The notes below the pieces were generated by a model that worked only from the letters and a program-made list of their open reading frames with translations, was not told where the DNA came from and did not search any database. A stretch of DNA of 64,000 nt from Methanoculleus marisnigri JR1 (lineage in GTDB: Archaea > Halobacteriota > Methanomicrobia > Methanomicrobiales > Methanoculleaceae), in NCBI RefSeq assembly GCF_000015825.1, contig NC_009051.1:924695-988694 (forward strand), in the 5' to 3' direction. The translations under genes were made by a program, and so were the position numbers. The stretch's first letter is position 1. Each line of letters starts with the position of its first letter. Shown here in pieces: positions 1-64,000 of this stretch.

Positions 1-1027
1 TGAGGTTCTGAAGGTCGGAGACGGAACGGCCGACCATGGAGAGCGCCTCGTCGAACTCTTTGATGCCGTGCTTCTTTGCGATCTGCTCGAGCCGTCCGCG
101 GTTGATGACCAGATCCTCCACCAGGTTCATCATGCGGTCGAGCCGCTGGATGTCGACGCGGATATTCTTGATCTCCCGGCTCTTCTCGGCTTTCACCGCC
201 CGCTGTACCTGCGGCGGCGGGATCTGCGGTTCGGAGGGGGCCTGTTCGGGCGCTCGAACCTCCTCGCTCGCCACCGGGGGGATCGCGAGAGGAGCCACCG
301 TCGGCGACTGCGAAGTAGAGAGAGCAAGGAGCGAGATCTCCGTGCCGGAAGCGATCGTCCTGAGCGCATCCACCCCTGCCTCGCTCTCGATGAGAATCTC
401 GAACGCCCCGTCGAATTTTCCGTCCTCGAGGAGTTCCCGTGAGGGGGTCGTCGAACGGACCGTCCCGATCTCTTCCAGGTTCTGCAGGAGCAGCATTGCC
501 CGGATGTCCTTCATGGTGCTGGACGGGTCGACGGCGACTGCTAACGTATAAAGCGGCCGGCCGTCGGCTTCTTCTGCCTGTTCGGGAGGAACCCCGGCGG
601 AAGCCGCCATATCGGGAGTCTCCTGCTCGCCTCCCTCCTCCTCTTCTTCGGCAAATGCCTGGAGATCCTGGACCAGACTTGTGGACTGCTCGTCGGACGG
701 CTTTTCTCCTGCTTCGATGGCATCCAGCATCCCCTCGATCGCGTCGGTGCAGGTGAGCAGAAGGTCGGTGAGCGACGCGGTCACCTCGCGCCGGCCGCTA
801 CGGATGAGTGAGAATACGTCCTCCATCGAGTGGCAGAGGTGCTCCATCGCATCAAAGCCCATCGATGCCGACATCCCCTTGAGCGTATGTGCGGACCGGA
901 AGATCTCGTCGATGGCTGTATGCTGGTCATCTCCGCTCTCAAGAGCGAGCAGGTTGTTCACGATGTTCTCGTGGTTCTCCCGTGATTCCTCAACAAACAG
1001 CTTCCGATATCCCTCTTCGTCAAACAT
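1..1027 (-). CDS. cheA: Chemotaxis histidine kinase CheA (partial, C-terminal part beyond window)
   Basis: CheA autophosphorylates from ATP and passes phosphate to CheY and CheB. About 342 N-terminal residues are visible. They begin MFDEEGYRKLFVEES and contain the P1 phosphotransfer domain with the histidine in RSAHTLKG (about H47). A variable acidic linker and a P2-like segment (about 150-230) follow, then a Pro/Gln-rich linker and the start of the dimerisation helices (VDIQRLDRMMNLVEDLVINR). The kinase and CheW-like domains would lie beyond position 1. The ATG overlaps the end of cheB by 8 bp, so translation is probably coupled. Identity is seen directly from the P1 motif and gene order. 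Confidence 0.93.
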   Translation of the reverse strand, partial: MFDEEGYRKLFVEESRENHENIVNNLLALESGDDQHTAIDEIFRSAHTLKGMSASMGFDAMEHLCHSMEDVFSLIRSGRREVTASLTDLLLTCTDAIEGMLDAIEAGEKPSDEQSTSLVQDLQAFAEEEEEGGEQETPDMAASAGVPPEQAEEADGRPLYTLAVAVDPSSTMKDIRAMLLLQNLEEIGTVRSTTPSRELLEDGKFDGAFEILIESEAGVDALRTIASGTEISLLALSTSQSPTVAPLAIPPVASEEVRAPEQAPSEPQIPPPQVQRAVKAEKSREIKNIRVDIQRLDRMMNLVEDLVINRGRLEQIAKKHGIKEFDEALSMVGRSVSDLQNL

Positions 1028-2054
1028 GATTCACCTCGAGTTGGCTGACTGCTCTCGTGATCTCGCGCGCGAGACTCTCGAGCGGAATCACCTTATCGAC
1101 GCAGTTCCTGGCAAGAGCGGAGCGCGCCATCCCGTATACGAGACAGTCCTCTTCGGCGCATACCATCGTCCTGCCGCCTGTACCCTTCACTGCGAGCGTT
1201 CCCTCGCCGCCGTCGTTCCCCATCCCCGAGAGGAGCACGGAGACGGTGCGCGAGCCGAAGACGCGTGCTGCCGAGGCAAAGGTCTTGTCGACGGCAGGCC
1301 GAACCGCGTGCAGGCGGGGAGCGGTCGAGTGGACGATCCGCCCGTGGGTTTTCCCGTTGCCCGATACGACTCCCGATATGACTGTGTGGAACCCGGCCTT
1401 TGAGAGCAGGACCATTCCGTCCTGCAGATTGTCTCCGTTCGCGGTCTCTTTCACGGGAAGAGCAGAGACTCTGTTCAGGCGCTCGGCGAGCGATGCGGTG
1501 AACCCCTCGGGCATATGCTGGGTGACGACGACGGCGGCAGGCAGGTCCGGCGGAAGCGCGGAGAGGAGCGTATCGAGCATCGGCGGTCCCCCGGCAGAAG
1601 AGCCTATCACAACGACTGCATCCGCCTCATTCCGGCTGACTGCTGGGGGTTTTATGATCGTCGGGAGCACGACAAGATTTCTGATCTTCTGGACGAGTTC
1701 TTTTTCGATGCCCCTGACGTTCGGAACGTCCCTCGGTTTGAGCATGAAATCGTCTGCTCCAAGCCGCAACGCCCGGTGGGTCATATCGGCCTGACGGGAG
1801 GTCAGCGTGCTCAAGACGATCACTTTCGGTCTTGCGCTCGCCTTTTGCAGCGTCTCGAGGACCTCAAGACCGCCCATCCGGGGCATCTCGATGTCGAGCG
1901 TGACGACGTCGGGTTTTAGATCGGATATCTTTTCGAGGGCATCGATGCCGTTGACCGCTGTTCCGACCACTTCGATCTCCGGGCTGTCTTTGAGCAGATC
2001 CCGGAGAATCGTGCGGATGAAGAGCGAGTCGTCGACGATCAAAACCCGTATCAT
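1020..2054 (-). CDS. cheB: Chemotaxis response regulator protein-glutamate methylesterase CheB
   Basis: CheB removes methyl groups from chemoreceptor glutamates and so resets sensitivity. The 344-residue protein has a receiver domain (acidic pair D8-D9, phospho-acceptor D54 in TLDIEMP, K106) and a C-terminal methylesterase domain. The catalytic serine is in GSSAGGPP (about S153), the histidine in TQHMPEGF (about H180) and the aspartate in GMGNDGGEG. The reading frame extends further upstream, but MIRVLIVDDS is the family start and sits 2 bp after cheY. It lies between cheY and cheA in one operon. Confidence 0.95.
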   Translation of the reverse strand: MIRVLIVDDSLFIRTILRDLLKDSPEIEVVGTAVNGIDALEKISDLKPDVVTLDIEMPRMGGLEVLETLQKASARPKVIVLSTLTSRQADMTHRALRLGADDFMLKPRDVPNVRGIEKELVQKIRNLVVLPTIIKPPAVSRNEADAVVVIGSSAGGPPMLDTLLSALPPDLPAAVVVTQHMPEGFTASLAERLNRVSALPVKETANGDNLQDGMVLLSKAGFHTVISGVVSGNGKTHGRIVHSTAPRLHAVRPAVDKTFASAARVFGSRTVSVLLSGMGNDGGEGTLAVKGTGGRTMVCAEEDCLVYGMARSALARNCVDKVIPLESLAREITRAVSQLEVNHV

Positions 2055-2056
2055 GG

Positions 2057-2419
2057 TTACGCACTGAGAACGTTCTTGACTTCTTCGAGAACTTTCGGAG
2101 CCTGGAACGGTTTGACGATGTAGCCTCTCGCACCGCTCTTGACGGCGAGTTTGACCATCTGCTCCTGGCCGACCGCCGTGCACATGATGACTTTTGCTGC
2201 CGGGTCGGCTGCTTTGATGGCCTTGAGCGCCTCGATCCCGTTCACTTTCGGCATGACTACATCCATAGTAACGAGGTCAGGCTTGAGTTCCTGATATTTG
2301 GCGAGGGCTTCCGCCCCGTCCGCTGCCTCACCGACGATGTCGTGCCCGCCGGAGAAGAGGATGTTCTTCAGCAGCGTCCTCATAAACATTGTATCATCGA
2401 CGATTAGGATTCTCCCCAT
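2057..2419 (-). CDS. cheY: Chemotaxis response regulator CheY
   Basis: Single-domain receiver of 120 residues, the usual CheY length. The acidic pocket is D8-D9, the phospho-acceptor D53 (TMDVVMP), the switch threonine T81 and the conserved lysine K103 (IVKPF). In archaea phospho-CheY acts on the archaellum motor through CheF, whose gene is just upstream here. The start ATG is preceded by GGTG. A strong TATA element lies about 38 bp upstream, so cheY-cheB-cheA can be transcribed on their own as well as from the archaellum operon. Confidence 0.95.
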   Translation of the reverse strand: MGRILIVDDTMFMRTLLKNILFSGGHDIVGEAADGAEALAKYQELKPDLVTMDVVMPKVNGIEALKAIKAADPAAKVIMCTAVGQEQMVKLAVKSGARGYIVKPFQAPKVLEEVKNVLSA

Positions 2420-2451
2420 CGAACACCACTCACTGAATATTTGATAAAAAA

Positions 2452-2463
2452 GTTATATATACC
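2452..2463 (-). promoter_or_regulatory. Internal TATA-box promoter for cheY-cheB-cheA
   Basis: On the minus strand the sequence reads GGTATATATAAC, centred about 38 bp before the cheY ATG, inside a 69-bp AT-rich spacer in an otherwise GC-rich operon. The spacing predicts a leader of roughly 10-15 nt. This is the clearest archaeal TATA box in the motility region. Transcription start is inferred, not seen. Confidence 0.6.
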
Positions 2464-2488
2464 TTCTTATTTTGAAGAAATAAAGTTT

Positions 2489-3295
2489 TTAATCTAATGG
2501 AGATTTTACAGACTCTGAGATGTATCTAACACCTTTTGGGGTTAGTTGTACTTCCTTTCTGACATAGAGTACTTCGGCGAGCCCCGAGCCGAGGAGTTTC
2601 TCGTAGATGACGTCGAGGTCTTTGTGCGAGAGTTTGAGCATGTTCTCGATGGCGCTCGAGTCCATCCCGCTGTAGACCAGCATGGCCACCTGCCCGGTCA
2701 GGGGATCGATCTCCTCGCTGACCTCGGTATCGTGCGCCGCCTCTTTGAGGAAGTTGTAGAGAACCTGGAGCGTCGTCAGCGGGCAGAGAACAAAACTCGT
2801 CACGAGTTCGTTCTCGCTGAGGTGGTCGATCTTCACGACGTCGAGATTTTTCTCCTGGATCTCCCGGGACGTAAGTTCGATGCCGGTCACCTCGTCGAGA
2901 GGGATGCAGACCTGCTTCTCCTGGCTGATGAACCAGATGCCGGTCTTCATGACGGTGATCGCGCCTTTCTCCCATTGCGCGTTCTGGACGAGTACCCCCC
3001 CGCGGATTGCGGGCGACATGAAGAAAGCGTTCAGCCGGTAGGCGCTCGCCTGGGTGATGATGAACTTTTTTAAGACCAGGAGAACCTTCTCGACCGAGGC
3101 GATACGGTAGACCCCCTCACCGGTCGCCCCGGCGGTGATGATCACCTGGTTCTTCTTCTCCTCGAGATCGACCACGGATTTGTATGGGATCTCCTGATTG
3201 AGGGGAGCATCGATGCGGAAACGATCCTCAGCGATGCCCATCGTCGTCGGGATCCACTTGCCTTCGTGCTCGACCTTTATCGGAACTGATTTCAT
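2489..3295 (-). CDS. cheF: Archaeal chemotaxis adaptor CheF (PF04283-type)
   Basis: CheF links CheY to the archaellum switch proteins (ArlC/D/E) in Halobacterium; the family is restricted to motile archaea. This 268-residue protein has the CheF layout: an N-terminal beta-rich domain (MKSVPIKVEHEGKWIPTTMG...), a middle segment with ISQEKQVCIPLDEVTGIE, and a C-terminal winged-helix-like part (about residues 195-260). Its position between the arl genes and cheY supports the role. There are 48 bp from the upstream membrane-protein gene, and GAGG precedes the ATG. Identification rests on family resemblance and context. Confidence 0.85.
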   Translation of the reverse strand: MKSVPIKVEHEGKWIPTTMGIAEDRFRIDAPLNQEIPYKSVVDLEEKKNQVIITAGATGEGVYRIASVEKVLLVLKKFIITQASAYRLNAFFMSPAIRGGVLVQNAQWEKGAITVMKTGIWFISQEKQVCIPLDEVTGIELTSREIQEKNLDVVKIDHLSENELVTSFVLCPLTTLQVLYNFLKEAAHDTEVSEEIDPLTGQVAMLVYSGMDSSAIENMLKLSHKDLDVIYEKLLGSGLAEVLYVRKEVQLTPKGVRYISESVKSPLD

Positions 3296-3343
3296 CTTTG
3301 CTTCCCTCGTCTCCTCTGTATTACTCTATCCTGCGCGATATCA

Positions 3344-4462
3344 TCATCGTTGTGATTTCATTGCCGTGAGGACATCCTCGAGCCCCGCCGCCAGGTCTTT
3401 CGCATGGAACTTCTCCCCTTTCAGTTCGCGGACCAGGCTGATATCCTCCACGAACGTCTTCTTTTTGGCGTCGGCTTTGAGTGCGGTGATCAGGTCGTCC
3501 TCGACCGCGCCGCCGGACGCAAAGGAGACCATGTCGAAGTCTTCTTTTGTCTCCTCCTCGATCTCCCCGAGGATGTCTTCTTCCGGGACAGGTTCTTCGG
3601 CGTCGGTCTCATCCTCTTCTTCGCCCTCGATCTCGATCTCGTCGAGATCCAGGTCGTCGAGCGTGGAGAGATCTTCGCTCAACGCGCTCATGTCCGGCAT
3701 GCCGTCGTCTCCGGGCAGCTCCGGGACGTCCGCTGCTACCGGCGGGAGGGCGGCGTCGGGCTCGCCGGCGTCTCCGGCAAGATCGATGCCGGACGGAATG
3801 TCGAGGTCATCGAGCTCGCTCTGGTGCGACTTGAGAATATCCGATATGGCATCCGCATCCTCCGCCGAGAGCAGGGAGATCTGGTCGTGCTCGAACAGCG
3901 TCCCGGGGCCGGACGCTTCGCCGTCGATGTCGAGCCCCTCCAGTGAGTCGATGTCGATGTCTGCAAGCGAAGCAAGGGGATCGGCCGTGTTCCCGCCGGC
4001 CTTCGGCGGGGCCGGGGTTATGGACGGGTCGGGGACCGTCCCCTCGACCGTCTGGTCGAGCATGGCGTCGATCTGCTCGATGCCGCTCTTCTTCTCTCGT
4101 TCAGGAGCACGGGCATGTGCGATCGCTTCCAGGACCGATACCTTGAGTGTCCCGAGCATACCGGAGAGGTCGATCCCGGAGAACGGGCGTCCCGGGGTGG
4201 GGACCGGGCTCTCTGCCGGTGCACCCGGTTTTTCGATCGGCACATCGGGTTGTTCCTTCTTGCGCTCCCGGAGCGCGGCGCGCAGCCTCGAAGGTCTCAG
4301 GTCTGCAACGTCGAGCGCCCCGGTGACGACGAGCGCGAGGAACCCTGCGAGCACGGTGCTTGCGATGACGACCTCGGCGGTTGCGTCGAGGACGATGATC
4401 ACGGAGCCTGTACCAACGGTTATTAGAAACAGAAGCGGACGACGTATATCTTCTCTCAACAT
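3344..4462 (-). CDS. Unrecognised two-helix membrane protein with acidic linker, in the archaellum-chemotaxis operon
   Basis: I do not recognise a family. The 372-residue protein starts with two hydrophobic segments (about residues 9-25 and 28-50), then a basic stretch (ADLRPSRLRAALRERKK). A long Asp/Glu/Pro-rich, probably disordered region of about 230 residues follows. A compact C-terminal segment of about 50 residues ends in FHAKDLAAGLEDVLTAMKSQR. Hydrophobic N-terminus plus cytoplasmic tail recalls the layout of crenarchaeal ArlX, but I see no sequence match. The ATG overlaps the arlJ stop (TGATG) and GGAGGTG lies just before it, so it is translationally coupled to arlJ. A membrane-bound partner of the ArlCE/CheF switch is possible, as inference only. 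Confidence 0.75.
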   Translation of the reverse strand: MLREDIRRPLLFLITVGTGSVIIVLDATAEVVIASTVLAGFLALVVTGALDVADLRPSRLRAALRERKKEQPDVPIEKPGAPAESPVPTPGRPFSGIDLSGMLGTLKVSVLEAIAHARAPEREKKSGIEQIDAMLDQTVEGTVPDPSITPAPPKAGGNTADPLASLADIDIDSLEGLDIDGEASGPGTLFEHDQISLLSAEDADAISDILKSHQSELDDLDIPSGIDLAGDAGEPDAALPPVAADVPELPGDDGMPDMSALSEDLSTLDDLDLDEIEIEGEEEDETDAEEPVPEEDILGEIEEETKEDFDMVSFASGGAVEDDLITALKADAKKKTFVEDISLVRELKGEKFHAKDLAAGLEDVLTAMKSQR

Positions 4463-6060
4463 CACACCTCCACGAATGCTGGAATGTTAAAGAATGCGCT
4501 CACCATGATCGGTGCAATGATGTAGACGGCACCGGTTGCCACGCAGAGCAGGCTTGCGAAGAAGTAGTACAGGTATCGGTCGCCACCCATGACAATCTTT
4601 CCTGCAAGCATGTTTGCAACGGTCAGCATTAAGAGGATCGTTACTACGTAGGTTCGCATTACGTCCTCGGGGAAGTTCACGAAGATGTTCAATGACGTTG
4701 CCATCGAACCGCCGATCGAAGACGTTCCTCCCGAGAGTGCTGCCGAGGACTCGGCGAAGTGATCCATCACCTCCGTCACGGCACGCGACATCGAGAGAAG
4801 GATCTCGAAGAGGAAGACGAAGATGCCGATCATCGCCCCGTGCATCGGCACGAGCAGGACGACGAACCCCTTCACCATCATGTCGCGCTTCCTCCGGAGC
4901 AGCACCTGTTCGAGCATCGACGAACCGACGATCTTTCCGATCGCGTCGGGCGACCCGCCGAGAGCCACGGCGTCACGGAAGATGTTCATGTACTTGTAGA
5001 TCAGGTAACTGCCGGTCTCCCCGATGAACTTCTTCCAGCTCCCGGCTTCATCGAGCCCGAGGTTCAGTTTCGACGAGACCGAGTTGATGAACGGCTCCAG
5101 GTGGAAGAGCGACTTCCGGTCGACCTCCTGGAGAGCGTCGCCGGTGGTGATGCCCTTGCCGCCCATGATCGACCCGAGCCCCCGGATGAACGTGGCGAAA
5201 TCGTTGTCCCGGTTGATGACGTTCGCGTCGTCGATGTAGCCGATGACCCCGAGCGGCATCAGGAGCAGGCCGACAAGCAGGAAGATGATGCCCGCGTTGG
5301 CGCCGACGAGGATGAGCATCAGCCCGATTGCGGCGGTGACCGGCAGGATCAGGCGTTCCAGCCGCCGGATGACGTCCTGCTCCCTTGAGCAGATCTCAGT
5401 GAGGCCGTGCGTGCGGGGGTCGTCGGGGACGGCCCGGTACATGATAAAGAGGCCGAAGACCGATATTGCGAGGATGATGAGGTAGGATGAGTTCAGCGCC
5501 GACTCGATACCTTCGGGGGCGTAGATGGCCACCGAGATCATGATGATGATCGCGACGAGCGCTCCCGAGAGGAGCATCGCGATGTAGGCGTCGCCCCACT
5601 TTTTCAGGAGTTCGATCCCCTGCTCGAACGTGTTCCGGTAGATGCTCCGGATACTCGAGAGTTCCGTGGCGATGAAGTCGTCGTCCGGGACACCGGAGTC
5701 GATGGAGTTGGCGTAGCGGTTGAGCATGCTCTGGAGGGTTCCGTTCCGGCACCGCTCCGCGACCGCCCGGAGGGCGTTGGAATAATTCTGGCCCCACCCG
5801 GCGACCAGGCGCTGCACCTTTGCTATGTAGCGCGACGGGATGTACTCGAACCGCTCGGAGGTGTACTGGAAGATCTCCGGCCGGGTCACGGTGGATGTGG
5901 TGATCGCGGCCATGTAGGTGTACATGAAGAGCAGATCCTGCTCCATCTTCTTGTTCTCGAGGATGGAAGAGCGGAGGTTGTCGAGAGATTCTGCCTGCTC
6001 CTCGAACGGGATCTTCCCCTGGTTTGCCGCCCGCAGTCGTTCGGTTACATCCTCGAACAA
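4462..6060 (-). CDS. arlJ: Archaellum membrane platform protein ArlJ (FlaJ)
   Basis: ArlJ is the polytopic membrane platform on which ArlI and ArlH assemble, homologous to TadC/PilC. The 532-residue protein has an N-terminal cytoplasmic helical domain, a membrane pair near residues 160-205, a second pair near 240-275, a cytoplasmic domain and a C-terminal membrane bundle. This is the typical archaeal ArlJ pattern and length. The probable start is TTG, because GAGGTG at the end of arlI sits six bases before it and no in-frame ATG lies near. It is 4 bp from arlI and overlaps the next gene. Confidence 0.93.
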   Translation of the reverse strand: MFEDVTERLRAANQGKIPFEEQAESLDNLRSSILENKKMEQDLLFMYTYMAAITTSTVTRPEIFQYTSERFEYIPSRYIAKVQRLVAGWGQNYSNALRAVAERCRNGTLQSMLNRYANSIDSGVPDDDFIATELSSIRSIYRNTFEQGIELLKKWGDAYIAMLLSGALVAIIIMISVAIYAPEGIESALNSSYLIILAISVFGLFIMYRAVPDDPRTHGLTEICSREQDVIRRLERLILPVTAAIGLMLILVGANAGIIFLLVGLLLMPLGVIGYIDDANVINRDNDFATFIRGLGSIMGGKGITTGDALQEVDRKSLFHLEPFINSVSSKLNLGLDEAGSWKKFIGETGSYLIYKYMNIFRDAVALGGSPDAIGKIVGSSMLEQVLLRRKRDMMVKGFVVLLVPMHGAMIGIFVFLFEILLSMSRAVTEVMDHFAESSAALSGGTSSIGGSMATSLNIFVNFPEDVMRTYVVTILLMLTVANMLAGKIVMGGDRYLYYFFASLLCVATGAVYIIAPIMVSAFFNIPAFVEV

Positions 6061-6063
6061 CGC

Positions 6064-7917
6064 TTACACCTCGATGTTGAGCAGACCCTGCTTCTTGATC
6101 TTCGTGGTCATGTGGAAGAGATCCCAGAACTGGGTGTACCCGGCCTTGTGAAGCCGTTCAAGAATTTTGGCGCGTTTATCGACTTCATCGTAGATCTCGG
6201 CCCGCCGGTTCTCGGGGATGCCGAGCATCGTTGCGATCTTGTTTTCAAGCAGGTAACTGCTTCCTTTCCCGGTAAAGGTGAAGGAGTCGGTGGCGGGGTC
6301 CCAGACGAACGCCGCCATGAAGGAGAATCCCTGCGTCTCGGGGTCGTAGCCCACGAGTTCGTTGACGCTGAGCATCCGCCGCACGGTTCCCCCCTGGGGG
6401 AGTTTTACCGCACTCTGGATGATGACCAGGTTTAAGTTGTCGACGTAGGTCTTGGGGATGTTGATCGGGTCGCCGCAGAGACGCTGGATCAGTTTCTCGA
6501 CCGACGCTGCGTGGAAGGTGCTCATCACCGGGTGGCCGGTCTGCATTGCGGAGAATGCGACGGACCCTTCCACTCCACGAATCTCACCGACCAGGATCTG
6601 GTTCGGGCGCTGACGCAGCGCAGCTTTGAGGAGGTCGAACATCGTGACCTCGGAGCCTTCCCCTTCGCCCTTTCCTTTGGCTTTCGCGACCTCGCGTGTC
6701 CAGTTCCTGTGGGGAACGGTCAGTTCCGGGGTATCCTCGATGGTGACGATCTTGTTCTCGGGCGGGAGGAAGGTCGTGAGGGCGTTCAACGTCGTCGTCT
6801 TGCCGCTTGCGGTCTCACCGGAGACGAACATCGACATCCCGTACTCAAGGCAGATCCAGAGGTAGGCGGCCATCATGTAGTCGCACGCCCCGCTCTCGAT
6901 GACCTGCAGGATGCTCAGCGGCACTTCGTTCACCTTACGAATGGTGAAGTTGCTTCCGTGCTTGCTGATCTCGGTTCCGTAGACGATGTTGATACGCGAG
7001 CCGTCGGGGAGGGTCGAGTCCACGATGGGGTTCCTGTACGTCAGCGGCCGTTTGATTCGCTCGGCGAGTTTGACGACGAAGTTGTCGAGTTCCTGGGAGT
7101 CCCGAAACCCGATGACCGATTTCAACCCTTTGAAGATCTTGTGCTCGATGAAGATCGGCCCGACGCCGTCGCAGGTGATATCCTCGATATACCTGTCGGA
7201 GAGAAACGGTTTGAGCGTCCCCATCTCGATCTTGTCGCGGATTATCATGTACTCGAGCGCCTTGTACTCCTGCTGCGTGAGGATGATCCGCCCGTCGGCA
7301 AGTTCCTGGCGCCCCGAAACCTGCGGTCGCTTCGGCGCGCCGATCTCGGAGGTGAGGAAGGTCTTGATCCGGAGTTTGAGGTCTTTCGATTTCCCGCCGG
7401 CAAGCAGGGACTTGTCGATCACCTCGCCCGGCTTCTTGATGTAGACGAGTTGCTGGATGAAATTCTTCAGCACCCCGATCCGTGCCTTTTCGGTCACCGG
7501 CTCCTCCTCGAGGGCATCGATCATATCGATCAGTTTCTCCTCGATCACCGGGAGGATCTCTTTTACAGAGTGCAGAAATGCCGGCTCGATCGGGATGTAC
7601 CAGTTCCGGACGTCGTTCGGGTCCGGGAAGATGTGGATGAACGTCGTCTCGTTCACCGGGTAGATGATGTTCGGGTTCTCCATCGATTTTAAGTCCCGCT
7701 TCAGCTCCGAGAGGAAGAGCGGGATGCCGACGGTGTTGACCGGCAGGATGTGGAGGTACTCGAGCAGGTGGGGGCTCGCCTTGACGTAGTCGCGGGCGTT
7801 TGCCGGGAGCATCCGGTAGAGTGCGCAGGACTCCACGTTGTTGTAGCAGTCGTTCCCCTCGTCGATGAACTCGGGCTCGAAGGGGAGGGTTACCGTTGCT
7901 TCCAGCGCCGATCCCAT
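6064..7917 (-). CDS. arlI: Archaellum motor ATPase ArlI (FlaI)
   Basis: ArlI is the hexameric ATPase that drives archaellum assembly and rotation. The protein has 617 residues. Walker A is GETASGKT (367-374), a Glu-rich Asp box follows (VTIEDTPEL, about 391-399), Walker B is ILVGEIRG (441-448) and the His box is GHPVMSTFHA (461-470). The N-terminal domain of about 230 residues matches the family. Stop and start codons of neighbouring genes lie within 4 bp on both sides, as expected for an operon. Confidence 0.96.
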   Translation of the reverse strand: MGSALEATVTLPFEPEFIDEGNDCYNNVESCALYRMLPANARDYVKASPHLLEYLHILPVNTVGIPLFLSELKRDLKSMENPNIIYPVNETTFIHIFPDPNDVRNWYIPIEPAFLHSVKEILPVIEEKLIDMIDALEEEPVTEKARIGVLKNFIQQLVYIKKPGEVIDKSLLAGGKSKDLKLRIKTFLTSEIGAPKRPQVSGRQELADGRIILTQQEYKALEYMIIRDKIEMGTLKPFLSDRYIEDITCDGVGPIFIEHKIFKGLKSVIGFRDSQELDNFVVKLAERIKRPLTYRNPIVDSTLPDGSRINIVYGTEISKHGSNFTIRKVNEVPLSILQVIESGACDYMMAAYLWICLEYGMSMFVSGETASGKTTTLNALTTFLPPENKIVTIEDTPELTVPHRNWTREVAKAKGKGEGEGSEVTMFDLLKAALRQRPNQILVGEIRGVEGSVAFSAMQTGHPVMSTFHAASVEKLIQRLCGDPINIPKTYVDNLNLVIIQSAVKLPQGGTVRRMLSVNELVGYDPETQGFSFMAAFVWDPATDSFTFTGKGSSYLLENKIATMLGIPENRRAEIYDEVDKRAKILERLHKAGYTQFWDLFHMTTKIKKQGLLNIEV

Positions 7918-7920
7918 CTC

Positions 7921-8664
7921 TCACACCTTCGCGACCGAGACGGGGATGATCTTGATGCCGTACCCGGGGTGAACCTCGAAACTGATGATGTTGCCCGTGG
8001 TCTTTCGTGCGCCGCGAACCTTGACGACCTCGAGCATCATCACGTATTTGCCCCCGACGAGCGCCTTCTTCATGAAGAGGTGGGCGTCGCAGATCGAGCG
8101 AATCCGGACGAGGGAGTCTTCGACGAAGGCGTAGGTGTGGTGGGTTACGAGGATGGTCTTGCCGTGGTCGACGAGGTTCTTGCAGTTCGTGAAGAACGTA
8201 AGAACCGTGTCCTGCTTGGCGTACTCGGTGAAGAGGGTGAGCGAGTCGATGACGATCACCTGTGCCTTGCTCTGCTCCATGTAGTGGATCATCCGCTCGA
8301 GCGTCCCCTGCATCTTCTCTTTCGTCCACTCGAACCCGACGACGTGCATGGGAAATACCCGGAAGTAGCCCCAGGCGAAGTAGTCGGAGACATCGAGGCT
8401 CATCGATTCCATCTGGGTGAGGAAACTCTTGCTCGTATTCTCGGTCGAGAAGAGGTCGACGTTGAACCCCTGTTTCAAGGCGCCCCAGATGATCTGCTGG
8501 GTGAGCACGCTCTTTCCGGTGTCGTTCTCACCCTCGATGAGGGTGAGCGACTGGAGCGGGAGGCCGTCGGCGATCTTCTTGTCGAGTTCGGTGTTTCCGG
8601 TCGAGAGGATCGTCTTGTCGGGCATCTCGAGAACACTGCTGTTTGCTTCTTCGCTCGTTGCCAT
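7921..8664 (-). CDS. arlH: Archaellum KaiC-like ATP-binding protein ArlH (FlaH)
   Basis: ArlH is a RecA/KaiC-fold ATP-binding regulator that binds ArlI and the ArlC/D/E ring. The protein has 247 residues, with Walker A GENDTGKS (about 45-52) and Walker B QVIVIDSLT. The frame is open 15 codons further upstream, but that would overlap arlF. The ATG at 8664 has AGGTG at good spacing and starts 4 bp after the arlF stop, so I chose it. Confidence 0.94.
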   Translation of the reverse strand: MATSEEANSSVLEMPDKTILSTGNTELDKKIADGLPLQSLTLIEGENDTGKSVLTQQIIWGALKQGFNVDLFSTENTSKSFLTQMESMSLDVSDYFAWGYFRVFPMHVVGFEWTKEKMQGTLERMIHYMEQSKAQVIVIDSLTLFTEYAKQDTVLTFFTNCKNLVDHGKTILVTHHTYAFVEDSLVRIRSICDAHLFMKKALVGGKYVMMLEVVKVRGARKTTGNIISFEVHPGYGIKIIPVSVAKV

Positions 8665-8668
8665 TTCG

Positions 8669-9148
8669 TCATTCACCTGTCTGTATGTATGCCGAACCGG
8701 AGACCCCATTTCCGGTGACGACCTGAACCCACGTGAGATTGGCGTCCTCCGTGCAGGTGACGGAGAGGTTGAGGGTCTCGCCGGGATCGAGCTCGCCCGG
8801 GTGGATTCCGTCGGGGGTTATGCTCACCTTGCTCCAGCGGTAGGTGTCGTTGCCGCAGGGAACGTAGACCGGTTCCCCCTCGATCTGGAGGTAGACGTCG
8901 ATGGACGTAATATCGACGACCGGTTCGCTCCCGGTGTTCTTCACCTCGACGTAAAGTGTCGTGCCGTCGAGGGTCGTATTCTGGATCGCGATCGCCGTCC
9001 GCATCCGGGCTTCCTGGTAGGCGGCGAGGTTGCTCTGCGCTTCGACCATCACCTCGGTGGTGGTGAGGGTGCCGCCGATCAGGACATAGGCGGTGACGAC
9101 CAGGAGGAGGATGCCGATTCCGGATGCGACGAGGGGTCCCGCACTCAT
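8669..9148 (-). CDS. arlF: Archaellum stator-type protein ArlF (FlaF-like)
   Basis: This 159-residue protein has one N-terminal membrane helix (about residues 8-28) and a beta-sandwich domain facing the pseudoperiplasm. ArlF/ArlG proteins are archaellin-like factors that anchor the motor to the S-layer. The pattern after the helix (RMRTAIAIQNTTLDGTTLYV, VKNTGSEPV) resembles haloarchaeal ArlF more than ArlG; the F/G assignment is therefore by resemblance. It has four N-X-S/T sequons (NTT, NDT, NLS, NLT), unlike the archaellins here. Start ATG is 2 bp after the arlG stop. Confidence 0.8.
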   Translation of the reverse strand: MSAGPLVASGIGILLLVVTAYVLIGGTLTTTEVMVEAQSNLAAYQEARMRTAIAIQNTTLDGTTLYVEVKNTGSEPVVDITSIDVYLQIEGEPVYVPCGNDTYRWSKVSITPDGIHPGELDPGETLNLSVTCTEDANLTWVQVVTGNGVSGSAYIQTGE

Positions 9149-9150
9149 GG

Positions 9151-9642
9151 TCAATCACTCGCGGTGAAGGTGGTCGACCGGATGAGCCCCGAGGGGAGGA
9201 CGAACTGGAAGTAGACGATCTCCCCCTTGCCGGGGATCTTCGCCGTGTTTCCTTCAATGTAGAGCGTCTCCCCGGGGTCCCAGTAGTTGTTGGTGTCTTC
9301 GAGGATCTCGTACCTCCAGGTTCCCTCGGTAAGCGCCCCAGATCGCGTCAGCCGTATGAAGTCGCTCTGGCTCCCGAGGAAGACGTCGCTCCTCTGTATA
9401 CTGCTATCGGCGATTCTGCCGGCACCGATGTTCTTCAGCCAGATCTTTGCGGTGCCGGTGCTGCTGGCGTAGGTCGTGACGACCTTTACGTCCGTACTCA
9501 ACCGTTCGTCCACGTTGTGGGAGGACGACGAGATCGTGCTCGAGAGCGTGTAGATTACTGGAAATACTGCGTTAATGAGGACGCCGGCCGATATGATGGC
9601 GGCGATAAGGAACATCGCTGTGGTGAAGGTTTCGCTCGACAT
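9151..9642 (-). CDS. arlG: Archaellum stator-type protein ArlG (FlaG-like)
   Basis: This 163-residue protein has an N-terminal membrane helix (TAMFLIAAIISAGVLINAVF) and an outer beta domain. The segment after the helix (STISSSSHNVDERLSTDVKV) matches the ArlG pattern in which a Ser-rich stretch precedes an ERxxTDV motif. In other archaea ArlG forms filaments capped by ArlF. It lies 3 bp after arlCE. The alternative call is ArlF, since the two share the archaellin-like fold. Confidence 0.8.
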   Translation of the reverse strand: MSSETFTTAMFLIAAIISAGVLINAVFPVIYTLSSTISSSSHNVDERLSTDVKVVTTYASSTGTAKIWLKNIGAGRIADSSIQRSDVFLGSQSDFIRLTRSGALTEGTWRYEILEDTNNYWDPGETLYIEGNTAKIPGKGEIVYFQFVLPSGLIRSTTFTASD

Positions 9643-9645
9643 TCA

Positions 9646-10440
9646 TCATATCCTGTCCAGCAACTCAATCCAGGCATCACCGGCATTCCGTTCCTGTGAG
9701 GATGTCTTCTCGCTGTCCAGTTCCCCTGCATCCCGCCGGGAGAGCATCAGCACCTCAATCATGTCGCGGTCGAGCGTGGAGTCGTCGGGGTCGAGGATCC
9801 GGTTCAAGACGTAGAGTTCCGAGACGAATTCGTTCGGGCCGATCTCCTGCACGTCTTTCCGGGTTTCGGGCGCCATCCTCATGATCTCGCCAATCTGGTC
9901 GGAGACCTCTTCGGTGATGTAACCCATCGACCGGTAGGCGTCGATCATGATTGCCATGTGCTCGTGCCCGTACCTGGAGCATCCCCGGTGCACCCACTCA
10001 AAGAGCCGGTGAACCTTCTGGAGTTTGAGCTTTCCTGCGGGTTTCGCCTGCGGAAGAGCGCCAGCGCGGGCTCCCGGGAACCCGGCCGCCTCGAGGTCGG
10101 TCGGGAAGAGTTCGCCGCCAGGCCCCTCAAGCGCCGGTTTCTCCGGCTTCAGGCCGAGATCCGCGGGCAGAGCGTCCAGCTCGGGCATCTCGTCGTCTGC
10201 CTCGTCGTCGTCCGGGGTGCCAGCCGGCTGCTCGAACCGGTTCCCTGCGTACGAAACGGCGGCGCTGGTGAACGGGTTGTCCAGTTCGTTCATCCGTTCC
10301 CGGAGATCGATGAGCAGCCGCTTGATCGAGGTCTTGACGAAGTCCAGTTCCTTCTCGAGAGTGTCGAGACGTGCCTCCGGGTCCTCGGAGGACGCGCCGG
10401 AGAGAATTTTATCGATTTGAGCCTGGTCTACCCCCACCAT
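9646..10440 (-). CDS. arlCE: Archaellum switch-ring protein ArlCE (fused FlaC and FlaD/E)
   Basis: ArlC/D/E form the cytosolic ring that receives the CheF-CheY signal. This 264-residue protein joins an N-terminal coiled-coil ArlC-like part (about residues 15-55, DTLEKELDFVKTSIKRLLID), an acidic linker with Pro, and a C-terminal ArlD/E domain (KLQKVHRLFEWVHRGCSRYG..., about 135-235). It is first in the archaellum operon. No separate arlD is visible, so this is the only ArlC/D/E protein in the window. Confidence 0.88.
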   Translation of the reverse strand: MVGVDQAQIDKILSGASSEDPEARLDTLEKELDFVKTSIKRLLIDLRERMNELDNPFTSAAVSYAGNRFEQPAGTPDDDEADDEMPELDALPADLGLKPEKPALEGPGGELFPTDLEAAGFPGARAGALPQAKPAGKLKLQKVHRLFEWVHRGCSRYGHEHMAIMIDAYRSMGYITEEVSDQIGEIMRMAPETRKDVQEIGPNEFVSELYVLNRILDPDDSTLDRDMIEVLMLSRRDAGELDSEKTSSQERNAGDAWIELLDRI

Positions 10441-11040
10441 AATATTGAATTATATCAGTGTCATAGTTAATAAAAGTTGCTTGTGTTGATATTCGATTTC
10501 CGGTCGACTTATTGCCTTCTGACCGTTATCAAGGACTTGTTCGGGGTATATGTCTTCGATATTGCCGGGGACTGCCGAACGGTATGGTTCCCCGGGCGCC
10601 GGGGTGAGGTGAGGTACTGGGTTCGGGCAGTGCAATCGGTTGTTGGCCGGTGATGCGAGCACTTTTCCTGGAACCATTGCGCCCCTGCACTCCGGGGTCG
10701 CTGCGGTGGTGGCGGTGACGCGCGGTTGAAGGGGCGGGGATGCCCGGGGGGGCGGAGAGTTTCGATGTATTCTTTCCGTGGAGCAACAGCTTTGCTGGCT
10801 TACAGCATACTCTATCGCCCCGGAGTGCGGCTCCGGCACGGGCCGGTGTTCGGATGGTTCCTTGCCCTTCCCCGGCCGGCTCCTCATCGGTGGCTCCGGC
10901 GGTGCCCGGGTTTCGCGGGATTTTGAGGCGATGTCTTCCGGAATGGGTGCGGCGAAAACAGGTACTCATTAAAAGAATGACATCGTACCCTTCACGAGCC
11001 AGACAGATTCATAATTGTCTTATTCACCTGGGGGCCGACC
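10441..11040. promoter_or_regulatory. 600-bp divergent intergenic region with arl operon promoter
   Basis: The only clear signal is a minus-strand TATA-like element (TTTTATTAAC) at about 10465-10474, about 30 bp upstream of the arlCE ATG. It would give a very short or absent leader. The following 500 bp are GC-rich with no gene I can support. Weak AT-rich sequence at about 11010-11030 may serve the flippase gene. Confidence 0.45.
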
Positions 11041-12585
11041 GTGCAGACCGAAACCGAAGCCAACCAACGTTTTGCCGCCCAGCTACCCCGCAACCTCGCG
11101 GGAAACGTCGCCTACTTCCTGGCGAATGTTGTTATCGGCGTTCTTCTGGTTCCATACTTCATCGACACACTCGGGGTCGCAGCCTATGGGCTTATCCCGC
11201 TTGCGACCTCGATCACGGGGTACGTGGCGATTGTCGTGCAATCGCTCAACACCTCGGTCTCCCGGTTCCTCACCGTCGACCTTCAGCGGGAGGATTATGT
11301 AGCAGCAAACAGGACCTTCAACACCGCGCTCTTCGGGCTTACTGCGGTCATCCTTCTGATGGTCCCGGTCGTCCTCGCGGTCGCTTACTTCGCTCCATCG
11401 ATCTTCAACGTCCCGGCCGGACAGGAGGCCGGCGTGACTCTCCTCTTCCTCGGGGTCTCCGCCTCCTTCCTGATCCGGGCCTGGAGCGGGAACTTCACGG
11501 TCCAGCTCTTTGCCTACAACCGTCTCGACTTGCAGAACTTCGTCAATATAACAAACGTTGTAGTCCAGGCCGGGATGATCGTCCTCCTCTTCGCTCTCTT
11601 CGGCCCCGATCTCGCCCTCGTCGGCGGCGCGTACCTGGCCGGGGCGGTGGTGGCTTCCGTGGTTTCGATCGCCCTCGCCCGGGGGGTCTGTCCCCATCTT
11701 CGGGTCTCGATCCACGCCTTTGACCGCAGGAGAGTGAAGGACCTCTGCGGGATGGGGTGGTGGGTGGTCATCAACCAGGTCGGCTCCCTCCTCTTTCTCC
11801 AGATCGATCTCATCATCGTGAACCTCCTCTTCGGGTCGACGTCCGCCGGGGAGTACGCGATCGCTCTCCAGTGGGTGGTGCTTCTGCGGGCGGTCGCCGG
11901 AGTGCTCTCCGGCGTCCTGACGCCGACGATCCTCTCCTGTTATGCCCGGGAACAGACCGGAACCCTGATCCGGGTCACGAAGAGCGCCGTCAAACTGATG
12001 GGGCTTGCCATGGCCCTACCGATTGGCGTCGTCTGCGGGCTTGCCCCGCAGCTCCTCACGGTCTGGGTTGGGGAGCAATTTACCTCCCTTGCCCCGCTGA
12101 TGGTCCTCCTGACGGTGCACCTCGCGGTCAACCTCGCGGTGCTGCCCCTCTTCCCGATCAACGTCGCCTATAATCGGGTGCGGGTGCCCGGGCTGGTGAC
12201 CTTCTTTATGGGGATCGGGAATTTCGGCCTTGCGATTGCCCTCCCGCTGCTGACAGGGTGGGGCTATTACGGCGTCGCGGCCGCGGGGGCGATTGTCCTC
12301 ACGTTGAAGAACGCTTTCTTCACCCCCTGGTATGCGACGAGGGTGCTTGGGGTTGGGGTCCACACCTTCACGCGGTCGATGCTCCCGGGGATCGTTGCGA
12401 CGGTTATCGTCGGGGCCGCGGCGGCAACCCTGGGTGCCGTCGTCCAGCTTCCCGCTCTGATTACGCTCGCCGTTGTCGGTGCGGCTATCGCCCTCGTCTA
12501 CCTTTGGATGGTCTGGGCGTTCGGCCTCAGTGGGTATGAACGGAGGCTCTTTGAATCCTACCTTCCTCAGCACTCAGGAGAATGA
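11041..12585 (+). CDS. Wzx-type polysaccharide/lipid-linked oligosaccharide flippase (MOP superfamily)
   Basis: This is a 514-residue integral membrane protein with about 12-14 hydrophobic segments spread evenly from residue 20 to 500, as in Wzx/RfbX flippases of the MATE/MOP superfamily. Such proteins turn undecaprenyl- or dolichyl-linked glycans across the membrane. The start is GTG (MQTETEANQRFAAQLPRNLA). It is the first gene of a surface-glycan cluster and is followed 4 bp later by the FrhB-like gene. The substrate cannot be told from sequence. Confidence 0.85.
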   Translation: MQTETEANQRFAAQLPRNLAGNVAYFLANVVIGVLLVPYFIDTLGVAAYGLIPLATSITGYVAIVVQSLNTSVSRFLTVDLQREDYVAANRTFNTALFGLTAVILLMVPVVLAVAYFAPSIFNVPAGQEAGVTLLFLGVSASFLIRAWSGNFTVQLFAYNRLDLQNFVNITNVVVQAGMIVLLFALFGPDLALVGGAYLAGAVVASVVSIALARGVCPHLRVSIHAFDRRRVKDLCGMGWWVVINQVGSLLFLQIDLIIVNLLFGSTSAGEYAIALQWVVLLRAVAGVLSGVLTPTILSCYAREQTGTLIRVTKSAVKLMGLAMALPIGVVCGLAPQLLTVWVGEQFTSLAPLMVLLTVHLAVNLAVLPLFPINVAYNRVRVPGLVTFFMGIGNFGLAIALPLLTGWGYYGVAAAGAIVLTLKNAFFTPWYATRVLGVGVHTFTRSMLPGIVATVIVGAAAATLGAVVQLPALITLAVVGAAIALVYLWMVWAFGLSGYERRLFESYLPQHSGE

Positions 12586-12589
12586 TTGC

Positions 12590-13981
12590 GTGAAATCGCC
12601 TGTCATTACAAGCGTTGTTGAACACGATCTCTGCATCGGCTGCGGCCTCTGCGCCGCCCTCTGCCCGCAGGGTATCCTTGCGATGCAATGGAATTGCTAC
12701 GGGGAGTATAACCCGGTGGAAACATCGCCTTGCACCACAGAGTGTGGCCTCTGCCTGAAGGCCTGCCCTTTTGCAGACTCCGGGGAGAACGAAGACACCA
12801 TCGCGAAGCGGCTCTACGGTGCGGTCCCGGGCATCCGGCACCGCTCCGAGACCGGTTACTACCTCGCCTCGTACGTCGGCTACTCCGAAAGACACCGGCC
12901 GACCAGCGCCTCGGGAGGGATGGCGACCTGGCTCCTGGAGACCCTGCTTACCGAGGGCGTCGTCGACCACGTCATCTGCGTCTCCCCCACCGGCGACCCG
13001 GAGAGGCTTTTTTCCTTCCAGGTCTTCGATACCCCGGAGGATGTGCGCACCGGGGCCGGCTCGGCCTACTACCCGGTGGAGATGTCAGAGGTTATCAGGC
13101 AGGTCCTCGAGGTGCCGGGGCGCTACGCCGTCACCGGCCTGCCCTGTTTCCTCAAGGCGATCCGGCTTGCCCAGCAGCGGAACAAGAAACTCCGGGAGCG
13201 GATCGTCGTCACCGTCGGTCTTACCTGCGGGCAGTTGAAGAGCAGGCAGTTCACGGAGTATATCGCCGACCTCGCCGGGGTGCGGGGGGAGGTGGCCGGG
13301 GTGCGCTACCGTGGGAAGAGCCAGGACCAGCCGGCGAATAATTTCTACTTCTCTTTCACGACTGCCGATGGCAAAGAGCGCAGGCTCTTCTGGAACGAGG
13401 GGATCGCCGAGGCCTGGAGGAACCGGTGGTTCACGCCGGAGGCCTGCAACTACTGCGACGATGTCTTTGCCGAATGCGCGGACGTCACCTGCATGGACGC
13501 CTGGCTGCCGGATTTCTCCGGTGATCCCGGGGGTACCAGCCTGCTGATAGTGCGATCTGGTGAGATGTTGAATTTGATTGAAGAATGCTGTGCTTTCGGT
13601 AAAATATCCGTTGCATCCATCAACATCTCTCGCGTCGTTCGGAGTCAGAGGAGTGTGATTACAATTAAAAAAAGTCATCTTGCATATCGTTTGTACCAAG
13701 ATGAACTTCTTCGGAAAGTTTTCCCAAAAAAACGAATTCGCTCGAGTAGCAACCTCAGTGAACTAGAAAGGTGGAAATGCAAAACAATCTGTGCAATGCA
13801 GAGGCAGAGCAGAGAATTTACCCTCAAAAATGGATGTTATCTGAAGGACGGTGCGAGCTCCCTAAAAGGTGAAATGTACTGGGATCTCATGCAGTTGCGT
13901 TTAATCAGGTTTTTGAGCTTTCCTTTTCGAGCCGTTCGTTATGGCCTGGAGTTGGTGGCGCAAACATTAGATCGGAGATAG
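12590..13981 (+). CDS. FrhB-family ferredoxin-domain protein of a glycan cluster (mosaic composition)
   Basis: This 463-residue protein starts at GTG (AGGAG nine bases before) right after the flippase. It has two 4Fe-4S motifs near the N-terminus (CIGCGLCAALCP and CTTECGLCLKACP), then a coenzyme-F420-hydrogenase beta-subunit fold with further cysteines (TCGQLKS, CNYCDDVFAECADVTC). FrhB-like proteins bind flavin and often accompany polysaccharide pyruvyl transferases in glycan clusters; their reaction there is not established. GC content falls sharply inside the gene: about 63% in 13141-13200 but about 43% in 13741-13800 by direct count. This suggests recombination. Its 3' end overlaps the convergent pyruvyl transferase gene by 15 bp. 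Confidence 0.85.
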   Translation: MKSPVITSVVEHDLCIGCGLCAALCPQGILAMQWNCYGEYNPVETSPCTTECGLCLKACPFADSGENEDTIAKRLYGAVPGIRHRSETGYYLASYVGYSERHRPTSASGGMATWLLETLLTEGVVDHVICVSPTGDPERLFSFQVFDTPEDVRTGAGSAYYPVEMSEVIRQVLEVPGRYAVTGLPCFLKAIRLAQQRNKKLRERIVVTVGLTCGQLKSRQFTEYIADLAGVRGEVAGVRYRGKSQDQPANNFYFSFTTADGKERRLFWNEGIAEAWRNRWFTPEACNYCDDVFAECADVTCMDAWLPDFSGDPGGTSLLIVRSGEMLNLIEECCAFGKISVASINISRVVRSQRSVITIKKSHLAYRLYQDELLRKVFPKKRIRSSSNLSELERWKCKTICAMQRQSREFTLKNGCYLKDGASSLKGEMYWDLMQLRLIRFLSFPFRAVRYGLELVAQTLDRR

Positions 13982-15190
13982 ATCCGATTCGAGGTACTTC
14001 GCAAACAGGTATCCATTCAATAATGATTTTTCTTTCACTTCTGGAATAACATTTTCAAGGTGTTTCTTAATGCTACTTCTATCAGACCATACGGTTTCAG
14101 CTACTGATTTCAGGACATCGCTGTCCAATTTATTAATATCTATGATATATCGTTCCAGACCAAGTGTTTTTCCAACAATTCCATGAATTTTGTGGCTGTA
14201 AGATATTCCTATTGTCGGTACGCAGAGGGATGTCGCAGCAATCGTGGCATGCATTCGTGATCCGATGAAAACATCGCATAACCCGATAATTCCTTTCAAT
14301 TCTGCGGCAGAGTATTCATTGGTGATCTGGAAAACATGTTGACGATTCTGAACTTTTTCCATGACTTTTTGAATAATAATTCGGTCGTCAACATCTTTTG
14401 AGTATACATGCGGAATTAAGAGAACGCTCGCCTCTTTAGTTTCGATGAGATAATCGATTACATCCGCTATTGACTGCACATAGTGGTCTTCGGATTTTTC
14501 AGGGTCATTAAAATATCTGCTTATCAATCCGCTGGGATTTACCCCGATAATCGGGTCTGGAATGCGTGGAATTCCTTCTGAGCGGAGTATTTCATCGATT
14601 CTCGAACGCGGTGCAGGAGGCAAAACGAACGCAGGATCTGCAGTCACGAATATCTTTCCCGCATCTATACCAAGATCGATTAGATATTCTTTGGAGAGTT
14701 CTTCCCGGACTAAGATCAGTTTGGCGTTCCTGAAGATATATCTCCCCACCAGGCGATTTACAGAATACCTGTAGTATCCGAGGCTTTCTGCAAACAACAC
14801 CACTGGTTTGTCAAGTAAAAGCGGATATAGAAGGTTTAGAAAACTGTTTCCTATGATTTTCTCTCCGCTTAGCTGGTCCCCTCCGCTATTAACAACAACA
14901 TCCACTCCATTGTATATGCTTAATTTTGATTTCTTCGAAACACTTACAGCAAAACCACATCGACGCAACGCACGTATCCCCACGCATTCTATAAGATATA
15001 ACCATGGATATGGGGATCTCGTTGGGTTTCTTGCAATCTGGGGGACTATTTGGTTTTCGTCGTCTCCCTCTGATCCTACATTAATAAATTTTATATCGTC
15101 TCTAAAATCCTGGATAACCTTTTTCGTCGAAATAACCAATGCTTCATTGCCTTTATTCGTAACCCCTACATTCAACAAAAGGGCTATCAT
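13967..15190 (-). CDS. Polysaccharide pyruvyl transferase family protein
   Basis: This is a 407-residue protein of the PF04230 family, which transfers pyruvate ketals onto surface sugars. Visible marks are the N-terminal LLLNVGVTNKGNEAL (glycine-rich loop), VVVNSGGDQLSG, and the C-terminal FIGSRMHATIAA motif typical of the family. The gene is AT-rich (35% GC in 14161-14220 by count), unlike the GC-rich flanks, which points to horizontal acquisition. It is convergent with the FrhB-like gene, overlapping by 15 bp. Confidence 0.88.
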   Translation of the reverse strand: MIALLLNVGVTNKGNEALVISTKKVIQDFRDDIKFINVGSEGDDENQIVPQIARNPTRSPYPWLYLIECVGIRALRRCGFAVSVSKKSKLSIYNGVDVVVNSGGDQLSGEKIIGNSFLNLLYPLLLDKPVVLFAESLGYYRYSVNRLVGRYIFRNAKLILVREELSKEYLIDLGIDAGKIFVTADPAFVLPPAPRSRIDEILRSEGIPRIPDPIIGVNPSGLISRYFNDPEKSEDHYVQSIADVIDYLIETKEASVLLIPHVYSKDVDDRIIIQKVMEKVQNRQHVFQITNEYSAAELKGIIGLCDVFIGSRMHATIAATSLCVPTIGISYSHKIHGIVGKTLGLERYIIDINKLDSDVLKSVAETVWSDRSSIKKHLENVIPEVKEKSLLNGYLFAKYLESDLSPI

Positions 15191-15391
15191 TGGTTATTTT
15201 TATTATCTCTTTGTTGTTATGTAATTGTCGTTTTGCGTGAGCGCCCCTCAAAATAATTCGAGTTGTATCTGCTCTTATCCTGTGCATTTCACGCTTTGTA
15301 TTCAAGTTCTCTTACCCTCTCATGATACATCTCCCAAATCTGGGTGCAGAACGCTTGTTCTCGCTGATATTTTTATCAGCAAAACTTCTCT

Positions 15392-16552
15392 TTAAAGCCT
15401 GGAGTACACATCTACAATCTCCTTCCCGATGTTCTCCCATGTAAACCTCTCTATATATTGGAGGATTGCTTTTCTGTCCCATTCCCTCTCTAATGCTACC
15501 TGAATCATCTCCGCCAGATCCTCGGAATTGGCAGGGTCGACCAGCAGGCCGTACTCCTTTGAAATGACGACCTCCTCGCTCCCACCGTTCCGTGTCGCGA
15601 CAACGGGCTTTCCGCATGCCATGGCCTCGATCTGAACGACACCGAAACTCTCTCTCAGGCTCGGCAGGACAAATAGATCGCAGGCATTCATCCAAGTGGC
15701 GATCTCGTCGTGGGGCTTCCCGCCGACAAGCACGACATAGTCCTCCAGCCCGAGCGAGCGAATCTGGCGCTTGAGGGTGGTGCGGAGTTTCCCGGCACCG
15801 ACGATCACGCACAGGATGTCTTTTCTTTCCCGAATGACCCTCTGGACGGCTTCGATAAGGTGCGTCTGGCCCTTGACAGGTTCCAGGTTCCCCACTGTGA
15901 GGATGATCTTCTTATCCTGGGGAAGGTTTAGTGCTTTCCTGCACTCTGATGAGTCGCGAGGGTAGAACCGCTCGCTCCTGAACCCATTGGGTATAACCGT
16001 GACTGGCGTGGAGACGTCCAGTTTCTGGATGCACGCAAGATTGCTCTGGCTGACAGTGACAACATGGTCTGCGGTGTTGAGAACGTATTCGATCTTTTCC
16101 CGCCACTCGTTGTCTTCAAAGGGGAGGGAGTAAACATCGTAACCGTGTCCGGTGACAACGAAGGGGATACCGCATTCCTCCTTGAGGCGGGCACCAACGT
16201 AGCCGGCGGACCAGGTGAAGTGGGCATGGATGAGATCGAATTCGGCCCCATACTTTTGCATAAGAGATTTAGCACAAGAATAGTGCCTCTCACCCAATTT
16301 TTTGTAGTCATGATCTGTGGGAAGATACCAGATAGGAGTTGGATGCACTTGCACATTCTCCGGGATCCCGGTCCGGTCTATCTTATACGCAGAGGAAAAG
16401 CGCTCGACCTGCGGAATCGGGAGAAAATTTCCTATTTCAGCAAACGGATTTACCCGAACGTAGACATTTACTGATGAAACATGAGGAGCAAGTGCCTCGG
16501 TCGGATCTTTCTGGAAATTATTATAGGAATGACTGATCACAGCCAGATTCAT
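15392..16552 (-). CDS. Glycosyltransferase family 4 (GT-B fold)
   Basis: This 386-residue protein transfers sugar from a nucleotide donor, probably to a lipid-linked glycan. The N-terminal acceptor domain contains FDLIHAHFTWSAGYVG. The C-terminal donor domain has VGNLEPVKGQ, VLVGGKPHDEIATWMNACDLF and the E-x7-E motif in PSLRESFGVVQIEAMACGKP. The open frame continues over 100 codons upstream, but that part reads through a decayed dehydrogenase in another frame. MNLAVISHSY is the natural start. The 201 bp after its end, up to the pyruvyl transferase start, hold no clear signal. Confidence 0.9.
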   Translation of the reverse strand: MNLAVISHSYNNFQKDPTEALAPHVSSVNVYVRVNPFAEIGNFLPIPQVERFSSAYKIDRTGIPENVQVHPTPIWYLPTDHDYKKLGERHYSCAKSLMQKYGAEFDLIHAHFTWSAGYVGARLKEECGIPFVVTGHGYDVYSLPFEDNEWREKIEYVLNTADHVVTVSQSNLACIQKLDVSTPVTVIPNGFRSERFYPRDSSECRKALNLPQDKKIILTVGNLEPVKGQTHLIEAVQRVIRERKDILCVIVGAGKLRTTLKRQIRSLGLEDYVVLVGGKPHDEIATWMNACDLFVLPSLRESFGVVQIEAMACGKPVVATRNGGSEEVVISKEYGLLVDPANSEDLAEMIQVALEREWDRKAILQYIERFTWENIGKEIVDVYSRL

Positions 16553-16595
16553 ACTATTTATTTCACCCTTCAAGGACATGGCGTCGTGAAACTCC

Positions 16596-16872
16596 TCAAT
16601 AAGCCCCTTTTCCAATCCCCAGGTACACAATCCCCTCGCCGCCCGCAAACAGGTTCTTCCCGTCCACGACCACCGGCGAGACCCATGATGGTGATCTTTG
16701 CCCCGTAGAGGCGCTTGCCGACCTGCCGAAGACCGCGCTCGGCGAGGTTGATGGCGTGCATCTTCATGAACTCGTTGATCTCGCCGGAGGTCTCGATGAA
16801 GCAGTGCTGTTTCGTGGCAGCATGACCGGAGGGATGACTGGTTAGAGAGCCTGCATACGCAGTGGCGTTCAT
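16596..16872 (-). pseudogene. Remnant of a UDP-N-acetylmannosamine/UDP-glucose dehydrogenase C-terminus
   Basis: From about 16800 downward one frame reads EINEFMKMHAINLAERGLRQ and then KITIMGL, which matches the linker helix and second Rossmann start of WecC-type UDP-sugar dehydrogenases. Just after, a different frame reads VVDGKNLFAGGEGIVYLGIG followed by KGAY and a stop at 16596, which matches their C-terminus. In intact enzymes about 100 residues separate these blocks. Here they are nearly fused, with a frameshift, and the N-terminal NAD domain is missing. It is clearly broken. Confidence 0.75.
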
Positions 16873-17975
16873 GGTGTATCACCAGAGATCGAAGCGCAGG
16901 AATATTGCACCCCGGAGTGTTCCTTCATCATGGTAAAACTCTGGGGGTAGTTCACGATGAACCAGACCAAGAACGCAGTAACATCAACTTTGTCGCTCAA
17001 TAAGCGCTTTCGTTTCTCTCGCCCTTTTTCCTTGAGGTCTGGATCTTGCAACAATTCCAATGCCTTTTGAATCGACTCCGTCTGGCTTAATCCATCCAGC
17101 TTGAAATTATAGACGAGATCATACTCTCTCTCCTCTTCGTCGGTATAGCCACGACCGGCGAAGTCACAGAATATCGCATGGGTCCCCAAAACAGCGCACT
17201 CAGACGCCATGGTTGCGCTCTCACCGTAGAGGAGGGTTGCATAGTAGAGTAGATCATGCATTTTCTCTGGAGAAACCGAGATGCGATAATTCTCAAATTC
17301 GTCCGGAAGGGGCTTTTCTGAGGTAATGAACACGCGCCCGTACTTTTCAAATTCATGGATGGCTTTTCGCTTGGTATCCAGCGTAAGGCCGTGCTGCCCG
17401 ACATCATGGCTCGCCTGCCATGAGACGAAACGAACGATGATGAAAGGGTCGCCCTCGGCAAGATCGAGTTCGGTGAGGACGGCGGGGTTGGGGATGAAGT
17501 GGTTTGGGTGGAGGTAGGCGAGCTCGTGGTAGCCGTTGTAGCGGACCTGTTTCGGGCCGATGTCGTCACAGTAGCACGAGGGAGTACAGATGACACTTGC
17601 GAAGGGAAATGTGACCCTGTTTCCAAATTTTGCATGCTCGGTGTCGGTAAATATTACAGATGGCTTTCTCAGCATCATTGCGGCGTGAGCTATAGAAGGG
17701 TTCCCGACGCCAAGCAAAATATCCGGACGAAATTTACGGGAAATTTTAAACACTTCTATACTGCGGGAGATCCATTCCCAAATCAGGTTTGTATTCCCTG
17801 TTTTTCCACTGCCCGTTTGTACAAAGTTGAAGCCATACCTGCGCAGGAGTTGCAACGTGATCTCTTTGTCCCTTGCAGTGATCTTGACTTCATGCCCTCG
17901 GTATCTCATCTCCCGGATGAAATTTTTGAATAGATGTACGTGGCCGGGGTGGCCCATATCGATAAGTAATCTCAT
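16869..17975 (-). CDS. DUF354 family predicted glycosyltransferase
   Basis: This 368-residue protein belongs to the archaeal DUF354 (COG1817) family, related in fold to UDP-GlcNAc 2-epimerase and GT-B enzymes. It begins MRLLIDMGHPGHVHLFKNF, a family signature. Later marks are LLGVGNPSIAHAAMMLRKPS, VIFTDTEHAKFGN and the C-terminal YGESATMASECAVLGTHAIF, which resembles a nucleotide-sugar site. The frame extends upstream, but this start is conserved. It is 31 bp after the GT2 gene, in the same direction. Confidence 0.85.
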   Translation of the reverse strand: MRLLIDMGHPGHVHLFKNFIREMRYRGHEVKITARDKEITLQLLRRYGFNFVQTGSGKTGNTNLIWEWISRSIEVFKISRKFRPDILLGVGNPSIAHAAMMLRKPSVIFTDTEHAKFGNRVTFPFASVICTPSCYCDDIGPKQVRYNGYHELAYLHPNHFIPNPAVLTELDLAEGDPFIIVRFVSWQASHDVGQHGLTLDTKRKAIHEFEKYGRVFITSEKPLPDEFENYRISVSPEKMHDLLYYATLLYGESATMASECAVLGTHAIFCDFAGRGYTDEEEREYDLVYNFKLDGLSQTESIQKALELLQDPDLKEKGREKRKRLLSDKVDVTAFLVWFIVNYPQSFTMMKEHSGVQYSCASISGDTP

Positions 17976-18006
17976 CGAGTTCTCCCGTACTCCGTATCTG
18001 TCACGG

Positions 18007-18957
18007 TCAGTACCATCCGCCATTCCTCTCCGCCTGCATATCGAACAGCATCGCAAAGAGCAGGAACTGCGCTCCCAGGCCGAAGACAAGAATTGCAATA
18101 ACCGCCGGGACGAAGATGGGGTATCCCTGGATAAACTTGAAGTGCAGGGCGTAGACGCCGACCAGCAACCCGAGAACCGTAAAGATCGTACCGAAGAAGT
18201 AGTAAAACACCAGCGGGTGGAATCCCATGACGACGTACTTCGTCTTCATCCTCCAGAGGAAGTCTTTCAGGAGAAGCCTGGAGAGCTTCACGATGTAACG
18301 GCCGTACCGGATCCCGGATTGCTCGAGCCCGTAGCGTGCAGGGTGCGGGACGTTCTTCACCCGGAACCCGTAGACGTTGAGCCGCACGAGGATGTCGTTG
18401 CAGTAGCCGTACCGTGGGTAGACGGCATCGAGGGGTATCGTCTCGAGCGCCCGCCGTGAGATTGCCGTGTAACCGTTCTGCGGGTCCATCAGCTGCCAGT
18501 AGCCCGAAGCGATCTTCGTGAGCAGGGTCAGTGCCGCGTTCCCGACAAACCGCCATCGGCTCATATCCTTACGGAACTCGGGGTTGATCAGCCGGTTCCC
18601 AACAGCGTAGTCGGCCTTTTCGTCAACGACCGGATCCAGCAACCTCGGGAGGAACGCCGGGTCCATCTGGTTGTCGCCGGCCATGACGGCGACGATGTCC
18701 ATCCCGTCCGCAAGCGCCGCCGTATAACCGGTGACGATCGCCGCCCCGACACCGGAGTTCATCTCGTGCCGGAGGGAGACGATCCGCGGGTCACGTGCCG
18801 AACGCTCCCTGATCTCCGTGGATGTCCTGTCCGTGGAGCAGTCGTCCACGACGTAGACCCGGTCCACGCACTCCGGCATGGTATCGAGCGTCGGCCCGAT
18901 CAGGAGTTCCTCGTTATACGCAGGGACGACCACTGCGATCCGGTGTTCTCGGTACAT
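18007..18957 (-). CDS. Family 2 glycosyltransferase, dolichol-phosphate-mannose-synthase-like, with C-terminal membrane helices
   Basis: This 316-residue protein transfers a sugar from a nucleotide donor, probably to dolichyl phosphate. The GT2 domain has AVVVPAYNEE, VYVVDDCSTD and a metal-binding AGDNQMDP motif. An acceptor-site block follows with MDPQNGYTAISRRALE. Two hydrophobic C-terminal segments (about 235-260 and 272-300) anchor it in the membrane. MYREHRIAVVVPAYNEE is chosen as start; the upstream 23 open codons lack family similarity. Confidence 0.9.
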   Translation of the reverse strand: MYREHRIAVVVPAYNEELLIGPTLDTMPECVDRVYVVDDCSTDRTSTEIRERSARDPRIVSLRHEMNSGVGAAIVTGYTAALADGMDIVAVMAGDNQMDPAFLPRLLDPVVDEKADYAVGNRLINPEFRKDMSRWRFVGNAALTLLTKIASGYWQLMDPQNGYTAISRRALETIPLDAVYPRYGYCNDILVRLNVYGFRVKNVPHPARYGLEQSGIRYGRYIVKLSRLLLKDFLWRMKTKYVVMGFHPLVFYYFFGTIFTVLGLLVGVYALHFKFIQGYPIFVPAVIAILVFGLGAQFLLFAMLFDMQAERNGGWY

Positions 18958-19421
18958 GACGACAGCGCTCCGTCTGCACCCGCAGGCAGGTGCCGGAGAA
19001 TTTCCGGCTGCCCTGCCGGGGTGCATTACTTGCTACCTATATTCTCTTGTGGTCAGGGATAACCATATCGCTTTTTAAAACAATTTATCCGCTCCCTGTT
19101 GGTTAAAAACGGTGTATTTCATCAGAAAATTGCGGTTTTGATGCTGGATACGGATCGGGCGTGGCCGTACATTCTCTATCCTGCAAATGCCGCGCGATCC
19201 GCGTACTCTGGATGCCGGACTTGAGCCTCCCGGATCTCCAGCGCTCGTCGGGAGCCGTTTGGGGGTATCACGGCGTTGTGCTGTTCCTCTCTTTATTCAT
19301 ACTGCCTGGATATACTTTCCGCATTCGAATGAAGGAATTTTTACGAAGATATTAAAATTGGCGAGTCAAAACGGTACTAATCTAGGGATCAACTCCTCTT
19401 TATGCATTCAGGGCGGTTATC
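18958..19421. promoter_or_regulatory. 464-bp divergent promoter region between GT2 and GT-C-like genes
   Basis: An AT-rich block at about 19068-19090 reads on the minus strand as a TATA-like element for the GT2-DUF354 unit. A plus-strand element CTCTTTATGCA at about 19396-19406 lies about 20 bp before the 19422 ATG and fits a near-leaderless start. The middle holds nothing I can support. Confidence 0.4.
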
Positions 19422-21344
19422 ATGAGTTCACGACGACGAAAGTCAACAACAAATCCTCAGCCCGATCGGGTAGAGGAAACCCGGGACATGCCGGAGCAGG
19501 GAGTGGTATCCGGGTTCCTGAGCAATAACCTCATACCGGTGCTCATCTTCCTCTTCGCGCTCTTCCTTACCTTGACGTTCTCGAATCCGGCGCTCTTCTT
19601 AAACGACGAGTGGATCACCGTCAACCAGCTTCACCAGCTCGGAGAGGGTCACCAGGTAACCGTGAACGAGGGGAAGTACGGCACGTTCCTGAACGGGACG
19701 CCGGGCCCCTACTTCCAGGCCCGCCATAACCTCCTCGGCTACACGATGATGCTCCCCGTTCTCTCGCTTCCTGCGCTCTGGTTCTTCGGCCTCTTCGGCG
19801 ACCAGTTCAGGCTGGCTATCGTGCTCCTCTGGTCGTTCCTCCCGGTCGCGATGGCGGTGCTGGTCGACGCTTACCGGCCGCAGTATGCACGGTGGCACGG
19901 GGTCCGGTGGATCTGGCTCGTGATCGGTGCGGCGTTCGCAGGACTGCTCGCAAACCTTGCCCTCTACTACCCGTGGCCGTTCACCGCGCCGGACGCGCCT
20001 ATTGAGACCGCAGCGGTGATCTTCACGAACCATCTTCTCTTTGCCGCGCTCGCGGTGATGATCTATCTCATCTGCAGGACCCTCTTCGAGGATACCTGGT
20101 TCTCCATCTTCGGGACGATCGCCTGCATCTCCTGTTCATCCTATGTCTTCTGGGCAGCGAACGCAAAGGACCACATGCTGCTGATAGCGATGACCGCGGC
20201 GGTCGTCCTCTTCCTGGTGCGCTACATCCGGTACGGGAGTCTCCGGGATGCCGCGCTCGGGTTTGCATTCATCGGGCTGCTCGCGTGGGCGAGACCTGAG
20301 GTCGGGTTCACGGTCTTCGTCTTTGCCGTGCTCTACTACGTCGCGCTCCAGGTCTCCCGTGGCCTCCTGCAGAAACGTCCGGTGGAGGCTGTCAGAGCGC
20401 TCTGCATACCCCTTGCTACGATCATAGGGGCCATCCCCCTGCTCATAAACAACGCTCTCGTGACCGGAAATCCCCTGGTGCCCGCGTTCTACGTCTACGA
20501 GAAGAAGATCCTCGCCGGTGCTTCGGGGGAGGAGATCATCGGTGCGGGCGAGGCCGTAAACGGTGTCGTCCAATCGGTCCCGGCACCGCCGGGAGGGATC
20601 TCGGGTTTCCTCTCGGTCCTTGCAAATCACTTCTCGCCGTCGTGGTCGACCCTGCCCGGTGATATCTTTGGCATCCTCTTTGCTCCCGCATCCGGGAACA
20701 TGAGCCTCGTCGCGATCTCGCCGCTGATCGTCCTCGCGATCATCCTGCTCCCGGTGATCTACCTGGACTGGCGGAGGGGGGAGCGGCCGCAAAACCTCGC
20801 GGCGGTGGCCTTCCTCGCCGTCATAGCCTGCGCCGTCTGGGTCGCCTATATCCGGAGCCTTCCGGGGCTGAACGCCAGCCACGGCATCGTCCCGGATATC
20901 CGGTATCTCGCTCCCTTCTATCTGCCCGCGGGGCTGCTCGGGGTCTACGCCATGTCGCGTTTTAACGGCGAATATGGCTCCCGGAAGAGGACGCTCCTGC
21001 AGATAGCCGTCCTTGCGGTCTCCGCCCCGGTGCTGCTTGTCGTCATGATGCTCATTCATCCCACCGGCGCTCAGTATGCTGACTACGTAATGTTCTTCAC
21101 GAGAATCTCGTTCGTGCTGCTTGCTGTAACTCTCATCCTCATCGCGGCGAGAAAACGGTTTGAAATATCGCACGCCTGGATTGCGGCGGCCCTGCTCCTG
21201 CTTATAGCCATCCCGTTCGCATGGCAGCTGATGATGGTCTTCCTCTACTCCGCGGCGAAGTTCAATGGCTATCCTCTCTGGATCCCGCTCGTTGAGACGC
21301 TCTACGATCACTTCATCGTGGTTTCGACGCCGGACCTCCCCTGA
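19422..21344 (+). CDS. GT-C-like multi-spanning membrane glycosyltransferase (predicted)
   Basis: This 640-residue protein has a charged 30-residue N-terminus and about 12-13 hydrophobic segments. After the first helix comes an acidic loop (FLNDEWITVNQLHQLGEG), the position of the catalytic acidic motif in GT-C enzymes that use dolichyl-phosphate sugars. A second loop has WARPEVGF. I recognise the architecture, not a precise family. Transcribed away from the GT2 gene, whose DPM1-like product could supply its lipid-linked donor; that link is inference. Confidence 0.7.
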   Translation: MSSRRRKSTTNPQPDRVEETRDMPEQGVVSGFLSNNLIPVLIFLFALFLTLTFSNPALFLNDEWITVNQLHQLGEGHQVTVNEGKYGTFLNGTPGPYFQARHNLLGYTMMLPVLSLPALWFFGLFGDQFRLAIVLLWSFLPVAMAVLVDAYRPQYARWHGVRWIWLVIGAAFAGLLANLALYYPWPFTAPDAPIETAAVIFTNHLLFAALAVMIYLICRTLFEDTWFSIFGTIACISCSSYVFWAANAKDHMLLIAMTAAVVLFLVRYIRYGSLRDAALGFAFIGLLAWARPEVGFTVFVFAVLYYVALQVSRGLLQKRPVEAVRALCIPLATIIGAIPLLINNALVTGNPLVPAFYVYEKKILAGASGEEIIGAGEAVNGVVQSVPAPPGGISGFLSVLANHFSPSWSTLPGDIFGILFAPASGNMSLVAISPLIVLAIILLPVIYLDWRRGERPQNLAAVAFLAVIACAVWVAYIRSLPGLNASHGIVPDIRYLAPFYLPAGLLGVYAMSRFNGEYGSRKRTLLQIAVLAVSAPVLLVVMMLIHPTGAQYADYVMFFTRISFVLLAVTLILIAARKRFEISHAWIAAALLLLIAIPFAWQLMMVFLYSAAKFNGYPLWIPLVETLYDHFIVVSTPDLP

Positions 21345-22059
21345 ACCTGGTGTCTCTTCTGCGTCGGTCGTCGCGAAGTTGATGCAGGGGAAAATCCCTC
21401 TTTTAACACCTGAAAGCGTTTGTTCGGGGTATCTTCATTTGAGGAAGGGCGACACCTTCATTACTTGCTATTCCTCCCATCCTCGAGGATCTCCCGGCAC
21501 GGTATACAGACTCAGATCTATCTTGCCGGGAGCATTTTTGTGTAAAGCTTCTGCCATTCAGGTCATAGCCGGAACCAGCGTCTGAAAAACTCTTCTCCTG
21601 GCATCGCTTCGTGAGGGAGAGCGACTGGCCGTATGGTGTGACGGACAACATCCGGAACTTGAGAAGCCATCAGGCTTCGATGAGCAGGCAAAAACGTGAA
21701 GAGCCTCCTCAGCGAAGCCGTCTGAAAACCCGGACGGAAGGGGAGATCCCCTCCTGCATCCTCGGAGAACTTCGTTCTTCCTGAACCCCCTGACCGCCCG
21801 TGTGGGTCCCCTTGAGTCTAATATCCAGGTGCTTCGTCTATCCTGATTTACACTCTGTATCGGGGCACCATCAACGGTTGGGCCTGCGGCTGTACAACAG
21901 TCCCGCTGAGGTGGGTTTTTCGGGATCCTTCAGCGCCTTCTGCCTGTCCGGCTACGCTCAACAGGAACGTTCATGCCGGTGTAGCAGATGGTGCCCGGTA
22001 TCCGGTCAACCGTAGGATGGAGATGCCGACTGTAAACGATACGGCACAAAAAAATAGGT
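21345..22059. other. 715-bp intergenic region, no supported gene
   Basis: Short open frames here have no family similarity, and sequence is moderately GC-rich without a clear repeat. It may contain decayed DNA. The only feature I can support is the archaellin terminator at its right edge. Confidence 0.4.
22046..22056 (-). terminator. Oligo-T terminator of the archaellin operon
   Basis: Within 15 bp after the archaellin stop the minus strand reads CCTATTTTTTTGTG, a seven-T run, the usual archaeal intrinsic terminator signal. No strong hairpin precedes it, as is normal in archaea. Confidence 0.6.
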
Positions 22060-22638
22060 TTAGGGGAGTAGGTTAATCGGCTCGATGGCGGGCGGAACCG
22101 TCTTCTTGATCGGGTAAACGGCACCGGCGGCCGGCTGCAGGTTCACCGTAAATGCCTTGTTTACTCCCGGGTTCGGGACGGCCACTACGAGCTCGAACTG
22201 TTCGCCCGGCTCAAGGAGCATGTCGCTTGTACCGTCGTCGGAGTTGTACCGCTCCACAACTGCCCACTCGTTAGCCGCTATGCTGCTTTCATCAGCCGCA
22301 TAGGTCAGCACATCGTGGTGATCTTCATCCACGTAGGTGACAACCATCTGTTTTACATCGATGGCCGTTCCACCGGCGGTGTTCGCAACAACGAACGTGA
22401 TGGAGCCTAAGGTTGATAGGGAGGCACTGTCCTGCAGTCCATAGACGTAGCCGACGATCTCCATGCTGGAGCTGGCCTGGCTTACACCTGTGTGGACGAC
22501 TTCCTGGCTCTTCTGTGTCGTGAAGAAGCCAGCGCCGAGCACGACGTACGAGAAGACCGCGGCCACGACGATGAACGCGATCAGGACGATCGCCGCCTCA
22601 AGCCCGGTGAATGCATTATCGTTGAATTGTCTCTTCAT
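22060..22638 (-). CDS. flaB: Archaellin (second gene of tandem pair)
   Basis: Archaellin is the filament subunit. The 192-residue prearchaellin has a short charged leader (MKRQFNDNAFTG) cut by the prepilin-type peptidase after G12, then the hydrophobic assembly helix LEAAIVLIAFIVVAAVFSYV. The outer beta domain is variable. No N-X-S/T sequon is present in the whole protein. Residues from AFTGLEAA to about VVHTGV are identical to the upstream paralogue, with only synonymous DNA differences. GGGTGATG precedes the ATG, 13 bp after the first gene. Confidence 0.95.
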   Translation of the reverse strand: MKRQFNDNAFTGLEAAIVLIAFIVVAAVFSYVVLGAGFFTTQKSQEVVHTGVSQASSSMEIVGYVYGLQDSASLSTLGSITFVVANTAGGTAIDVKQMVVTYVDEDHHDVLTYAADESSIAANEWAVVERYNSDDGTSDMLLEPGEQFELVVAVPNPGVNKAFTVNLQPAAGAVYPIKKTVPPAIEPINLLP

Positions 22639-22651
22639 TTACATCACCCTC

Positions 22652-23221
22652 TCAGTAGACCTCGTAGTATTTGCCGTCCTCCAGGCTCGGCGGAGCGTTC
22701 CGCTCGAGCGGGTAGGCCGCACCCTGGTCGGGCCGGATCTCGACGATGAACTTGTCGTTCGCGGTGATTGAAACCACGTCCGGGGTGATGGTCACCTTTA
22801 CGAACTCGAATTTCTCGAGGAGATTGTTAGCGGTCGTTGTTACGTCTTTACCGTCTTTGTACCACTTCATGTCGGCCGATATGTCGGCATACGTAAAGGT
22901 CTCCAGGTCATCTTTGGTCGAGACAACATAGGTCACCTTTTGCATGTCGATCGGCGATCCGCCGGCTGCCAGCTGGAGATAGAACGTGATGGTATCGACC
23001 TCGCTGCTCGAGGCCTGTATGACAACAGGTCCCGACACTTCCATGTTCGAGCTCGCCTGGGCCACACCCGTGTGGACGACCTCCTGGCTCTTCTGTGTCG
23101 TGAAGAAGCCGGCGCCGAGCACCACGTACGAGAAGACTGCGGCCACGACGATGAACGCGATCAGGACGATCGCGGCCTCAAGGCCGGTGAATGCATCTTC
23201 GTTTCTCATCATTTTGCTCAT
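22652..23221 (-). CDS. flaB: Archaellin (first gene of tandem pair)
   Basis: This 189-residue prearchaellin has leader MSKMMRNEDAFTG, cleaved after G13, and the same assembly helix as its neighbour. The outer domain (from about residue 60) differs strongly between the two, so they probably occupy different filament positions or states. It too lacks any N-X-S/T sequon. GGAGG ten bases before the ATG is a strong ribosome site, and a TATA element lies about 85 bp upstream. The genes stand apart from the arlCE-J operon, which is usual when archaellin needs its own expression level. Confidence 0.95.
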   Translation of the reverse strand: MSKMMRNEDAFTGLEAAIVLIAFIVVAAVFSYVVLGAGFFTTQKSQEVVHTGVAQASSNMEVSGPVVIQASSSEVDTITFYLQLAAGGSPIDMQKVTYVVSTKDDLETFTYADISADMKWYKDGKDVTTTANNLLEKFEFVKVTITPDVVSITANDKFIVEIRPDQGAAYPLERNAPPSLEDGKYYEVY

Positions 23222-23286
23222 GAAACGTTTCCTCCTGTTACCGGAGTCCGAATGAGCGTTTCATCCGGAACAATACGGTTCTTTTG

Positions 23287-23313
23287 AGTATATGCGTAAG
23301 CCTGTATAAAAAG
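23287..23313 (-). promoter_or_regulatory. Archaellin operon promoter
   Basis: The minus strand reads CTTTTTATACAGG at 23303-23315 and CGCATATACTCA nearer the gene. The first is the better TATA box and predicts a leader of about 55-60 nt. The rest of the 360-bp region to the next gene (23222-23581) is divergent spacer with no other signal I trust. Confidence 0.5.
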
Positions 23314-23581
23314 TTATTCAAACAGTAGGGGATTTGAAAACTGCCGTTTTTGATAATGAATCCGTATAAAATCGCTTTTAACGGCCTGCATCGGTCTCAG
23401 ACAAGTATTTGTAGCCGGAGGTACAACGATACCTGTACCGAAAAACCACGCGGATGACCGCCCCGTTTTGGAAAAAACGTTTCGAAATGGGAAATATAAT
23501 GCAATTTCCGGGTACCGGAAACGGAGGGGCGGATCGGCCGCACGGGATGGTCCCAATCGGGGGGAAAGGAAGGAACTGGAT

Positions 23582-24250
23582 ATGACGAAGAAGCAGGATT
23601 TTATCTACGTTTTTCTGGGAATTGCGGTCGTCCTCGTGATGGCCCTGATCATCAAGCCGGCGGCGACCGGCGAACTGCCGGGCTTATGGGGGTCCGGGGA
23701 ACCGGAGCCGGGAATAACCCCGACCTGGACGCCCACGATACCCACCACGGTGCCGACGCCCACGCCGGTGCCCACCTGGGACGGGAAGCCGCGGCCGGTC
23801 GGGTTCGTCGACCCGGGGACCTACCAGATTCCGATCGAGGAGAACCACCTGAACATGACCGCCCCGCCGGGGGCCGTGGCCGGGCCCGGCATCACCCGGT
23901 GGGTGACTTACGCGACGATCGACGGGCAGTGGTCGGGGACGACCGGGATCATCCGGGTCCCGTTCCCGATGTGGCGGCTCGACTACTCGGATATCACGAC
24001 CTCAAACGACGAGATCCCGCTCTTCAACTGCCAGGTGATGGACGCCGAAGACCCGAACCGGTTCGTCCGGGTCGTCACCCTCAACTTCGCCGACTTCTTG
24101 GGGACGAAGGAGAACCCCGATCTCAGGAAGCAACAGTGGGTGAGCACCTTCTACGAAGGATATCATGATTACTACTTCGTCATCAACACCCGGCGCATCG
24201 ACTCCTACCACTTGAAGATCCAGGTGCCGGAGACGTACCTGGATGCATGA
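23582..24250 (+). CDS. Membrane-anchored extracellular protein with Thr/Pro linker, family not recognised
   Basis: This 222-residue protein has one N-terminal helix (FIYVFLGIAVVLVMALII). A linker of about 40 residues rich in Pro and Thr follows (PTWTPTIPTTVPTPTPVPTW), then a domain of about 140 residues rich in aromatic residues and beta structure. The anchor plus Thr/Pro stalk is typical of archaeal cell-surface proteins and could be glycosylated; NMT is one sequon. MTKKQDF is chosen as start because GGAAGG precedes it; the frame is open 38 codons earlier. It is divergent from the archaellins. Confidence 0.7.
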   Translation: MTKKQDFIYVFLGIAVVLVMALIIKPAATGELPGLWGSGEPEPGITPTWTPTIPTTVPTPTPVPTWDGKPRPVGFVDPGTYQIPIEENHLNMTAPPGAVAGPGITRWVTYATIDGQWSGTTGIIRVPFPMWRLDYSDITTSNDEIPLFNCQVMDAEDPNRFVRVVTLNFADFLGTKENPDLRKQQWVSTFYEGYHDYYFVINTRRIDSYHLKIQVPETYLDA

Positions 24251-24335
24251 GACGGGTGCGTGAAACTGGAATCTTTTAGGGGGGTGCGCACGGTCCCCCG
24301 GGAGCATCTCCTCCCCGTTTCCAACCTGCACGGGA

Positions 24336-24550
24336 TGGTGCTCCTGCTCCTGCCCGAAACCCTTCGGTTTTCTCAAGCTCCGGACTCGCAACTCGCACCT
24401 CCGGTGCTCGAACTCCGTTCGCACCCGACGGTGCTCAAGCTCCGGCCTTCCGGCCCGTCGCATTCCCATGGAACGTCGTTCCTACCGATGCTCCTGCTCC
24501 GCTCCTCGAAGACCTTCGGTCTTCTCGAACTCCTGCCCTTCGGCCAGTCG
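24336..24550. repeat. Hairpin-array repeat, copy 1
   Basis: This segment is a run of short inverted repeats with three- or four-base loops: CACC-TCC-GGTG, CACC-CGAC-GGTG, GGCC-TTCC-GGCC, TTCC-CAT-GGAA, and the 7-bp stem GAAGACC-TTC-GGTCTTC. They are joined by recurring linkers such as CTCGAACTCC and GTCG. The same units recur near 43.5, 52.4 and 60.8 kb. It lies between two convergent genes. No gene is supported in 24251-24577. A T-run on the minus strand at about 24562-24567 may terminate speB. Confidence 0.7.
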
Positions 24551-24577
24551 TTTTTAGGGAAAAAATTCTTGGGGCCG

Positions 24578-25429
24578 TCACTGCCCGGCGAGCCAGTGCC
24601 GGGCGATGAACTCCCGCACGATCTGCGCCGCCACCGCCGCCGTCTGCCCGGTATCGAACGGCGCGACCTCAACGTAATCGAAACCCGCGACCTCGGGCGC
24701 GAGGGCACGCACGACCTCCCGGATATCGAGCGGCGTCATCCCGAACGGTTCGGGCGTCCCGAGGCCGGGGGTGAGACAGCAGTCGATCGCATCTGCGTCG
24801 ATCGAGAGGTAGATCCTCCTCCCCGCAACGTGCTCCCGGACCTCCCGGAGGACGGCGTCGATCCCCTGTTCCCGCACCGTATCGGCGGTGTAGAGGCGCG
24901 TCCTCTCCGCCGCAATCTCATACTGCTCGCGATCGCCGCTCCGGGCACCTATGATGACGACGTCTTCGACCGTATCGAGGACGCGCCGGGTGACGCACCC
25001 ATGACTGTAAGGCGTCCCGTCGAGTTCGTCCCGGAGATCCAGGTGGGCGTCGCAGACGACGTAGACATCCGGCCGGACGGCCCGGACCGTGCCGACAGTC
25101 GCGGTGTGCTCGCCGCCGAGCATCACCGGCACCTTGTTGTCGCGGACGATATCCCCCGCGACGTCCGCCACCTGCCCGGCGACCTCCTCGGGCAGCCGGG
25201 AGACCGCAAGGTCGCCGAGATCCGTGATCGGCACTTCAGAAAAGTCTATTTTGGTCGCGGGATCGTAGGACTCGAAATTGAACGAGACCTCCCGGATCGC
25301 CCGGGGCCCGAACCGCGTCCCCGGCCGAAACGACGTCGTACCGTCGTAGGGCACGCCGAAGACGGCGTAGCGGGCATCCTCGTATGACGCATCCGCATCC
25401 GCAAAATGGAGATGGGCGAGTTCGTGCAT
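24578..25429 (-). CDS. speB: Agmatinase/ureohydrolase family protein
   Basis: Ureohydrolases of this type hydrolyse agmatine to putrescine and urea at a binuclear manganese site. The 283-residue protein keeps the metal motifs GGEHTATVG, VCDAHLDLRDE and SIDADAID. After the last, the usual Asp-Pro is replaced by DCC (around residue 210), which is unusual. It lies directly after the eIF5A gene in the same direction. The ATG at 25429 is used; an in-frame TTG at 25462 would overlap eIF5A by 8 bp. It may serve hypusine formation, which in some archaea uses agmatine. Confidence 0.88.
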   Translation of the reverse strand: MHELAHLHFADADASYEDARYAVFGVPYDGTTSFRPGTRFGPRAIREVSFNFESYDPATKIDFSEVPITDLGDLAVSRLPEEVAGQVADVAGDIVRDNKVPVMLGGEHTATVGTVRAVRPDVYVVCDAHLDLRDELDGTPYSHGCVTRRVLDTVEDVVIIGARSGDREQYEIAAERTRLYTADTVREQGIDAVLREVREHVAGRRIYLSIDADAIDCCLTPGLGTPEPFGMTPLDIREVVRALAPEVAGFDYVEVAPFDTGQTAAVAAQIVREFIARHWLAGQ

Positions 25430-25454
25430 GCCCGTTTTCGTAAGCCAGAAAAGG

Positions 25455-25832
25455 TCACTCAAGTTTCTTCTTGCCCAGGGATGATATGTACGGGATCTCC
25501 TTACCCGGCTCGAGTCCGGCGACCTGCTCTTCGGTCACGTTGAGCTCGAACATATCGAAGTCCTTGACGTCCATAAGCTGGACTGTCGTGCCGGCGATCG
25601 AGATGACCTGTGCCATCTTCCGCTCCACTATGGGCACGTAGGTCTTTGCCGAGACCGGCTGGACGATCGAGCGTTTGACGCCGTCGAAGATGCCGATACA
25701 GTCGATTCGGGACTTTGCCGCTCCGTGCTTCCCGGGCTTGGAGGTAGCGATGGAGACAATCCTGCAAGGTTCATCCTCTACGACGACGTAACGTCCCTCT
25801 TTCAGTTTCCCAACTTCTGTCTGTTCCTTCAT
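25455..25832 (-). CDS. eif5A: Translation initiation factor 5A (aIF5A)
   Basis: aIF5A helps ribosomes form difficult peptide bonds and is modified to hypusine. The protein has 125 residues, the normal archaeal length. The modified lysine is K35 in ATSKPGKHGAAK. The N-terminal SH3-like and C-terminal OB parts are complete. It is followed by agmatinase 26 bp later. A minus-strand TATA-like sequence at about 25880-25892 is shared with the divergent phosphatase gene region. Confidence 0.97.
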   Translation of the reverse strand: MKEQTEVGKLKEGRYVVVEDEPCRIVSIATSKPGKHGAAKSRIDCIGIFDGVKRSIVQPVSAKTYVPIVERKMAQVISIAGTTVQLMDVKDFDMFELNVTEEQVAGLEPGKEIPYISSLGKKKLE

Positions 25833-25921
25833 ATTGCCTCACTCGGTAAACGCGTGATTAATGTATCTGGATTACAGTACATAAATACACCGTAGAATAA
25901 GGGACGGGACGAGGAGAGTTG

Positions 25922-26698
25922 ATGGAGTTCATCCGGGCGTGTGAAGACGTGGCGGGGGCGGTACGCGATGCAATAGCAGGCATGGTCGGAACGCCGGAGG
26001 CAGGGGCGTACGTCAAGATGGGCGCGGACGGCACGCCCACGAAGAAGATCGACCAGGTGGCTGAAGAGATCATCGTGGACTACTTCACGTGCCACCCGTT
26101 CTGCCGGCGCCTGATCAGCGAGGAACTCGGGTGCGCCGAGATGGGCGGGGAGAGCGGAACCATCTTCCTCGACCCGGTCGACGGCACCTACAACGCCGTG
26201 GTCGGGATCCCCTTCTACGCCCTCTCGATTGCGTATGCAGAAGAAGGGGTCGTGCAGGCGGGATACGTCCAGAACCTCGCCACGGGCGAGACCTTCCACG
26301 CTGTCCGGGGCCGGGGCGCCTGCCTCGACGGGCGGCCCATCCGCGTCTCGGGGGTATCGCTCCTCGAAGAGAGCGCCATGAGCGTCTACGGCCGGAAGTT
26401 CGACCCGACGCGTGTCCAGATGATCGGCCGGAAGATCCGGCGGTGGCGCCTCCTCGGCGCATCGGCGCTCGAGCTCTGCTACGTCGGGTGCGGCCGCATC
26501 GACGGTTTCATCGACGTGCGGGGAACGCTCCGGGTCACCGACGCGGCGGCGGGGATGCTGGTCTGCGAGGAAGCCGGCGGGAAGGTCTCCGATCTCGAAG
26601 GAAATGCCCTTGTCTTCCCCGACGAGGTATCCGTCGGGCGGAGCCTCGTCGCCACGAACGGGATCGTGCACAACAAGGTTGTCGAGTACCTGAGGTGA
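25922..26698 (+). CDS. Inositol-monophosphatase-family phosphatase (FBPase/IMPase or NADP phosphatase)
   Basis: This 258-residue member of the lithium-sensitive phosphatase family has the metal motifs ISEELG, DPVDGTYNAVVG and, near the C-terminus, VTDAAAGMLV. Archaeal members act on inositol phosphate, fructose 1,6-bisphosphate or NADP. NAD kinase follows after 7 bp. In M. jannaschii these two activities are fused in one polypeptide (MJ0917), so NADP phosphatase is a serious option. Inositol phosphatase is the other, as a myo-inositol-phosphate synthase lies 6 kb away. GAGGAG precedes the ATG. Confidence 0.88.
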   Translation: MEFIRACEDVAGAVRDAIAGMVGTPEAGAYVKMGADGTPTKKIDQVAEEIIVDYFTCHPFCRRLISEELGCAEMGGESGTIFLDPVDGTYNAVVGIPFYALSIAYAEEGVVQAGYVQNLATGETFHAVRGRGACLDGRPIRVSGVSLLEESAMSVYGRKFDPTRVQMIGRKIRRWRLLGASALELCYVGCGRIDGFIDVRGTLRVTDAAAGMLVCEEAGGKVSDLEGNALVFPDEVSVGRSLVATNGIVHNKVVEYLR

Positions 26699-26705
26699 AC
26701 CGCGC

Positions 26706-27518
26706 ATGAAGATCGTCCTTGTATCGCGTATCGACGAGGCGGATGCGCTCCGTTACACCGCGTCGCTCGCCCGGGAACTCGAAGGTCTGGGCCACGAGGT
26801 TGCTCTCGAAGAGGGCACGGCGGCACACCTCGGGGAAGGGGGTATTTCGTTTGAGGAGATCGACGGCGACCTGGTCGTGGTCGTCGGCGGCGACGGGTCG
26901 GTTCTCCTCACCGTCCACCAGATGAAGAAGCAGGTTCCGGTTCTCGGGATCAACTGGGGCGAGGTGGGATTCCTCGCGGATCTGGAACCCGACGAAGCAG
27001 GAACGTTCTTCGCCGCCCACACGGAAGGGTTTCATATCGAGCGCCGGATGCGGGTCAGCCTCTCCGTCAACGGGGTACCGCTCGGCGATGCCCTCAACGA
27101 GGGGCTCGTCGTCACCGATCGGCCGGCGAAGATGCTCCGGTTCGGCGTTTACGTCGACGGCACGCCCGCGGAGCGGTTCCGGGCCGACGGCCTGCTCGTA
27201 TCGACCCCGACCGGATCGACCGCATACGCCATGAGCGCGGGAGGGCCGATCGTCGACCCGCAGATCGAGGGTTTCCTCCTCGTGCCGCTCGCGCCGTATA
27301 TGCTCTCGTCCCGCCCCCATCTCATCAGCACCGGGAGGAACCTCGAGATCACCCTCGAGACCGAGAAACCGGCGCACCTCGTCATCGATGGGCAGAGCAC
27401 GTTCGAACTCGAAAAAGAGGCTACCCTCACGGTCAAGAAGTCGGATCAGCCCGCCCTCTTCGTCCATACGGGCAAACCGTTCTTTGAGAAGGTGAACCAC
27501 AAACTGCGCAACCTCTGA
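26706..27518 (+). CDS. nadK: NAD kinase
   Basis: NAD kinase makes NADP from NAD and ATP or polyphosphate. The 270-residue protein has the diagnostic GGDGS motif (VVVVGGDGSVLLTVHQ, about residue 62), the NWGEVGFLADL motif and the second glycine-rich block STPTGSTAYAMSAGGP. Length and order fit archaeal NadK. It follows an IMPase-family gene after 7 bp, probably in one transcript. Confidence 0.96.
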   Translation: MKIVLVSRIDEADALRYTASLARELEGLGHEVALEEGTAAHLGEGGISFEEIDGDLVVVVGGDGSVLLTVHQMKKQVPVLGINWGEVGFLADLEPDEAGTFFAAHTEGFHIERRMRVSLSVNGVPLGDALNEGLVVTDRPAKMLRFGVYVDGTPAERFRADGLLVSTPTGSTAYAMSAGGPIVDPQIEGFLLVPLAPYMLSSRPHLISTGRNLEITLETEKPAHLVIDGQSTFELEKEATLTVKKSDQPALFVHTGKPFFEKVNHKLRNL

Positions 27519-27591
27519 CCCTGCCGATACCTCGAACAAAGATTTTATGAGTGACCGCGGGGATTATCTGCACAGAGGAGTGAGCACGATT

Positions 27592-28308
27592 ATGGAAGAC
27601 CAGATGCGCACGGAGATCGCCTATCCGGAGATCGCGGAGACGCTGAAGAAATCCCTCGACCTGCGGGGCTCACCGGTCGCGGTGAAACTCGCAAAGAACC
27701 CCGAAGGCATCCCCGAAGGGGTCGGGCCGATCGACGAGACTGTCCGCCACTGCCAGATGATCACCCGGGCGCGATTGAACGGCGAGATCTTCTACGCGAC
27801 CGCCGACAAACACGTATGCATGGGGGGTGGCTGGGCCCTCGGGCTGAAGGAACTCACGCCGAGCCTCCGCTCGGGAGAGTTCTACTACAAACTCGGCAAG
27901 TTCGAGAGCTGGGCCGCCTGTATGCGGACCATCCGGCAGGTGCCGCACGTCCCGGAACTCGAGACGTATGCGACCGTCTATGCGCCGCTTGAGAAGACGC
28001 CGTTCGACCCGCACGTCGTCGTCATCGTTGCCGAACCACGGGCGATGCTGAAACTCGCGCAGACGACGCTCTACCTGCTCGGAGGACGGATCGAGTCCAC
28101 GATGGCGGGGATCCAGTCGGTCTGTGCGGACGCGACCGCGCTGCCCTACCTCACCGGAAAGATCAATTACTCGCTCGGGTGCGACGGTTCGCGGCGGTTC
28201 TCGGGGATCGAGGACAACGAACTCGTCATGGGCATCCCCGCCGAGCTCCTTCCCGAGTTTGCCCGGGCGCTTCCGGTCGTCACCGCTGCACCCGGGTCGG
28301 TGAAGTAA
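27592..28308 (+). CDS. DUF169 family protein
   Basis: This 238-residue member of DUF169 (PF02596) is common in methanogens and sulfate reducers; its function is unknown. Visible features are the N-terminal LRGSPVAVKLAKNPEGIPEG, CQMITRAR, and a cysteine/glycine motif CMGGGWALGL. Conserved cysteines suggest a metal or cofactor, but that is inference. Start chosen at ATG 27592 with GGAG eleven bases upstream; the frame is open 15 codons further. Confidence 0.8.
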   Translation: MEDQMRTEIAYPEIAETLKKSLDLRGSPVAVKLAKNPEGIPEGVGPIDETVRHCQMITRARLNGEIFYATADKHVCMGGGWALGLKELTPSLRSGEFYYKLGKFESWAACMRTIRQVPHVPELETYATVYAPLEKTPFDPHVVVIVAEPRAMLKLAQTTLYLLGGRIESTMAGIQSVCADATALPYLTGKINYSLGCDGSRRFSGIEDNELVMGIPAELLPEFARALPVVTAAPGSVK

Positions 28309-28426
28309 CAAAGCCCCCCTCTCTATTTTTACGGTACACCTCCCCGTCGAAGGACTGTTCCCGGGTATAAGGCTTATCACCCCGGCAGGTCAACTATTCA
28401 GCAGGTGGTTTTTTTTGCAGGTATCC

Positions 28427-28915
28427 ATGAAGCTCGAGATGAGGGACCAGCCCGGACAGCTGGTCGCAGCCCTCCAGCCGATCTCGGCTGTCGGGGGAAA
28501 TATCATCGCGGTTATCCACCAGCGGGAGACGCCGGCGGCTACGGAGACGCTGGACGTCCAGATCGTGCTGGAACTTCCCGAGGGCCGCCTTGAGAAACTC
28601 CTTGAACTGCTCCGGGAGCAGGGCGTCAACGTCGTGCGCATCGGCGAGGAGCGGCTCCTCTACGAATGCACGCTGATCACGATCGGGCACCTGATGCACA
28701 CGGATCTCTCCGACACGGTCGACCGGATCGACACGACCGGCTCGGCCGAGGTGACGGATCTCTCTCTTGCCATGCCCGCGATCAGTTCCCCGTCGTCGGC
28801 CCGCATCACCATCCGTTCGACCACCCGCGAGGAGATGAAGAAGGCTATCCGGATCCTGCGCAGCGTTGCGGAGCAGAAGGATCTCCTCATCATCGAGCCC
28901 CTGGAGGATGCATGA
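28427..28915 (+). CDS. ACT-domain regulatory protein
   Basis: This 162-residue protein has an N-terminal ACT domain (MKLEMRDQPGQLVAALQPIS, VGGNIIAVIH) and a second half of similar length. ACT domains bind amino acids and control enzymes. The homoserine dehydrogenase gene overlaps its stop codon (ATGA), so this is probably the separate regulatory part of that enzyme, which itself lacks an ACT domain. AGGT precedes the ATG; an in-frame TTG lies four codons earlier. Confidence 0.85.
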   Translation: MKLEMRDQPGQLVAALQPISAVGGNIIAVIHQRETPAATETLDVQIVLELPEGRLEKLLELLREQGVNVVRIGEERLLYECTLITIGHLMHTDLSDTVDRIDTTGSAEVTDLSLAMPAISSPSSARITIRSTTREEMKKAIRILRSVAEQKDLLIIEPLEDA

Positions 28916-29901
28916 TGCGGATCGCCATACTCGGGTTCGGTTCCGTCGGCCGGGGGATCGCCCGGGCAATCCTTGCAAAAAACCTCGATATCACCGTCAC
29001 CGGTCTTGCCGACTCGCGGAGCGGGGTCATCGACCCGGCCGGGATCGACATTGCGGCGGCGCTTGCCAAGAAGGAGGGAGGTGGCCCCTGCGGCAGCCCG
29101 GACGTCAGCCCCGCGGACGTGGTGGCGAAGGCGGATTACGACGTCCTCGTCGAGGTGACCCCGACGAACGTGGAGGACGGCGAACCGGCGCTGGGCCACA
29201 TGCGGGCGGCCCTCCGGCGGCAAAAGCACGTCGTCACCTCGAATAAAGGCCCTATCGCCCTCGCCTACCCGGAACTCCGGGATCTTGCAGCGGCAAACGG
29301 CGTCTTCCTGAAGTACGAAGCGACGGTCTGCGGGGCGATCCCGCTCATCCACGCGATGCAGGAGGGGCTTGCGGGCAACACCATCTCCAGGCTTTACGGG
29401 GTCTTCAACGGCACCTGCAACTACATCCTCACCCGGATGGCCGAGGACAGCCTCACCTACGAGCAGGCCCTTGCCGAGGCCCGGGAACTCGGGTATGCCG
29501 AAGCCGACCCCACCTACGACGTCGAGGGGATCGATGCGGGCGTTAAACTGGTCATCCTCGCAAACACCATCCTCGATATGCGGACCACGCTTGATGACGT
29601 GGAGAGGACGGGGATTACCCTCCTGACACCCGAAGCCCTGCGGCTTGCGGAGGATCAGGACTGCACCATCCGGCTGATCGGCGAGATCGTCCCGGAGGCT
29701 GGAGTGCTCCGCGTCTCGCCGCGGATCGTCGCAAAAGCGCACCCGCTCGTCGTCGAAGGAACGCTCAACGCGGTCACGGTGGGGACGGACCTCGCCGGGG
29801 ATCTGACGTTCATCGGGAAGGGCGCGGGCTCCATGGAGACCGCCAGCGCCGTGATCGGCGACCTCCTCTACATCCGTGATCGGCATGTCCAGGGTTCTTG
29901 A
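28912..29901 (+). CDS. hom: Homoserine dehydrogenase
   Basis: The enzyme reduces aspartate semialdehyde to homoserine for threonine and methionine. The 329-residue protein has an NAD(P) loop GFGSVGRG at the N-terminus, the catalytic-domain motifs TSNKGPIALAYPELRDLA, YEATVCGAIPLI, GVFNGTCNYILTRM and the EAEADPTYDVEGIDAGVKL block. It has no C-terminal ACT domain, in line with the adjacent ACT gene. A second ATG one codon later is also possible. Confidence 0.95.
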   Translation: MMRIAILGFGSVGRGIARAILAKNLDITVTGLADSRSGVIDPAGIDIAAALAKKEGGGPCGSPDVSPADVVAKADYDVLVEVTPTNVEDGEPALGHMRAALRRQKHVVTSNKGPIALAYPELRDLAAANGVFLKYEATVCGAIPLIHAMQEGLAGNTISRLYGVFNGTCNYILTRMAEDSLTYEQALAEARELGYAEADPTYDVEGIDAGVKLVILANTILDMRTTLDDVERTGITLLTPEALRLAEDQDCTIRLIGEIVPEAGVLRVSPRIVAKAHPLVVEGTLNAVTVGTDLAGDLTFIGKGAGSMETASAVIGDLLYIRDRHVQGS

Positions 29902-31012
29902 ACGGAGAAAACAGTACCTGCGGCTGATGCGTCAGGCGACGCTTGAGAGTGGCTACTTCACGGTGGCCGATATCGCTGAGGCGACCGAGACCCCCCGGAG
30001 CACCGTCCAGGACTGGGTGAACCGCCTCATCGAGGAGGGCTGCGTCCTCATCACGGAGGAGCAGCGGGGGCGGCACGCGGCGCGGTATGCGGCGACCAGC
30101 GTGATGCCGGAGAGCGCCTGCCGCCGGGTCTTCACCACGATCGACGGCGGCGAGGTCGAGATCTACCATGAGTGCATGAGCGGGGGATGTGCAGCGTTCT
30201 GCGAGTTCCATCACGCCCGTGCCGGCGGCGCCCTGCAGTCCGTCCGCCGGGACGGGACGCTGCTCCGCGAGCGGGCGAGCCTCGGGCGCCGGGAGGTGGC
30301 CGTCGGGCTCGATCCCGCGCCGGCAGTCGGGATCGTCGGTGTCTTCCACGAGGACGGCTACATCCGCCAGCAGATCCGGTGTATCGGCGGTCCGGCCTAC
30401 TCGCTCACCGATATGATGTCTTTTGCGGAGGGCGTCTGCGGCGTCACCGTCTGCCGCGAAGGGCCGGTGGTCGAGGGCGAGGTGGTCACCCGGGCGCTCG
30501 CCTACGTCGCCGTCGGGATCGACGACACCGATACCGGGACTGAGGGTGCGACCTTCGCCCTCGCCCTCGCCCTCCTCCAGCACCTCGCGAAACTCGACGG
30601 CGTCATGCCGATCGGCCACCGTGTCGCGATGCTCAACCCCCGGCTCGAGGCCCGGACGGCCGGGAACTCGTGCAGTTGCATCGAGCTCGCGGTGGAGCCC
30701 GGGTTCGTGCCGCGGATCGAGGAGTCCGCCGTGCGGTTCGTCGCCGGCGAGGCGGCGTCCCCCGAGTGGGGCATCGCCGTCCGGCAGGGTTTCCGTGTTC
30801 CCGGCGCGCTCCGGGCATACGGGAGGAGCGCGAGAGAGTCGGTGATCGACCGGGAAGCGGCTGAGAAAACCGCCGGACTCTTCGGAGCACATCTCTACGG
30901 CGGCCGGGGCGTCATCGGGGCGCTCGCGGCGGTCTCGCTCATCGGGCTCCCCCACGATGTGCTCCTCGATCCCGGACGGGACGTCTGCACCGGTTGGGAG
31001 CCGGTGGAGTGA
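29885..31012 (+). CDS. Winged-helix protein with Cys/His cluster and IDDTD domain (TiaS-like or methanogenesis-marker-11-like)
   Basis: This 375-residue protein has three parts. An N-terminal helix-turn-helix covers about residues 10-60 (TVADIAEATETPRSTVQDWV). A segment with HECMSGGCAAFCEFHH could bind metal. The C-terminal half begins VGIDDTDTGTEGATFALALA, the motif found in tRNA-Ile2 agmatinylcytidine synthetase (TiaS) and in methanogenesis marker 11 proteins. It lacks the full TiaS length. I do not assign a function. It overlaps hom by 17 bp and is probably co-transcribed with it. Confidence 0.75.
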   Translation: MSRVLERRKQYLRLMRQATLESGYFTVADIAEATETPRSTVQDWVNRLIEEGCVLITEEQRGRHAARYAATSVMPESACRRVFTTIDGGEVEIYHECMSGGCAAFCEFHHARAGGALQSVRRDGTLLRERASLGRREVAVGLDPAPAVGIVGVFHEDGYIRQQIRCIGGPAYSLTDMMSFAEGVCGVTVCREGPVVEGEVVTRALAYVAVGIDDTDTGTEGATFALALALLQHLAKLDGVMPIGHRVAMLNPRLEARTAGNSCSCIELAVEPGFVPRIEESAVRFVAGEAASPEWGIAVRQGFRVPGALRAYGRSARESVIDREAAEKTAGLFGAHLYGGRGVIGALAAVSLIGLPHDVLLDPGRDVCTGWEPVE

Positions 31013-31170
31013 GGAAGGCAGCGAGTTTGGGAGACCAAAGTGAGGGTTTTGTTGCCTGTAGCGGTTGTCTTTGGGTTCGGTTCTTGAAGTGCTTATTTTT
31101 GAGTGACTCGCGCTTACGATGTGCCTGTTCTTTGACCATTGTCTCACATCCCCGGACACGGATTCCCATG

Positions 31171-31261
31171 GGCTATCGTCATTGGGGGAGGGGCTGACGG
31201 GGAGGGGGGAGCATCCCCCCTCCCCTGTCCCCACCCCCCAGGCGCGATATCCCCACGGTCC
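31171..31261. repeat. Compact copy 2 of the palindromic intergenic element
   Basis: This is the shortest version of the family core: CTATCGTCA, GGGGGAGGGGCTGACGGGG, an 11-bp G-rich stem with its C-rich partner around the loop AGCAT, then CGATATCCCCACGGTCCA. It lacks the hairpin units found in other copies. The rest of 31013-31465 has no supported gene; a TATA-like CCATAAATACCC at about 31426-31437 probably serves the 31466 gene. Confidence 0.7.
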
Positions 31262-31465
31262 ACTGCATCGGGCTTTGTCCTCGCTTTTGTTGTCACATCA
31301 ACCGTGGCAGGAACCCTAATGCCTTTTCACGCTCGTGCTCACAGTGCCGCCGCGTCCATGCTTCCGGTCACTTCCTACCCATCCACCATACACCCCGCCG
31401 GAACCCCCTCTCCCCCGCGCTACCCATAAATACCCGGATAGACACCCCTCATCGAGGCAAAGGCG

Positions 31466-32113
31466 ATGAGAAGCGAACTTGAAGAGGAGATCGGGAAACT
31501 CTCCTCCCTTGCACGGGAGCGGGGCGCGGAAGCGCGGCGGATAGCGGCCCATGACGTCGTCGTCGCGGAATGGGTGCGGTTCAAGTGCCGGTTCGGGTGC
31601 CAGGGTTACGGGAAGCACATGTCCTGCCCGCCCTACGCCCCCACCCCCGCCGAGACCGGGCGGCTGCTCGGCGAGTACAGCACCGCTCTCCTTCTGCGGT
31701 TCGAGGGCATCCCCGGGCATCCCGGCCTCAAACCCGACGAGATACCGCTCGACTTCCACCCGTTCTTCCGCGACCTCATCCTCTGGGTGAACTCGACGGT
31801 GCACCTCCTCGAGAAGACGGCGTTCTACGACGATTTCCCGAAGGCCTTCGGGTTCGGGGGATACCCCTGCATCTACTGCGAACACCTGCACTGCGTCGCC
31901 GAGGAGCACGAAGGGGTCGTCGACGAGAGCATCCGCAGGCTCTGCCGGCATATGGATCTCGTCCGCCCGACGATGGAGGGGGCCGGAATCGACGTCTTCT
32001 CCACCGCCCGGAAGGCCGGATGGGATCTGCACGTCGTCCCCTGCCGCGACCTCGAGTACGGGAAGATCGAGCACGGCAAGATCACCTCGATAGGGCTCGT
32101 CCTCATCGAGTAA
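31466..32113 (+). CDS. DUF2284 predicted metal-binding protein
   Basis: This 215-residue protein of the DUF2284 (COG5423) family is common in anaerobes. Cysteines are arranged as FKCRFGCQGYGKHMSCPPYA and later GGYPCIYCEHLHC, enough to hold one or two metal centres. The family has no known reaction. A TATA-like element about 30 bp upstream suggests a single-gene transcript. It is convergent with the inositol-phosphate synthase gene, 11 bp apart. Confidence 0.85.
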   Translation: MRSELEEEIGKLSSLARERGAEARRIAAHDVVVAEWVRFKCRFGCQGYGKHMSCPPYAPTPAETGRLLGEYSTALLLRFEGIPGHPGLKPDEIPLDFHPFFRDLILWVNSTVHLLEKTAFYDDFPKAFGFGGYPCIYCEHLHCVAEEHEGVVDESIRRLCRHMDLVRPTMEGAGIDVFSTARKAGWDLHVVPCRDLEYGKIEHGKITSIGLVLIE

Positions 32114-32124
32114 CGTACCGGCCT

Positions 32125-33228
32125 TCAGTCGTCCCGGGCGCCCCGGATGAACTCCTCGGTCATGCGCCAGGCGTCGTCGTCCCGGAATTGCACCGGAGGG
32201 TGCTTCATGAAGTAGGCGGACGGTGATATGAGCGGGCCGCCGATGCCCCGGTCGAGAGCGAGCCTGCAGCACCGGATGGCATCGATGACGATCCCCGCGG
32301 AGTTGGGCGAGTCCTCGACGGAGAGGCGGAGTTCGATCTGCATGGGAACGTCCCCGAACAGCCGTCCTTCCATTCTGAGAAAGCAGACCTTGTTATCCTT
32401 CTGCCAGCAGACGTAGTCGCTTGGGCCGATGTGGATGTTATCGTCGTCGAGAGGCACTTCGAGGACCGATTGCACCGCTTCGGTCTTCGACGTCCTCTTC
32501 GAGGCGAGGCGGTCGCGGTTGAGCATGTTCAAAAAGTCGGTGTTGCCGCCGGTGTTCAACTGGTAGGTCCGGTCGAGCCTCACTCCTCGCTGCCGGAAGA
32601 GGTTCGCGAGGACCCGGTGGGTGATCGTCGCCCCGAGCTGGGCCTTGACGTCGTCGCCGACGACCGGAAGGCCGCGTTCGCGAAACCTTGCCGCCCAGGC
32701 CGGATCGCTCGCGATGAAGACCGGCATGTTGTTGACGAGGCCGACGCCCGCCTCCAGCGCACAATCGGCATAGAACCGTGCGGCCTCCTCGGAGCCCACG
32801 GGGAGGTAGTTGAGCAGTATCTCGGCGCCAGATTCCTCGAGCACCCGGACGACGTCCTCGCGCGACGCTTCCTCCTCGTCGGCGAGCACGAACCGGCACT
32901 CCTCCCGATAACCCTGCATATGCGCGGGAAAGCCATCCAGCACCCGCCCCATACGGACGGCGACACCGGTTCCCGGCATCTTTGGGCAGAAGGCCGTGGT
33001 GCAGTTCGGGGGGGCGAACATCGCTTCGGAGACGTCCTTTCCGACCTTCCTCGCATCGATATCGAACGCCGCAGCCACCTCGATGTCGGACGGCCGGTAA
33101 CCGCAGAGGTCCCAGTGCATCAGCCCGATTGCGTCCTTCTCGCTCTTCCCCCGGTAGTATTCGATCCCCTGAAGCAGTGAACTGGCACAGTTCCCGACGC
33201 CCACGATTGCAATCCTGATCGAGTCCAC
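32125..33228 (-). CDS. ino1: myo-Inositol-1-phosphate synthase
   Basis: The enzyme converts glucose 6-phosphate to inositol 1-phosphate, the head-group precursor of archaetidylinositol. The 367-residue protein begins at GTG with the NAD loop IRIAIVGVGNCASSLLQGI. Later motifs are NYLPVGSEEA, VGDDVKAQLGATITHR, LNTGGNTDFLNM and KTEAVQSVL, all typical of the short archaeal/actinobacterial form. GGGGGA precedes the start. An upstream AT-rich stretch at about 33330-33360 is the likely promoter. Confidence 0.93.
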   Translation of the reverse strand: MDSIRIAIVGVGNCASSLLQGIEYYRGKSEKDAIGLMHWDLCGYRPSDIEVAAAFDIDARKVGKDVSEAMFAPPNCTTAFCPKMPGTGVAVRMGRVLDGFPAHMQGYREECRFVLADEEEASREDVVRVLEESGAEILLNYLPVGSEEAARFYADCALEAGVGLVNNMPVFIASDPAWAARFRERGLPVVGDDVKAQLGATITHRVLANLFRQRGVRLDRTYQLNTGGNTDFLNMLNRDRLASKRTSKTEAVQSVLEVPLDDDNIHIGPSDYVCWQKDNKVCFLRMEGRLFGDVPMQIELRLSVEDSPNSAGIVIDAIRCCRLALDRGIGGPLISPSAYFMKHPPVQFRDDDAWRMTEEFIRGARDD

Positions 33229-33630
33229 GACAGTCCCCCGATAGATCCGGTATGCTGCCTGGCGCGCCCTCTCTCGACGGACGCGTCATGCGCAGATTGA
33301 GACGACGCAACCCTCTCCGAGTTGCGTTTTCGACTATAATACGGAGCGGGAAATATAAGGGTATGGTTCGGGAAGCGCCGGGGGTCCATGCCCGGCAGCA
33401 CCGGACCGGAGTATCGGGGTCCTCTGCGGGGTCGCAGCTGCAGTTCCGGCGGCCGCATACGGGCAAGTCCGCTCCGAAGAGCAGGCTATTTCGAACGGGC
33501 GGATACTTGGGCCGTAGCATGCCAAACGACCGCTCGCTGTTCCCGCCTGCGGCAGGCCCCACTCTCCGTAACGTTTTATTACTCCCACACATCCATACCG
33601 GCATAATCCAGATCCTGGAGGTATTGGATT
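33229..33630. promoter_or_regulatory. 402-bp divergent region between ino1 and fae
   Basis: The plus-strand element GTTTTATTACTCCC at about 33571-33584 lies about 50 bp before the fae ATG and is a plausible TATA box. CTGGAGGTATT just before fae is a strong ribosome site. The minus-strand side has CTTATATTTCCC at about 33346-33357 for ino1. The middle holds no gene. Confidence 0.45.
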
Positions 33631-34134
33631 ATGGTTTATTTCGAACATGCACTCATCGGAGAAGCGCTCGTCGGCGAAGGGCCGGAGGTTGCCCACGTCG
33701 ATCTGGTCATCGGGAAGAAGGGGAGCAGCGTGGAGCAGGCATTCGTCACGGCGCTTGCATCGCCTGCACGGGGGCACACGCCGCTCCTTGCCGTGCTCAC
33801 CCCGAACATTCCGGCGAAGCCCCCGACGCTGATGGTCAATAAGGTCACCATCAAGAATGCGGATCAGGCTCTCCTGATCTTCGGCCCGGCCCAGGCCGCC
33901 GTCGCGAAGGCCGTGGTGGACAGCGTTGCGGAGGGCGTCATCCCGGAGGCGGAGGCTGATAACCTGCTGATCATAGCATCGATCTTCATCGAGTGGGACG
34001 CAGCGGACAAGAAGAAGATCCACGACTGGAACTACGAGGCGACGAAGACCGCCATCCGCCGGGCTGTCAGGGGTGAACCGGCGGTTGCCGAGGTGCTTGC
34101 ACAGAAAGATACTGCAAAGCATCCCTTCGCGTGA
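33631..34134 (+). CDS. fae: Formaldehyde-activating enzyme Fae
   Basis: Fae condenses formaldehyde with tetrahydromethanopterin to methylene-H4MPT. The 167-residue protein starts MVYFEHALIGEALVGEGPEV with the histidine in VAHVDLVIG. It continues with HTPLLAVLTPNIPAKP and ADQALLIFGPAQAAVAKAV, all Fae marks. It is the stand-alone form, not the Fae-Hps fusion. In methanogens it may detoxify formaldehyde or feed it to C1 metabolism. It is a single gene with its own promoter. Confidence 0.95.
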   Translation: MVYFEHALIGEALVGEGPEVAHVDLVIGKKGSSVEQAFVTALASPARGHTPLLAVLTPNIPAKPPTLMVNKVTIKNADQALLIFGPAQAAVAKAVVDSVAEGVIPEAEADNLLIIASIFIEWDAADKKKIHDWNYEATKTAIRRAVRGEPAVAEVLAQKDTAKHPFA

Positions 34135-34329
34135 ACTGCCGGCGTGCACCGGCAGGAGCGTGGGGGCGTAGCCGAATGCCCCGAATTGATTGGGCGCGAT
34201 GCGTTCCGTCGCTCCTTAAGATGTCTCTTTTTGCATGTGAAGGATCACGCTGCCGATGAGGGATGCGGAAAAGGCGCTATGCTCTTACAGGAGGGAATTG
34301 GAAGAAAAAGTCGAACCGGAGTTCCTGAT

Positions 34330-34400
34330 GCGCCGACCGGGACTCGAACCCGGGTTTAGGCGTTGGCAACGCCTAGTGATAACCACTACACTATCGGCGC
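34330..34400 (-). tRNA. tRNA-Gly (anticodon GCC)
   Basis: The minus strand folds as a 71-nt cloverleaf without encoded CCA. The acceptor is GCGCCGA paired with TCGGCGC. The anticodon arm is AGGCG-TTGCCAA-CGCCT with anticodon GCC. The T arm is CCGGG-TTCGAGT-CCCGG. The surrounding spacer (34135-34570) shows no other gene. Confidence 0.95.
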
Positions 34401-34570
34401 ACGTCCGTGCTTTCGCACTGTGTGCCTTACAACATGAGTTTTTCAGGCTAATAAGCCTATCGAAGCGCGGCCCGGATCGGGCGGTGCCGCCCCTGCAGGA
34501 TCGCATGATGGACGGCGTTTCCGGTCTAACGGTTGGCCCTGCGGGGGCCGGCCGCACCGCCCCCGCGCAC

Positions 34571-35260
34571 CTACCGGTGTCCGTGGTCGAGCGCCCGCCT
34601 GATGTTTCGGTTCGCAAGGATCCAGAGCCCCGGCGTCAGGACCAGGATGAAGACGGCCATGGCGTAGGCGAAGATCTCGGCGGAGAAGAGCAGGAAGTTG
34701 AAGATGCCGTGCAGCACCATCCCGAGCAGAAGTCCCTGAAGGACGATCGTCGGCCGGCGTTCGGCGGCTGTGAACTTGGCCCGGCCGAGGGCGTAGCCCC
34801 ATACGCCGGCAAAGAGCGCGTGCCCCGGAACCGAGAAGATCGCGCGGACGGCGATCGTGCCGAGGGCGAGCGCCGGCGACGTCAGGTATGCCGTAAAGAC
34901 GTAAAGGATGTTTTCGAGCGTTGCGAGACCGAGGGCGGCGGCGGCGGCGTAGACGATGCCGTCCATCGGTTCGTCGAACTCGGTGTTTGGATAGGCGAAC
35001 CGGCGCACAACCGCAAACTTGCCGTACTCCTCGACGATGGGCGCGATGACGGCGCCCATGATCAGCGGGGATACGATGAAGAGGCCGAAGAAGCCTTCGA
35101 CGAAGGCGACGGGGAACGTGACGAGGACGCCGAGGAGGAAGATCTTCACGATCAGCGCCTTTGGTTCGGGCTCGAATTTGTCCCTGCGGTAGAAGTACCA
35201 CGCCCAGAACACCCCCGGCGCCAGCGCCAGGGCAAGGATTACCAGCGGCTCGACGACCAT
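34571..35260 (-). CDS. PrsW-type intramembrane protease family protein
   Basis: This 229-residue membrane protein with about seven hydrophobic segments belongs to the PrsW/CAAX-protease-like group. Motif order fits: APIVEEYGKF (EE motif), ATLENILYV (E-N) and two histidines in VPGHALFAGVWG and LHGIFNFLL. In bacteria PrsW cleaves anti-sigma factors; archaea lack those, so the substrate is unknown. It stands alone next to a tRNA gene. Confidence 0.82.
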   Translation of the reverse strand: MVVEPLVILALALAPGVFWAWYFYRRDKFEPEPKALIVKIFLLGVLVTFPVAFVEGFFGLFIVSPLIMGAVIAPIVEEYGKFAVVRRFAYPNTEFDEPMDGIVYAAAAALGLATLENILYVFTAYLTSPALALGTIAVRAIFSVPGHALFAGVWGYALGRAKFTAAERRPTIVLQGLLLGMVLHGIFNFLLFSAEIFAYAMAVFILVLTPGLWILANRNIRRALDHGHR

Positions 35261-35495
35261 GCTGATCGGGGTTCATGGTTTCGGAGAGGAAGAGTCTTTC
35301 CGTCCACGAGGATTGCCGAGCAATACCTCCTTTGAGAGGAGGATCGTAAGGCTACTGTTCCCTGGCGCGGCGGGAGGCTGGATCTCCCACCACCCGAGCT
35401 TCGCGCTCCTCACTGGCGCTCCATGCCGGGATGTTCTCCTGCCCGGTTATCAGGCACTCGGTTTTCTCCTTTTCAGTGCTCCATCAAAAAAAGGG

Positions 35496-36419
35496 TTATT
35501 CGGGGAGAAGGCGGTACTCCGGGGCGAGCCCCTCGAGCACCAGCAGCCCGTAGTACCGGAAGAAGGTGACGAACGGCACCATGATCAGGAGCACGACCGG
35601 GATGGCGATGATGAGGTAGGGGACGAGGAGAGGGAGGAACGACATGTAGTTTCCGGTCTGGAATGGGCCGAACATGGCTGTCCCAATGAGGACGAAGGGT
35701 ATCGCGGTGACCACCAGCGCGAGGGCGATGAGAATCGTGCAGACGATCCCGGCGATGAAGCCCAGCGTGAGCCTGCCGACGACATAGACGACGATCTGCA
35801 AGAATTTTGCCGAGATCATCCCGATCATCCGTTTCCAGCCCTTGATGGCCCCGCAATCTTCACGGATCATGATCGGGACGACGAAGTCAGTGGTCAGGAG
35901 GAGGATGATCCTGAAAAGGAAGGTTACCCCCATCATGACCGGAATGAACACGTAGAACGGGATCGACGGAACACTGCCGCCCCCCCTCCCGAAACCGAGG
36001 AGCGCGACAAGGAACGCTGTACCGGCGAGGGCCGGGAGCAGCGTGAGGGCGACCTGGAAGAGGAAGAGCCGCACCCCTTTTCCGAGCCGCTCCCGAAAGA
36101 AGCGCCTGATCCGGATGTCTCCGGTCGAGAGCATATCGACGAAGACGAACTGCAACACCGTGCCGATGATCCACCAGAGGAGGGCGATCCCCACCAGTGC
36201 GACGGCGACGATCGGGGGCATGACGGATATGATCGAACCGAGTACAAAAGAAACCACGAGGTATGGGTCAAAGTTGCTCAGTAGATCGAGGCTGCCTCCT
36301 ACGAAGAGTGCAATCACCGTCAGGCGAAGCCAGACCCCTCGTAGAGGCGGCCAGAGCAGCGATTTCGTACGGTCGAAGGTTTCATCCAGCCTGCTGAGGG
36401 CATACATCTCTTCAGGCAT
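35496..36419 (-). CDS. Archaeal multi-spanning membrane protein, paralogue A
   Basis: This 307-residue protein has about six hydrophobic segments. It shares the start pattern ALSRLDETFDRTKSLLWP and the end FFRYYGLLVLEGLAPEYRLL with the neighbour at 36639-37574. The middle contains the shared block VLQFVFVDMLSTGDIRIR. The family is uncharacterised archaeal membrane proteins (DUF4013-like in layout). Function unknown. No gene is visible in the 219-bp spacer between the paralogues. Confidence 0.75.
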   Translation of the reverse strand: MPEEMYALSRLDETFDRTKSLLWPPLRGVWLRLTVIALFVGGSLDLLSNFDPYLVVSFVLGSIISVMPPIVAVALVGIALLWWIIGTVLQFVFVDMLSTGDIRIRRFFRERLGKGVRLFLFQVALTLLPALAGTAFLVALLGFGRGGGSVPSIPFYVFIPVMMGVTFLFRIILLLTTDFVVPIMIREDCGAIKGWKRMIGMISAKFLQIVVYVVGRLTLGFIAGIVCTILIALALVVTAIPFVLIGTAMFGPFQTGNYMSFLPLLVPYLIIAIPVVLLIMVPFVTFFRYYGLLVLEGLAPEYRLLPE

Positions 36420-36638
36420 ACTATAGCGGAGAAAAGGATCTCACTGCTCTTGAAACCTTCTTTTTAACTGGCTGGCTCCTTTCCCTAGTCCGGGCATATG
36501 CCCGCGATTTTTCGGGCAAATAGATTTTTCAACATCGCATTGCAGCCCGTTCACTGCATTATCTCCGTCACCGGCGTCGGGATCATCTGCGGCTCGGTGA
36601 CCGCGTCTCCCGGGGAGAGCACCGTTTGCAAAAAAAAG

Positions 36639-37574
36639 TTATTCGGGGAGGAGACGGTACTCCGGAGCGAGCCCCTCGAGCACCAGCAGCCCGTAGTACC
36701 GGAAGAACGTGACGAACGGCACCGCGATCAGGAGCGCGACCGGGATGGCGATGACGAGGTAGGGGATCAGGAGCGCGAGGAGCAGCACGATGTTCGCCTG
36801 GATTGCGGCGAGGAGCACGATCCCGACGAGCACGAAGGGTATCGCGATGATCAGCAGTGCGAGGATGATCACGACCGCCTGCGCGATCGCGGCGACGAGG
36901 CCAAGCACGAGCCTGGTGACGATGTAGACGACGATCTGCCAGTACTGGCCGGAAATCGTCGCGAAAAGCCGCCGCCACCCCTCGATGACCCCGCAGTCTT
37001 CATGGATCATGATCGGGACGACGAAGTCGGTGGTCAGGAGGAAGACGATCCCGAAGAGGAGGGCCGCGACCAGGATGATCGGGATGAACACGAGGATGAG
37101 TGCAGCACCGCCGATACCCGCCCCCCCGATACCGATAAGCATGAGGATGAACGCCATCATGGCGAGGATCAGGATCAGCGTGAGGGCGACCTGGAAGAGG
37201 AAGAGCCGCACTCCTTTTCCGAGCCGCTCTCCGAAGAAGGGCCTGATGTGGATGTCACCCGCCCGCAACATGTCGACGAAGACGAACTGCAACACCGTGC
37301 CGATGATCCACCAGATGAGAGCGATCGCAAGCACGACGAGGACGAACGCTACAATGAGCGGCGCGATATCGGGGAGGGACTCCGCGAAGCCGGGGGGGAG
37401 GTCGCCCTCTCCGAAGTCATACCCGGAGGTGTTCGGGATACTTACGCCCCCTCCCACGAAGAGCGCAATCAGGGCCAGGCGGAGCCAGACGCCCCATTTT
37501 ATGGGCCAGAGCAGGCTTTTGGTGCGCTGGAAGGCACCATCCAGTCTGCTGAATGCATACGTATCTTCAGCCAT
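36639..37574 (-). CDS. Archaeal multi-spanning membrane protein, paralogue B
   Basis: This 311-residue paralogue of the gene at 35496-36419 has matching first 25 residues, VLQFVFVDMLRAGDIHIR, ERLGKGVRLFLFQVALTL, LLTTDFVVPIMIHEDCG and the C-terminus. The two differ mainly in loop lengths and in the region after the first helix. The pair probably arose by tandem duplication. ATG at 37574 is chosen; a GTG lies three codons upstream. Confidence 0.75.
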   Translation of the reverse strand: MAEDTYAFSRLDGAFQRTKSLLWPIKWGVWLRLALIALFVGGGVSIPNTSGYDFGEGDLPPGFAESLPDIAPLIVAFVLVVLAIALIWWIIGTVLQFVFVDMLRAGDIHIRPFFGERLGKGVRLFLFQVALTLILILAMMAFILMLIGIGGAGIGGAALILVFIPIILVAALLFGIVFLLTTDFVVPIMIHEDCGVIEGWRRLFATISGQYWQIVVYIVTRLVLGLVAAIAQAVVIILALLIIAIPFVLVGIVLLAAIQANIVLLLALLIPYLVIAIPVALLIAVPFVTFFRYYGLLVLEGLAPEYRLLPE

Positions 37575-37726
37575 ATCTCTCACGTAGAAGATGATCTCCG
37601 TCTCATTAAAACCTTCTTTCGCCGGATCTGTTTCAGGTCCCCGGCCGGGCGCTGTACGCTCACGGGTTTTTGAGGAAACCGGTTTTTCAACACCTTAATG
37701 TAGTCCGTTCACCACATATAGAACGA

Positions 37727-38353
37727 ATGATCCCTCTCATGCTTGACCTGACGGGCAGGAGGGTGCTCATATTCGGCGGAGGCGGTGTCGGTGCCCGAAA
37801 GGCTGCGTTCTTTGAGCATGAGGCGGAGGTGACGGTGATCAGCCGTTCGTTCTCGCCGGATCTCGACGGTCTCACGGTCCGGCGGCAGGAAGCCGATCTT
37901 TCGGATCTTTCGGACGAGGCGCTCGGGTTTCTCCTCGCAGGTGCGTTCCTCGCGGTAGCCGCGACGCCGGACCCGAGCCTCAACGACCGTATCGGGAGGC
38001 TGTGCGCCGAGGCCGGCGTTCTCTTCAACAACGCCGCCGGCGAGCCCGGCGACGTCATCATCCCTTCGGTCGTCCGGGGCAGCCGCTATCTGGTCGCGAT
38101 CAGCACCCACGGAAAGAGCCCCGCCGTATCGCGGTACCTCCGTACGAGGCTCGAGGCGGATTACGCAGACCTCGATAAGATGATCGAACTGCAGGAGGAG
38201 GTCCGCTCGATGCTCCGGGAGACCGAACCGGCGCAGGCACAGCGGTCCCGCATCCTCTGGAAGATCCTCTTGGACGACGAGATCCGGGCAGCGCTCGCCA
38301 CCGATTACGGCCGGGCACGCGCACTGGCGATCGAGAGGTACCTGCATGCCTGA
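37727..38353 (+). CDS. Precorrin-2 dehydrogenase / sirohydrochlorin ferrochelatase-type protein (Met8/CysG N-terminal family)
   Basis: This 208-residue protein oxidises precorrin-2 to sirohydrochlorin with NAD, a step toward siroheme, cobalamin and F430. The NAD loop is VLIFGGGGVGARKA near the N-terminus. FNNAAGEPGDVIIPSVVRG and ISTHGKSPAVSRYLR are family marks. It starts the tetrapyrrole operon and overlaps hemA by 8 bp. MIPLMLDLTGRRVLIF is the natural start. Confidence 0.92.
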   Translation: MIPLMLDLTGRRVLIFGGGGVGARKAAFFEHEAEVTVISRSFSPDLDGLTVRRQEADLSDLSDEALGFLLAGAFLAVAATPDPSLNDRIGRLCAEAGVLFNNAAGEPGDVIIPSVVRGSRYLVAISTHGKSPAVSRYLRTRLEADYADLDKMIELQEEVRSMLRETEPAQAQRSRILWKILLDDEIRAALATDYGRARALAIERYLHA

Positions 38354-39617
38354 ACTGTTCACCATCCCCCTCGCGCTTGCGGGGATCAGCCACCACGCCG
38401 CGGACATCGCCACGCTCGAGGCGTTCCGGTTCCCCGACGAGGCGGCGTTCCTCCATGAGGCGCGGGAACGGTTCCGGGGCGTGCTCCTGCTCCAGACCTG
38501 CAACCGCATCGAGGTGCTGGTGCAGGGCGACGCACGGAGTCTTGAAGGGTTCCTGCAGGAGAAGGGCAGGCACGGCTTTACGGTCATCGAGGGCGAGGCC
38601 GTGCCCCGCCACCTCCTGGAACTGGCCGCAGGCATCGACTCGCTGATCGTCGGGGAAGACCAGATCCTCGGGCAGCTCAAGCAGGCGCTCGCGGCCGCGG
38701 AGGAGGCAGGAACCTGCTGTAGCGCCATCGGGCTTTGCATCAAGAAGGCAGTGCACGCGGGAGTCCGTGTCCGGCGCCAGACGCAGATCAACCGGGGAGC
38801 GGTCTCGGTCGGCTCCGCAGCCGTGACGCTCGCGGAGAACCTCCTCGGCACCCTGCGCGACCGGCACATTCTGGTCGTCGGGAGCGGGGAGATGGGCGTT
38901 CTGGTGGCGCAGGCGCTCGCCGCCAGGGGTCTCACGGCCATCTACGTCGCCAACAGGACCTATGAGCGCGCCGTGATGCTCGCGGATAAGATCGGTGGAC
39001 GCGCGGTCAATTTCAAGGATCTCTACCGTTACATCGCGCTCTCCGACGTCGTCATCTCCTGCACCGCCGCACCGCACCCGGTCATCCGGACGGAGGATAT
39101 CCGGGCGGTGATGGAGGAGCGACTCTGGCCGCTCGATACTCACCCCCGCCACCTGATCCTCATCGACATCGCCCAGCCCCGCGATGTCGAGGAAGGGGTG
39201 CGGTCGATCGAAGGCGTGCACCTCTTCACCATCGACGACCTCAGAAACGTCAACGACGCAACCATGGAGTCCCGGAGGAGCGAGGCGGATCGCGCACGGG
39301 GGATCATCGACGAGGAGGCCGAACACTTCGTCCGGCTCCTCCGCCGGGCGGCGGCCGACGAGACGCTCGCACTCCTCTACACCTGGGCGGAGTCGATCCG
39401 GGCGCGTGAACGCGACCGGGCGCTCGCACGCCTGAGGGAGAGGGACGACCGCACGGCGGAGGTCATTGACGACCTGACGCATGCGCTCACCAATAAAATC
39501 CTCTCGGACGTGACGACGGCAATCCGTGCGTGTGCGGAGTGCGGCGATATAACAACGGCAGAAGCCCTGATGAGGGCGATTACCCGGGGAGAACCATGTT
39601 TCCAGAACGAAGAATGA
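38346..39617 (+). CDS. hemA: Glutamyl-tRNA reductase
   Basis: HemA reduces glutamyl-tRNA to glutamate 1-semialdehyde, the entry step to tetrapyrroles. The 423-residue protein has the catalytic cysteine C52 in LLLQTCNRIEV, SLIVGEDQILGQLKQA, and the NADPH loop VVGSGEMGVLVAQAL. It ends with a helical dimerisation domain. It overlaps both neighbours, which implies coupled translation. Confidence 0.97.
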   Translation: MPELFTIPLALAGISHHAADIATLEAFRFPDEAAFLHEARERFRGVLLLQTCNRIEVLVQGDARSLEGFLQEKGRHGFTVIEGEAVPRHLLELAAGIDSLIVGEDQILGQLKQALAAAEEAGTCCSAIGLCIKKAVHAGVRVRRQTQINRGAVSVGSAAVTLAENLLGTLRDRHILVVGSGEMGVLVAQALAARGLTAIYVANRTYERAVMLADKIGGRAVNFKDLYRYIALSDVVISCTAAPHPVIRTEDIRAVMEERLWPLDTHPRHLILIDIAQPRDVEEGVRSIEGVHLFTIDDLRNVNDATMESRRSEADRARGIIDEEAEHFVRLLRRAAADETLALLYTWAESIRARERDRALARLRERDDRTAEVIDDLTHALTNKILSDVTTAIRACAECGDITTAEALMRAITRGEPCFQNEE

Positions 39618-40579
39618 GACGGATGCGGCGGCGGATTATCCAGCCGCTCCTCCGCGAAACCGAACTGCGAAAGACCGACCTCATTGCGCCGGTCTTCGTG
39701 GACGAATCGATCAGTGCACCGCTTCCGGTCGCCTCGATGCCGGGGCAGTTCCGCCACCCGACGGACGACGTCGCCGACTATTGCGAGCGCCTCCGGGCTG
39801 CCGGCATCCGGGCGGTGCTCCTCTTCGGGGTTCCGGCCGCAAAGGACGGCGAGGCGACCGAAGCCTACGCGGCGGACGGCGTCGTCCAGCGTGCCGTCCG
39901 CAATATCAAGGAGCGGTTGCCGGAGATCGTCGTCATCACCGACGTCTGCGCCTGCGAGTACACCGACCACGGCCACTGTGGCATCGTGGGAGAGACCGCC
40001 GACGGCCCCGACCTCCTAAACGACCCCTCGCTCGAACTGATGGCGCAAATAGCCGTCTCCCACGCACGGAGCGGCGCCGATATCGTCGCGCCGTCGTGCA
40101 TGCTCGACGGGATGGTTCGCGCGATCCGGCAGGCTCTCGACGCCGCCGGATACCAGGACGTCCTGATCATGTCCTACTCCTCGAAGTTCGCGAGCGCTCT
40201 CTACGGGCCGTTCCGCGACGCGGCGGACTCGGGGTTCAGTTTCGGCGACCGGACGACCTACCAGATCTGCCCGGGCAACGCACGGGAGGCGGTGATGGAG
40301 TCGGAGCTCGACATGGCCGAAGGGGCGGATATCCTGATGGTCAAGCCCGCGGGGGCCTACCTCGACATCCTCGCGGCCGTCACGGGGTTCGGACTGCCGG
40401 TCGCGGCCTACCAGGTCAGCGGTGAGTACGCGATGATCAAGGCCGCCGCAGAACGCGGGTGGCTGGACGAGCGGGCGGTCGCCATCGAGACCCTCACCGC
40501 CATCAAGCGTGCCGGGGCCGACCTGATCATCACCTACTTTGCAGAAGACGCGGCGAGGTGGCTCGATGAAGAGCAGTGA
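39596..40579 (+). CDS. hemB: Delta-aminolevulinic acid dehydratase (porphobilinogen synthase)
   Basis: HemB joins two aminolevulinates into porphobilinogen. The 327-residue protein has the zinc-type cysteine cluster [14 protein letters not shown] and the two active-site lysines in SYSSKFAS and [10 protein letters not shown]. The ATG at 39596 has GGGGAGA upstream and overlaps hemA by 22 bp. A second ATG at 39614 would overlap only by ATGA and cannot be excluded. Confidence 0.96.
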
Positions 40580-41813
40580 ACTCTTTAATCGTGCAAAAAC
40601 CCTGATGCCGGGCGGGGTCAGCAGCCCGGTGCGGGCGATCAAGCCGTATCCGTTCTACGTGGAGCGCGCCGCGGGTTCGCACCTTACAACCGTCGACGGT
40701 GCCGACCTCATCGACTGCTGCCTCGGCTACGGCCCCCTCATCCTCGGGCACGCCCACCCGGAAGTCCGGGAGGCGATCGAGCGCCAGCTCGAGAAGGGGT
40801 GGCTCTACGGTACACCGACGCCGCTCGAGCTCGACCTTGCGGGCATCATCACCGGCGACCATCCTGCGGTCGAGATGGTCCGTTTCGTCTCGTCGGGCTC
40901 CGAAGCGACGATGGCCGCGATCCGGCTCGCCCGCGGCTACACGGGCAAGCAGGATATCATCAAGATCGAGGGCGGGTTCCACGGCGCCCACGACGCGGTC
41001 CTCGTCAAGGCCGGGTCGGGGGCGACGACCCTCGGGGTGCCCGACTCTGCGGGCGTCCTCGCAGATCTCACGGCGCACACCCGGCAGGTCCCCTACAACG
41101 ATACGGAGGCGCTGGAAGCCCTCCTCGCCGGAAACGACGACGTCGCCGCGTTCATCCTCGAGCCGGTCATGGGGAACGTCGGCCCGGTCCTCCCCGATGA
41201 CGGCTACCTCGCCGACGTCCGGGAGATCACCGCCGCCCACGACGTCCTCCTCATCCTCGACGAGGTGATCACCGGCTACCGGGCCGGGATCGGCGGCGCG
41301 GAGGTGCTCTACGATGTAAAGCCGGATCTCGCCACGTTCGGCAAGATCATCGGCGGCGGCCTCCCCATCGGGGCGTTTGGGGGGCGGTGCGATATCATGG
41401 AACTGGTCGCTCCCGCAGGACCCGTCTACCAGGCCGGCACGTTCAGCGGCAACCCGGCAAGCCTCGCGGCGGGGTACGCGACCCTCCGCCACCTTCACGA
41501 CCACCCGGAGATCTACCGGCGGCTCGACGACGCTACGCGGGCGATCGGGGAGGCCGCCGCGGATGCGGGCAAGGGAACATTCGTCAGGATAGGCTCGCTC
41601 TTCAAGCACTTCTTCCGGGACGCGGCCCCGCGGGACTACCGTGAGGTCAAGGAGTGCGACACAGAGGCATTCTCGCGGTTCTGGAAGGCGATGCTCGAGG
41701 CCGGGATCTTCCTCCCGCCGTCGCAGTTCGAGACGAACTTCCTCTCGGCCGCACACACAACGCAGGACATCAAACAGATAGCGGAGGCATACGGATCATG
41801 TCTCTTCGCATAG
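40566..41813 (+). CDS. hemL: Glutamate-1-semialdehyde 2,1-aminomutase
   Basis: HemL is the PLP enzyme that turns glutamate 1-semialdehyde into aminolevulinate. The 415-residue protein has the start [34 protein letters not shown], and DEVITGYR. The PLP lysine is at about residue 260 in [18 protein letters not shown]. It overlaps hemB by 14 bp and hemC by 16 bp. Confidence 0.97.
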
Positions 41814-42682
41814 GCACACGGGGAAGCGCTCTCGCGCTTGCGCAGACGAACAAGGTGGTCGGCATGCTCGCCGACCGGGGCATCGAGGCGGAGGTCGTCA
41901 CGATCGCGACCGAGGGCGACACCGCGACCGGGGTCCCGCTCCACGCCATCGGGGGGCAGGGGGTCTTCGTCCGGGCACTCGACGACGCGATCCTCCGCGG
42001 CGAGATCGACGCCGCGGTGCACAGCATGAAAGACATCCCCGCGGCCCGCCCGGCGGGGCTCGTCTGCTGCGCGGTGCTCGAGCGGGACTCGCCCGCCGAT
42101 TTCCTGGTACACGAGTGCCCCCTCGATGCGGTCTCTGTCATCGGGTCGTCGAGCACCCGGCGCTGCGCCCAGCTCCTCCGCGACGCCCCGGCGCTTGAGG
42201 TGAAGCAGCTCCGCGGGAACGTCGATACCCGGTTACGGAAGCTCCGCGAGGGGCAGTACGACGCCATCGTGCTCGCGGAGGCGGGCCTCCAGCGCCTCGG
42301 GCTCACGCTGCCGGGAGAGCCCCTCCCCACCGACCGGTTCGTCCCGTCCCCGAACCAGGGAACCATCGCAGTCGTCTGCCGGGACGACCCGGCCGTCGCC
42401 GGCGCCTTCGCGGCGCTCGACCACGCGCCGACCCGCCTCGACGTCGAGATCGAGCGTGCCGTCATGGAGGAGGTCGGCGGCGGGTGCTTCACCCCGCAGG
42501 GGATCTACTGCCGGAACGGGAACCTGATCGCCGAGGTGCTTGCGCTCGACGGCTCCCGGTGGGAGCGGATCGAGCGGCACGTCGCGACCGTCGGCGAAGC
42601 CCGGGAGTGGGGGCGGGCGCTGCGCGTGCAGGCGGCCTCCCTGATTCGTGAGGCTCATGCGGCACTGGGGATAAAACCATGA
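41798..42682 (+). CDS. hemC: Hydroxymethylbilane synthase (porphobilinogen deaminase)
   Basis: HemC polymerises four porphobilinogens into hydroxymethylbilane. The 294-residue protein starts [16 protein letters not shown], with [19 protein letters not shown] and [12 protein letters not shown]. The dipyrromethane cysteine is C230 in GGGCFTPQG. Its product normally goes to uroporphyrinogen-III synthase (HemD), which is not encoded in the window. Confidence 0.97.
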
Positions 42683-43416
42683 CAGGAAAAGCGTATCTCG
42701 TGGGGTCCGGCCCGGGCGGGCTCGGCCTCATGACGATAAGGGCCCGCGAGGTGATCGACAGTGCGGACGTGATCCTCTACGACCAGCTCCCGGGCGAGGA
42801 GATCCTTGCAACCCTCCCGCGGGACGCCGAGCTCGTCGACTGCGGGAAGTACGGCGGCAGCCACACCCTCGAGCAGGACGAGATCGAGGCGCTGATGGTC
42901 GAGCGGGTCAGGGCAGGCAAAACGGTCGTGCGCCTGAAAGGCGGCGACCCCTTCCTCTTCGGCCGCGGGGGAGAGGAGGTCGAGACCCTCCGGGAGCACG
43001 GCATCGCCGTCGAGGTGGTGCCGGGAGTCACGAGCGCCATCGCCGTCCCGGAGATGGTCGGCATCCCGGTCACCCACCGGAAATATGCGTCGCAGGCGAC
43101 GTTCATCACCGGCCACGAAGACCCCACGAAACCCGAGTCCGCCCTCGACTGGGAGGTTCTGGCCCGGGTGAAGGGGACCCTCGTCATCCTGATGGGCGTA
43201 AAGAATCTCCCGGCCATCGCGGCGGCCCTCACCGCGAACGGCAAGGACCCCGCAACCCCGGTCGCGATCATCGAGCGGGGGCTCCGGCCGGACCAGCGCG
43301 TGACGGTCGGGACACTTGCGGATATCGCCGATAAAGCCCGCACCGCAGGCGTCCGGCCCCCGGCAGTGATCGTCATCGGCGGGGTTGTGGAACTGTATGA
43401 GGGGTTTGAGAGGTGA
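42679..43416 (+). CDS. cobA: Uroporphyrinogen-III C-methyltransferase (SUMT)
   Basis: CobA methylates uroporphyrinogen III twice to precorrin-2, the branch point to siroheme, corrinoids and F430. The 245-residue protein has GSGPGGLGLMTIRA, VRLKGGDPFLFGRGGEE, VVPGVTSAIAVP and GTLVILMGV, all family motifs. It is a single-domain form without fused HemD. It ends the operon; a T-run at 43438-43443 is a probable terminator. Confidence 0.96.
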   Translation: MTGKAYLVGSGPGGLGLMTIRAREVIDSADVILYDQLPGEEILATLPRDAELVDCGKYGGSHTLEQDEIEALMVERVRAGKTVVRLKGGDPFLFGRGGEEVETLREHGIAVEVVPGVTSAIAVPEMVGIPVTHRKYASQATFITGHEDPTKPESALDWEVLARVKGTLVILMGVKNLPAIAAALTANGKDPATPVAIIERGLRPDQRVTVGTLADIADKARTAGVRPPAVIVIGGVVELYEGFER

Positions 43417-43436
43417 AACGGATTCCATATCCTCCT

Positions 43437-43444
43437 CTTTTTTG
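43437..43444 (+). terminator. Oligo-T terminator of the tetrapyrrole operon
   Basis: CCTCCTCTTTTTTGCAC follows the cobA stop by about 20 bp, with six consecutive T residues, the usual archaeal terminator form. Confidence 0.5.
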
Positions 43445-43591
43445 CACAGTTTGAACGCTCAGTGAACAATGGATTTTTGCGCACCATCGCCACTTGTAAA
43501 TGCTTCGTGTTCTCTTCTGCTTCTGCCCTTCGGCCAGTCGCCAGTCCAAGACCTTCGGTCTTCTCCAGCGATGTCCCCACGGGACATCGCC

Positions 43592-43738
43592 TATCGCCAC
43601 GCACTGCCCCCGCCCCGCAGGAAGGGGGAGGAGCGCGAAGCGCGGGTGGGGTGGGGTGACGAGAAGTACAGATCTTTGAGAGTTGAGACAGGGGAGGGGG
43701 CATGCCCCCTCCCCGTCAGCCCCTCCCCCAAGGCGATA
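43592..43738. repeat. Palindromic intergenic element, copy 3 (core)
   Basis: The core runs from TATCGCC to GGCGATA (inverted ends) and contains the hairpin GCGC-GAA-GCGC and a perfect 24-bp palindrome at 43691-43714 (G-rich arm, centre GCATGC, C-rich arm). To the left, 43526-43590 holds hairpin units including GAAGACC-like CTTCGG stems and GATGTCCC-CAC-GGGACATC. To the right is CCCACGGTCCAG. No gene is supported in 43417-43988. Confidence 0.75.
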
Positions 43739-43988
43739 CTCCCACGGTCCAGTGCATGGGGCTCTCTCTGAGTCCAACAGTTCTGTGTTAGGGGGTCGTA
43801 ATTACACTGCCGGAGCTCATGTTATCGGAGACCATACTATTCCCGTTAAACTCCAGTACCTGCTCCATTACCATGGACAAAAAACCCGCCCCCACCCTGC
43901 AGGAAAAAATCTTCCTCCCCCTGCACCACACCCCCGCAACCGGAATACTCTTTTCTCCCCATGCGTTTATTCTCATACGAGGATTACC

Positions 43989-45632
43989 ATGCGGAGTGAG
44001 ACGGTTAAGAAAGGCTACCAGCGTGCTCCGAACCGGGCGTTGCTCCGGTCGCTCGGCGTCACCGACCGTGAGATGGATCTGCCCTTCATCGGGATAGCGA
44101 ACGCGTACAACAACATCGTCCCCGGGCACCTCCACCTCCGGTCGATCTCGCAGAAGGTGCAGGAGGGGGTCGCGGCCGCGGGCGCCGTACCGTTCGAGTT
44201 CGGAACCATCGGCATCTGCGACGGGATCGCGATGGGGCACGAAGGGATGCGGTATTCCCTCCCCTCGCGGGAGAACATTGCCGACGCCGTCGAACTGATG
44301 GTCGAGGCGCACCGGTTCGACGGCCTGGTCTGCGTCTGCACCTGCGACAAGATCGTTCCCGGCATGCTCATGGCGGCGGTGCGGTGCAACATCCCGGCGA
44401 TCGTTGTCACCGGCGGCCCCATGCTCCCCGGCTATGCGGCGGGCCGCGAACTCTCCCTCATCGATGTCTTCGAGGGTGTGGGTCGCGTCGCCGCCGGCAC
44501 GATGAGCGAGGAGGAGCTCGGCGAGCTCGAGTGCGCGGCGATGCCCGGGTGCGGGAGTTGCCAGGGGCTCTATACCGCAAACACCATGGCGTGCGTGACC
44601 GAGGCGCTGGGCCTCTCCCTTCCGGGATGTGCGGCAATCCCTGCCGTCGACGCCGCAAAACTCCGCATTGCCCGGGAGAGCGGGGAGCGGGTGGTCGGCC
44701 TTGTCCGGGAGGGCGTCCGCCCGCGGGATCTCGTCACCCCAAAAAGCCTCGCGAACGCGATAAGGGTGGATATGGCGCTCGGCGGGTCGTCGAACACCGT
44801 TCTTCACCTGATGGCCGTCGCACGGGAGGCGGCGGTCCCCCTGGATCTCGAAGCCTTCAACGCCGTCGCCGAGGTGACCCCGCACATCTGCCACATGATG
44901 CCCGGGGGCCCGCACTCGATGCTTGCCCTCTACCGGGCGGGAGGCATCCCCGCGGTCTTAAAGATGCTCGAGCGTCACCTCGACGATGCCCCGACGGTCT
45001 CGGGCCGCTCGATCCTCGAGATCGCAAAAGGCGCGCGGGTCGCCGACCCGGACGTGATCAGGACGACCGACGCCCCGGTCAGCCCCGCCGGCGGCCTGAA
45101 GATCGTGCGGGGATCGCTCGCCCCCGACGGCGCCGTCGTCAAATGCGCCGCCGTCCCGGAGGCGATGTGGCGGCACAGGGGGCCGGCACGGGTCTTCGAC
45201 GGTGAAGGTGCCGCGATGGAAGCGATCCTGCACCGCGAGATCGCGGAAGGCGACGTCCTCGTTATCCGCTACGAGGGGCCGCGGGGAGGGCCCGGGATGC
45301 CCGAGATGCTCTCGCCGACATCGGCGCTGATGGGTCTTGGCTACGCCCGGGTCGCCCTGGTGACGGACGGACGCTTCTCGGGCGGCACCCGGGGGCCGTG
45401 CATCGGGCACATCGCCCCAGAGGCCGCAGTCGGCGGGCCGATCGCCCTCGTGGAGGACGGCGACGAGATCGTAATCGACCTCTACGCGAAAAGCCTCGAT
45501 CTCGCCGTGGAGAGAGCGACCCTCGAGGAGCGGCGGAAGACCTGGAAACCGCCGGCACGCCGGCTTACCGGTATGCTCGCCCGCTACGTGCAGACCGTCG
45601 AGCAGGCAAACCTCGGCGCCGTCCAGAGGTAA
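43989..45632 (+). CDS. ilvD: Dihydroxy-acid dehydratase
   Basis: IlvD makes 2-oxo acids for valine, leucine and isoleucine using an Fe-S cluster. The 547-residue protein has the cluster motifs [27 protein letters not shown] and [16 protein letters not shown]. Further marks are [20 protein letters not shown] near the C-terminus. The frame is open far upstream through the repeat element, but [14 protein letters not shown] with GAGG before it is the natural start; GCGTTTATTC about 20 bp upstream is a TATA candidate. Confidence 0.97.
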
Positions 45633-45965
45633 CCCCTTCTCCGGGAGAGGGAGCGCATACTCTCCGCCGGGATCGCGGCTCCCGGCGGGGAACATCTTCT
45701 AAACAAACCAGCCCGGTTAAGCGGGTTTACCCGGGACTTTGTGGCGCATCCGGCGTTCCGTGCCTCTACCCGGGCACCGGCGTTCGGGAATGCTCGGGTG
45801 CCCCGGACTCCGTCCGGGGGCTGGATAACGCTTTTTCCCTCGCTTTATCGCCGCACGTTTTCTCCGGAAATTCCAACGATCTATATTTTTAAACCCCGGG
45901 GCGTAACCCACTTTTCGGGCGTATCCGTCCAGGACCGTCGCCCATATCGTTTACGGAGCATAAAG
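45633..45965. promoter_or_regulatory. 333-bp spacer with GC hairpin and carbonic anhydrase promoter
   Basis: After ilvD, CCGCCGGG and CCCGGCGG at about 45662-45686 can pair over 8 bp around a 9-base loop, possibly stabilising the ilvD mRNA end. A plus-strand TATA candidate ATCTATATTTTTAAACC at about 45880-45896 fits the carbonic anhydrase gene with a leader of about 50 nt; GGAG stands just before its ATG. Confidence 0.45.
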
Positions 45966-46547
45966 ATGATCGACAGATTTCTTGAGGGTAACAAGCATTT
46001 CCTGGAAGAAGATTTCGGAAAAGATCCCGATCATTACGGCCCGCTTGCGTCAAGCCAGCACCCCGAGGTTCTCTGGATAGGGTGCTCCGACTCACGGGTG
46101 AATCCCGAGCGCATCACCGGCGCGAAGGCCGGGCAGATCTTCGTGCAGCGCAACATCGGCAACATCGTCCCGGTTCATGACTGGAACTTCGCGACCGTAC
46201 TCGAGTACGCGGTCAATCATCTCAAGGTCGGGGATATCGTCGTCTGCGGGCATTCCGACTGCGGCGCCATAAAGGCGCTCGACCACGAGAGCAAGGATGC
46301 ATACGTCCCGCTCTGGCTGAACAACGCGATGGAAGCGAAACGCCGCGTCGACGCAAAGATCCAGGCGCCGAAGAACCCCGAAGAAGAGAAGAACCGGCTG
46401 CGTCTCATCGAGCTCGAGAACGTCGCCCTGCAGATCGAGCACCTCCGCACCTACCCGCCGGTCAGGGCTGCGGAAAAAGAAGGACGGATACAGATTCACG
46501 GCCTGTACTTCGACCTTGCGAGCGGAGAGTTGAAGAAGATACTCTAA
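45966..46547 (+). CDS. Beta-class carbonic anhydrase
   Basis: The enzyme interconverts CO2 and bicarbonate. The 193-residue protein has zinc ligands C40 (with D42, R44 in CSDSR), H96 and C99 (GHSDCGA), exactly the beta-class pattern. In a CO2-reducing methanogen it may supply CO2 or bicarbonate; carAB, a bicarbonate user, is 1.4 kb away. The 3' end overlaps the convergent gene by 4 bp. Confidence 0.95.
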   Translation: MIDRFLEGNKHFLEEDFGKDPDHYGPLASSQHPEVLWIGCSDSRVNPERITGAKAGQIFVQRNIGNIVPVHDWNFATVLEYAVNHLKVGDIVVCGHSDCGAIKALDHESKDAYVPLWLNNAMEAKRRVDAKIQAPKNPEEEKNRLRLIELENVALQIEHLRTYPPVRAAEKEGRIQIHGLYFDLASGELKKIL

Positions 46548-46888
46548 GACTCTTCAAGCGCATAATCAATCTCTTCTTTTATCAGGTCGAGCGAGATCCT
46601 CCCGATCGACGTGAGCCTGCCGTTGACCAGGATGATCGGGATGGGCGGGTGGCGCTCCTCGACGATCTCTCTCACGTAGTCGGGCACCTCCTCGTCGATC
46701 AGTGTCGTCTTCACCTCGACCGTATCACCGTACCCGGCGAGAAGTTCGTCGCGCAGGGCGCTGATGGCGTCCATCAGGCTATTGGACGGGTAGCAGGTCT
46801 CGAGTCCGCAGGATCGCGTCTCGTCGCAGGGAAACGGTCCACATTCGGATTCCGCAAACCCAACAATCTCAACAGTCACTTCTGCCAT
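46544..46888 (-). CDS. Small cysteine-rich thioredoxin-fold-like protein
   Basis: This 114-residue protein has four cysteines spaced C-x4-C-x5-C-x4-C (C16, C21, C27, C32) near the N-terminus, where thioredoxin-like proteins keep their redox site. The C-terminal PPIPIILVNGRLTSIGRIS resembles the cis-proline loop and last strand of that fold. I do not know a named family. It is 28 bp downstream of the iron-sulfur flavoprotein gene and in the same direction, so a redox partnership is plausible. Confidence 0.7.
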   Translation of the reverse strand: MAEVTVEIVGFAESECGPFPCDETRSCGLETCYPSNSLMDAISALRDELLAGYGDTVEVKTTLIDEEVPDYVREIVEERHPPIPIILVNGRLTSIGRISLDLIKEEIDYALEES

Positions 46889-46916
46889 GCATCATCGGTG
46901 GGGGATGAATGCTATA

Positions 46917-47801
46917 TTATTCTTCGTCTCGGGGAGCAAGCAGCGCGGAGAGCGCCGCCCGGACGTCGTCTTCAACCCCGCCGATCGTTTCCACGTCTCT
47001 TGCCCGATCGAGGTCGCCGATCAGCACCGGCGCGGCGGGACGGATGCCCAGGTTCTCCATGAACGCGTCGACCACGTGTGTGACGCAGATGAACGGTTCG
47101 GCCCCCCGCCGTCCCGCGACGGCGATGAGCAGACCACGGGCGTGCACTTCCTTCCCCAGAACCTTTTCCCTGGCATGAAGCCACTGGCAGCGGTCGATCG
47201 CCGCCTTGAGAGCCGCCGGAACGGTGCCGGTGTAGACCGGGGTGCAGACGACGACCACGGAAGCGGCCTCGAGCGCCCGGATGATCGGGGGCATATCGTC
47301 CTCGACCGGGCAGTAGCCCTGGTCGTAGCAGACGTAACAGCCGATGCACGGGCGGATATCCATCTCCTGCAGGTAGAATACCCGTGAGGAGAGGCCGGCC
47401 CGTGTGGCCTCGTCGTCGCACCACGACGCAACCTTGGCGGAGTTCCCGAACCGGCGCGGGCTCCCCTGCAGGATGACGACGTCGGCCGTGCCGGTGCCCG
47501 GCAGCGGGCGGGTAAAGACCCTTGGCCGGGTGTAGAGATGGGGGCGGGACACCACGTCGTGCGCGAGCCGGGCAAAGACGATCTCCGCCGCCTTCCGGGT
47601 ATCGAAGAGGGAGCTCCGGCGTCCGCTCTCGTAGGTGTTGATCGCGTAGGTGTAGACCCTCTCGGTGCCGTGGAGAACGTCGACGGTATACCGGATCATG
47701 CCCGGATAGATCTTCCCCAGGTCGTCACGGACGAGCCTGAGCGTGAACGTCCCTTCCGGTGTCTCGATGGTCTGGATCTTCTCCGCCGCGCTCTCGCTCA
47801 T
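46917..47801 (-). CDS. Iron-sulfur flavoprotein (Isf) family, NADPH-dependent FMN reductase fold
   Basis: This 294-residue protein carries a flavodoxin-like domain (VVILQGSPRRFGNSAKVASW) followed by a compact cysteine motif RPCIGCYVCYDQGYCPV, C-x2-C-x2-C-x5-C. This is the pattern of Isf, which holds FMN and a 4Fe-4S cluster and reduces O2 or peroxide in methanogens. The first 100 residues form an extra domain (with YTYAINTYESGRRSSLFDT) not present in minimal Isf. The role is probably oxidative defence. Confidence 0.85.
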   Translation of the reverse strand: MSESAAEKIQTIETPEGTFTLRLVRDDLGKIYPGMIRYTVDVLHGTERVYTYAINTYESGRRSSLFDTRKAAEIVFARLAHDVVSRPHLYTRPRVFTRPLPGTGTADVVILQGSPRRFGNSAKVASWCDDEATRAGLSSRVFYLQEMDIRPCIGCYVCYDQGYCPVEDDMPPIIRALEAASVVVVCTPVYTGTVPAALKAAIDRCQWLHAREKVLGKEVHARGLLIAVAGRRGAEPFICVTHVVDAFMENLGIRPAAPVLIGDLDRARDVETIGGVEDDVRAALSALLAPRDEE

Positions 47802-47946
47802 TACGTGTCACCTCACGCCCGGCCGCCTTCAACATTTCGGGTCGATGAAGCCCCGCTGTTCCGGGTTTTCTGCAGGAGTGCGGGGGCGGGCGTTCGATCC
47901 GTCATTACCGTTAATAAGGAATCTGATCCACATGGTATGGTAATTC

Positions 47947-49002
47947 ATGAAGGCGGTTCTGGGTCTTGAAGACGGAACATTTGTTGTAGGGGATGGTTTT
48001 GGCGTTGAGGGGACATGTTCCGGCGAACTCGTCTTCACGACGCAGATGACCGGTTACATGGAGGCATTGACTGACCCCAGTTATGCCGGGCAACTTTTGA
48101 TGTTTACGTATCCCCTCATCGGGAACTATGGTGTAGACCAGCAGAATTTTGAGAGCCCGAAGGTTCACGCGCAGGGCTGCGTCGCGCGTGAGATCGCACG
48201 CGTGCCCGCGGCACGACCCTCGGTTGCAGAATATTTTGAAGAAAACGGCCTTTTCGGGATATCGGGCGTCGATACCCGCAGCCTGACGATAAAGACCCGG
48301 ATGGTCGGCACGCTCAGGGCATCGCTCATCGTCGGCAGCGACGACGGGGACGAGGCGGTCAGGCGCGCCCGGGCCATCTCCCCGATCGGTGACGTCGACC
48401 TCATCGGGGATGTCTCCTGCCCTGAGCCCTACCGGATCGCCGGTCCCGGAAAGCGGATCGCCGTCATCGATCTCGGTGTGAAGCGGCACATCCTTGAGAG
48501 CCTCGGCCACCGGGGCGCGGATATCCACGTCTTCCCGCACACCGCCGCACCGGACGAGGTGATGGCGGCAGAGCCCGACGCACTCTTCATCAGCAACGGT
48601 CCCGGCGACCCGAGGAGGGCGACGCACGCCATCCGGTGCGTCCGGGATCTGACCGGCGAGGTGCCGGTCATCGGGATCTGCATGGGCATCCAGGTCGCCG
48701 CCCTCGCGCTCGGCGCCGAGACCTACAAGATGAAGTTCGGACACCGGGGGACGAACCAGCCGGTCCGTTACAAGGACGGGAGCATCTACATCACGACGCA
48801 GAACCATGGGTTCGCGGTGGACGAAGAGACCCTGCCCGAGGGATGCGCGGTCTCGTACCGGAACGTGAACGACGGCTCGGTCGAGGGGTTCGAGAACCGC
48901 GATCTTGCCGTCACCTGCGTCCAGTTCCACCCGGAGGCGCACGGCGGCCCCCGGGATACGGAGATGCACTTCTTTGACCGCATATACAGGGAGATTCCAT
49001 AA
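47947..49002 (+). CDS. carA: Carbamoyl-phosphate synthase, small (glutaminase) subunit
   Basis: CarA releases ammonia from glutamine for carbamoyl phosphate, used for arginine and pyrimidines. The 351-residue protein has the N-terminal domain with EDGTFVVGDGFGVEG and the class I glutaminase with C245 (GICMGIQ), and the His-Glu pair in QFHPEAHG. The stop overlaps the carB ATG (TAATG). Confidence 0.97.
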   Translation: MKAVLGLEDGTFVVGDGFGVEGTCSGELVFTTQMTGYMEALTDPSYAGQLLMFTYPLIGNYGVDQQNFESPKVHAQGCVAREIARVPAARPSVAEYFEENGLFGISGVDTRSLTIKTRMVGTLRASLIVGSDDGDEAVRRARAISPIGDVDLIGDVSCPEPYRIAGPGKRIAVIDLGVKRHILESLGHRGADIHVFPHTAAPDEVMAAEPDALFISNGPGDPRRATHAIRCVRDLTGEVPVIGICMGIQVAALALGAETYKMKFGHRGTNQPVRYKDGSIYITTQNHGFAVDEETLPEGCAVSYRNVNDGSVEGFENRDLAVTCVQFHPEAHGGPRDTEMHFFDRIYREIP

Positions 49003-52000
49003 TGCCGAAGAAATCTCATATCAAGAAAGTTCTCATCATCGGTTCCGGCCCCATCCAGATCGGGCAGGCGGCCGAGTTCGACTTCTCGGGGTCGCAGGCC
49101 TGCCGCGCGCTCCGGGAGGAGGGTGTCGAGGTCGTCCTCGTCAACTCGAACCCCGCGACGATCCAGACCGACCCCGATACGGCGGACGTCATCTACATCG
49201 AGCCGCTGAAGGCCGAACTCATCGCGAAGATCATCGCAAAAGAGAAGCCTGACGGGATCCTGAGCGGCATGGGCGGCCAGACCGGCCTCAACATGACCGC
49301 GGAACTCGCGGAGATGGGTGCGCTCGAGGGCGTCGAGATCCTCGGGACGCCGCTCGAGGCGATCTACCGGGGCGAAGATCGGGAACAGTTCCGCGACCTG
49401 ATGAACGCCATCGGCGAACCCGTTCCGAGGAGCATGATCCTCGAGCACATGAACCAGATCGACGAGGCGATCCGCGAGGTCGGTCTCCCGGCGATCATCA
49501 GGCCGGCATATACTCTCGGCGGCTCCGGCGGCGGCGTGGCGCACACGCCCGAGGAGATGCGGCGGATATGCGAGCTCGGGCTCGCCCGATCCCGGATTCA
49601 TCAGGTGCTGGTCGAGGAGAGCGTCGCCGGGTGGAAGGAGATCGAGTTTGAGGTGATGCGGGACGCGGCCGATACCTGCATCATCGTCTGCGGCATGGAG
49701 AACGTCGACCCGATGGGTATCCACACCGGCGAGAGCGTCGTCGTCGCGCCCATCCTCACCCTGCGTGACGACGAGTTCCAGACGCTCCGGACCGCCGCGA
49801 TAAAGATCATCCGGGCGCTCGACGTCCAGGGCGGATGCAATATCCAGTTCGCCTACAAAGACGGCGATTACCGGATCATCGAGGTGAACCCCCGGGTCTC
49901 GCGGTCGTCCGCGCTCGCCTCCAAAGCGACCGGCTACCCGATCGCCCGGGTCGCGGCAAAGATCGCGATCGGGCTCCGGCTCGACGAGATCATGAACACC
50001 GTGACCGGCGTCACCCCGGCATCCTTCGAGCCTGCAATCGACTACGTGGTGGTGAAGGTGCCGCGGTGGCCGTTCGACAAGTTCAAGTCGGCGGACCGAA
50101 CGCTCACGACGGCCATGAAGAGCACCGGCGAAGTGATGGCGATCGGGCGGACGGTCGAGGAGGCGTTCAAGAAGGCGCTCCGGTCGCTCGACAACGATAT
50201 GCAGCAGCACACGAACCCGAGCGAGATCCGGATGATCCTTACGTCCCCGACGGACGAGCGGTTCGGGTGCCTCTTCGATGCCTTCCGCGAGGGGTTCACG
50301 GTCAGGGAGATTGCCGAACTCACGGCGATCACGCCGTTCTTCCTCGAGAAGATCAAGAACATCGTGGATCTCGAGCGGAAACTCGAGACCGATTTCGAAC
50401 CGGAGGATGTCAGGGTCGCCCGGCGCTCTGGGTTCTCGGACGAAGATCTCCTGGCACTGACGAAGAAGACCGCCGGCGAGATCGAGGCGCTCGGAGGAAC
50501 CCCGACCTACAAGATGGTGGACACCTGCGCCGCCGAGTTCCCGGCGACGACGCCCTACTTCTACTCCACCTGGGAGGAGGGGTGCGAGCTCGTCCGGGAC
50601 AGCGCGAAGAAGGTGCTGATCCTCGGTTCCGGGCCGATCCGGATCGGGCAGGGGATCGAGTTCGACTACTGCACCGTTCACGCGGTGATGGCGCTTCGCG
50701 AAGAGGAGGGGATCGAGGTCCATATCGTCAACAACAACCCCGAGACGGTCTCGACCGATGCCGACACTTCCGATCGGCTCTTCTTCGAGCCGATGCAGCT
50801 TGAGGACGTCATGAACATCCTCAAGAAGGACGACTACTACGGTGTTATGGTTCAGTTCGGCGGCCAGAACTCGGTGAACCTGGCCGTGCCGCTGGAAGCG
50901 GAGATCAGGCGTCTCGATCTCCCGACGAAGATCCTCGGCACGTCGCCCGACGCCATGGACGCGGCGGAAGACCGCGACCGGTTCAGCCGGCTTCTCACCC
51001 GGCTCGAGATCCCGAGCCCGGCGAACAGTTCCGCCTACTCGGAAGAGGAGGCGCGGGAGATGGCCGGGGAGATCGGCTACCCGGTGCTGGTCAGGCCGTC
51101 CTACGTCCTCGGGGGCCGGGCGATGGAACTCGTCCACGACGAGGCCGAACTCGAGAGTTACATCAAGGAGGCCGTCCGGGTGAGCCGGAAACACCCGGTG
51201 CTGATCGACTCCTTCCTCCAGAACGCCGTCGAGATCGATGTCGACGCGGTCTCGGACGGGACGGACGTCCTGATCGGCGGCATCATGGAGCACATCGAGT
51301 GGGCCGGCGTCCACTCCGGCGACTCGGCCTGCGTCATACCGCCGCAGTCCCTCACGCCCTCGGTGATCGCGCGGGTGCGGGACTACACGAAGAAGATCGC
51401 TCTCGGCCTCGGGGTCGTCGGCCTGATCAACATCCAGTATGCCGTTAGAAACGACGTGGTCTATGTCCTGGAGGCGAACCCGCGTGCGAGCCGGACGGTG
51501 CCGTTCGTCGCGAAGGCGACGGGCATCGCGCTCGCGAAGATCGCGGCGAAGGTGATGGTGGGCCGGAAACTTGCCGATATGGGTGTCGCCGAGCCCGAGA
51601 TCGAGCACGTCGCGGTCAAAGAGGTGCTCCTGCCCTTCAACAAGCTCCCCGGCGTCGACACCGTCCTCGGGCCGGAGATGAAGAGCACCGGCGAGGTGAT
51701 GGGCATCGATTACGACTTCGGTCGTGCCTACTACAAGGCATGCACTGCTGCAGACAACACCCTGCCGACGACCGGCAACGTCTTCATCTCGGTGACGGAC
51801 GAGCAGAAGGAGGAACTCCTGCCGGTCGCCCGGAAACTCCGGGAACTCGGCCTCTCGCTGTATGGGACAAGCGGGACGGTCGACTTCCTCACCCAGAACG
51901 GTGTCGAGGCAAACCTTGTGCGGAAGGTTCAGGAAGGCTCCCCGAACGTCATCGACGCGATGCGTTCCGGCAGCATCCGGCTGATCATCAACACCCCGGC

Positions 52001-52172
52001 GGACAAGGCGTCCCGGCAGGATCACATCCAGATCATGCGGGCCGCCGTCGATTACGGCATACCCTACATCACCACCCTCCAGGCGGCGCGGGCGGCGGCG
52101 ATGGCGATCGACGCCATCAAGCGGGAGGAGATTACTATCGAGCCGCTCGGGCATTACCACGGGCTGATGTAA
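49002..52172 (+). CDS. carB: Carbamoyl-phosphate synthase, large subunit
   Basis: CarB makes carbamoyl phosphate from bicarbonate, ammonia and two ATP. The 1056-residue protein has two homologous ATP-grasp halves, each starting with a GSGPIxIGQ motif (GSGPIQIGQAAEFDFSGSQA and GSGPIRIGQGIEFDYCTVHA). An oligomerisation region lies between them, and a C-terminal MGS-like regulatory domain of about 130 residues. It is a complete single polypeptide, unlike the split form in some archaea. A T-run at 52191-52196 is a probable terminator. Confidence 0.97.
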   Translation: MPKKSHIKKVLIIGSGPIQIGQAAEFDFSGSQACRALREEGVEVVLVNSNPATIQTDPDTADVIYIEPLKAELIAKIIAKEKPDGILSGMGGQTGLNMTAELAEMGALEGVEILGTPLEAIYRGEDREQFRDLMNAIGEPVPRSMILEHMNQIDEAIREVGLPAIIRPAYTLGGSGGGVAHTPEEMRRICELGLARSRIHQVLVEESVAGWKEIEFEVMRDAADTCIIVCGMENVDPMGIHTGESVVVAPILTLRDDEFQTLRTAAIKIIRALDVQGGCNIQFAYKDGDYRIIEVNPRVSRSSALASKATGYPIARVAAKIAIGLRLDEIMNTVTGVTPASFEPAIDYVVVKVPRWPFDKFKSADRTLTTAMKSTGEVMAIGRTVEEAFKKALRSLDNDMQQHTNPSEIRMILTSPTDERFGCLFDAFREGFTVREIAELTAITPFFLEKIKNIVDLERKLETDFEPEDVRVARRSGFSDEDLLALTKKTAGEIEALGGTPTYKMVDTCAAEFPATTPYFYSTWEEGCELVRDSAKKVLILGSGPIRIGQGIEFDYCTVHAVMALREEEGIEVHIVNNNPETVSTDADTSDRLFFEPMQLEDVMNILKKDDYYGVMVQFGGQNSVNLAVPLEAEIRRLDLPTKILGTSPDAMDAAEDRDRFSRLLTRLEIPSPANSSAYSEEEAREMAGEIGYPVLVRPSYVLGGRAMELVHDEAELESYIKEAVRVSRKHPVLIDSFLQNAVEIDVDAVSDGTDVLIGGIMEHIEWAGVHSGDSACVIPPQSLTPSVIARVRDYTKKIALGLGVVGLINIQYAVRNDVVYVLEANPRASRTVPFVAKATGIALAKIAAKVMVGRKLADMGVAEPEIEHVAVKEVLLPFNKLPGVDTVLGPEMKSTGEVMGIDYDFGRAYYKACTAADNTLPTTGNVFISVTDEQKEELLPVARKLRELGLSLYGTSGTVDFLTQNGVEANLVRKVQEGSPNVIDAMRSGSIRLIINTPADKASRQDHIQIMRAAVDYGIPYITTLQAARAAAMAIDAIKREEITIEPLGHYHGLM

Positions 52173-52189
52173 TGCGCCTCTCGCGCACT

Positions 52190-52197
52190 CTTTTTTC
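52190..52197 (+). terminator. Oligo-T terminator after carAB
   Basis: CACTCTTTTTTCTACC about 20 bp after the carB stop has six T residues. Confidence 0.5.
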
Positions 52198-52393
52198 TAC
52201 CGGGTTTTGCGCGCGATTACTCTATTCCTGATAGTGCTGCCTGATTCTATTGCTGTCCCATCTTGCGAGATTTTTCGCAGATTTTCCTGTAATTTCGCCG
52301 TTGGCCCAATATGTATATCTGCGTTGTGAACGGCCTCTTGCCGAGAGCACGGGGAGCCTCTGAAGAAGAACCGTGGACGGCTTCCCACTGGCT

Positions 52394-52955
52394 TCGCACC
52401 TTCGGTGCTCTAGCTCCGGTTCTCGAAGACCTCCGGCCTTCTCGAACTCCTGTCCTAAGGACAGTCGTTCTCCGAACCATCGCCTATCGCCATGACTGCC
52501 CCCGCCCCGAGGTGTGGGGTGCGACGGGCCATAGGGCCGGAGCATGAGCACCGTAGGTGCGAATGAGGAGCGCGAAGCGCGGGCGGGGTGGGGGCAACAG
52601 TTAGAGGCTTACATGGTAGAGACAGGGGAGGGGGCAGGCCCCCCTTCCCACCTGACGGTGGTCGAGCTCTGCTCCTTCGGAGCATCGCACTCCCCGTCGG
52701 CCCCTTCCCCAATGGCGATAAACGATGCGTGCCCGAAGGGCAGGCGGAGTTCGAGCACCAAAGGTGCGAGTCTCCCACGGTCCACAGTATGGGAGAACCT
52801 GGAAATGTAAAGGGTCCCGGCTCGCTCCCTGGATAAGGCTTTCCGCCAGGCTAGCACCAGGAGGTGTTCGAACCCTGTTCCTGTCGAAACATCGTTTATC
52901 GCCATGGCTGCCCCGCTCCTCAGGAAGGGGAGGAGGCCGAAGGCCAGGGCAGGTG
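52394..52955. repeat. Palindromic intergenic element, copy 4 (largest, nested) with partial second copy
   Basis: Hairpin units open the region (CACC-TTC-GGTG, CTGTCC-TAA-GGACAG). The core runs from TATCGCC (52485) to GGCGATA (52720) and holds GGCC-ATA-GGGCC, GCACC-GTA-GGTGC, GCGC-GAA-GCGC, a G-rich/C-rich stem and TGCTCC-TTC-GGAGCA. ATGGCGATAAACGATG at 52713-52728 has a perfect inverted partner at 52890-52905, followed by a truncated second core. No gene is supported in 52173-53023. Confidence 0.75.
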
Positions 52956-53023
52956 AGTACCACCAGATAACAAACCGGCAGAGTATGCGAAGCGTTTAGA
53001 GCGAGTTGGAAAAAAAGAGAGGG

Positions 53024-53893
53024 TTATGCGTTCCCGAGCCAGACGTCGACCTTGTCGCGGTTGGCATCGATCCACTTCTGCGCGGCTTCCTCTTCGGACA
53101 TGCCGCCCTCGATATCGGTCATGACCAACGCGATGTCCTCGGCAGTCCACTCGAACCGCTCAAGGATGGCGTAGGCCTCCGGGTCGTCTTCCGCCAGACC
53201 CTGGCGCGCGAGAGTCACGACGTCCTCGGCCCCGCCGTAGACGCCCTTCGGGTCTTCGAGGAACTTGAGGTCGAAGCGGCCGAACTTCCAGTGCGGCGAC
53301 CATCCGGTCACCACGACCCACTCCTCGCCGCTGATGGCGGAGGAGAGCTCAGCCGCCATGCCGGCGCTGCTGCTTGCAACCAACTCGTAGTTGAGATCGT
53401 ACTCATCGATGGCCTGTTCGGTCCGGGTCATGATGCCCGCACCGGGCTCGATGCCGACGATCCTGCCGTCGAACTGGTCCGAGACGTCGTTCATCTCCTC
53501 GATCGAGTCGATGGTCACGTAAGTCGGGACGACAAGCCCGATCCGTGCCGCGCCGGGGATGTTTTCATTGACGTAATCGATCTGGTCGCCGTACTGCTCC
53601 CAGTAGTGCGCATGGGTGTGCGGGAGCCATCCGGTCGTCGTGAAGTCGACGTCTCCGCTGGCGAGCGCCTGGAAGAGCGGTCCTGCGTCGACTGCGACCA
53701 TTTCGACATCGTATCCCGCTTCTTCAAAGACCTGCTTCATCACGTTGCTGCTGGCAATTGCACAGTCCCACGTGACGTAGCCGATGCTGACCTCCTTTGC
53801 CTCAGTTTCCGTACCGGTGCATCCGGCGGAGAAGAGGGAGAGTGTCAGGATTAAGCCTGTCAGTGCGAGCAGGCTTCCAATTTTTCGAACCAT
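53024..53893 (-). CDS. Glycine betaine/choline-type ABC transporter substrate-binding lipoprotein
   Basis: This 289-residue protein has a lipoprotein signal (hydrophobic 5-22, lipobox FSAGC with C25) and an OpuAC/ProX-like binding domain, with VTWDCAIASSNVMKQVFEEA, TTGWLPHTHAHYW and VTGWSPHWKFGRFDLKFLED. The tryptophan-rich loops suit a quaternary ammonium ligand. Such transporters import osmoprotectants. It lies downstream of the permease but after a 384-bp gap, so it may be expressed separately and more strongly. Confidence 0.9.
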   Translation of the reverse strand: MVRKIGSLLALTGLILTLSLFSAGCTGTETEAKEVSIGYVTWDCAIASSNVMKQVFEEAGYDVEMVAVDAGPLFQALASGDVDFTTTGWLPHTHAHYWEQYGDQIDYVNENIPGAARIGLVVPTYVTIDSIEEMNDVSDQFDGRIVGIEPGAGIMTRTEQAIDEYDLNYELVASSSAGMAAELSSAISGEEWVVVTGWSPHWKFGRFDLKFLEDPKGVYGGAEDVVTLARQGLAEDDPEAYAILERFEWTAEDIALVMTDIEGGMSEEEAAQKWIDANRDKVDVWLGNA

Positions 53894-54277
53894 ATTTCAC
53901 CTCGTATGTTTTTACCGCCTTCTGGGGCGGGTTGCATTCAGAACCCGGCTGTGTGGGGTTCCGGTTTCTCACGAACTTGTCCGGGACGGCGATTCGCCGA
54001 TGACCTGGATATCGAGCAGAGGTGGCGGTAGATGCCACTCCTGGCGTGTTTGCACCCCAGGGCAAAAAGGCCCGTTTTTGACCGGTTCAACGTATGGACT
54101 TAACCTTATTTAGGTTTTACGGGTTCCGTTCGTCGAACGGAGCCCGCTTGAAACTGGATTTTAAAGTATGTGCAGCCGGGAAATGATCCTCGATGCGCAG
54201 GCAGCATCGCCGTTCTGCCGTTGTCCGGTGTCCGGGAAGTTCGCGAAAAAATGTGGGACCCGATCCGCTTTTCCCGG
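53894..54277 (-). promoter_or_regulatory. 384-bp region between permease and binding protein, with hairpin and own promoter
   Basis: GAGGTGAAAT before the binding-protein ATG is its ribosome site. A TATA-like CCTAAATAAGG on the minus strand at about 54104-54114 would give a leader of roughly 190 nt. Just upstream, 54121-54145 is an inverted repeat with an 11-bp stem (one G-T pair, loop GTC), which could end the permease transcript or act as an operator. Confidence 0.45.
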
Positions 54278-55123
54278 TCACGACCTCTCATTGTGCTGCG
54301 GCACGAGGTTCTGGGTGATCCGGTCGAGGATGATCGCGATGATCACGATGGCAAGCCCCGCCTCGAACCCCCCGCCGATATCCACTCGCTGGATGCCCAC
54401 GAGCACCTGGTAGCCGAGCCCTCTGGCACCGATCATCGATGCGATGACGACCATGGAGAGGGCGAGCATGATGCACTGGTTCACCCCCGCCATGATGGTG
54501 GGAAGCGCAACCGGGAGCTGCACCTTGAGGAGTTTCTGCCGGGGCGTCGAGCCGAACGCGTCCGCGACCTCGATCAGTTCGATCGGCACCTGCCGGATCC
54601 CGAGGTTGGTGAGGCGCAATGCCGGCGGTATCGCGAAGACGACCGTTGCGATGGTGCCCGGCACGTTCCCGATGCCGAAGAAGATCACGGCGGGGATGAG
54701 GTAAACGAACGAGGGCATCGTCTGCATGAAGTCGAGGATCGGCCGGAGCGCTGCATTGAGCGCGTCGCTTCCTGCGGCCGCGATACCGAGCGGGATCGAT
54801 ATCGCGAGCGCGACGATCGTCGAGACGAGGACGAGCGCCAGGGTGAGCATGGCCAGGCTCCAGAGCTGGAGATCCCAGATCAGCAGCAGGCCGAGCGCGG
54901 TAAGCCCTGCCAGCTTGATGTCGCGCCGGGTGACGAACCAGACCAGCACGCTTATCAGGACGATCAGGATCGGTGCCGGTATGGCGATCAGGATGCTCTG
55001 AAACCCGCCGATGAGGAACCCGAGCCCTCCGCTGATGGCATCGAGCAGCCAGCCGAAGTACTGCTCGATCCAGTAAACGAGCACTTCGACGGCATCTCCC
55101 ACGGGGAGTTTAGGAAGTTGCAT
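54278..55123 (-). CDS. Glycine betaine-type ABC transporter permease
   Basis: This 281-residue inner-membrane subunit of an OpuA/ProU system has about six to seven helices. The family signature ALRPILDFMQTMPSFVYLIP and the coupling loop IRQVPIELIEVADAFGSTPRQ are both visible. MQLPKLPVGDAVEVLVYW is chosen as start, with GGGGGAGGA upstream; it overlaps the ATPase gene by 14 bp. Confidence 0.93.
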   Translation of the reverse strand: MQLPKLPVGDAVEVLVYWIEQYFGWLLDAISGGLGFLIGGFQSILIAIPAPILIVLISVLVWFVTRRDIKLAGLTALGLLLIWDLQLWSLAMLTLALVLVSTIVALAISIPLGIAAAGSDALNAALRPILDFMQTMPSFVYLIPAVIFFGIGNVPGTIATVVFAIPPALRLTNLGIRQVPIELIEVADAFGSTPRQKLLKVQLPVALPTIMAGVNQCIMLALSMVVIASMIGARGLGYQVLVGIQRVDIGGGFEAGLAIVIIAIILDRITQNLVPQHNERS

Positions 55124-56369
55124 TGATATCCTCCCCCTTTCGTGCCAGAGCAGCAAGGATGGCGCCACGCGATATGACACCCCTGAGCCTGCCGGTATCG
55201 TCCACCACCGCCACAGGATAGGGGCTCTCGACGATCAGCGAGATGATGTCGGAAAGCGATGCATCGGGAGCCACGACGGGAACGTCGGTGATGAGCACTT
55301 CCTGTAATTCCTTGCCCTTCTTGACGGCTCCGGCAGCAGCTTCGAGCGTCACCAGGCCCCTGAGCAGGCGCTGACGGGTGACCACGAATACCCCTGTAAT
55401 ATCGTGCTCCTCCATGAGGTGCAGGGCCACCCTCGGGCCCGCGGTGCACTGGGCGACCGGCTCGGGGCGCCGCATCACGTCGCTTGCCGAGAGAACCCTC
55501 GTGAGGTCGACGTCGGCGACGAACTTCTCGACGTAGGCGTTCTCGGGGTTCGTCAGGATCTCCTCCGGCGTGCCGATCTGCACGATTGCGCCGTCCTTCA
55601 TCAGGGCGATCCGGTCGCCGAGTTTCAGGGCCTCGTCGAGGTCGTGGGTGACGAAGATGATTGTCTTGCCGAGCCGCTGCTGGAGGTCCAGCAGTTCGTC
55701 CTGCATGTCCCTGCGGATAAGGGGGTCGAGAGCGCTGAACGCCTCGTCCATCAGGAGTACATCCGGGTCGCTGGTGAGCGCGCGGGCGAGCCCGACACGC
55801 TGCTTCATGCCGCCGGAGAGCTCCCCGGGCATGCTCGCCCCGTAGCCCCCGAGCCCCACCATCTGGAGCACTTCCTCGGCTTTCGCGTGCCGTTCTTCCG
55901 CCGGGACGCCCTGGATCTCGAGGCCGAAAGCGACGTTGTCGAGAACCGTTCGATGGGGGAGGAGAGCGAAACCCTGGAAGATCATCCCGAGTTTGCGTCG
56001 CCGGGTCGTCCGGAGTTCTTCATGGCCCATGCCGACGATGTCCTCGCCGCCGATCAGTATTTCGCCCTCGGTGGGGTCGATGATTCGGTTGATGCAGCGC
56101 AGGAGCGTCGATTTCCCGCTCCCGGACAGCCCCATCAGGACGAACGTCTCGCCCGGCATGACGTCGAACGAGACGTCATCGAGGGCCAGCGTCGAGCCGG
56201 TCTCCTCGTAGATCTCCTGTTTCGAGCGGCCTGTTCTATGGAGTTCCAGTGCCTTTTCCGGGTCCTGCCCAAATACCTTGGTCAGGTCCCTGACGCTGAT
56301 TATTGGTTGTAATGATCTTGTGTACTCTATGGGTATCTCCTCAAAAATGACGGACCCCTCCAGCTTCAC
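55110..56369 (-). CDS. Glycine betaine-type ABC transporter ATP-binding protein with CBS domains
   Basis: This 419-residue ProV/OpuAA-type ATPase has Walker A GLSGSGKST, Q-loop IFQGFALLPHRT, signature LSGGMKQR, Walker B VLLMDEAFSALDP and switch histidine VTHD. Two CBS domains fill the last 130 residues; in OpuA they sense ionic strength. The unusual N-terminus (about 20 residues) precedes the family start IISVRDLTKVFGQDPEKAL. A TATA-like AATTATAAA at about 56387-56395 lies upstream. Confidence 0.93.
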   Translation of the reverse strand: MKLEGSVIFEEIPIEYTRSLQPIISVRDLTKVFGQDPEKALELHRTGRSKQEIYEETGSTLALDDVSFDVMPGETFVLMGLSGSGKSTLLRCINRIIDPTEGEILIGGEDIVGMGHEELRTTRRRKLGMIFQGFALLPHRTVLDNVAFGLEIQGVPAEERHAKAEEVLQMVGLGGYGASMPGELSGGMKQRVGLARALTSDPDVLLMDEAFSALDPLIRRDMQDELLDLQQRLGKTIIFVTHDLDEALKLGDRIALMKDGAIVQIGTPEEILTNPENAYVEKFVADVDLTRVLSASDVMRRPEPVAQCTAGPRVALHLMEEHDITGVFVVTRQRLLRGLVTLEAAAGAVKKGKELQEVLITDVPVVAPDASLSDIISLIVESPYPVAVVDDTGRLRGVISRGAILAALARKGEDINATS

Positions 56370-56795
56370 GATTTCTATGTTATCTGCTTTATAATTTCGG
56401 GTTCCTTAAAATCCGCTTACTTTTGGACGGTTTTTAATTTTTGGGCCATTTTGATGTTTTTTAAACGCTGGGCTGTATGAATGCCCCTTATCCCGTGATT
56501 TATCTATAGTGTGCCGACTATTTTCTATATAGTGCTCATTCTTCCGGATCCCGGGATCTCCTCCCCGGCCCCCGGTGACCTCCGGCCGCGCAGACAGGCG
56601 CCGGGGTTACCCGGTCGTTGCGGCAGCGCCTCCGGGGCCTTCGCGCCCTACCCTTCGGCACCTGGAAAAACAGGGGTGGTCGGGATTCCTGTCGGTGCGT
56701 CCGTCCATACCATTTCTTTTATTGGGTGAAAGGTCATATCAATGTAGATTACTCCAGTCTGCCGTTAGGCAGGGAGGAACGCGGAGATCAGTACC
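56370..56795. promoter_or_regulatory. 426-bp divergent promoter region between betaine transporter and argG
   Basis: Next to the transporter the DNA is AT-rich (56380-56515) with a minus-strand TATA candidate. For argG, TTCTTTTATTGGG at about 56713-56725 is the TATA candidate, CTGCC-GTTA-GGCAG at about 56758-56771 a small leader hairpin, and GGAGATC the ribosome site. No gene is supported. Confidence 0.45.
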
Positions 56796-57983
56796 ATGGA
56801 AAAGGGAAAAGTCGTCCTAGCATTTTCGGGAGGTCTCGACACCTCCATCTGTATTCCCCTCCTGCGCGAGCACTACGGGTTCGACGAGATCGTCACCGTC
56901 GCCGTCGACGTGGGCCAGCCCGAGGAGGAGATCGCCCGGGCAACAGAGAAGGGCCGGATGCTTGCAGACAACCACTACACCATCGATGCGAAGGAGAAGT
57001 TCGTAGCGGACTGCCTCTTCCCCTCGATACGAGCGAACGGGTCGTACGAGGGCTACCCGATGGGCACGGCGCTTGCCCGCCCGCTGATCGCCGAGGAGAT
57101 CGTGAAGGTCGCGAAGCAGGAAAGCGCCTCAAAGATCGCGCACGGGTGCACCGGCAAAGGAAACGACCAGCTCCGGTTCGACTTCATCTTCAGGGCCGCC
57201 GGATACGATATCGTTGCGCCGATGCGGGAGATGAACCTGACCCGCGAGTGGGAGATCTGCTACGCACAGGATCACGATATCCCGGTGACGGTGGCGAAGG
57301 ACAAGCCCTACAGCATCGACGAGAACTGCTGGAGCCGGAGCATCGAGGGCGGCAAACTCGAGGACCCGGCCTTCCACCCGCCCGACGATATCTATGCCTG
57401 GACGGTCTCGCCGAAGGATGCTCCCGACGCGATGGAAGAGATCCGTATCGAGTTCGAGCAGGGTGTCCCGGTCGCTCTCAACGGAAAGAAGATGTCCGGT
57501 CTTGCCCTGATCCGGGAGCTGAACAGGATCGCCGGAAGGAACGGTGTCGGCCGCAACGATATGGTCGAGGACCGGATCCTCGGCCTGAAGGCTCGCGAGA
57601 TCTACGAGCACCCGGCCGCGACCGTCCTCCTCGCCGCGCACAGCGATCTCGAACGCCTCGTCCTGACCCGTTCGGAGCTCGCGTTCAAGCGTATCGTCGA
57701 CGATAAGTGGTCGGAACTCGCCTACATGGGGCTCGTGCACGAACCGCTCTTCTACGCGCTCAACGCGTTCATCGACAAGACGCAGGAGCGGGCGAACGGC
57801 ACCGTGGACGTCGGCCTCTACAAGGGCAGCGTGAAGGTGCTCGGACGGAGCTCGGATTCCGCGCTCTACTCCGACGATCTGGTGTCCTTCGACTCGACGA
57901 CGCTCGACCAGAACCACGCCGTCGGGTTCTCGAATTACTTCGGCCTGCAGGCTCGCCTGCTCAAAAATCTCAAGAAGTGTTGA
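56796..57983 (+). CDS. argG: Argininosuccinate synthase
   Basis: ArgG joins citrulline and aspartate with ATP. The 395-residue protein has the PP-loop SGGLDTS at residues 11-17, then the conserved [32 protein letters not shown] and SYEGYPMG blocks. Length is normal. Together with carAB and argF in this window it covers citrulline and argininosuccinate formation; argH is not seen. Confidence 0.97.
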
Positions 57984-57991
57984 AGAGGTGC

Positions 57992-58396
57992 CTAGAGCAC
58001 CTTCTTCCCGGCTTCTTTTCCCGGCGTGCACTCGAAGACGTCGGTGATCTTGATGACGATGAGCGACTTCGCCGGGTACTGGTGGCCCTTCGTCCTCACC
58101 TGGTCGCGGAACTTCTCGTAGTCGGGGCCGGACGTCTTGATCTCCGTGTCCCCCTTCACCTGGAAGCAGCGCTTGGTCTCCTGGTCGTAGAAATAGAGCG
58201 CCGTGACAGGGTTCTCTTTGAGGTTTTCAAGCGTCTTTACCATGTAGTTGTCCATGATCCAGATGGTGTCGTCGGCGACGAGCTGGATCGATGCCATCGG
58301 CGCCACGTTCGGAACGCCGCTCTTTGAAGCGGTGGCCATCGGCATGACTTTGGTCTTCGTAAATATCTCCTTAATCTCACCTGAAAGCGCAACCAT
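57992..58396 (-). CDS. Pyridoxamine 5'-phosphate oxidase-like flavin-binding protein
   Basis: This 134-residue protein of the split-barrel FMN-binding family has VMPMATASKSGVPNVAPMAS, the usual first strands, and FQVKGDTEIKTSGPDYEKF. Members bind FMN, F420 or heme; the substrate is unknown. GGAGAGGTGAACCGT precedes the ATG. It is convergent with argG, 8 bp apart. Confidence 0.85.
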   Translation of the reverse strand: MVALSGEIKEIFTKTKVMPMATASKSGVPNVAPMASIQLVADDTIWIMDNYMVKTLENLKENPVTALYFYDQETKRCFQVKGDTEIKTSGPDYEKFRDQVRTKGHQYPAKSLIVIKITDVFECTPGKEAGKKVL

Positions 58397-58815
58397 ACGG
58401 TTCACCTCTCCCTGGAAGCGGAACGGGCGCGACGAAGCGCCGGAACCCATCCGGTAATGTGGTTATCCGTGTTAGCGATATATAAGCGCTCTGCCGGAAC
58501 CGGCAGTGCCGGCCGTTCGGTGGTGATCCGTGACGACGGCGAAAGCGATCTTTCGCACGGTGCGGGGAGGCCGGAGGCGTAACGGCTTCTCACGCTCCTC
58601 CCGCCTGCACGGCAAAGACCAGACCCTCGTCAAACTCCCGGCCTCGAACCCGGGCGCCAGACATCTCCCGAATCAATAAATCCTGCTGGAGAAGCCGAGA
58701 TAGCGTCCCGGGAACAGGAAGGTGAGGTTCCTCAGCGATTTTCTCCCTCTCCGGGTCACGGGAACCGTATGGAATCATGGAAAGGTATAAAGTGGGAGAC
58801 GGGGAAACGACTACT
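58397..58815. promoter_or_regulatory. Divergent spacer with TATA box of the marker-14 gene
   Basis: GGTATAAAGTGGG at 58784-58796 is a clear plus-strand TATA box, about 25 bp before the ATG at 58816, predicting a leaderless or nearly leaderless mRNA. An open frame of 62 codons lies at 58590-58778 on the minus strand; I see no family for it and do not annotate it as a gene. Confidence 0.5.
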
Positions 58816-60312
58816 ATGTGTGCCCGCTTTTTGGAGCGCTTTTTCAAACCTACACCTCACATCGTCGAAAGCCCCCCTCCGCCGTCGCTCTCGCACGGGG
58901 CGGGCGCGGGTGTTCCCGAGTACCGGGTGAAGCCCTATTTTATCGTGGCGTCTGTTGAGATGGGCAATACCACGACAAAGTGCATCCTGACCGGCACGAA
59001 CCTGGAGACGGGCAGGTCCTATGTCATCAACAAGACCGTGACCATGAGCCGCGACGTCCGGCCGCCAAAACCGGGCGAGACGATCTTCGGGGCGACCCTG
59101 GACGGCACGGAGTTGACGCGGGAGTCGGTCACGGAACTGGTGCGCGACACCCTGATCCAGTGCCACAAGGAGGCTCACCTGAGCATCAAGGACGACCTGG
59201 ACTTCGTCGTCAGGAGCACCGGCGTCGTGGCGGCGATGGACTCTCCCGACCAGGTCGGGGACTTTGTCATTGCTCTTGCAAACGGCTGCCTCGAAGCAGG
59301 CGTTCCCCCGCGGAAGATGACCCCGCCGATGTCGATCGACAACCTCCCGCCGAAACTCCGGCAGTTCTCGTTCGCCGATAAAGTGGTCTTCGTCGGTGCG
59401 GTGGCCGGCGTCGTGCCGCCGGTCGGGTGCACCGGCGTCGAGATGGTGGCAAACGAGATGGAAGGCGAGCTTGCGATGGCAGGCATCAAGGAGGGCGCAA
59501 AGTGGACGCCGGTCGACTTCCGGAACCCCTGCATATCCATCGACTTCGGGACGACGCTCGACGGCCGGATCACGAGCGACGTCGCCCGCGATGACCCGAA
59601 CCCGTTCGCCCAGACGACCGGGAACTTCTGCGGGCTCGCGGGCGCCATACCGGACGCGATCGTCCGGGGCACCGGGCTCGTGAAGGAGCAGACAGGAACC
59701 GCGCTCGACCTCTTCGGCGACCACAGTATCAAGGGCGCGTTCGGGGGCAGGAAGCGTTCCGTCGTCGATGACTACGTCGACCGCTGCCACGAGCACATCG
59801 ACATCCGGATCGTCCCTCCCGACCGGACGAGATTCGGGCGGGTTCCGGTCTGCGCCGACGTGGCCGACAAGTCTGGCGTCGCCCTCATCGGGTGCGACTC
59901 GGGCGTCAACGGCAGCGGTATGCCCGCGCTCGAGGAGATCGGGCAAGAAATCCACGAGAAACACGGCATGGCGATGCTGACCGAGGTCGTCGACCGGGTC
60001 TGCGCGAGGATGGCGCTCCGGCTCATCGACGTCGCCGTCGAGAGAGAGATGGTGCCGCCGAACTCGTCGATCGGGTTCACCGGGCGTGCGGCGATATCGG
60101 GGAGGAAGCCCGAGTACATCCTCGCGGGCATCACGGAACGAAACCTCTACGACACCCCGAACGACCACCTGGTCTTCGTGGACGACGGCCTTGCCCGGGG
60201 AGCGGCACTGATGGGCCGGTGCATGAACTCACTCGGGAAACCGAAGGCTCCGCTCGGCGGTGTGCGGGGAGGGCCATGTATTATGTCCCGCCGGATCAAA
60301 ATAGGAAAGTAG
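58816..60312 (+). CDS. Methanogenesis marker protein 14
   Basis: This 498-residue protein resembles the methanogenesis marker 14 family, found in methanogens and of unproven function. ASKHA-type features are visible: ASVEMGNTTTKCILTGTNL near residue 50 and ISIDFGTTLDGRITSDVA near 255, resembling reductive activators of corrinoid proteins. The C-terminus has NPCI and GLARGAALMGRCMNSLG. The frame opens 13 codons earlier, but a TATA box lies within that stretch, so I place the start at MCARFLERFF. A 77-residue gene follows. Confidence 0.82.
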   Translation: MCARFLERFFKPTPHIVESPPPPSLSHGAGAGVPEYRVKPYFIVASVEMGNTTTKCILTGTNLETGRSYVINKTVTMSRDVRPPKPGETIFGATLDGTELTRESVTELVRDTLIQCHKEAHLSIKDDLDFVVRSTGVVAAMDSPDQVGDFVIALANGCLEAGVPPRKMTPPMSIDNLPPKLRQFSFADKVVFVGAVAGVVPPVGCTGVEMVANEMEGELAMAGIKEGAKWTPVDFRNPCISIDFGTTLDGRITSDVARDDPNPFAQTTGNFCGLAGAIPDAIVRGTGLVKEQTGTALDLFGDHSIKGAFGGRKRSVVDDYVDRCHEHIDIRIVPPDRTRFGRVPVCADVADKSGVALIGCDSGVNGSGMPALEEIGQEIHEKHGMAMLTEVVDRVCARMALRLIDVAVEREMVPPNSSIGFTGRAAISGRKPEYILAGITERNLYDTPNDHLVFVDDGLARGAALMGRCMNSLGKPKAPLGGVRGGPCIMSRRIKIGK

Positions 60313-60325
60313 GATCTGGTGAACC

Positions 60326-60559
60326 ATGGCTGAAGAAGAACTCTACGATATGCTCGTTCCCCCCGGTGTGCCGCGGAGGATGATCTACGACGTTGCCGAG
60401 AAGTACGACGTCGAAGTGGTGCGCCGGCAACAGAGGCTGTCGTTCGCGAACATGGACGGAGACGCACGGGAACTGATTGCGTTCCGCGGGAAGAGAGAGG
60501 TCGTCGAAGAGGTGCAGAAGTACCTTTTTGAGCAGCTCAAAGAGTTCGTCGCGGAATAA
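60326..60559 (+). CDS. Small conserved protein downstream of marker 14
   Basis: This 77-residue acidic/charged protein (MAEEELYDMLVPPGVPRRMI) looks like an alpha-beta-alpha unit, with VVRRQQRLSFANMDGDAREL as a possible beta hairpin. I do not recognise a family. It starts 13 bp after the marker-14 stop, so it is co-transcribed and may work with it. CTGGTGAACC provides the ribosome site. T-run and hairpin follow. Confidence 0.75.
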   Translation: MAEEELYDMLVPPGVPRRMIYDVAEKYDVEVVRRQQRLSFANMDGDARELIAFRGKREVVEEVQKYLFEQLKEFVAE

Positions 60560-60563
60560 CGAC

Positions 60564-60596
60564 ATCTTTTTTTCCCGGTTTTAAGCCGGGGAGTTC
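60564..60596 (+). terminator. Terminator after the marker-14 operon
   Basis: A run of seven T residues (CATCTTTTTTTCCCGG) begins 7 bp after the stop, followed by an inverted repeat CCCGG-TTTTAAG-CCGGG. Confidence 0.6.
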
Positions 60597-60928
60597 CGGG
60601 GCGGGGTATGAGTGCTGCTCGGGGAGACCGGGCGGTGGTTGGAGGAATGTTTGTCATACCTGGACTCTTCTCAGGAGTTTCGGGGCCTTCCTGATGGCAA
60701 AATCTCGTCCAGGGATTTTTAGGGTTCTATTCGTATTGGAGTATTGCCTACTCCCATACGCAACTCTCCAGGGAACTGTGCACCTAAGGGTGCTCACACT
60801 CCTGCTCGAAGCCTAACAATTTCTCAAACTCCGGACATTGTCCGTCGGGCTCAGGAACGTTGCACCTTCGGCCAGTCACACTCACGTCTCGTTCTTGGGA
60901 GACCGCTTACCCCTATGCACGGATTTCT

Positions 60929-61135
60929 TGGGGATATCGCCACAGGGGGAGGGGCTGACGGGGAGGGGGGGTGCAGCCCCCCTCCCCTGTCTCTACCTGG
61001 TTTGAGGACACCGCTAACCCCCACCCCGCCCGGCCTTCGGCCTCCTCCTCCGCACCTTCGGTGCTCATGCTCCGGCCCTATGGCCCCGTCGCACCCCGCC
61101 CCGGGGGGCGGGGGCAGTGCGTGGCGATATCCCCA
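60929..61135. mobile_element. Palindromic intergenic element, copy 5, with 15-bp terminal inverted repeats (MITE-like)
   Basis: TGGGGATATCGCCAC at 60929-60943 is the exact reverse complement of GTGGCGATATCCCCA at 61121-61135. Between them lie the G-rich/C-rich stem (11 bp, loop GTGCAG), GGCC-TTC-GGCC, GCACC-TTC-GGTGC, and GGCC-CTAT-GGCC. The core is in opposite orientation to copies 3 and 4 and the same orientation as copy 2. Hairpin units also occupy 60775-60880 to the left. There is no coding capacity for a transposase. No gene is supported in 60560-61378. Confidence 0.7.
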
Positions 61136-61378
61136 CGGTCCAGTGTCCCGGGATTTCTCACGGTTAGGGCCGTATATTCGAGTTTGAGGCGTTATCTGGT
61201 TTCGAGCCACAACGATGCGTCAGAAATGGAACTAGATTACTACAAGGTGCGAGTTGCACAGTCCGCTAAAAATCCCTGGACGGGCTCCCCCACCGGGGAA
61301 CCCTATGGCTTCCGGCCGGAGAGAGCCCACAACCGATCTCACCCATCGAACCCCGGGCGGATCGGCCGCGGAGATGTT

Positions 61379-62308
61379 TCAATCGACCGACGCCATCCCG
61401 CCCGCGATCAGCCGCACGAGGAGCGCCTTCTGCGCGTGGAGCCGGTTCTCGGCCTGGTCCCAGACGATGCTCTGCGGCCCTTCCATCACCTCGTCGGTGA
61501 TCTCCTCGCCCCGGTGGGCGGGGAGGCAGTGCATCACGAGAGCGTCGGGGGACGCCTGCGCAAGGAGGCGGGAGTCTATCGTGTAGCCTTTGAGCGCCTG
61601 TAACCGCTCGGCACGCTCCTGTTCGTCGCCCATGGAGACCCAGATGTCGGTGTAGAGGACATCCGCGTCCCTGACCGCTTCATCCGGGTCTGTGACGACG
61701 GTGACCTTTCCTCCCGCCGCCCGTGCCTGGTCGACGATCTCGTCCCTCGGCCGGTAGCGCGGGGGGCTGGCAACCGCAATCTCCATCCCGGTCAGGGCGG
61801 AGGAGAGGAGCCACGAGTTGCAGACGTTGTTGCCGTCCCCGACCCACGCGAGTTTCAGGCCGTGGAGATCGCCGAACCGCTCGCTGAGGGTCATGATGTC
61901 GGCCAGCACCTGGCACGGGTGCAGGCGATCGGAGAGGCCGTTGACGACCGGAACATTCGCGTAGCGGGCGAACTCCTCGATGGCGGCGTGACTGTAGGCG
62001 CGGATCATCACCGCATCGACGTAGCGGGCAAGCACCCGTGCCGTGTCCCGGATCTCCTCGCCCCGTCCGAGCTGCATATCCTGGGGATTTAAGAAGAGCG
62101 CGTGGCCGCCGAGATCGGACATCCCCACCTCGAACGAGACCCGGGTGCGGGTGGACGCCTTCTCGAAGATCATCCCGAGGCTCTTGCCTCTGAGGAATTC
62201 GTGTGCGGTTCCCGCAGACTTCAGCCTCTTCAGGCGCACTGCGTCGGCAACGATGCTCTCGAGTTCGTACTCGCCGATATCGAGGATCGAGAGAAAATCC
62301 TTCTTCAT
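61379..62308 (-). CDS. argF: Ornithine carbamoyltransferase
   Basis: ArgF makes citrulline from ornithine and carbamoyl phosphate. The 309-residue protein has the carbamoyl-phosphate loop S52-T-R-T-R in [24 protein letters not shown], and the ornithine motif [12 protein letters not shown]. The length is normal. Start ATG overlaps the purD stop (ATGA), so the two are coupled although they serve different pathways. Confidence 0.96.
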
Positions 62309-63591
62309 AAAATCTCCCTCATGTGCTGGCACCTCTTCTCGAGGATCTCGGGTGTGCCGATGTCCCTGCGGTGAAAGACGCTTCCCGAGACGGAAGATGC
62401 CGCTTTCTCGGCTATCGCTTCGGCCTCCTCGAGCGTCTCGCCCCTCCCGACGAACGCGAGCGTCCGTGACGTCAGGGTGTGGAGCGTCCCGTCCCGCTCC
62501 TCGACGCTTGCGTAATACAGCAGGGCGTCGCCGTAGTCGCCGAGGGTAAGCGGTTCGTTCGCCCTCGGCGCATCCGGGTAGCCCTCGGGGACGAGGTACT
62601 TGCAGACCGTCGCCTTCTTCGCGAACCGGACGTGCGACGGCGCAAGATCGCCCTCGATGATGTGGCCGACGATCCCGGCAAAATCCGATTCCAGGAGCGA
62701 AAGAACGTTCATGGCCTCGGGGTCACCGAACCGGGCGTTGAACTCGATGACTTTCGGGCCTTCGCGGGTGTTCATGAACTGGCCGTAGAGGATTCCCCGG
62801 TAGGGCGTCCCCTCTGCCCGCATGGCCGCGACCGTGTCTGTCATGATCCGGAGGGCTTTCTCGTAGTCCCGGCGGGAGACGAAGGGGAGCATGTGATCTG
62901 CCAGGGAGTAGGAGCCCATGCCGCCGGTGTTCGGTCCCACGTCCCCTTCGTAGGCACGCTTGTGGTCCTGCACGAGCGGCATGGGTATCAGGTGCTCGCC
63001 GTCGACGAACGCCTGGAGGGTAAACTCCTCCCCCACCAGCCGCTCTTCCAGGACGACGCTTCCCCCGATCTCCCGGGCGTACTCGACCGCCCCCGCCACA
63101 TCGACGTGTTCGCCCATGATGCGCACGCCCTTCCCGCCGGTGAGCCCGATGGGCTTGACCGCGAGGTCGCCGTCGTAGGACTCGATGAACCGCCGTGCCT
63201 CCTCCGGGTCGCGGCAGACCCGGTACTCCGGGCACCCCGCGATTCCGTGCCGCTCCATCAGTCGGCGGCAGAACGCCTTGTCCGTCTCGATCCGGGCCGC
63301 GGCACGCGTCGGCCCGAGAGACGGTATCCCCGCCGCCTCAAGGCGGTCGACGATGCCCGCCTCAAGGGGGGCCTCCGGCCCGATGACTGCGGCATCAACT
63401 CCGCAATTGGTGGCGAATGGTATTACTTTCTCGATATTGGTCTCTTTTTCGAGGAGCACCCGCTCCGAGAGCCGGGCAATCCCCGGGTTCTTGCGTGCCA
63501 TGACAGAAAAAATCTTCGTGTCGCTGTTGCAGGAAAGCGCCCTGGTGATCGCATGCTCCCTGCCACCACCGCCTACAACGAGTACTTTCAT
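62305..63591 (-). CDS. purD: Phosphoribosylamine-glycine ligase
   Basis: PurD joins glycine to phosphoribosylamine in purine synthesis. The protein has 428 residues from [19 protein letters not shown]. Marks are an ATP-grasp core with [19 protein letters not shown]-like [20 protein letters not shown] and RFGDPEAM. Two further ATG codons three codons upstream (63597, 63600) are possible starts; no strong ribosome site decides between them. Confidence 0.96.
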
Positions 63592-63623
63592 ATCCATCAT
63601 ATTTGCCCGCTCTTAAAAAATGT

Positions 63624-64000
63624 TTATCCGTCCAGCAGCTCGCTGACCCGCACAAGTGCAAGAAGAGACGCACCTTTTTCTGCAAGCGCCTCGCGAGCGC
63701 CCGCTTCCCGGTCGACGACGGTCACTACCTGGTCGACGTGCGCGCCCGCGGCACGAAGCGCCTCGAGACCGTAGAGGGCGCTTCCTCCGGATGTGGTTAC
63801 ATCTTCGACCAGCAGCACGTTTTTCCCGAGCACGTCGCCGATGATTGTCCCGGCCTTGCCGTGATCCTTCCCCTCCTTCCGGACGACGGCATAAGGCCGG
63901 CCGCTCGCGAGCGAGACGGCGACGGCGATCGGTACGGCGCCGACCGCCACTCCGGCGACCATCTCAAATTCCCGGCCTTCGGCAATGGTTTTCCCGATCT
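63624..64000 (-). CDS. pyrE: Orotate phosphoribosyltransferase (partial, N-terminus beyond window)
   Basis: PyrE adds ribose phosphate to orotate. The visible 125 C-terminal residues include AVAVSLASGRPYAVVRKEGK and the PRPP-binding motif VLLVEDVTTSGGSALYGLEA. The gene runs off the right edge. It precedes purD by about 30 bp in the same direction. Confidence 0.93.
   Translation of the reverse strand, partial: IGKTIAEGREFEMVAGVAVGAVPIAVAVSLASGRPYAVVRKEGKDHGKAGTIIGDVLGKNVLLVEDVTTSGGSALYGLEALRAAGAHVDQVVTVVDREAGAREALAEKGASLLALVRVSELLDG

Follow-up and report, generated by a model that had tools for sequence, protein, structure and literature searches.

Very small, nested double-hairpin elements of Methanoculleus: probable mobile DNA whose stems covary through block turnover

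Short double-hairpin units that are dispersed in high copy in the chromosome of Methanoculleus marisnigri JR1 are probably mobile DNA elements, non-coding and very small, that belong to the genus Methanoculleus, and the covariation of their stems is best explained by the turnover of whole blocks. They were studied in a window of 64,000 nucleotides (C1:924695-988694 of the single-contig genome of 2,478,101 bp), to which coordinates refer unless given as genome positions; the genome material analysed consisted of the stretches around matches and one syntenic block of 0.4 Mb. The spacer 24336-24550 is flanked by convergent genes, an ORF ending at 24250 (+) and a gene at 24578-25462 (-) that we take, from its translation, to be agmatinase-like. 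It holds a cluster of double-hairpin units of about 45 nt each (range about 43-50 nt). Blastn with 24300-24600 as the query gave 94 matches in the own genome, and from these copies a fixed grammar was read: TC-[SL1]-TC-NNRC-TC-[SL2]-TC-GYNN, i.e. two hairpins, SL1 and SL2, each bounded by TC. Of 143 units, 118 have the dinucleotide TC directly 5' of SL1, against a background of 8%. The commonest SL1 arms are GCACC/GGTGC, GAAGACC/GGTCTTC and GAAACCC/GGGTTTC, while SL2 is hypervariable (CTGTCC/GGACAG, CGTTCC/GGAACG, CGGACG/CGTCCG, CTGCCG/CGGCAG and others). The units of the spacer and further units of the window are as follows (CM, covariance model; L, locus).

24350..24385 (+): remnant unit, by direct reading, with the orphan 5' arm CTGCCC at 24350-24355; weak CM match at 24364-24391
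24356-24372 (+): SL1 of this remnant, GAAACCC-TTC-GGTTTTC, with one broken pair
24350..24385, 3' part (+): linker TC-AAGC-TC and then CGGAC, an SL2 arm that is cut short
24388..24491 (+): outermost, decayed SL1-type hairpin, GCAAC (24388-24392) ... GATGC (24487-24491), interrupted by unit A; equivalents with intact arms, GCACC[unit]CTACC-GGTGC, in L023, L034 and L057
24395..24481 (+): unit A, with SL1 GCACCTCCGGTGC at 24395-24407, TC-GAAC-TC and, after the interruption by unit B, TC-GTTC
24416-24420 / 24470-24475 (+): SL2 arms of unit A, CGTTC / GGAACG; uninterrupted copies, CGTTCCCATGGAACG, in L017, L020 and L023
24421..24465 (+): unit B, inside SL2 of unit A, with SL1 GCACCCGACGGTGC, TC-AAGC-TC, SL2 CGGCCTTCCGGCCCG and TC-GCAT-TC; match to CM R1 at 24419-24463 (59.4 bits, E 7e-16)
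24500..24505 (+): CGCTCC, the orphan 5' arm belonging to an outer SL2, its 3' partner being absent here; L012, L014, L055 and L113 have the whole hairpin, CGCTCC[unit C-type]...GGAGCG
24508..24553 (+): unit C, with SL1 GAAGACCTTCGGTCTTC at 24508-24524, TC-GAAC-TC, SL2 CTGCCCTTCGGCCAG at 24533-24547 and TC-GTTT; match to CM R1 at 24506-24553 (E 6e-10)
52394..52482 (+): SL1 unit (SL1 at 52396-52408); a nested unit splits its SL2, CGGTTC/GAACC
52425-52441 and 52450-52464 (+): SL1 and SL2 (CTGTCCTAAGGACAG) of this nested unit; CM matches at 52394-52422 and 52423-52470
52519..52562 (-): unit; CM match of 67.6 bits
52646..52690 (+): unit of the same composite element, adjoining a G-rich/C-rich hairpin; CM match of 53.9 bits
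52720..52769 (-): unit with SL1 GCACCTTTGGTGC, inverted relative to 52394-52482; CM match of 37.6 bits
61050..61094 (+): unit; CM match of 53 bits

At least 177 matches to R1 were found in the M. marisnigri genome, a lower bound since 150 of 3135 candidate places were scored. Matches were also numerous in nearly all Methanoculleus genomes sampled and in a genome of a second genus of the same family (G119), whereas the other families of the order had 0-8 matches per genome. A phylum-wide sample of 295 genomes yielded the genus Methanoculleus and one single match only. Methanoculleus genomes vary greatly in copy number, and G002, G020, G023 and G046 have few units. A scan of viral contigs for a frequent unit found none, and the open-access literature, most subscription journals lying beyond the reach of the search, yielded no earlier description of the family. 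Near-perfect tandem arrays of single units, with stems that differ from array to array, were seen at genome positions 1007817-1008146 (period 49), 1429836-1430435 (46) and 1923556-1923960 (45); further such arrays lie at C1 1229424-1229775 (period 44), 307427-307701 (46) and 897081-897900 (63 nt).

The units are found inside one another. Mutual pairing of the two flanks for 5 bp or more was seen in 49 of the 143 distinct units (12.7 in permutations), and the paired flanks mostly form the arms of a further unit with the correct grammar (e.g. CGCTCC-tc-[unit]-ttc-tcc-GGAGCG-TCG). The interruptions affect hairpins of both the SL1 and the SL2 type and mostly fall where the 5' arm meets the loop. 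When the innermost units were excised in silico, 40 second-level and 4 third-level units were restored; control excisions shifted by 9-30 nt restored 0, 2, 5, 14 and 19 second-level units; in a periodic array shifted excisions, too, restore some units. In the spacer, unit B (24421-24465) lies in SL2 of unit A (24395-24481), which itself lies in the decayed hairpin 24388-24491, and four levels were read by eye at C1:1689522. The hairpin of another unit is a preferred insertion site, and nesting is two to four deep.

Closely related species differ at orthologous sites in having or lacking whole units, which stand directly after TC and end in TC. The orthologous spacer is bare, about 100 bp long and unit-free, in G008, G012 and G005, and in G042, G048 and G049 the units that it contains form other sets. 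Comparison with G042, which is collinear over 0.4 Mb and about 92% identical, revealed whole-unit differences of 131 nt at genome position 712774, 40 nt at 921202 and 42 nt at 1040592, each located after CCCCTC^CCC, ending in TC and having well-conserved flanks. Besides, G042 has an extra unit of 46 bp in the SL1 loop of unit 52519..52562 (window ~52553, compared with L145), and a 45-bp unit within CGTTCC^...GGAACG distinguishes L149 and L019. Clean species-specific insertions are few, about five, and some may instead be losses in the other species; in several cases the exact unit boundary is ambiguous, as is the reading of TC as a true target duplication or as part of the element. The bare spacers in three species, together with the nested order, argue for gain. 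Thus a short double hairpin occurs in high dispersed copy, homologous sites have or lack it, with short direct repeats (TC...TC) at its flanks, and mobility at the DNA level is well supported.

The original prediction, which was made for 24336-24550, was that the stems of the hairpins differ and nevertheless stay complementary. Hairpins are indeed present in this interval (CACC-TCC-GGTG, SL1 at 24395-24407; CACC-CGAC-GGTG, 24421-24434; GGCC-TTCC-GGCC, in 24443-24457; GACC-TTC-GGTC, in 24508-24524), but several of the stems that it quoted lie outside: CTGTCC/GGACAG at 52450-52464, CTCC/GGAG at ~52.67 kb, GCGC-GAA-GCGC at 43633 and 52570, and GGCC-GAA-GGCC at 52935 and 61032(-). The complementarity itself is real and far beyond chance. 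When SL2 copies were taken by their flanks only (CTC-NNNY-TC-C...TCG), ignoring pairing and including interrupted copies, 430 of 570 positions in 95 distinct segments formed Watson-Crick pairs, compared with 290±9 (maximum 324) in 2000 permutations. The 4-mers outside SL2, to which no selection was applied, covary likewise (88 of 119 versus 53±4), and one 4-mer position in alignment A1 was GC 25 times, AU 21 times and GU never. In A1, which unlike the flank-captured segments was chosen for paired SL2, 9 of 10 pairs vary on both sides and the covariation score was 0.534 versus 0.181 (0/500 shuffles), with slid registers all scoring 0.106 or less. As MAFFT misplaced the long SL1 type in A1, counting was confined to its SL2 part and an alignment A2 was used for the model. 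Single-strand folding with DNA parameters also surpassed that of shuffles (z = -3.9). Two irregularities recur in many copies, namely a symmetrical C·C or T·T mismatch at SL2 position 4 (CTGCCCTTCGGCCAG, CGGCCCTTCGGCCCG, CGGTCCTTCGGTCCG) and a C·A closing pair, in which ATCG replaces GTCG.

Strong covariation would be expected if the units were structured RNAs (terminators, processing signals or regulatory RNAs) in which pairing of the transcript is selected, and the position of the cluster between convergent genes is in line with this. Per-site change in orthologous hairpins, 1.8% in stems and 4.1% in loops, points the same way, in small numbers. However, among the pairs of 30 such hairpins 164 were unchanged, 6 were broken on one side and 0 were compensated, the orthologous slots being few and many identical ones coming from one tandem array. 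The check originally proposed, whether stem mutations are compensated above chance, thus speaks against selection, in a small sample of orthologs. Mismatches in stems with at most one of them were ~21 A·C and ~16 G·T, the recurrent C·A closing-pair variant excluded, and a second count gave 14 and 11, respectively. As G·T is not commoner than A·C, a wobble signature of RNA is lacking. An A·C excess in SL2 (55 versus 16) was discarded, because it stemmed mainly from the recurrent C·A closing pair (position 0, 20 single-mismatch cases) and vanished elsewhere. The units are also found on both strands, about equally along the chromosome as judged by eye and often side by side in opposite orientation, the spacer is bare in related species, and a search of Rfam with the units gave no match. 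With neither the G-U tolerance nor the in-place compensation of a structured RNA family observed, selection on RNA, one of the options that the compensation had been taken to suggest, is very improbable.

The 0.4-Mb synteny set indicates how the stems change instead: single stem changes are uncompensated and both-sided changes occur only as blocks. At orthologous slots whole hairpins have been exchanged between the flanking TC dinucleotides, with the flanks intact. Such swaps were found at genome positions 732479 (GAAAACGC-TTC-GCGTTTTC versus GCACC-TAAC-GGTGC), 786706 (GAAACTC-TTC-GAGTTTC versus GAAGAAC-TTC-GTTCTTC, three pairs at once), 949202, the SL1 slot of unit C (GAAGACC-TTC-GGTCTTC versus GCACC-TTC-GGTGC, the ortholog in G042 holding GCACCTTCGGTGC), and 719367 (GGGCG-TTC-CGCCC versus TGCTCC[unit]GGAGCA). 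That the stems appear compensated would follow from the insertion, copying and exchange, block by block, of cassettes that are perfect palindromes, and their variation is best read as the turnover of such ready-made cassettes. This fits the other possibility raised at the outset, that of a mechanism acting on palindromes. Weak selection may keep a palindrome, and the cassette swaps could represent conversion and not mobility.

For mobile cassettes of this kind the substrate would be DNA hairpins, extruded or single-stranded, for instance on the lagging strand, upon which a trans-acting enzyme or template switching would act; ectopic gene conversion would swap cassettes, and identical tandem runs would arise from slippage or unequal recombination. 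The hairpin ends of the units, their dinucleotide target and the 4-mers that pair across SL2 resemble the ends of Y1 elements, as they would if the units were REP-like or IS200/IS605-derived elements moved by a Y1 (RAYT/TnpA) transposase. The Y1 transposase domain PF01797, however, had 0 matches in the M. marisnigri genome, with positive controls; it is absent from 28 of 35 genomes of the genus and is found mainly where units are few (G002, G014, G020, G022 and G023). This origin is therefore unlikely, although a past or undetected HUH enzyme may have been involved. An IS608-like guide-sequence model, considered since NNRC pairs with GYNN across SL2, was set aside as there is no Y1 gene. Y1 (IS200-type) transposases and units appear to show opposite trends among the genomes, with up to 19 transposase matches in the unit-poor G020. 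Reverse transcriptase (PF00078) likewise had 0 matches in the M. marisnigri genome, its controls being positive.

No dedicated enzyme would be required if replication forks stalled at the hairpins and the nascent strand switched template and returned, using microhomology of TC and stems to insert, nest, swap and tandemly amplify cassettes. Insertion at hairpins, the short TC homology, en-bloc swaps, identical tandem arrays with periods of 44-63 and the lack of a Y1 or reverse transcriptase gene would all be explained in this way. On the other hand, the inserted pieces have consistent unit boundaries, hundreds of distant loci would need frequent long-range switching, and hairpins exist everywhere, whereas the units are confined to a single genus and one close relative. 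We regard this variant of the mobile-DNA reading as a serious possibility that stays clearly below an even chance. Within mobility at the DNA level, the choice between an unrecognised hairpin-specific enzyme and template switching with gene conversion is split about evenly. It is proposed tentatively, as something a little short of probable, that the units are a mobile DNA of an archaeal chromosome that targets hairpin loops, multiplies in its own hairpins by means of neither Y1 nor reverse transcriptase, and mimics RNA covariation by its turnover.

The nearest analogues are the GC clusters of yeast mitochondria, which are described as hairpin-containing, 42 nt long, flanked by AG or ACT repeats and subject to merging and shuffling (PMC4478555). 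GC clusters (e.g. GC42 of Saccharomyces mtDNA) share with the units presence or absence at homologous sites and the merging and shuffling of hairpin units and have no known dedicated transposase either; they are mitochondrial, and a merger there is a joined cluster of 86 nt (PMC4478555). Double-hairpin elements of Allomyces mtDNA also consist of two adjoining hairpins and are dispersed, inferred to be mobile and restricted to a lineage (Paquin et al., 2000, as cited in PMC2800124). The units differ from GC clusters in that they lie in an archaeal chromosome, have TC, follow a fixed plan of two hairpins, insert where arm and loop meet and nest up to four deep; an origin independent of the mitochondrial elements is assumed, the likeness drawn here being one of structure. 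We know of no TC grammar or self-nesting in the Allomyces elements, likened to the units here by their description.

Bacterial REPs and BIMEs, including the GTAG- and CGTC-tagged REPs that go with a RAYT, resemble the units as short, high-copy intergenic palindromes with tetranucleotides beside the stem and paired inverted copies; the families in PMC3733652 are bacterial, with no archaeal species in its text and no loop nesting in its abstract. The RAYT-type gene that accompanies REPs is absent from the M. marisnigri genome. Compared with a REP, a single palindrome that bears a conserved 5' tag (GTAG/GGAG or CGTC) and often stands in inverted pairs, the units have GGAG beside SL2 on the reverse strand and occur in inverted pairs, yet they possess two hairpins and TC boundaries. 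Recurrent G-quadruplex motifs of Methanomicrobiaceae (rPQS and C3TC3; PMC8044849) share intergenic clusters with the units, and the G/C-rich hairpins into which units have inserted at CCCCCCTC^CCC appear to be these motifs. The results of PMC8044849 deal with the G-rich motif and its folding, and not with double hairpins, mobility or nesting. Composite inverted elements of larger size, with CCACGGTCCACTG / CAGTGGACCGTGG and GGCGATA motifs as their frame, were observed at 52320-52800, in L035, L024 and elsewhere; they contain G-rich hairpins, probably the published rPQS, and each arm carries double hairpins, oriented opposite to those of the other arm. Satellites of M. marisnigri have been catalogued in families of 45 and 51 nt, lengths that fall within the span of periods seen in the identical tandem arrays formed by the units, in a study that lists arrays only and leaves dispersed nested copies and mobility aside (PMC6749651).

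On this reading the units would be a clear case of strong stem covariation in a multicopy sequence without selection on RNA, produced by the copying and swapping of whole palindromes, and covariation statistics that take dispersed repeats as homologous RNAs would mislead. They would also be an archaeal parallel to mitochondrial GC clusters, and Methanoculleus lends itself to a search for the machinery: its species are many, nesting allows insertions to be dated, and some of its genomes are rich in units and others poor. Elsewhere in the window, at 22060-23221 (-), two adjoining pilin/archaellin-like genes encode proteins of 192 and 189 aa with nearly identical N-terminal halves, apparently a tandem duplication.
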